In this document: one piece after another, positions 1 through 64,000 of the stretch
How positions within the stretch are numbered: the first letter of the stretch is position 1
Layout: every line of letters starts with the position of its first letter
NCBI RefSeq assembly: GCF_026151205.1
Contig: NC_087078.1
Coordinates: forward strand, 11,544,175-11,608,174
Origin: Bolinopsis microptera
Taxonomy: Eukaryota > Ctenophora > Tentaculata > Lobata > Bolinopsidae
DNA: 64,000 nt
Direction: 5' to 3'
Made by a program: the position numbers and the translations under genes
Notes under the pieces: model-generated
What the model was told of the DNA's origin: nothing
Database searches by the model: none
What the model saw: the letters and a program-made list of their open reading frames with translations, nothing else

Positions 1-5
1 CATTT

Positions 6-1114
6 CACAGTGGGCTGGGATGCTAGCATAGGCCAAAAATTGACTTTTCCCCCCTCTTTTCTAATTGATTTATCTATTAAGATAAAAAGAATCTCGATGC
101 AATGCAAAAAACCAAAATGAAAAAGGATGAATCGTGTGAAAATGGCACCGCGCCTAAAATTTGTATTTTTTGGCAGTGGAAATTTTGTATTTGACTGCCA
201 AAATTTACTTTTGTTTTATCCTTTCACCATAAATTGTCTTTGTATTAGTTTCCTGAGTTATTTGTGAGTTAGTGATGATCCAAGCTTCCTAGTTACTAGA
301 AAAAAACCCTAAGGGTCTAGCTAATTTGCTGATTTTTTGATGGAGCGCCGATTTTAAACTAAATTTCAGCATTTTTTTCTCTTAAAAAGGGCAAAAATAG
401 TTGCTAACTTCATAATACTTCAAATGGAAACCTACTTCATCTTAAAGCTGAGTTAATTTTGGTTTAGAAGCTTTTGGAATCTGTCTGGGCCACTTTGGGT
501 TATATCTGTTTAAAAAATTAAGAAACTCAAAAATTGGGTAAAATTTGCTGCATTTTTAGATAATTTATGAGCTCAATTTTGCTATTAAATTGACATATTT
601 TAGTTATACTCCATGTTTGTGGCGTTTTTTTGCATCCTAGACCAGATGCACATGGATGAAAAATCAAAATATCACAATTATTATGGTTAAAATTGATGAA
701 AATCCAAAAAATCGTGTTTTTAAACGAAATTTTTGAAAATAACAGGAACAATTTTGGCGTTTCAGAAAATTTTGGTCAGATAAATGGGCACAACTTTTGT
801 TCTGATCAATATTTTTTCATAATTCAAAAAGATTTGAGTTCCTAAGATAGCTGTCCTTTGTTTAAAGTTCATAAAAGAGCTTTAAAATCGATTAAACCTC
901 TAAAAAAACAACTTTTCCTGGGATCAGCCTCCTATTTTTGGACTACAAGAGTGCTCAAAATCGGCCCAAAAATTTTTTTCTGAGACATTTTCGGCCCTGT
1001 GAATGATTGGAATCGTATTTTTGTACCCAAATTACCTTAAAAACAAAGTTAGAGGCATGTGTGATGGTCTAAAATACCCTATGCTAGCATGACCCCCACT
1101 CACAGCCCACTGTG
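6..1114. mobile_element. Transib-like non-autonomous DNA transposon
   Basis: The ends are inverted repeats. The left begins CACAGTGGGCTG and the right ends CAGCCCACTGTG. A second matched block, ATGCTAGCATAGG, lies just inside each end. Both ends are flanked by CATTT (1-5 and 1115-1119), a 5-bp target duplication. A CACAGTG-type terminus with a 5-bp duplication is the hallmark of Transib elements, the relatives of the RAG recombinase. No transposase frame is visible in the AT-rich interior, so it would be non-autonomous. It sits in the zinc-finger array that continues at 1120. The class rests on termini and duplication length only. Confidence 0.6.
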
Positions 1115-2821
1115 CATTTGTAGGGTTTCTCTCCCGTGTGAATCCTCATATGTGTTGTAAGCAAACCATTCTGAGCACTAGAATACGTACATTGACTGCA
1201 CTTATAGGGTTTCTCTCCCGTGTGAGTAAAATGGTGATTAATGAGACTTGATTTAACAGAGCAAGTATATGAACATTCCTTACACTTGTAGGGTTTCTCT
1301 CCTGTGTGAGTACGTTGGTGTCTGATAAGACTTGATTTAATTGAGCAAGTATATGAACATTCGTTGCATTCGTAGGGTTTATCTCCCGTGTGAGTACGTT
1401 GGTGGTTAATAAGATTTGATTTATCAGAGCAATTGTATGAGCATTCGTTGCACTTGAAGAGTTTCTCTCCTGAGTGAGTCCTCATATGTTTCTCTAGATC
1501 ACCTTTCCGAGCACTACAATATGAACATTCATTACACTTGTAGGGTTGGGGGTGATGCAACGTCAATTAATGTCAATTAATGTCAATTAATGTCAATTAA
1601 TGTCAATTAATGTCAATTAATGTCAATGTCAGTTTTGCAAAATTTTGGAATACTGACATTAATTGACACGATATTTTTCGACCAAAGATTATGTAGTTCT
1701 ACCATATTTTTAGCACTTAAGAACGTTTATATCATCAATTTATTCACTACTATCACATATATGGAAATGTGAAATGTGAAAAAAATTCAGATCATTAAAC
1801 AATAAAACTAAAATAATACGGTTTTCCGAAATTTAATTTTCTTAAATGGGCGTGGCCATCCAAGGGCGTGGTTCTCAACATCATCAGAACTTAAAACCCA
1901 CATTAAACGAAATGCCTTCATGACATTTATATTTGAATAACGAATCTTAAACAGCTAACAGTACTCCTTCATACTAAAAAAGCCGATTCTAGATATTTTA
2001 CCTGTATAAGAAACCAATAAAATATGGGCGTGGCCGGTGGGGATCGAAGATGGAAGAGTTGGAAGCTGAAATTTTTTTTGGTGGTCTTTGAACCTAAGGA
2101 TCAACAGATAAGAACATACTCATAATTATTCAAGGACATTTTGTTTTTTGAACCGGTCTAACTTACATAGACGTGAATATCTTGAATATTTATCAAATAA
2201 TGATAATCTCAAATTTCAAGACAAATTAATGTCAATTAATGTCAATTAATGTCAATTAATGTCAATTAATGTCAATTAATGTCAATTAATGTCAATGTCA
2301 GTTTGGGGTTTTTATGGAATACTGACATTAATTGACGTTGCATTCCCCCCGTAGGGTTTCTCTCCCGTGTGAAAGCGTTGGTGTATAATAAGATTTGATT
2401 TAAAAGAGCAAGTAAATGAACATTCCTTACACTTGTAGGGTTCCTCTCCCGTGTGAATACGTAAATGTTTCACAAGATCACTGTTCTCAGTACAGGTATA
2501 AGAACAATTGTCACATTTAAAAGCTTTTCCAACAGGAGAAGTATTTTCTTTGCACAACCTGACTAATGATGGTAATGAATTTAACAAGACATTTCTAGTA
2601 GACATATAATCATTGATTGTTTCACCATGATGTTCTCTGATATGTTCTACAAAGAACTCATCATACAGGAAGTGAGCTTGACATTGCGGACAAATGAAAC
2701 CATGTGCAACTCCAGTCACCTCCTCCTGTTCAGTTTTTATTTCCTTTTTGATGGGAATTAAAGTTATGTTACTCTTTTCTTTATCAGCAGCTGTTGAGGA
2801 TCTTTTACTCCGTGTTAACAT
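1115..2821 (-). pseudogene. C2H2 zinc-finger gene, unit 1, split by transposons
   Basis: Reading starts at 2821 (MLTRSKRSS...). A basic and acidic N-terminal part of about 45 residues containing [13 protein letters not shown] is followed by an isolated finger ([10 protein letters not shown]...HIREHH), a spacer, and then Kruppel-type fingers with CX2CX12HX3H spacing and TGEKPY linkers. Two array fingers are read before the 803-bp element at 1548-2350. Removing it and one copy of its 8-bp duplication lets the array continue in frame with about five more fingers (1547 down to about 1120), until the Transib-like element cuts the next finger. The likely ancestral role is a sequence-specific nuclear DNA-binding protein. 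As it stands the frame is broken and stops soon after each insertion. It is a paralogue of the unit at 3332-4551. Confidence 0.75.
1548..2350. mobile_element. DNA transposon with 8-bp TSD and 10-bp subterminal repeats
   Basis: Termini are inverted: GGGGG, one or two variable bases, then ATGCAACGTCAATTAATG at the left, with the matching complement at the right ending in CCCCCC. GTAGGGTT flanks both ends (1540-1547, 2351-2358), giving an 8-bp target duplication inside a zinc-finger linker codon run. Next to each end is a tandem run of about six or seven copies of the 10-mer TGTCAATTAA. The middle holds no convincing gene. An 8-bp duplication fits hAT, P or related superfamilies, and I cannot choose among them. 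Confidence 0.8.
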
Positions 2822-3331
2822 GACAAACGTTCCTGCATTAATAACTGATTAATGAAATCAAAATACACAAACTTTCCAAATTCAAATATCTACATATTTA
2901 ATTACCAGTGGGTATAAATAAATGGAATATTATTTAAATATAATATTTAGACCACGCTTAGAAATCCATATTCTATCAGTACCACGAGCTATAATTTGCA
3001 GTTAATAAATGTCATATCAGAGTCATAAATTATAAAAATAACAAATAATATAGATTGTGGAAATACATTAAATTTACTAATTTCTACTATTGAGACAAGA
3101 CGAAATCAGTGGGATTCAATTAATGGTTAGATATATATATATCAAATATTAAGTTTAATTTCACATTTATTTGGTCAACAGACTGCAAAATTCTTATATT
3201 TAAATCAGAAAAATTCATTTCAAACATAGCTCTAAACATTTGTGGAGATTATTTCTAGATAATAAATGTAATCATTGATCATACCTCGTAGGTAAACTAA
3301 TAATATAAAAGTGAAAGTAAACTGACATTCT
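2822..3331. other. Upstream flank of zinc-finger unit 1
   Basis: AT-rich non-coding sequence between two tandem zinc-finger units. It is homologous to 4552-4618 plus 7027-7480 (upstream of unit 2) and in part to 10688-10790, so it belongs to the duplicated unit. It includes an undisturbed version of the site into which the element at 4619 inserted (about 2876-2905). I see no gene or clear promoter motif. Confidence 0.6.
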
Positions 3332-4551
<1,220 letters not shown>

Positions 4552-4618
4552 GACAAAAGTTCCTGCATTAATAACTGATTAATGAAATCAAAATACACAA
4601 ACTTTCTAAATTCAAATA

Positions 4619-6958
4619 CGGGTATATGGCCCCCAGAATATAGGTCGTTTTTTGAGCACTTAGAAACAGGTGTTAAAACTACTTCTAAGCATGTTTAGGG
4701 CTGTAAATATGTACATAATAACCCTTTAAATGTTTCTTGGGTAGTTGAAAATAATTATTAGGTTTTTAAGTGTACTTTTTTTTCACCTGTAAAAATACCA
4801 TTTTTTAACAGGGCCCCCAGAATATAGGTCCAAACATCTGTTCCTAAGTTGTTCTAAAATTGTCACAGACAGTTATATGCAGTCAGAATATGTTGCTGAG
4901 ACTGTATTGATGATGCCAATGGCTCCAGATACTAAATTGAAATGGTTTAGAGTATACTTAATAGCAAAAAATCAAAAACTACGGCAGTATCGAGATAGCC
5001 CGACCACTGGTCCGCGGACCACTGTCCGCGGACCACTGTCTGCGGACCACTGTCTGCGGACCACTGTCTGCGGACCACTGTCCGCGGGTAGGGCTGAGTT
5101 CATCCGTTTCGTTTTCTCTGAGACCATAGTTGTAGTTGTTCAAGAAGGAGTTGATGATAGAAATGATTGAGGAAGTCTCGAGCATTCTCTAGGGAGGCGG
5201 TGGGTCCATTAATTTCGTCCATTAGACAGAAGAGTACCATGTCAGGAATTGGAATAGTTGTTGTTGTTGATGATGGCAACTGATAATACTTCACCAAAAA
5301 CGAACGACTTATATACCACATTTTAATCGTAATCATTTATTTCATTGAGCAATCAATATTATTCGTAACTAATTATATCCGAGAGACCACATTTGAATCG
5401 TAATCAATAGTTTGATCCAGTAATTTACTACGCTACAATTAATTATGCTAGTCGTAACTAATTGCATCCAAGATACCATACATACCATTCATATGATCTG
5501 GTAACCAATCAACTATTCACAAACACCTGTTGCTTGATTCAGGGGATACTGTTATTATACAGTAATATGATCTGGTAGACAGTGGTCCGCGGACAGTGGT
5601 CCGCAGACAGTGGTCCGCAGACAGTGGTCCGCGGACCAGTGGTCGGGCTATCTCGATACTGCCAAAACTACGGCCCCCAGAATATAGGTATGCAAAAATC
5701 GTCCTCAAATACTCCACCTTCATACATTTTGATGATGCCATCTCTTCAGCATATGTTCTTTAACTGTTTCTCATCACTACCCCACATTCCTTAATGCTCA
5801 GGGTGACAGAGAAAATGCAGAATCTTGGTCGCTATTTTTTTTTAAAACCTATATTCTGGGGGCCATATACCCGTAATGAGTAAAATCTTTAATTTTACTA
5901 GTTAAAAAGCTTTCATGCACTCATTTAGTAGGGATCTTAACTAAATACTTAAATAAGATTGAAGGAGTGTCCCTAGATATGATTGAGGGGGGCTGTTTTT
6001 ATCTGTATCAATACAATGTGCACCTCAATGACTGTAAATCAGACATTTTTGGCCGCCAAATTGTTTTAAAGGCCTAACTCAAAATTCTGTCCCAAAACTT
6101 AAGGTCATGAGACAATTCTACGTTGATTCTGAAAATTTCATGTGAAAATATTGAAACCCTATTGAGTTCTATTGTTTTGAGCGAAGTCAGTTTGAGATAT
6201 GGGCGATTTTGTTCATTTTTTGCGATTATTTGAACACAGAATCCACAGTTAGGTAGATATTGAGCTGATAATCATAGAGAATGTGTAATATATGCTTACC
6301 TTCCATATAAAGTTGGTTTCATTCAAAAATATTGATATTTGACCAATTTATGGACCAAAATCGATCAAATTTGGTGCGTATGCCCAAATATGGGCATATG
6401 GTTTTTGTTTTTATCCCATAACTCGGCCAATTTTTATCCAATTTTGATAAAACTTGATATGTGGGTTCAGGAGACTAGTAGCTACAAGTAGAGCATCCCA
6501 AAGCATGGTTTTGGGCATGTTCAGGGTTTTTGACCAACCTATATTCTGGGGGTCGTATAGACCTATATTCTGGGGGCCCGTAAAATTGTGGTGGCCATAA
6601 CTTTTTTCCAAATTGTCAGTTTGCAGATGTCTCGATGAAAAGATAGCTTAAAATAATACTTATACTCATACCAGTAGTCTTAATGGCATGTGTTGGACAG
6701 ATTTTTGTCATGACAATTTTTCGCCATATTTACCCCTCTAGAAAATGACAACATCGTTTAAATCTTTCGCTGTCATGACCAAATATACCAAAATACCTCA
6801 TGTAGGTCCAAAATTTTTATCCAGAAACATTAGTTACATGTTTTACTCCAACATAGCAGTAACAGATCCCATTAGCATCGCTTATCTTGGTTAGAACTGT
6901 ATCCACTAACATGACCTATATTTTGGGGGCCACCTATATTCTGGGGGCCATATACCCG
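4619..6958. mobile_element. Composite TA-flanked DNA transposon
   Basis: The element begins CGGGTATATGGCCCCCAGAA and ends with the inverted complement, and TA flanks both sides (4617-4618, 6959-6960). The unoccupied site is preserved in unit 1 near 2885, which confirms the boundaries. A TA duplication suggests Tc1/mariner-like or another TA-targeting superfamily. The motif CCCCCAGAATATAGG or its complement recurs many times inside. A complete right end is present at 5873, again followed by TA, so 4619-5873 may be one element and 5874-6958 the remainder of an outer copy. Another element is nested at 4983-5663. No transposase frame was recognised. Confidence 0.75.
4983..5663. mobile_element. 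Nested MITE, GGCAGTATC family, 8-bp TSD
   Basis: Inverted ends read GGCAGTATCGAGATAGCCC, followed by CGACCACTGG and tandem copies of a short GC-rich unit (CCGCGGACCACTGT) that are mirrored at the right end. AAAACTAC flanks both sides (4975-4982, 5664-5671), an 8-bp target duplication. The interior is AT-rich and without a credible gene. The same terminal sequence, slightly diverged, recurs at 39672-39830 in the mucin gene. Confidence 0.75.
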
Positions 6959-6959
6959 T

Positions 6960-7008
6960 ATCTACATATTTAATTACCAGTGGCCCACTGGTAATTAAAT
7001 ATGTAGAT
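6960..7008. repeat. Near-perfect palindrome of host sequence
   Basis: Two 24-bp arms (6960-6983 and 6985-7008) are exact reverse complements separated by one base. The right arm continues to about 7026 as the reverse complement of the host sequence on the far side of the 4619-6958 insertion (4598-4618). It is therefore an inverted copy of the empty insertion site, lying beside the filled site. Confidence 0.85.
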
Positions 7009-7026
7009 ATTTGAATTTAGAAAGTT

Positions 7027-8244
7027 TAGGCAGTGGGTATAGATAAATGGAATATTATTAAATTATATTATTTAGACCACCCTCAGACATCTCTAATCTA
7101 TCTGTACCATGCAGCTACAATACTGTTAATAAATGTCATATCAGAGTCATATTATGAAAATAAAAAATAATATAGATTGTGTGGAAGAATATTAAATTTA
7201 CTAATTTCTAGTATCGAGACAAGACAAAATCAGTGGGATCCAATTAATGTTTAAATACATATTATCAAAGATTATATTTGACTTCTTATTTATTTGGGCG
7301 AAAAGCTGCAAATTGTTTTTATTTAAATCAGAAAAATCCATTTCAAACATAGCTCTAAACATTTGTGGACATTATTTCTAGACAATGCAATCATTGATCA
7401 TACCTCATTATAGGTAAACTTAAGACATAAAATGGGAAGTAAACTGACATTCTCTACCAGTGACTACGCAGTGTCTAATCTAGGTAAACTATAGGTAAAA
7501 ATATAATATTAATCATAAGCTAAAATGTACTAATCTTTGTATTCTAAATGGGGAAAAAAGAAGAAACATTGTCAGTCAGTCGAGAAAATTGTCAGTCAGG
7601 CTATATGGCAGCTTTGTAGATGTTGTGACTATGCTAGTAGTGGTCCCAGGCTTGCGACTGGAATTGCGGTGTTAAATCGATTTAATGGTACCAACGATCC
7701 ACCTCCCACTTGTTGTTTGGTACTTAGCATTAATAGTGTTAGCTGTAGCCATTCATAGCAAGAATCTTAAAACTAAAGGGGATGACAAGGAAAAGAGGAA
7801 GGAAAAAGAATAACGGAACAAACAATTAATTAAAGTATTTATAGGAGCATTAGATATTGTAATTACAAGCTTCAATAATAAATCACTGACTAAAACTTCT
7901 AATTAAAATGACACTTGGTACGCTCGCCCATTTTCACTGGTCAGTCTGAACTTCGGTTTAGCACGTTGTACACTTATTCACCTAAGTTTCAGAATTTGTT
8001 CAGTTTAGCAGAGTTAGTACCCGTGTTTCATTAAATCAAAAGATATCAGGGGAGTTCTTTAATAATGTTATGGTCATCTAGAATACCGAACTTCCTGAAA
8101 ACGTTATCATATTTCCTCAGACAACGTTTAATGCCTTTAATCAGTCTATCACGGCTATATCCTCTATCAATTAGAATTTTGAATATTTTGTGAAGATGGG
8201 AGGTAAATATATCCAATCTAGTGCAAACATAAAGTGTGACTGAT
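7027..8244. other. Flank between zinc-finger units 2 and 3
   Basis: The first part (to about 7500) is homologous to the flank at 2905-3350. From 7500 to 8244 the sequence is unrelated to the units. A short minus-strand frame (8252-8046) contains the stretch RGYSRDRLIKGIKRCL, which vaguely resembles the region after the reverse transcriptase in some Penelope-like retroelements. This is weak. No host gene was recognised. Confidence 0.35.
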
Positions 8245-8834
<590 letters not shown>

Positions 8835-10676
8835 ATTATTATTATAAAACAGGATCTTACCGACAAAAATGATTCTTAAAAATACCTTAATGCGGTAAAC
8901 TGTACCCTTGAAAAAGATTTTCCCAACATCTGTTGCATGCAGCTATATCTCTAATTTCGTTCAATTCATGCAAGTTGTCCATTTGCAAATTTCTACTACT
9001 TAAATCACTTCTTAAAACCGATAACAAGTTCATTCTAGGTCTCCCCAATCTACCAATGAATAAATTATCTGATTCAATAGCAAAAGAGAGAGCCGTTTGG
9101 GCTGGGGTGTTCTCCATACTCCTGAGAATGTGTCCAAACATCTTCCACCGCTGGTGTTCAATACGCTTGGATAACTTTTCAACTTTGCACCTTTCATACA
9201 ATGCTTTGTTGCTTATCATACCTTTAGGCCATTTGATGTTTAAAATGGACTTGAGGTGTCTACGATGGAGTGTGTCCATTTTCTCCATGGTTGCTTTCTT
9301 AGGACTCCAACTATTTGAGTTGTAAATCAATACAGATACAACTTGAGCATCATATAACCTCAGCTTTCTTTCAAGGGAAATTTTCTTACCGGACAACCAT
9401 ACTTTTCCAAAGTTCTTAAAAGCAATCTCAGCTAGGATTCCCCTTCTTTGAATGTCCTTCTCAGTACAGAGTAAGGAACCTAGTGACTTGTTACTTCGCC
9501 ATGGTTCGTTATTAGCTAATGGCTGACCGTTTGTGTCTTTATCAGATTTTTTGGCCAGGTAGAAGGTACTGAATTCAGTTTTACTTTCATTTACTTGGAG
9601 GTTCCAGTCTTTGAGAATCTCCTTCACTGTAGGAAGGAAAATTCTCAGTTTCTCGATGTCCTCGTCAGCAAAGTCACAATCGTCTGAATATTCCCACTCA
9701 GTTGGAAAACCTAGTTCTGATACTGGTGGGTTTGGTCTCCCAGATACAGCTCTGAGGTGGTGTAAGGCTGCTGCAAGAATAAGTGTGAATAGCTTTCCAG
9801 ATAAACTGTCACCTTGAAAGGCTCCGAGTAAACTTTCAAACTCTTCCGACAGTGAGGAGTTAACACGAACTCTAAGGAGAGTATTCGATAGAAGGTATTG
9901 AACTAAGCGAATGTCGTCCTCCGAACAACCAGCATCCTTCAAAACATTGATGATAGTGTCCCTTTTCACGGTATCAAAAGCTCTACTCATATCAATACCC
10001 ATTTTGCTAAATGTCCATTTCTTCCTCATCACAACAGATATTAGCATTCTCTGAGCCCACACAATGTCAGAGCAGCTCCTACCTCTCTTGTAAGCACTCT
10101 GCCATGGCATGGTGTAGTTGTCAATTCTACTCTCAACCCGTTTTAAGGCAATTTGAGTGAGCATCTTCCTTGATCTGTTTAACAGTGTAAGTGGTCTAAG
10201 GCTTGTGAGGGGACCTTTAGGTTTACCGGGCTTCTGTAGAGGAGTCACAATACCTTGTCCTATTGAACTTATGTATTTGTTCCCACTAAATGACTCGTTA
10301 ATTGCCTCAGCATACTTCTCAAAAGTGATTGGATGGGCGTACTTTATCAACTCATTCTGGAGATTATCTGGACCACTGGCACGGTTTGATTTGAGTTTAC
10401 TTGCAGCAAGTTCAACTTCAACTGGTGTAATGGGGTTATCAAGTGGTTTTGGATCGCAGGTAAAAGGTTGCAGGCCAGCTTCAACTCCTTCTGTTAGTTG
10501 TTTTTCGAAGAAAGATTTCGCTGTGTTTGCTTTCCCTAAATCAGTACCAATAGGGTTGTTGTTGATATCATTGATCACTATGTTACCCGACTTTTTTATT
10601 CCAGCTAAAGATCTTGAAGCTCCAAACATCTTTCTAGCATCGTCAGTGTTATTTATTTCTTCTGCTAGAGCGTCAG
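8835..10676 (-). mobile_element. 5'-truncated non-LTR retrotransposon
   Basis: CCTAAATGTTT occurs exactly on both sides (8824-8834 and 10677-10687), an 11-bp target-site duplication. On the minus strand the 3' end is at the left and carries a short ATA/TAA-type tail (8835-8847). The open frame runs to the 5' edge without an endonuclease domain, so the copy is 5'-truncated as expected from target-primed reverse transcription. It interrupts zinc-finger unit 3. Confidence 0.85.
8887..10629 (-). CDS. Non-LTR reverse transcriptase (truncated ORF)
   Basis: The 580-residue frame contains a reverse transcriptase: fingers motif [14 protein letters not shown] near residue 90, LRPLTLLN, palm motif [12 protein letters not shown] near 210, motif B FQGDSLSG, and motif [12 protein letters not shown] near 313. 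The carboxy region holds a typical LINE thumb and tail with [17 protein letters not shown]. Motif C reads YSDD instead of the common YADD or FADD. The frame stays open upstream of the first Met to the insertion edge, so the true start lay in lost sequence, and no apurinic endonuclease is left. The frame is intact over its remaining length, implying a fairly recent insertion. The clade is not assigned. Confidence 0.85.
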
Positions 10677-10687
10677 CCTAAATGTTT

Positions 10688-10985
10688 CACAACATTAAAT
10701 GCAATCATTGATCATTCCTCGTAGGTAAACTAATAATATAAAATGGGAAGTAAACTGACATTCTTTACCCGTGAATACACTGGTGTCTAATTAGGTGTGA
10801 CTGATCAGAACAAGTTAACAGTTGTACTATGAGAACACTCCTGGCAATTTTAGAGTTTCTGTCCTGTGTGAGTATGTTGGTGTCGGGAAAGACCTGATTT
10901 AATAGAGCAAGCAAATAAACATTTCTTGCACAGTAGGGTTTGTCTCCTGAGAGCCGACCTTTCAGAGCACTACAATATGAACATT
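10688..10985 (-). pseudogene. Decayed zinc-finger remnant, unit 4 (3' end)
   Basis: 10688-10790 matches the flank of unit 1 (3270-3345). 10777-10985 matches the 3' end of the zinc-finger array in minus orientation, with several finger and linker fragments in different frames. It is a continuation of the duplicated unit, no longer coding. Confidence 0.55.
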
Positions 10986-10989
10986 CTTT

Positions 10990-11165
10990 ACACTTGTATA
11001 CAAAGCATGTATAGCTAAGGCAAATCGTATGATTTGTTGGATTGAGAGGAATTTAGTTATTAGAGAAAAGGTTGTTATGATTGCTATATATAAAGCTTTA
11101 ATAAGACCCCATCTTGAGTATTGTGTCAAATTGTGGAATCCACCTGCAGCTTTAAGAAAGATATG
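10990..11165 (+). pseudogene. CR1/jockey-like reverse transcriptase fragment
   Basis: The plus-strand translation contains AKANRMICWIERN followed by YKALIRPHLEYCVKLWNPP, the highly characteristic C-terminal motif of CR1/jockey/Rex-type reverse transcriptases. Stops follow after about 11160. It is a short fossil of a second LINE family inserted in zinc-finger unit 4. Confidence 0.7.
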
Positions 11166-11574
11166 ATTTCTAAAAGTATTACAAATGATTGCTTTTTTTG
11201 GAATGTTTCTAATTAAATGAAGTTTTAGTAAGAATTGAAGGAGCCAGTAATAAAGAGAAACATAACAATTATCTTTGGTTCCATCCTTATGTGGCAAAGA
11301 AGCGTTTTATAAATCTATATTCCACTGGGAAGTTTTTAAAATAGGGTAATGTTTTTGATAAAATTGTTTTTAAATATTGTATTTGATGAATAATTAATGT
11401 TGGTGGGGAAATATTTATTATATATTTTTTCACACAGTGCGTTACTGGGCCGCGCTCAGCCTGTCATTCCGCCGAACCTCTATTCGATATGTTTATGAAC
11501 GTGATAGCCTGAGGTTGCCAGGTAAACAGTGCGATGATATTTTGTAGACATGTGTGATGATGTGATGTCATAAG

Positions 11575-11602
11575 TTTTACTTTACTTTACTTTACTTTGT
11601 AG
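11575..11602. repeat. Short TTTAC tandem repeat
   Basis: About four copies of a 5-bp TTTAC unit next to the start of the unit 4 zinc-finger remnant. Confidence 0.7.
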
Positions 11603-12010
11603 GGTTTCTCCCCTGTCCTTATATGCGCTGTGAGCCTACCTTTTTGAGCACAAGAATGCAAACATTGACTGCACTTCTACGGTTTCTCTCCTGTTCGAGT
11701 ACGTTGTTGTATAATAAGAATGATTTAACAGAGCAAATATATATGAACATTCGTTGCAGTTATAGGGTTCCTCTCCCATGTGAGTACGTTGGTGTCTGAT
11801 AAGATCAGTAGTCACATTTAAAAGCTTTCCCAACAGGGCAAGCATTTTCTTTGCCCAACCAGACTGATGATCGTAAAGACTTTAACAAGACATTTCTAGT
11901 AGACATATCATTGATTGCTTCACATTGCGGACAAATGAAACCATGTGATACTCCAGTCACCTCCTCCTGTTTAGTTTTTATTTCCTTTTTGATGGGAATT
12001 AAATTTTTTA
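11600..12010 (-). pseudogene. C2H2 zinc-finger pseudogene, unit 4 (5' part)
   Basis: Minus-strand fragments correspond to the N-terminal region of units 1 and 2 (IPIKKEIKT near 11990, and the segment ending the isolated finger near 11930). Two or three fingers in disturbed frames follow (11600-11845). Part of the isolated finger is deleted compared with units 1 and 2. It is clearly non-functional. Confidence 0.65.
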
Positions 12011-12125
12011 TATTACAAATTCAAACAATATACACATAATATAGCATTGGCCATTGACCCTATATAAAAATTAAATATGAAATCAAATAAAAAATCTTAG
12101 TAAATATTATAAAAACCCTTTAAGT

Positions 12126-12928
12126 ACCTTACTCGGGATTATTATGACCGGGATAAAGTGGTGGGTTTAGGGTAATTTCGCCATATTTTTCCCGAACCAC
12201 ATTTTCACCGGTCGTTAATAAACCCGCCTACTCAGCTTTTAGGGTTCCCAAGGGGTATGGGTGCTCATATTTTAATCGTTGTCTTATATTCTCTAAAGAA
12301 GACTATTGGGACACTTGTTGTAGGTTTTTCGACTTCATTTGGCTAAAATTGCAAAAAATTCACCTTTTTGCCCAATTCTTGTCATATATCCTTATTGTCA
12401 AATTTGATTTAAATAGGCCAATTTTTAATTTCTTAGGTATTGACTATCTCTACATAATGAAATAGGACTCAAAGTACAAGTAACAGTTAAATTAAAACTT
12501 GAATTAATTAAAACTGATGAAAGGGATGATCCAGATGAAGATAACGAAGATGATTACAACTTATTGGAAGACTAAACAGCTCAACCTTTATCTTAATATC
12601 GATCTGGTTGTTACGCTTCAAATGTTAAAAATTATTTTCCATCTAGTTTGATTAACCACGAGTCATTATTTCTGTCTACTTTCAACAATTATTGATAATT
12701 CGACTTGTTTCACAAGTTTTAGCAATGCGAAAATTTCTAAACTTGCTTATCTCTAATAAGGAAATTTACATCTGAGACAAAATCTTTGAATCTAAAATTG
12801 AAAGGTTGGACACCGGTAAAATGGCGACCGGGAAAATGTGGTGGGTTTTGAGCAATTTCGCCATATTTTTCCCGAACCATATTTTAACCGGTCGTTAATG
12901 AACCCGTCGTAATAATCCCGAGTAAGGT
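12126..12928. mobile_element. MITE-like element with inverted ends
   Basis: The left end ACCTTACTCGGGATTATTA is mirrored at the right end (TAATAATCCCGAGTAAGGT). A second inner block containing CGCCATATTTTTCCCGAACC occurs near both ends in the same orientation (12180-12205 and 12860-12885). AGT flanks both sides (12123-12125, 12929-12931), consistent with a 3-bp duplication, although TA-type boundaries cannot be excluded. The interior has no gene. Confidence 0.7.
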
Positions 12929-13656
12929 AGTAGAAGTAGCCAGTTCAATTTGTTGGCTCTAAATGTATGTCTAGTTCTGATATTTTAACAGCGTTACCAC
13001 TTTTTCATTTTTATCCCTCTTTCTCCTCTAAGAGCTATAATTTTTTTTCTCAATAATAAGTCAAATATTATTCTTTTCCTGATAAATTTCATTGCCTCAC
13101 TGTATCTTTCTCCTAATCTTTTAAACATTCTGTCAGCAATTAACTTTTTGAAAAAAGTAGTTGCTTTTCTTCCCATTACACCTGTTGTTGATTAGGACTA
13201 TTGATGTAAATGTATGTTACTCTTAACTTTATCAGCATGCAGCTGTAGGTAGTTGGTGTGTACGCGATCTTCTGCGCGGCTGTAATAGGTTCTGATCGAT
13301 CACGTGAATGCGATTCACGTGCTTTTTAACATCAAATGAGCCTTCGCACTGTTTTTCAGGACGATGGAAGTCGTAATTCACTTAGCCCGAATAAAGATTG
13401 GGCGAAATTACAGGCTGAGCGCCGCCCAGTAATAAATAACATAATATATATTAATAGTTTTGTGGTAAATTTAAATTTTGTTTTTCTTAAATTTTATTTT
13501 TCTTAGAACGCTGAACGCAGCAAACAAATTCTCACCAGAGCCTTGACATACGTTGCATGCCACTTTTCGCGCGCGAAGCGCGCGCCGCCGTATCAACCAG
13601 AGCCCTTGCGTTAACAATAGCGCGCGCCTAGCTCGCCTGCCCCGTACGGTAAAAAG

Positions 13657-13860
13657 TTGTATCGCGTCGTGACCCCCACGGTCGTTTTCCTTTACTGTTT
13701 ATCGTCCTGACGATACAGGGCTAACATAGCCATGTGTCTACGCGTACTGCGTGACGCGATTGTTTCACCTTCAGCGGTCGTGCGCTACTGCAAGCGAGAG
13801 GGCTCTCGTTAGAGCAAGATACAGGAGGAGCCGCGCACTCGCGCGCGGCGGGTCATACAA
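13657..13860. repeat. GC-rich dispersed repeat, copy A
   Basis: A GC-rich block in AT-rich DNA beginning TTGTATCG and ending GGGTCATACAA. It contains GTGACCCCCACGGTCG and a CGCGCGCGGCG hairpin. Copy B at 14249-14344 is the same family in the opposite orientation with a shorter middle. The TTGTAT and ATACAA ends suggest a small inverted-repeat transposon. Confidence 0.5.
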
Positions 13861-14160
13861 CAAGTAGAAAGCACATGGTGAGGTGGATATAAAATTAGGG
13901 ACGTGTGGTAAGTTTATTGCTCTAACCAAAGCCCTTTCGCTTGCAAAACGCTCCTACTAAATCGCTCGCCCAAATTTTAAGAAAATTCTTGTGAATGGTG
14001 AAAAGGCCCTTTGGGCATGAAAGTAATCTATATCGGTGTATTTTGGACGCTGATTCCGCATCAGCCCTCCTGACGTAGAGTTAAAATGCTTCCCTGGAGA
14101 GTTATGGGCAAAAAACCGTTTTGGTCACGTGACAGGCTAGTAAAATACGAATTCGATTGT

Positions 14161-14248
14161 TTAGGGCCCTGGTTAGGGTTAGGGTTGTGGTAAGGGTTAT
14201 GGTTAACTTCGGGGTTATGGTTAGGGTTAGGGTTGGGATTGTCATACG
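14161..14248 (+). repeat. Degenerate TTAGGG-like stretch
   Basis: Interrupted GGTTAGGGTTAGGG-like sequence, resembling animal telomeric repeat but irregular. It lies between the two GC-rich repeat copies and so is probably part of a dispersed repeat, not a chromosome end. Confidence 0.6.
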
Positions 14249-14344
14249 TTGTATGACCCGCCGCGCACGAAGTGCGCGGCTCCCCCTGTAGCGTCGAAGA
14301 CGCTACTATAGTGAAGCGACCGTGGGGGTCACCACGTGATACAA
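14249..14344. repeat. GC-rich dispersed repeat, copy B (inverted)
   Basis: Reverse-orientation relative of 13657-13860. It begins TTGTATGACCCGCCGCGC, includes CGACCGTGGGGGTCAC and ends GTGATACAA. The two copies could form a long stem. Confidence 0.5.
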
Positions 14345-15793
14345 GGTTGGGATTAGGGTTTATGTATAACGGTTTTGTCCGGCTGCAAAACCATAAAAAC
14401 CAAAGTCACGTGAAATTTTTGGGCGAGCGAATTAGCAAAACCCCTTGCAGAAAGGGCTTAATTCGATTTTGAAAATTGTAGACCTCGTTTTTCGACGATT
14501 TTTTCAGGTCCAAGATTTTTAAATTGAATAAAAATTTTTCCTATCTCAAAATTTTGGCCCGACAATCTCTTTTAAATGGTCCTTAGAACATATCCTGAAA
14601 GTTTCAGGGTGATTGCTCAAAAAATGTAGGAGGAGATTTTTAGACTCGATTTTCAGGGTTCTTCTACATCATAAGTCCTATAAAAAATGACATGTGTCAG
14701 TATGTCAGTTGAACTGTTCAAAAAATTATTGAGTGAAACTTTTTGCAAAACCAAGCCATAAGAGAAATCACAGAAGAAAATGTAAATTAGTATTTGAATA
14801 TTTAATAAATGAAAACCACACTTTTAGAAACCTTATCTCATGACAGTTATCCTATTGAAACCCCAAATATTAGTCTATATTTATTCATTAGCTATGCTTC
14901 TTCCCAGTCTAGTGTCTAGATCACAAGGCCTTACTTTTTTTAACAGTACCTATTTTTTAAATGCTCATTGGAAAATTCGATCTATATTCTTTTGATGCTT
15001 TGTAGATGTTGATGGTAACATTTTGAACATTTAAAATATAATTTTGAACATTACAGTAAAGTTGTTCACATCTCAAACAGAAAAAATATATGTGATATAC
15101 TTTGTTACCTGGTATGTGTCACTTTTGCATGTTAAAAGTTTCTTTCTTCAACCATAGACTTGCTTCTGGTCTTGTTAAATATATAATTTACAGTTTTCAA
15201 TCCTGCTTTGATGCATCCAGAGCCATTCTAGGGTGTTGAAATCGTTTGGCTTTGCATCTAGCGGAGGCCTCCATGGGTGGTGAGGCCAGCTCCCCAAACC
15301 CCCTGAGTCAGCCCAGGTGAGCTAAAACCCACATTCTCTAAAGGTCTAAAACACCGAACCCCTTGATGGGCCACCAAAATTCAGTCAGCTGCGAAACAGA
15401 AGAGAAGATTATATTCGAAAATCTGGTCCAAAATGTCTCCTTATAGCCTGATGATATTCCGTTTATCAAAGCTTTCTTTTTTAATCTAGCTTTCAACTCA
15501 CTAATTGGTCATTGCCTCACTGAAGAAAAATTCAATCAAAACAGTGAAATTTGGTTAAGGAAAGTTAATATAATCTGAACATTTTCATGATTTTCCATCC
15601 ATCAAAGTTTTCTCCAGCTAATCTGCTTCCAGTCACACTGACCTCACTTGTTGGTCATTGGTAAAAATTCAGTTTAAACTGTGAAATGTCAGTCATGGAA
15701 ATGGCAGAAAGATTTGATCACACAATACTCTTTGGTAGTTCAATGTTACCGGGCAAGATGTAGTAGATGGAGTTGTGAAGCAAGCAATATACA
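14345..15793. other. Intergenic region upstream of the MAGUK gene
   Basis: No gene was recognised. The sequence becomes uniform and AT-rich after about 14480. A CACGTG site lies just upstream of a segment shared with 31570-31620 (both contain AAAATGCT and a TCACGTGA-type site). The promoter of the downstream gene must lie here, or further up if there are non-coding exons, but no TATA box or initiator could be assigned. Confidence 0.4.
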
Positions 15794-18700
15794 ATGACTG
15801 TTGAGACAAGCACGCCTACACAAGCTGTTGAGGAACTTTACAAGTATTTAGGTAACATGACGTTTTATTTAAAAGATAGTAATTCATTTGCAGTTTCGTT
15901 GCGAGGTTGTTTGCCTAGTTATCTATGTTAGATTGTAAGCATTCCATGTTTCTTTCAATTGACGAAACATATTATATATTTATTCAGGTGAATTAAAGTC
16001 GAGGGGAGGTCAGAATGTTGAATATGTCAAGGCAGTTTTCGAAAATCATCAGGTATTGTATACTTTAGAGTAGATATTCTAGCCAATTTCAACTTTTATA
16101 ACCGGACTCAGTCTTAATTTACTATGATATCTTGGTTTTCAGTCAATTTTTAACACATCACAAAATTGTATCTGTCCAGTTTGCACGGCAATTATTTCAG
16201 TTCAGCAACATATGTATGCTATACCAGCTGATAGGCATTGCAAACTCCTTGCCCCGCCCCCGGGATTCTCATGTCAGTAGAACGCTAGGAACATTGTTAG
16301 ACGCCCTCTCTAACAGCCCATCAGAACACGCGCAGGAGCTCAAGTAAGAATTATTTTATGTAATAATAATAATTAATAATATTGAAATCATATAATATAA
16401 TCATATGACCATACGTCATCACGTTCACTAGTTTCGGAATAAGATGCAATGCTGTGTAAGAATGAAAAGTATGCATTTTAATACATTATTGTAGAAGTAC
16501 ACAGTACAATCGTACAATCGTACTCCAAAATTTGCCTGCACTTCTCGTTAAGCAAACCAGATCATATCTTGGTGTGTCAGCCTAGTAGGTATAATTATCA
16601 TGATATTGCACATTATAATTGCTGGATAATGGAGAATGATGTGTAATACTGACCGCATTTGAATTAAGTTACTTATTTCTGCACTGTATCCATTGCAAGT
16701 ATTGGTTATTGTACCACTGTTCGTAAAGTTTAAGGTTAATTAAGCTTGGTTGCTGCACCCGTAGGGCGTAGGCTATAGTTATAAACTGGTAGATATAATA
16801 GATTCATTCCAATTTAATTAGATGTCACCTGTGTTGAATAATGTCTTGAAAAATCACAATTCAATAAATTGAATTTCAATTGATTCTATTTAAAAGTTTT
16901 GTGCGTTGTTACAAATTTAGATTGTGTTTCCATCGTTTGAACGATCTTTTAAAAGGTGATATAATAATATTCCTCATGATAATATGCAAGACCTTATTTA
17001 GATAATGTCAGCATTGAAAATGTAAAGTTTTAGTTCGAATGGCCTCTATCAGCTTTTTAGGCCACACCCCTAGATAGGGATTATAGATAATAAACCACCA
17101 TTCATGAAGTGATATCATATAAAATCATAAAACAACTGATGATACAAATTGACATAAAATCAACATCACGAAGTGAACTTTAGCTGTCACGTGACTAGAA
17201 TCAGAACTTTAACTATATCACTGTACATTTATTAAACAATAAACTTATAAAGTGTAAAGGGGACATGCAACAAAACCATTCATGATTTGGCACGGCCAAT
17301 GAATACATATTTGGAAGATATAGACAAAAACAATATAAACGATTTTGGTGTATGTCCCTTTAAGTCTAATATAGTATGATGACAAACTGGTTACTAATTG
17401 GACTGTTAACAGTTTACACTACACAATGTGTCAATTTACTTGGCAAAGATACAATATATTTAACGCGGCTTTTAGAAATTAAACTGCTGACAATACCGTT
17501 ATACTTTTATATTTTTCTGGCATGTCACGAGTGATATTTAACGATGGGTTAAATATAGCTATCGTGTTTAATGATTAGTTACAAATTGAAACTTGTTGTC
17601 TTTCATAAGTGTTGTCGTGTTAGATTGTATTTACGTTGGTGTCTCTTGAAAATAATATTTATACTGTGAACTTACTCAAAGTTAAATTAAATATAATATC
17701 TTCGGTAGGATATGTGATTTCTTTGATAGATTAATATTTGATCCCTTCAAATATTCAACTATTAACCACTACAATATAGACGTATCAGACTTTTAAAGAT
17801 ATCCCTGTAGGTGTTTGTTAGAAGATACGTATCTATCAAGCTTTACGGATGTGATCAGTAAGATACTATTACGAGATTACGACGTCGTTCCACCCGGTCA
17901 CCACCTTGATCCTGATGAGATGGACGAGGTTTAGATTTATTTTACCTTGATTAACACGTTTTCACTTTCTAATAACCAGTGGTCAAATTGTGATTTCAAA
18001 TTTTAGTAAATTATTATTCGTCAGATTAAATAGTTAACATTTAAATTGAACATTCCCCAGAGCTGAGTACACATGATTTTGTGAGTGTTAACAGTACCTA
18101 TGTTTAAGTACCTACAGTACCTATGTATAGGTACCTACAGTACCTATGCTGTCAATATTGATGTCCTTAAGTTTTTACTAAATAGTACAAAATAAGGCCC
18201 CGCTCTGTAATGTTTTGCTCATTTTATTATTCATCAGAGTTCAGAGAAAGTGCGGATGATAGGACTACACAAGGGTAAAGGGGAACCTCTGGGAATAACA
18301 CTGAAGAAGACGAAAGAGGGAATTGTGATAGCTAGGATATTACATGGTGGCTTAATAGGGAGACAAGGATTACTCTCTGTGGGTGACATCATATTAGAGG
18401 TTAGTTACGTAATGTTAGAGGTTAGTTACGTCATATTAGAGGTTAGTTACGTCATATTAGAGGTTAGTTACGTCATATTAGAGGTTAGTTACGTCATATT
18501 AGAGGTTAGTTACGTCATATTAGAGGTTAGTTGTTACGTCATGTTAGAGGTTAGTTACGTAATGTTAGAGGTTAGTTACGTCATATTAGAGGTTAGTTAC
18601 GTCATATTAGAGGTTAGTTACGTCATGTTAGAGGTTAGTTACGTCATATTAGAGGTTAATTACGTCATATTAGAGGTTAGTTACGTCATATTAGAGGTTA

Positions 18701-21700
18701 GTTACGTCATATTAGAGGTTAGTTACGTCATATTAGAGGTTAGTTACGTCATATTAGAGGTTAGTTACGTCATATTAGAGGTTAGTTGTTACGTCATGTT
18801 AGAGGTTAGTAACGTAATGTTAGAGGTTAGTTACGTCATATTAGAGGTTAGTTACGTCATATTAGAGGTTAGTTACGTCATGTTAGAGGTTAGTTACGTC
18901 ATATTAGAGGTTAATTACGTCATATTAGAGGTTAGTTACGTCATATTAGAGGTTAGTTACGTCATATTAGAGGTTAGTTGTTACGTCATGTTAGAGGTTA
19001 GTTACGTAATGTTAGAGGTTAGTTACGTCATATTAGAGGTTAGTTACGTCATGTTAGAGGTTAGTTACGTCATATTAGAGGTTAGTTACGTCATATTAGA
19101 GGTTAGTTACGTCATATTAGAGGTTAGTTACGTCATATTAGAGGTTAGTTACGTCATGTTAGAGGTTAGTTACGTCATATTAGAGGTTAGTTACGTCATG
19201 TTAGAGGTTAGTTACGTAATGTTAGAGGTTAGTTACGTCATATTAGAGGTTAGTTACGTCATATTAGAGGTTAGTTACGTCATATTAGAGGTTAGTTACG
19301 TCATATTAGAGGTTAGTTACGTCATGTTAGAGGTTAGTTACGTCATATTAGAGGTTAGTTACGTCATGTTAGAGGTTAGTTACGTCATGTTAGAGGTTAG
19401 TTACGTCATGTTAGAGGTTAGTTACGTCATGTTAGAGGTTAGTTACGTCATATTAGAGGTTAGTTACGTCATGTTAGAGGTTAGTTACGTCATATTAGAG
19501 GTTAGTTACGTCATATTAGAGGTTAGTTACGTCATGTTAGAGGTTAGTTACGTCATGTTAGAGGTTAGTTACGTCAAATTAGAGGTTAGTTACGTCATAT
19601 TAGAGGTTAGTTACGTCATATTAGAGGTTAGTTACGTCATGTTAGAGGTTAGTTACGTCATATTAGAGGTTAGTTACGTCATATTAGAGGTTAGTTACGT
19701 CATATTAGAGGTTAGTTACGTCATGTTAGAGGTTAGTTACGTCATATTAGAGGTTAGTTACGTCATATTAGAGGTTAGTTACGTCATATTAGAGGTTAGT
19801 TACGTCATATTAGAGGTTAGTTACGTCATATTAGAGGTTAGTTACGTCATATTAGAGGTTAGTTACGTCATGTTAGAGGTTAGTTACGTCATATTAGAGG
19901 TTAGTTACGTCATGTTAGAGGTTAGTTACGTCATATTAGAGGTTAGTTACGTCATATTAGAGGTTAGTTACGTCATGTTAGAGGTTAGTTACGTCATATT
20001 AGAGGTTAGTTACGTCATGTTAGAGGTTAGTTACGTCATATTAGAGGTTAGTTACGTCATGTTAGAGGTTAGTTACGTCATGTTAGAGGTTAGTTACGTC
20101 ATATTAGAGGTTAGTTACGTCATATTAGAGGTTAGTTACGTCATGTTAGAGGTTAGTTACGTCATATTAGAGGTTAGTTACGTCATATTAGAGGTTAGTT
20201 ACGTCATATTAGAGGTTAGTTACGTCATATTAGAGGTTAGTTATGTGATGTTAGAGGTTAGTTATGTCATGTTAGAGGTTAGTTACGTCATGTTAGAGGT
20301 TAGTTACGTCATATTAGAGGTTAGTTACGTCATATTAGAGGTTAATTACGTTATGTTATACGGCTGTGACGTCACGACTTCATAAATCCGCTCGTCATAA
20401 TATTTGAAGTCATGGGTAATGGGTATGCACATGTTCTGCATGTTTGTTTGTTCAGTGTACAATGAACAAACAAAGTGTAACATTTCACATTGTTCTCTAC
20501 TACAAGCAACATGTATTAATGTTAAGTTATCACTAGGAAACACGTTAGACTATTACAATACATCCCCCAACACGGCTACCCCACCACGGCCCGGCTCTCC
20601 TGGACAGCCCGTGTTTTAATTAGTATAAATACACGCTCTCTCAGCTCTCGGAGCTCATGCTGGGCAGTGTTCATTGCTTTGTTGGTAGTTCATCACCGCT
20701 TTTACTTTTTGAAATATCTCCCGCCTGATTGTACACTATTTGTTATTGTACTAGTATATTAAATCGAAGTTCTAAACAAGGGATAGTTAAAACAACGCCC
20801 AACTTTCCCTAAAACAAATAACTAAATATCAAAAACTTCATTGTAATTTCTGCCAATATCTACCAGTACTTTTTGTTATTGTATCGGTAAATCTGATGCT
20901 TTAGATAAGCGGCTTGCTAACGACCTCCATCATATTATAAATGAACTAGTGTAACCCGGCCTACGGCCGGGATTTCACTGCCGCAGTTAAAAAGGGTAGG
21001 AGTAATTACCCGCTGAGTTAAAACCCGGATTAGGCGAGCAATTCTATTCGGAGTGCCCTCACGTATCCAATAGTATGCTTAAAAGATAGTAATTCTTAAT
21101 CAATAATCGATAGAAATTAACCCTTAACACCATGCACCACACCAGCCTATCATATTTGTGAACATGCATTACATTGTCGTATGAAAGTATGAACTCTCTC
21201 TACAGTCCAAACAGACCGTTTGAGCACTCCCTCCCTAATAAGTTTATAGTATTATATGACCATGTAATATATACGCCATGTAATATATACGCTACATAAT
21301 ATTATGCAGAGAGAGAGAGAGAGCTAGCCCCGTAACTCTTGCCGTTCTTCTCAAGCCATTTTATGTAACATATTTTGTGGTAAAAAACCATCAATTAAAC
21401 CACTTACCACCGGCCGATTTTTATAAAATTTGCTTATTGGCTTCGTCAGAGTTTTGTCGGCACTATACCGAAAAAACCAGTCCCGTAACTATTACTGTTT
21501 TTTTTGTATAACCGTTCGGAAATTACACACAGACGATCAGACAGACAGACAGACAGACACACACACACACACACACACATTCTGGTGTTATTAAGGTGAT
21601 TCTCTTCGCCACAAAATATAAAACGCCATGCGAATCTCTAATTTTCTGGTCCTACAAAACTGAAGCATCCAATGTTAGTTAAAACACAACATAATCCTTG

Positions 21701-24700
21701 ATCCACACCACTAAACATCTCACCCTAAACATCTCACCCACACTAAACATCTCACCCTCGCTCTAACACAGGTAAATGGAGCTAAAGTATCTGACGACCC
21801 GAGCGAAGTGCAACAGTGGCTAACCAACACATCAGGAAGTCTCATGCTCACTATACTACCTTCCTTTAACCCCGCCATGTCCGATGTCAAGCAGCTCTTT
21901 GTACGTGCTTTCTTTGATTACGATCCTGCTACTGATGATATGTGTCCCAGCAAGGAGTTTGGGCTGCCCTTTAAGTTTGGGGAAATACTCCAGGTATGGT
22001 TTAGCTTTACTTTAATAGTCAGTTTTATTTGTATTGTGGTCATGATTGTTTGTGGTGGTAAATTTTATCTGTTAGTACAGTTATGCTAGTGATTAGCTGA
22101 AACTATGTGTAGTTTTGAAATAGCACAATTTCGATATGATATATTATTATGTAATGACATTTATTACTAACACAAAGATTTTTTAACACTGCATAATTAA
22201 TCTGCCTGTACAAATAATCTGGTTTGATAGACATTTTATGATACTGTGCATATCTATTTTTGATTCGAATAAAGTTATAATATAATGTAATGATATTATG
22301 ACCTGGTACTGATTCTTCGTGGCAGTGAATATTATCTTTAAGTTATACCAGCGATTCGGTTCGTGTCTCTTTTAAACTAGACAATGTCAATGTGAGGAGA
22401 TTATGTCTTTTAGGGCCATATTTACCATATTTGCTTAAAGTACGAATTTGAAAGAAGAATTTTGAGTGCCACATTTAAGTGACAATATAATAGGGCCCCC
22501 AACCCCTCATAAAAATTTGTATTTACTAACTGAGATCCTCTAAATGCTGTATGGCCCTAAGGGCTGATAAATAATCTGACTGCTATGAATTAATAGTATT
22601 TTCTTATTATATTCACGATTAAATCTTTCATGTGCGCGGAAAAATAGACGTGCTCATACTACACTGTATATTATATTGTAGTATTGTGCATACTTTGTAT
22701 TTGGAATAGAATTGGCTCGTTCACGTGTAAGCAAATTTACAGAGCTTTCTTGAGATTTGTGATTTATCACCAGTCATGTGACACTTAAGAAGATGATATG
22801 CATTTTCCCGTGTTATTATTGCATACATTTCACACAATGTAACGGAGAATTTGTTTAACAATGTCTCATATCTTCCACCTGCGTGCTGCACAAGAATGTT
22901 TTAAACTATTCTTTGTACTGAATTGAATATTTCATACACGGTGAGTAGCTGAACTACATTGTGCACGGTGCACAAGTACTGCCGCTACGCTGCAGAGTGA
23001 ATATCTTAGCAGAGCCAATATAGTTAATGTTGCTATAATGGGGTTGTGACAAGTCCCCATTCATCACAGCCCGCTAGTTTTACTGCCTCCTTATATATAG
23101 CGGATATGATACTATATAATATAATTATCTTATATTATGTAACCTCAGTGTACTGTGCTCTGTAGTCGGATAAAATGTCAATAATGTATCATTGTCAATG
23201 CACGAAAGTATAACAAAGGTTCTGTACCTTCATCATATACTGTCAAGCCCACAATGTTACATTGTTATACTGTTACAATGTCACAATGTTACACTTTTAC
23301 ATTCTCTACAATATCTCCCTACACAATGTCAGTAGGTAGTGCAACTTAATTAATTAATTATTGGTTAAGAGCGTGTATAATGACCGGGTGTTTGATAAAC
23401 ACTACAATGTGTGGCCCAGTCTAATGGAATGCATGACAAACGTTTAACTCATCAATCATGACGTCATAGTTTATTGAGCTCACCGTTATATTGTTGACTA
23501 CTTGACTGCCCATTATGTTCACTACAATGCCCTCTAGCAGGGCTCACCCTCTTGTGTGTAATCTTCTTTAATAGGGGTTCGCAAATCAAATCAGTTTGTG
23601 TATGTGCACAGTGTTGCGTTATATTGAGAGGTTATACTTATAGCAATATACTGACTTAGTGTAACATAATCAGATATACCATCGCAGTTTAAAAGTTCCT
23701 TTACCCCATCATGAGCAGAGGTTTTCCATCATGTCATAACTCATCTCTTACTGAGGATACTAGAGAACGTCCACTAACCTCTAATCCTACAGGAGGGAAC
23801 GTCCACTAACTAACCTCTAATCCTACATGTTGTGATACGAGGGAATGTCCACTAACTAACCTATAATCCTACATGTAGTGATACGAGGGAACGTCCACTA
23901 ACTAACCTCTAATCCTACAGGTAGTGATACGAGGGAACGTCCACTAACCTCTAGATCTCTAAATAGTTAGTGATACGAGAGAACGTCCACTATAACCTAT
24001 ACTATTACAGGTAGTAAACAAGGACGATGATAACTGGTGGCAAGCTGTAAAGGTGCACAGTGAGAATGAAAGTGAGCGACCCCGGCAAGCTGGTCTTATA
24101 CCCAGTCTTGTGCTTCAAGAGAGGCGCAGAGCTTTCATCAACCAGGATATGGTAGGTAGCTTTAAAGCTTTTAGAGTTTTTTTAGTTCTTTTATTGTACC
24201 TTTTAGACAAAATCTTAAGGACAAATTTCTTAACAGCTTTATACTGCTGACAGTATTAAATTCAAGGTTATTACAATATCATCTTAAATGAAAAATACAA
24301 ATCTATTTGATATGACATTAAACAAAGTTCAAAATATGTAATTGTCTTTAATCGCATGATAACACCAGGTCAAGAAAGCAAAGTCAATGAAGAAGCGGAA
24401 GATAATGTACTCAACCCAAAAGAATGCAGACTACGACAGGCACTCAGTTCCCATCTACGAGGAGCTCGCCAGAATGCCTCCATTCCAACGTAAAACCATG
24501 GTTCTTGTAGGATCTGACAACACGGGCAAAGATTCTCTAGTCAGTAAACTCCTGACAAAGGATCCTGATAGATTAGGTTTGTGTATTTAAAGTGTAATCA
24601 TGTAATTGGATTACTCGTTAGAGAATGACGAGATTATCAATGATGTGTACATTCCTAACATTCGTGAAAAAGTAACGTGATACTGTAACTCTTGTAACTT

Positions 24701-26496
24701 TGATACTTATCTGAGTATTACAGCCCTTATTAGCACGCAATTGTAGCCCTCGTTTACCTCATTTTACTGGCTGTAATCCAGAGTAAACAGTCTCCTTCTC
24801 CTTTAAACTTTATAATTGAACATGGTAAAATTCAAAATCGTTTTGCCATTCCGCACGACTAACTAGATAACCCTAAAACTTGGGAAAGAATGACATGAAT
24901 GTCCAGTAAAAGTGGGTTACTATTAATAAACAGCATTAACCTGAACTACAACCCTATTCAGCAACTCCTATGTAAAAGTGGGTTACTATTAATAAATAGC
25001 ATTAAACTGAACTACAACCCTATTCAGCAACTCCTATGCCACACACTTCTAGAAGGCCCCGTGATGGGGAGGACTCTGGACAAGGTTACTGGTTCGCTAA
25101 AAGCAGAAAAGAAATGGAGGACGAGTTCTTACAAGGTTTTTACTTTATTCTTTCAAGTTCCAAGTAACCTGGATTTTCTGTATGATTTGTAAGTTCTTGG
25201 AACAAGCTATGAAAAGGTTAAGATATCTATATTGTCCAACAATTGCAAAAGTGACTAAGTTAGTACTGTTAATAAACATAAAACTGGAACCACCTTTCAG
25301 GAAAATACCTAGAGTTTGGTGAGTACGAGGGTAATTTGTACGGAACTAAACTAGACAGTGTGCGAGCGGTAATGAGAAGCGGGAAAACATGCGTCTTATC
25401 AATCCACCCTCAGTCTCTTAAATCTATCAGGTCAGTTTTACACTTTCCCAGTCTTATTTAGCAGATTAATTATATCTAATAAATTAAACAGTCCATATGT
25501 TCCGACAAGTGTGTTTTCTCAATTAATACTATTCTTTCCTCACATTGGTTACATGGGATTCTGTGTTTCAAAATAACGCAATCACATCACGCCACAGTAT
25601 TTCATATGACGTCATCATATTAGAGTTCAACTAGTTAGTAAGCCAAGAATTGGATCACGAAAAATGACAGAAGTATTACGCAGTTATATAAGGTAATAAT
25701 CAAGTGATATTAAATCCGTTTATTCCCAGAACGCCAGAGTTCATGCCATTTGTTGTGTTCGTGACAAATGAAGACGAGATGGCCAGTGATAAGAGTGATA
25801 GCCGAACTATGTACGACGATTACAGGTAAAATATTATTAAATCTGTATTCTAAGTATTAACTTCCTTGTTTTACATTTTTATTTTGGGATTTGCCTGCCG
25901 TTTAGTAAAATTAATGTGTCGTTTTCGCCGGTACTCATTATATTACTCTCTGTCACTTTGTAAAGTTTAAAAAATGAAACCTTTGACAAGACCGACATTT
26001 TAAATTAGAGTTCTCAAAATATGTCGAATCTTATTGTTATTATCAAATATCAAATCATAGTTAATCATTGTAAATCACAATACTCATATTTCGCCGGTAC
26101 TCATTATATTACTCTCTGTCACTTTGTAAAGTTTAAAAAATGAAACCTTTGACAAGACCGACATTTTAAATTAGAGTTCTCAAAATATGTCGAATCTTAT
26201 TGTTATTATCAAATATCAAATCATAGTTAATCATTGTAAATCACAATACTCATATTTCAGACAGTATTTCGACAAATCAATAAAAATTTCTAACCACAAT
26301 TATATTGATATTTCAGACAGTATTTCGACAAATCAATAAACATTTCTAACCACAATATTGATATTTCAGACAGTATTTCGACATGATGATAAACCTGGAT
26401 CCACGTGATCTGGAAGGCGCTTACACTTCAGTAAGACAGGGACTCAAAAGATGTGAGCTGGACCATCAGTGGGTACCAGTCAGTTGGGTTTATTAG
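15794..26496 (+). CDS. MPP2/6: MAGUK scaffold, MPP2/MPP6/varicose type (12 exons)
   Basis: Phase-consistent exons: 15794-15851, 15988-16052, 16180-16343, 17811-17928, 18238-18399, 21772-21993, 24011-24151, 24369-24576, 25028-25135, 25301-25430, 25740 less ten (25730)-25825, 26370-26496. They give about 532 residues. Order: first L27 (exons 1-3, VEELYKYLGELKSRGG), second L27 (exons 3-4, HAQELKCLLEDTYL), PDZ (exons 5-6, GEPLGIT loop, GDIILE|VNG across the junction), SH3 (exon 6-7, FFDYDPATDD, NWWQAV), HOOK (KKRKIMYSTQKNADYDRHS), guanylate kinase-like (MVLVGSDNTGKDSL, TSRRPRDGEDSG, GEYEGNLYGTK), C-terminus WVPVSWVY. That ending and the length match MPP2/MPP6. MAGUKs of this family scaffold membrane and cell-junction complexes, with an enzymatically inactive kinase fold. 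The segment between FVVFVTNE and QYFDMMI is roughly 25 residues shorter than usual. First-exon choice is the least certain point. Confidence 0.85.
16344..17810 (+). other. MAGUK intron 3
   Basis: The donor gtaaga at 16344 follows the first base pair of a split Lys codon, and the acceptor is ctgtag at 17810. AT-rich sequence with no recognisable gene, RNA or repeat. Confidence 0.6.
18391..20356 (+). repeat. Splice-donor minisatellite, ~92 units of 21-24 bp
   Basis: The unit is ATATTAGAGGTTAGTTACGTC (21 bp); three units are 24 bp through an added TGT. Variants change ATATTAG to ATGTTAG and GTTAGT to GTTAAT. The first unit is the real junction of PDZ exon 5 and its intron: exon end ATATTAGAG (Ile-Leu-Glu), donor GTTAGT at 18400. 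Every unit repeats both the exon end and a donor. All unit lengths are multiples of three and no stop occurs until 20383. Any donor therefore splices in frame to exon 6 (phase 0, 21772) and would insert n copies of VSYVILE into the PDZ domain before VNGAKV. Confidence 0.92.
20357..21720. other. Rest of MAGUK intron 5
   Basis: No gene recognised. It contains a GC-rich hairpin (CCCGGCCTACGGCCGGG at about 20955), a TATAAATA motif at about 20624 of unknown meaning, a (GA)n run at 21308-21323, and an (ACAG)n-(AC)n run at 21541-21579. Two CCCGTAACT blocks (near 21330 and 21482) with the neighbouring (ACAG)n run look like an old dispersed repeat, possibly SINE-like. Confidence 0.5.
21711..21771 (+). 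repeat. Repeated branch-site/pyrimidine region before exon 6
   Basis: About four imperfect copies of a CTAAACATCTCACCC-like unit lie directly before the acceptor (CTAACACAG ends at 21771). Each copy supplies a possible branch site and pyrimidine tract. Confidence 0.75.
21994..23754. other. MAGUK intron 6, unique part
   Basis: AT-rich. No gene or RNA was recognised. There is only low-complexity sequence, for example repeated short ACAATGTTACA-like motifs near 23245-23320. Confidence 0.5.
23755..24010 (+). repeat. Splice-acceptor minisatellite before exon 7 (~6 units)
   Basis: Units of about 35-55 bp run GATACGAGGGAACGTCCACTA, ACTAACCTCTAATCC, TACAGGTAGT. The last unit is the true acceptor, ATTACAG followed by exon 7 (GTAGTAAACAAGGACGA). 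Earlier units carry decayed copies of that exon start (GTAGTGATACGAGGGA). AG is kept in the copies ending at 23792 and 23920 and changed to AT in two others. Splicing to the decoys would run into a stop (CAC TAA) within the unit. Confidence 0.8.
24907..25038 (+). repeat. 66-bp tandem duplication spanning exon 9 acceptor
   Basis: Units 24907-24972 and 24973-25038 are nearly identical and each contains CCCTATTCAG followed by the first 11 bases of exon 9 (CAACTCCTATG). The second copy is the working acceptor (exon from 25028). Use of the first (exon from 24962) would give Ala-Thr-Pro-Met and then a TAA stop. Confidence 0.9.
25926..26257 (+). repeat. 166-bp intronic tandem duplication (copy 1 only)
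   Basis: CGCCGGTACTCATTATATT starts at 25926 and again at 26092, and the sequence between is identical. The following two segmental copies have only one such unit. It lies in the last intron. Confidence 0.9.
26251..26369 (+). repeat. Triplicated splice acceptor before exon 12
   Basis: ATATTTCAGACAGTATTTCG occurs three times, with AG ending at 26260, 26316 and 26369. Only the third continues into the conserved C-terminus (ACATGATGATAAACC). The first two continue ACAAATCAATAAA. Joined to exon 11 they would keep QYFD and then diverge into a stop, removing the end of the kinase-like domain. All three segmental copies share the arrangement. Confidence 0.88.
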
Positions 26497-27254
26497 ACTA
26501 ATTACCCTAATTAGCCTTTAATGAGATGCTAATCGAGAACTAATTATCGATCTCGTGATATGTTTACCACACACAAGAGTTAATACCAGTAATTAATTAC
26601 CTTACCCCATATTAATATACCCTGTGTTTTATATAATATACGTGTCAACAATAACATAACTAGCTGCTCGTTATCAAGTGTTAGATGTATTATATTTATT
26701 TTAGCAATTTCGCAGAAAAAAATTGTTATTTTCAAAGTATGTATTCTGTTTATTACGTTTTAATGAAAGAGTTTTTTTGAAACGAAGCTCAGATTATTAT
26801 ATTAACAATTTTAAAGTTTACCACAGATCTATAATATATTGCTACTAGTCAGAATTGTTTTAATGCGCTTAAGTCTGGTACAGCATGGAATTTCTTATTG
26901 TTATTCAGAAACAAATTTTGCTCGTGAGATTTTGAGTTTTATTTGTCCAAGAAGTGGATTCTGAATTTAGATAATGGCAGCACGATATGCAATGTATTCC
27001 CTTATTTACGAATTTGAATTCAGGGAATTTGAATTTGGTCTGCTAATGGTAAAATGAATTCGGTGAGGACTTCCCGCACTAGTGAATACTGAATCTGACA
27101 AAATATTTCCATATTTGGAAATCATTGATTATTGCCCTGGACGCTTGTCCAGCATATATTTATGTCAATAGATTAGGAGCAGTTTAGCGCAAAATCAGGC
27201 ATTTCCAAAATTGTATAATTTTGACGAATCATAAAAGGGCAATGCAAGATTCTC

Positions 27255-28986
27255 AGTGTGCGAGCAGTAATGAGAAGCGGGAAAACATGCGTCTTATCAA
27301 TCCACCCTCAGTCTCTTAAATCTATCAGGTCAGTTTTACACTTTCCCAGTCTTATTTAGCAGATTAATTATATCTAATAAATTAAACAGTCCATATGTTC
27401 CGACAAGTGTGTTTTCTCAATTAATACTATTCTTTCCTCACATTGGTTACATGGGATTCTGTGTTTCAAAATAACGCAATCACATCACGCCACAGTATTT
27501 CATATGACGTCATCATATTAGAGTTCAACTAGTTAGTAAGCCAAGAATTGGATCACGAAAAATGACAGAAGTATTACGCAGTTATATAAGGTAATAATCA
27601 AGTGATATTAAATCCGTTTATTCCCAGAACGCCAGAGTTCATGCCATTTGTTGTGTTCGTGACAAATGAAGACGAGATGGCCAGTGATAAGAGTGATAGC
27701 CGAACTATGTACGACGATTACAGGTAAAATATTATTAAATCTGTATTCTAAGTATTAACTTCCTTGTTTTACATTTTTATTTTGGGATTTACCTGCCGTT
27801 TAGTAAAATTAATGTGTCGTTTTCGCCGGTACTCATTATATTACTCTCTGTCACTTTGTAAAGTTTAAAAAATGAAACCTTTGACAAGACCGACATTTTA
27901 AATTAGAGTTCTCAAAATATGTCGAATCTTATTGTTATTATCAAATATCAAATCATAGTTAATCATTGTAAATCACAATACTCATATTTCAGACAGTATT
28001 TCGACAAATCAATAAAAATTTCTAACCACAATTATATTGATATTTCAGACAGTATTTCGACAAATCAATAAACATTTCTAACCACAATATTGATATTTCA
28101 GACAGTATTTCGACATGATGATAAACCTGGATCCACGTGATCTGGAAGGCGCTTACACTTCAGTAAGACAGGGACTCAAAAGATGTGAGCTGGACCATCA
28201 GTGGGTACCAGTCAGTTGGGTTTATTAGACTAATTACCCTAATTAGCCTTTAATGAGATGCTAATCGAGAACTAATTATCGATCTCGTGATATGTTTACC
28301 ACACACAAGAGTTAATACCAGTAATTAATTACCTTACCCCATATTAATATACCCTGTGTTTTATATAATATACGTGTCAACAATAACATAACTAGCTGCT
28401 CGTTATCAAGTGTTAGATGTATTATATTTATTTTAGCAATTTCGCAGAAAAAAATTGTTATTTTCAAAGTATGTATTCTGTTTATTACGTTTTAATGAAA
28501 GAGTTTTTTTGAAACGAAGCTCAGATTATTATATTAACAATTTTAAAGTTTACCACAGATCTATAATATATTGCTACTAGTCAGAATTGTTTTAATGCGC
28601 TTAAGTCTGGTACAGCATGGAATTTCTTATTGTTATTCAGAAACAAATTTTGCTCGTGAGATTTTGAGTTTTATTTGTCCAAGAAGTGGATTCTGAATTT
28701 AGATAATGGCAGCACGATATGCAATGTATTCCCTTATTTACGAATTTGAATTCAGGGAATTTGAATTTGGTCTGCTAATGGTAAAATGAATTCGGTGAGG
28801 ACTTCCCGCACTAGTGAATACTGAATCTGACAAAATATTTCCATATTTGGAAATCATTGATTATTGCCCTGGACGCTTGTCCAGCATATATTTATGTCAA
28901 TAGATTAGGAGCAGTTTAGCGCAAAATCAGGCATTTCCAAAATTGTATAATTTTGACGAATCATAAAAGGGCAATGCAAGATTCTC
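27255..28986 (+). pseudogene. Terminal MAGUK exons, copy 2
   Basis: 1732 bp, almost identical to copy 1. It carries partial exon 10 (27255-27328), exon 11 (27628-27723) and exon 12 with stop (28102-28228). One synonymous change (GCG to GCA) lies near its start. Exon 10 lacks its own acceptor because the copy begins mid-exon, although the junction happens to create TCTCAG. It lies downstream of the copy 1 stop codon, so it is not part of the normal protein. It could serve as an alternative 3' end, or be a recent duplicate or an assembly error. Confidence 0.8.
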
Positions 28987-30718
28987 AGTGTGCGAGCGGT
29001 AATGAGAAGCGGGAAAACATGCGTCTTATCAATCCACCCTCAGTCTCTTAAATCTATCAGGTCAGTTTTACACTTTCCCAGTCTTATTTAGCAGATTAAT
29101 TATATCTAATAAATTAAACAGTCCATATGTTCCGACAAGTGTGTTTTCTCAATTAATACTATTCTTTCCTCACATTGGTTACATGGGATTCTGTGTTTCA
29201 AAATAACGCAATCACATCACGCCACAGTATTTCATATGACGTCATCATATTAGAGTTCAACTAGTTAGTAAGCCAAGAATTGGATCACGAAAAATGACAG
29301 AAGTATTACGCAGTTATATAAGGTAATAATCAAGTGATATTAAATCCGTTTATTCCCAGAACGCCAGAGTTCATGCCATTTGTTGTGTTCGTGACAAATG
29401 AAGACGAGATGGCCAGTGATAAGAGTGATAGCCGAACTATGTACGACGATTACAGGTAAAATATTATTAAATCTGTATTCTAAGTATTAACTTCCTTGTT
29501 TTACATTTTTATTTTGGGATTTACCTGCCGTTTAGTAAAATTAATGTGTCGTTTTCGCCGGTACTCATTATATTACTCTCTGTCACTTTGTAAAGTTTAA
29601 AAAATGAAACCTTTGACAAGACCGACATTTTAAATTAGAGTTCTCAAAATATGTCGAATCTTATTGTTATTATCAAATATCAAATCATAGTTAATCATTG
29701 TAAATCACAATACTCATATTTCAGACAGTATTTCGACAAATCAATAAAAATTTCTAACCACAATTATATTGATATTTCAGACAGTATTTCGACAAATCAA
29801 TAAACATTTCTAACCACAATATTGATATTTCAGACAGTATTTCGACATGATGATAAACCTGGATCCACGTGATCTGGAAGGCGCTTACACTTCAGTAAGA
29901 CAGGGACTCAAAAGATGTGAGCTGGACCATCAGTGGGTACCAGTCAGTTGGGTTTATTAGACTAATTACCCTAATTAGCCTTTAATGAGATGCTAATCGA
30001 GAACTAATTATCGATCTCGTGATATGTTTACCACACACAAGAGTTAATACCAGTAATTAATTACCTTACCCCATATTAATATACCCTGTGTTTTATATAA
30101 TATACGTGTCAACAATAACATAACTAGCTGCTCGTTATCAAGTGTTAGATGTATTATATTTATTTTAGCAATTTCGCAGAAAAAAATTGTTATTTTCAAA
30201 GTATGTATTCTGTTTATTACGTTTTAATGAAAGAGTTTTTTTGAAACGAAGCTCAGATTATTATATTAACAATTTTAAAGTTTACCACAGATCTATAATA
30301 TATTGCTACTAGTCAGAATTGTTTTAATGCGCTTAAGTCTGGTACAGCATGGAATTTCTTATTGTTATTCAGAAACAAATTTTGCTCGTGAGATTTTGAG
30401 TTTTATTTGTCCAAGAAGTGGATTCTGAATTTAGATAATGGCAGCACGATATGCAATGTATTCCCTTATTTACGAATTTGAATTCAGGGAATTTGAATTT
30501 GGTCTGCTAATGGTTAAATGAATTCGGTGAGGACTTCCCGCACTAGTGAATACTGAATCTGACAAAATATTTCCATATTTGGAAATCATTGATTATTGCC
30601 CTGGACGCTTGTCCAGCATATATTTATGTCAATAGATTAGGAGCAGTTTAGCGCAAAATCAGGCATTTCCAAAATTGTATAATTTTGACGAATCATAAAA
30701 GGGCAATGCAAGATTCTC
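28987..30718 (+). pseudogene. Terminal MAGUK exons, copy 3
   Basis: 1732 bp. Partial exon 10 (28987-29060), exon 11 (29360-29455) and exon 12 with stop (29834-29960) are intact. It differs from copy 2 by only a few bases, such as GGTTAAATG for GGTAAAATG near 30513. The reading content is fully preserved, which indicates a very recent event. Confidence 0.8.
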
Positions 30719-32442
30719 GAATATTTAACATAAATTGACAGTTTAGATGCGGATTGGGGCATTATCAATAATTTATTCTAAAGAATTGTGTACTGGATTT
30801 GTAGGGCGCAAGTTTTTATCAGTATGGCGCTAGCATTGGTGCACGCACTTGCAGCACGCACGCGCGTATTTTCAATTTTGTTCATGCTATTAAATTAATT
30901 AAAGTGTTAAGTCCTGCGCGGACTTAACTTGTAGCGCGATGCACTACTGGGTCGCGCGCGCGCATCCAATAATGCTTCTCGCAACCACGTATGCAGATCG
31001 GCGAGATGCGAAGGATTGACATCGTGAATCAAGGACTTAACATGTGGCACAAATATCTCTATTTAATCTGCTTTCGTCACGCTTTTTGCATTCCATTCCG
31101 CTTATACCAGTAATAAACGCACTCAACGCCGCCTTTTCACGGTTTTATATACGGTTATAATAATCACCATGAGTGAGGAGTCCTCGACATGGTAGTGCTA
31201 TATTCCACACCGGATGGTTGTGTTAAAATTGGTGGAAACGATGCCAGGCCATATGCAGCCCCGACATGATATGAGCTGGACGAGGCTGATCAGACAATCA
31301 GGAAACTCTAACTGTTCAAGAGAGACCATCTCATGAGCAATTTGTATTTAAAGTGAGTGTAAGTACTGCATCGGAGGTCGGTAAAAATGATTTATGTATG
31401 CGGCATTGGTATGGGCCGAGCGTGCTAAATCACTTTACAGTCGATCTTCGAGATTGTTCTAAAAGGGCCCCCGACAGTTGAAACCAACTTGAATCGTCAA
31501 TCGATGCATGGATGTATTTTCAGACGCTGATTCCGAATAACCCCCGATGACATATATAATACTAATAGTGTTAAAATGCTCCTATAGCGAGATATTGGCG
31601 AAAAACTGTTTCGATCACGTGATTACGTGATATGACGCGACGGTATTAGGAAGTTAGTCCAATTTCACGTTAGGGTTTCAGCATATGCTTTTGTTAAGCT
31701 AAGGATTGGGTTATGGTTAGGGTTATACTTATGAACAGATAAGAGGGTAAGGGTTTCGAATAGTCATTCAGGGCCAGCTAGAGAACGGGTTGAAAAAGTC
31801 ACGTGACACTGACAGTCGAGTGTAGAGTGATTAATCATCATCCGCATTGGGCAGATCGTGTTTTAAAGAATTATGATTTTTAAACGCTATGATAACTGAC
31901 CGTGTATGGGCTACACACCGAACCCGATATTTTCGGCCACATACTGTTCAAAGATTTATATCTTTGAAAGGAGCCTTCTGCCTGTATGCTGTACCGTATC
32001 GACCGGTAATAATCAGTTTTACATATAGCTATTGTGTTAAATTTTATTAACGTAATCATTTAGAAACCCCCTAGCTCCCTCCCACGTTCAACTTCAATGA
32101 TTATCATTAAGTAATATGTGAACGACCCATTAAAGACTTATTCTATTTTATTTATAATTTGATTTTGTAGATTTTAAGACCCAAAATAATACAAAATGAT
32201 CATTTTGTCCACCATTTATCAATATTTCTCATTAAGATTTAAATTTTGCATTCAAATAGGTTTGCACTTGTTTTTTTATTATCCAGACCTCTAGTATAGA
32301 TCGTCAAGCGCTTAGTTTTTCGATTAGCTGTCGATCTAGAAATAAAGTTTTACAAAACATCAAGTTGAACCTGAGTCAATCAGCGATAATTTTAAGATAG
32401 AAACGCACGTGAAATGTTTAGAGTTTACTCGTTAACTATATA
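30719..32442. other. Gene-free repeat-rich interval
   Basis: No gene was recognised. 30830-31000 is GC-rich with CGCGCGCGC stretches. 31560-31640 resembles 14080-14135 (shared TTAAAATGCT and TCACGTGA-type sites), followed in both places by GGTTAGGGTT-like sequence. These are probably relics of one dispersed element family. Confidence 0.45.
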
Positions 32443-32478
32443 CAGGGGGGGGGGGGGGCAAAAGTCAGTACCCATACG

Positions 32479-34392
32479 TTGTCCCAAGATCCTAGGGTAT
32501 CGGAGAGGAGGAGAACTCTGTTTCAGGCCAAAGACGCATATCATGAGAATCCTACAGAGGAGAGTAGAGAGGTAGTTAAGGAGTGTAAGGATGCACTTGC
32601 AGTGAGCTACAAAGAGGTTGAGGAGGAGACTCTTGTTTCTCGGATCAGGCGGGCTGAGGATGCTGCTGACAGGTGCAAGAATAAGGAAAGTTGGGACCTT
32701 ATTAATGACATAAATGGCAGGAAAAGCAAGCCATGCAGCCTGGTTGATGGAGGTAGTGCAGAGGGGAGATTGAAGAGCTGGAAGGACCACTTCACTAAGC
32801 TCCTGGGTCAACCACCATCTGTACCTGACCAGGAAATAGTTATCCAAACCATCCACCCCCAGCAGGATATAGAGACTGGTCTGTTTTGCAGGGAGGAGTT
32901 AGCGGAGGCTAGGAAGCAGATCAAGGAGGGTAAGGCCTATGGTGATGATGGCATAGCTCCAGAGATTCTCAAAAGAGTGGACATGGACGACCTGATTCTA
33001 GAGTTCTGTAACAGCGCTTTGGTTGATGGAAAAATCCCTGATCAATGGCGGCAACTCAACATCGTGCCTGTGCCAAAGAAAGGAAATCTAACTAAAGTGG
33101 ATAACTACAGAGGAATCGCTCTTACGTCCATTGTTAGTAAGACCCTGAATCGTATGATCCTTAACAGAATCAAACCAGCGATGGAGAAAATCCTGAGGAT
33201 CAACCAAAACGGATTTCGGGAGGGACGCAGTACCACCAGCCACATTCTGTGTCTAAGGAGGATCTTGGAGGGGGCTAGAGACAAAAACCTGACCGCCCTT
33301 CTCTTGTTCATCGATTTTAAGAAGGCCTTTGATAGCATTCATAGGGGTATATTGATGAAGATACTCCTGGCATATGGGATACCAGAGCCCATTGTTAGGC
33401 TGATAGATGCTATGTACAAGGACACCATGGCACGAGTCATCACGGAGGATGGTCTGACTGAAGCTTTCCTTATACTTGCTGGAGTTATGCAGGGAGATAC
33501 ACTGGCGCCCTACCTCTTCGTGATTGTCATTGACTATGTGATGACAACAGCACTTAGAGGCAAAGATCTGGGCTTCACTGTCAACCCCAGAAGAAGCAGG
33601 AGATACCCAGCAGTTAAGATGACAGATGTCGACTTTGCTGACGATCTTGCACTGACAACAGACACCGCAGAGCAAGCGCAAGATCTTCTCCTCAGTGTGG
33701 AGCTGGCTGCTAACTCCGTTGGACTTCACCTCAACGAGAGTAAGACGAAGTACATCAGAGTCAATCTCTCTGAGTCTGACTCTACCGTCATTAAAGCAGC
33801 AAGTGGGCAGGAGATAGAGCAAGTAGATGACTTTGTCTACCTTGGAAGCAGAATAATGAGTGCGGAGAAGGACTTTGATGTTAGGAAAGCAAAGGCATGG
33901 GGGGCCTGTCATCACTTAAAGACAACCTGGAAGTCTGGAATGCGCAGGGACTTAAAGATCCGTGTCTTTCGAGCAACGGTTGAGCCCGTACTCCTGTACG
34001 GCTCTGAAGCATGGACGATAAGCCAATCCATGACTAAGCGGATCAATGGATGCTACACTAGAATGCTCCGGATGGCCTTGAACATACGTTGGCCACAAAT
34101 CATCAACAACAGTGATTTATACGGCAACATCCCCAAGCCATCAGCGATGATAGCCTCCAGAAGAATGAGACTGGCTGGACATGTAGCCAGGCATGACGAC
34201 CTTCTGGCAAACCAACTTCTGTTCTGGGACCCTCAGCATGGATACAGGAGACCGGGGAGGCCCCACCTTACGTTTCTGGACATGCTAAAGAAGGACATCA
34301 GCCTTTCCTGTGTTGAAGAGATAAGATCTGTTATGCTTGACCGCGACGTGTGGCGAGGAATTGTAGTTGCTCGGACCAAGAAGCCGACTTAA
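32479..34392 (+). CDS. Non-LTR reverse transcriptase (5'-truncated ORF)
   Basis: 637 residues from the first Met. There is no endonuclease. After the linker region (SWDLINDINGRK), the reverse transcriptase shows AYGDDGIAPEILK near 155, VPVPKKG and NYRGIALTS near 205-215, NQNGFREGRSTTSH, motif A FIDFKKAFDSI near 277, motif B GVMQGDTLAPYLF, and motif C DFADDLAL near 384. The C-terminal part carries LLYGSEAWTI and AGHVARHDD, typical of LINE tails. The stop is followed by a short AGTCAGTA repeat that may be the element's 3' tail. The frame is intact, so the copy is young. The sequence is an RTE/CR1-like type common in invertebrates; exact clade not assigned. Confidence 0.85.
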   Translation: MSQDPRVSERRRTLFQAKDAYHENPTEESREVVKECKDALAVSYKEVEEETLVSRIRRAEDAADRCKNKESWDLINDINGRKSKPCSLVDGGSAEGRLKSWKDHFTKLLGQPPSVPDQEIVIQTIHPQQDIETGLFCREELAEARKQIKEGKAYGDDGIAPEILKRVDMDDLILEFCNSALVDGKIPDQWRQLNIVPVPKKGNLTKVDNYRGIALTSIVSKTLNRMILNRIKPAMEKILRINQNGFREGRSTTSHILCLRRILEGARDKNLTALLLFIDFKKAFDSIHRGILMKILLAYGIPEPIVRLIDAMYKDTMARVITEDGLTEAFLILAGVMQGDTLAPYLFVIVIDYVMTTALRGKDLGFTVNPRRSRRYPAVKMTDVDFADDLALTTDTAEQAQDLLLSVELAANSVGLHLNESKTKYIRVNLSESDSTVIKAASGQEIEQVDDFVYLGSRIMSAEKDFDVRKAKAWGACHHLKTTWKSGMRRDLKIRVFRATVEPVLLYGSEAWTISQSMTKRINGCYTRMLRMALNIRWPQIINNSDLYGNIPKPSAMIASRRMRLAGHVARHDDLLANQLLFWDPQHGYRRPGRPHLTFLDMLKKDISLSCVEEIRSVMLDRDVWRGIVVARTKKPT

Positions 34393-35590
34393 GTCAGTAA
34401 GTCAGTGCTTTGCAGATGGCATACTGTACCTACTTGTTCGAGGATTCCGTCACCAAAATTTGAAAATTCGAATTTTGGGGGCCACGCCAAATCAACATCG
34501 AATTGTTTATACTGGTGTTTGTGAACATGTTAGAGACTCTGTTATAACATATTGCAATAGGTCATTTAATCCGGAATATAATCTGAAAAGATGGTGCGAA
34601 ACGGATTTAAAATGACGAAGTTATCAAGCAATTTGTTTAACTAGGTAGTGCGCCATCGACAGTGAGCCGCGCGTGCCGACTGTAGGATGGTTTTTTAGCG
34701 CTAATTTCGGCCAGCACAATTTTCTTCAAACAAATAGATATTGAGTATCCTTCCCGACCTCCAATTGCAACAAAAATTGGTAAGCTTACTCATAGACTTA
34801 CAAGGAAAGTGTCCGAAAAATTTAAAACATATCCAACCATCAGACATTATGTTACAGCTAAAAGCAGCGTATTTTGCCCCATTTTGATCACTATATCAAC
34901 TCCGATATCCACCAAATTTTTCGGACAGTTGTGAAAGCCCTATTGGAAGGTCGTCGCCAATTTCCAGAATGATCTCATTTAAGGAACTGAAGATAAATCC
35001 GAATAAAACGACAAAAATGGTCAAATTTGGACGAATTTGGTCAAATTACGCGACTTTTACATCTGTTTTTGCTCCAAAAGCCGCGCACCATCAAATATGG
35101 CACCTTGGCGAAACTTACTGATCTTTCCAAAAAGGTATGACAAATTTGGTATTGTGAAAATTCTCACAGTCTCTAGAAAACAGTGGTACAAAAATTTTAA
35201 AAATCCGAGCAAGTTTATTTTTATCGTGCACCCCCTAGTTTAACTTTATCTCGTTAGCAAAATTGATTGGGTACTCAATGATTGCTCGATTACGACACCG
35301 TAATTACTTAATTAGGCTCTCTGCACGGTTCCCAAAATGCGGATCTAGCCTCAACCCAACCACCTGATCACACGTAATGAAAATGCTACATTTTTCTGTC
35401 ATCTGAGAAGCTAGAACTCTCATTTTTCAGGACAAACGTAATTAAAATGGCCAAACACCATTCAATAAAATTTGGCTCAATCTGACTATCAAAACTATCA
35501 AATAAATGCGAAAATGAACCTTCATTTGAAAAAAATGAACCTTCATATTTTTCGATTTGACAAATTCCTCGAACCATGAGTGGTGGTAGT
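34393..35590. other. AT-rich stretch inside the inverted-repeat element
   Basis: No coding region or RNA was recognised. The short open frames here have no family features. Confidence 0.4.
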
Positions 35591-35879
35591 CAGTGGCGTA
35601 ACGAAAGGCCCTGCTGACCCCGCTGTGCAGGGGGGCGCCGTCTTAGGGGGGCGCCAAATCGTCGTTTGAATGTGGGACAATTTCGAAAACTTAACTAAAG
35701 TACTAGCAAAACTGCGCGTTTTGCTCTAGATACACACTTTTTTAGAGATTTTACCGGCGTATTCTCTAAAATCACCTAATTTGTTCAATTTTAGGGAGGG
35801 GCACCAAAAGGGGAAGGGGCGCCAACAGGGGGGCGCTTTTTTCGGCAGGGGGGCGCCAACAGGCAACGTTACGCCACTG
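35591..35879. mobile_element. hAT-like MITE
   Basis: Inverted ends CAGTGGCGTAACG and CGTTACGCCACTG. An 8-bp duplication GTGGTAGT flanks both sides (35583-35590, 35880-35887). 289 bp, with G-rich GGGGGGCGCC blocks inside and no coding capacity. The terminus and duplication length are typical of hAT elements. Confidence 0.88.
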
Positions 35880-36334
35880 GTGGTAGTAAGTCATACAAGA
35901 AAGAATTATTTCAATTGGGCACTCAGTGACTGATCTATTAAGGCCAACGTATGGGTACTGACTTTTGCCCCCCCCCCCCCCTGTAGTATATAACGATAAA
36001 GAGATGTATCACTGTTTGTGGATGTAGTTGGTGCTCTGAGATGTATTCGAGGCAAACTGGTATATTTTCAAAACAAACAACCCTCTTAAACTTTAAAACG
36101 CCCTGTACGACCCACCTCTCCATGAGAGCATGTTTACAAGATCTCTTTCACGTGACCAAACTCCTGCAAACTGGGCTCAGTTTGATTGGTCAAATATAAC
36201 GTCACGTGATATAGGGGGTATTTGGGGGTTATGATTCTCTCCTACGCCTCTTAGTTCATATTTGATATTTTGTTTTCTGTTTGTGATCACTCGTACAGTA
36301 ACTGGGATTATAACGGAGTTACTGATTGAACACA

Positions 36335-64000
<27,666 letters not shown>

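Follow-up and report, generated by a model that had tools for sequence, protein, structure and literature searches.

The window, the whole stretch of 64,000 nucleotides of Bolinopsis microptera DNA analysed here, carries on its forward strand a gene of the MAGUK p55/PALS family, for which a partial model (15794..26496) with exons 1, 2 and 4 to 12 placed was built. The start codon and the first four exons were placed by eye, i.e., exon 1 (15794-15851), exon 2 (15988-16052), exon 3, which ends near 16343 and whose start was not fixed, and exon 4 (17811-17928). Exon 5 (18238..18399) encodes the first half of a PDZ domain and terminates with GDIILE (TTAGAG). Exon 6 (21772..21993) opens with VNGAKV behind a phase-0 acceptor, TAACACAG/GTAAAT (slashes mark junctions), and encodes the second half of the domain and the start of SH3. 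Exons 7 (24011-24151), 8 (24369-24576), 9 (25028-25135), 10 (25301-25430), 11 (25730-25825) and 12, the last (26370-26496), complete the model. Joined through the first donor of exon 5, exons 5 to 12 gave 397 residues followed by a stop, with profile matches to PDZ (49.7 bits), SH3_2 (26.0 bits) and Guanylate_kin (118.3 bits), which is the PDZ-SH3-guanylate kinase module of the MAGUK p55 (MPP/PALS) family. The best solved relative was MAGUK p55 subfamily member 5, and GDIILE/VNG aligned with GDEVLEING in the PDZ domain of PALS1.

Directly behind exon 5 lies a donor minisatellite (18400..20340, forward strand) of 92 units, 89 of 21 bp and three of 24 bp, for which TRF reported a period of 21, 93.4 copies and 95% matches; these are head-to-tail units of one length class and high identity, within the range of about 10-100 bp. 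The commonest unit, GTTAGTTACGTCATATTAGAG, accounts for 56 of the 92 and translates as (VSYVILE)n. Comparison of the exon 5 end, GACATCATATTAGAG/GTTAGT, with the unit, TACGTCATATTAGAGGTTAGT, revealed differences at 2 of 21 positions, i.e., the unit is the exon end together with its own donor. Counting the first (18400..18405) and the last (20341), 93 GT donors precede the single acceptor at 21772, which each of them could serve as candidate tandem alternative 5' splice sites. Ninety of them read GAG/GTTAGT and three GAG/GTTAAT, the latter in units 13 and 25 and at the last donor, which with a diverged partial unit (20341..20358) forms the right edge of the array. All donors keep the frame of exon 6, no unit contains a stop, and not one frame-breaking indel occurs in the 1941 bp. 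The consensus unit is open in this one of its six frames only, and read-through from the start of exon 5 continues for 715 codons (724 amino acids from stop to stop) until a TAA at 20383..20385. These figures bear out what the initial annotation had described: about 92 in-frame tandem copies of the exon 5 end and its donor, in stop-free units of 21 or 24 bp, inserted where the PDZ domain is split at GDIILE/VNG. The 5'-most donor is the sole one that joins GDIILE straight to VNG and leaves the domain uninterrupted. With one heptad inserted the PDZ match was still full-length (42.4 bits), and with five the best PDZ stretch covered profile positions 4-52 of 81 only.

There were two observations on the internal structure of the array. 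Firstly, units 7-13 and 19-25 are near-repeats of each other, giving the array a block structure. The second observation was that the 92 units differ by seven kinds of substitution, three synonymous, four nonsynonymous and none creating a stop, and by one 3-bp insertion, present three times in the array inside the repeating block. The chance of zero stops among seven random changes is 0.56, and the suggestion of the initial annotation that selection acts on the frame found no support here. Over its first 401 nt the array RNA folded no better than shuffled sequences (z 0.43), so structure singles out no donor there, and no sequence feature was found that would give the first donor an advantage in strength over the 89 further GTTAGT copies. 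When the 264.65-Mb genome was searched with a two-unit probe of 41 bp, allowing 3 mismatches, all 85 matches listed fell within the array, which does not support a dispersed satellite, although a missing match in this search is no proof of rarity.

Three further tandem repeats on the forward strand cross acceptors of the same gene. A 46-bp repeat (23793..24015), whose last part was joined by TRF only at a 92-bp period, spans the acceptor of exon 7, a 66-bp duplication (24906..25038) crosses that of exon 9, and a 56-bp repeat (26242..26383), with TTTCAG/ACAGTATTTCGACA present three times, crosses that of the last exon. A copy of at least 22/24 within 400 bp was found at 3 of 21 exon edges, several of them placed 1 to 6 bases away from where the final gene model has them, compared with 180 of 2000 random positions from 1000-45000 of the window, array included; no clear excess of repeats at the splice sites of this gene was seen.

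Relatives of the array were found at other genes of the genome. Among 78 confidently placed donors of kinesin, myosin and dynein genes, four sit in tandem repeats of an exon end plus donor. Two belong to kinesins with long repeats, L179 with 32/33/36-bp units (50 donors by exact string, 52 copies by TRF) and L178 with a 35-bp unit (25 donors). The others are a dynein, L200, with at least 4 copies of 62/63 bp, the repeat extending beyond the 301 bp examined, and a kinesin, L081/L180, with two copies of 53 bp. Read-through meets a stop about 1 to 11 codons past the first donor in all four, another point against frame selection. Three kinesins could be joined to their next exon, and among the donors tried the first alone restored the motor across the junction (146.9 bits in L179, 89.2 in L178 and 77.5 in L180), splicing from the second donor leaving a stop in each of them. 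Minisatellites are common in this genome, with 87 arrays covering 8% of 99 kb of sampled flanks. Random seeding predicts 0.62 donor-spanning arrays per 78 donors, and the four observed (P ~0.004, in a test devised after the data had been seen) suggest that array growth at donors may exceed accident. A cruder measure, location inside local repeats, showed no difference between donors (4/78) and intron positions (34/420; Fisher p 0.49).

The donors of the array begin with GTT. U1 genes were also examined, and at least ten are predicted, a lower bound since 42 of 3149 candidates were scored, and the upstream element CAAACACAAGGAAATATT is identical or similar in all ten. Two of them, L048 and L049 (78.2 and 77.1 bits against the Rfam model, cut-off 69.5), have the 5' end ATACTAACCTG, rematched to GTTAGT. 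Their stems are kept, ten of the 47 predicted pairs in U1 being altered at both partners, in each case in L048 or L049; against this, two pairs are broken in both genes, with one more broken in one of them. A search by 5'-end pattern, with 2 mismatches allowed, led back to these ten genes alone and gave no third class. Pairing energies were -6.8 kcal/mol with the canonical and -10.7 with the variant U1 for the 11-mers ending in TA or TG, and -8.4 and -12.3 for that ending in AA; GTTAGT pairs best with the variant. Elsewhere in the genome GTT donors were used in five of eight joins of kinesin exons. A donor picker made 65 picks at true exon ends (34 at the strict setting). Moved into the exon by 57 and 66 bases it made 12 and 7 (strict 5 and 3), and moved into the intron by 90-111 bases it made 17, 24 and 25 (strict 4, 7 and 5); a 48-base shift was set aside because true donors still overlapped. 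Of the intron picks 40-47% had T at +3 (strict 0-43%), and T came next after 422 of 1252 GT dinucleotides in intron bodies. Some of the picks are thus false and would add T as well, and the proportion of GTT donors is therefore based mainly on the exon joins. Since GTT is used by other genes and two U1 genes match GTTAGT, the array donors are probably real U1 targets. Human variant U1 snRNAs (vU1) are known (PMC5159530, PMC13172311) and resemble the predicted variants in being divergent gene copies beside the main one. Unlike vU1, the 5'-end change here rematches position +3 to GTTAGT, a type of donor in use at other genes of the genome.

We consider it likely that the array is a minisatellite derived from a tandem duplication across the exon end, in which the 5'-most donor is used and the rest are left in the intron. 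The seed would be a tandem duplication of about 21 bp covering the donor together with the adjoining 3' end of exon 5, enlarged by unequal exchange or slippage as well as by block duplication, and the block structure fits such recombinational growth. New units would have been placed downstream of the old donor, so that the original donor was kept and the added units became intronic. The spliceosome would then chiefly pick the 5'-most donor, which is attached to the real exon, to yield a normal PDZ-SH3-GK protein, with the other 92 donors mostly spectators. We infer both the mode of growth and the actual donor use, and the preference for the first donor from genes in which that donor is required for function.

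It is rather unlikely that many of the 93 donors are used, giving PDZ variants with 0 to 92 extra VSYVILE-type heptads after GDIILE. Such a series is possible because the array is open throughout, unlike the other four repeats, so that a product of a later donor would carry no stop to mark it. It would also be helped by the similar U1 pairing energies of the 90 GAG/GTTAGT donors, by an RNA structure that in the first 401 nt favours no one donor, and by a PDZ match that tolerates one heptad. Against it, the insert interrupts the ILEVNG stretch and five heptads truncate the match, the units give no evidence of coding selection, chance alone would make one unit length in three a multiple of three, and three kinesin genes with similar repeats require the 5'-most donor. 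Of the two outcomes offered by the initial annotation, the range of isoforms is weakened by the kinesins, and consistent choice of one donor is favoured. A broader proposal is unlikely when its parts are taken jointly: exon end plus donor would be a preferred minisatellite seed, with a few per cent of 5' splice sites heading donor arrays, the GTT donor class would partly be read by a dedicated rematched U1, and the arrays would serve as multi-U1 platforms, in-frame cases such as the MAGUK gene yielding graded isoform ladders.

We think it very unlikely that the array was selected for binding U1 snRNPs, perhaps with variant U1, which from downstream would promote use of the first donor in splicing or prevent premature polyadenylation within the 3.4-kb intron. 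Suppression of polyadenylation is among the U1 activities described (PMC3826338), the variant is the best partner of GTTAGT, and donor-spanning arrays are seemingly commoner than random seeding predicts. The core TTAGAG/GTTA is invariant in the 92 units (P 0.0085, the core being chosen after looking), but significance is lost (P 0.15) when positions -3 to +6 are set as the core, and pervasive minisatellites account for the arrays without selection. That the assembly consensus created or inflated the copy number, the purity or even the array itself is hardly credible, for although the published assembly was made with wtdbg2, gap closing and pilon (PMC10232365) and the window contains a run of 187 A within a ragged repeat (59306-59492), shared variants lie in ordered blocks, three units are of 24 bp, frame-breaking indels are absent, and four independent repeats of like kind with different sequences occur elsewhere. 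Given this mode of assembly, the presence of the array is more secure than its precise copy number and purity.

The preferred reading, a minisatellite spliced from its first donor, shares features with several known systems. Like intronic minisatellites and VNTRs, the array has short head-to-tail units, diverged edge units and block duplications, and is mostly intronic. Unlike them, its first unit spans the exon end, each unit copies the gene's own 5' splice site, and a single genome has donor arrays at several of its genes. Tandem alternative 5' splice sites, of the GYNGYN type and other closely spaced donors, comprise two or three competing sites. The array resembles them in its consecutive donors, here all in frame, and differs in having 93, spaced 21 or 24 bp apart through minisatellite growth, the later ones being candidates. 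In intron gain, tandem duplication of exonic segments with AGGT creates splice sites, and here too duplication over AG/GT copies a splice site; the array, in contrast, needs no new intron or exon, and duplication would have occurred tens of times, within an existing intron on the best reading. The literature surveyed did not contradict the earlier remark that no case of this scale has been described, but the array does have relatives in its own genome.

As judged from the sequence, relatives of the donor array recur at a few genes of B. microptera. Choice among identical competing donors has usually been studied in reporters carrying two or three sites. Here there are natural genes in which 25 to 93 near-identical donors follow one another, one such gene being in frame and others not, and the Iso-Seq reads that already exist from the annotation of B. 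microptera (PMC10232365) could show which rule of choice applies (first, nearest or spread). Were the first donor to win in every case, exon definition or co-transcriptional commitment would have to be very strict; were it not, a repeat array would have turned into a dial for protein length. The rematched U1 together with GTT donors would present a testable case of donor-U1 co-evolution in a phylum that is possibly sister to all other animals.

The gene in the window is a MAGUK p55/PALS relative. Exons 5 to 12, spliced via the first donor, gave 397 residues with matches to PDZ, SH3 and guanylate-kinase domains, and the closest solved chain was MAGUK p55 subfamily member 5. Exon 5 (18238-18399) ends with the codons GGT GAC ATC ATA TTA GAG (GDIILE), and the donor array starts at 18400. 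It comprises 92 units (89 of 21 bp, three of 24 bp), after which comes a partial, diverged one. Its GT donors amount to 93, of which 90 read GAG/GTTAGT and three GAG/GTTAAT (the slash marks the splice junction). The phase-0 exon 6 opens at 21772 with the residues VNGAKV. Intron 5 measures 3372 bp if splicing uses the first donor, or 1431 bp if it uses the last. On the main points the initial annotation, which had described units of exon end plus donor followed by a phase-0 exon 6, was correct. The two paralogous PDZ regions examined in the same genome (L038 and L039) are intronless here, with a single open frame across the corresponding point. The GC content of the window is 39.2%; the genome is described as 265 Mb in 13 chromosomes with 38.5% GC (PMC11797021), and the assembly used for comparisons comprised 264.65 Mb in 232 contigs. 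The stretch TGACGTCATCATATTAGAGTTCAACTAGTTAGT at 25613-25650, with copies near 27513 and 29245, is similar to the array unit and the exon 5 end, which may be chance.

Selection on reading frame, hinted at in the initial annotation, found no support. The seven kinds of substitution among array units were three synonymous, four nonsynonymous and no stop; stop-giving changes make up 5 of the 63 possible, so zero stops in seven has a probability of 0.56, and three or more synonymous changes one of 0.19. The sole length variant was a 3-bp insertion occurring three times within a repeating block. Signs of selection are thus absent from both the frame and the protein. The core TTAGAG/GTTA was invariant (P 0.0085), a core picked post hoc, while invariance at positions -3 to +6 gave P 0.15.

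Exon ends of other genes were sampled from motor protein matches: 30 of 73 myosin matches as loci and 24 of the other 43 as 301-base stretches, 74 of 109 kinesin matches as 301-base stretches, and 20 of 67 dynein matches. Domain ends, stop-rich matches and near-copies were mostly excluded, and position +3 was ignored in donor picking. Confident donors were obtained for 64 of 128 myosin and kinesin ends and 14 of 20 dynein ends, and the remaining 70 were dropped. For 4 of these 78 donors the donor 24-mer was repeated nearby at 20/24 or better. The kinesin L179 has 50 donors in 32-36-bp units, the kinesin L178 25 donors in 35-bp units, the dynein L200 at least four copies of 62/63 bp, and the kinesin L180 a duplication of 53 bp. 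Each unit of all four contains exon end plus donor, like the window array. A literature search, which left out most subscription journals, gave no titles on splice-donor arrays among those listed, which is weak evidence of novelty.

In most animals T at position +3 of donors is rare. Among the 78 picked donors (exon ends L050-L177 and L181-L200) the +3 base was A in 36, T in 24, G in 14 and C in 4, a census to be discounted since false picks are included and the picker also fires at shifted positions, including intron ones (up to 25 picks vs 65 at the true exon ends), where T at +3 was equally common or commoner. In the MAGUK gene, 4 of 10 placed donors have T at +3. Joined exons are a firmer basis for GTT donors than picked ones. 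Among 12 kinesin loci, chosen non-randomly and two of them entered with a place-holder for the next exon, eight joins were judged by motifs to continue the motor: five GTT (L100, L121, L134, L135, L148), two GTA and one GTG. The array donors are, as read from the genome, members of a real donor class, GTT, which is common at the exon ends sampled. At least ten U1 genes scored above the Rfam cut-off, eight with the usual 5' end ATACTTACCTG and two, L048 (C3:16850284-16850446) and L049 (C3:16766214-16766376), with ATACTAACCTG. The latter is fully complementary to CAG/GTTAGTAT and matches GTTAGT donors; computed pairing with the array donor improved from -6.8 kcal/mol for the usual U1 to -10.7 for the variant. 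GTTTGT donors gain nothing, so the variant U1 can account for part of the GTT class at most. Both genes diverge at many further positions, with 10 of 47 predicted pairs changed on both sides and two broken in both genes; the upstream element of the other U1 genes is present at both. Among the papers searched, none mentioned ctenophore together with U1 snRNA.

The DNA flanking the myosin and U1 loci is dense in minisatellites (87 arrays in 99 kb, 8% coverage), and repeats over donors (4/78) were no more frequent than over intron positions (34/420). Under a random-seeding model, in which an array spans a donor harmlessly only by its first unit, 0.62 donor-spanning arrays were expected per 78 vs 4 found (P about 0.004). 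We regard this excess as a hint, because the test was devised after the hits, the sample is small and two detection methods were compared. Short repeats (23793-24015, 24906-25038, 26242-26383) also enclose three MAGUK acceptors, as would be expected if exon edges were generally prone to duplication; the repeat count over MAGUK exon edges showed no clear excess. About three tandem copies of a ~1732-bp stretch with the exon 10-12 region occupy 25360-30720, and the gene model needs only the first. The last-exon acceptor TTTCAG/ACAGTATTTCGACA occurs three times within each copy (26242-26383, 27974-28115, 29706-29847), the upstream ones at distances of 53 and 109 bp, neither a multiple of three. 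At L055, which has a myosin-like match, three copies of a 72-bp unit with acceptor-like TTTCAG/A (2836-3058) lie ~980 bp downstream of that match.

Elsewhere in the window, a very long ~111/222 bp tandem repeat (47928-63203) is seemingly Thr/Ser-rich, as judged from DNA only, and ragged beyond 55 kb; the run of 187 A inside it (59306-59492) looks like an assembly fault. On the minus strand, 84-bp repeats (1113-4190, 8444-8824) resemble zinc-finger arrays by eye, and 9800-10680 resembles by eye part of a LINE-type reverse transcriptase.

The question of donor use was approached through the kinesins L178, L179 and L180, for which joining to the next exon was achieved. First-donor joins gave an unbroken kinesin motor over the junction (PF00225; 89.2, 146.9 and 77.5 bits, respectively) and second-donor splicing leaves a stop codon in all three, so functional transcripts would need the 5'-most donor, despite 24, 49 and 1 additional copies. 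At L200, where no join was obtained, a stop lies ~11 codons past the first donor. By extension from the three kinesins, the MAGUK gene probably uses mainly its first donor. A live alternative is a ladder of isoforms, in which later donors are used and PDZ variants differ in the number of extra VSYVILE heptads. Later kinesin donors may also be used and their products destroyed; the equivalent MAGUK products would carry no stop. Most likely, the first MAGUK donor is used and the remaining donors are tolerated. The array is a real, extreme donor minisatellite, the gene is intact with the first donor, and this kind of repeat recurs in the genome.
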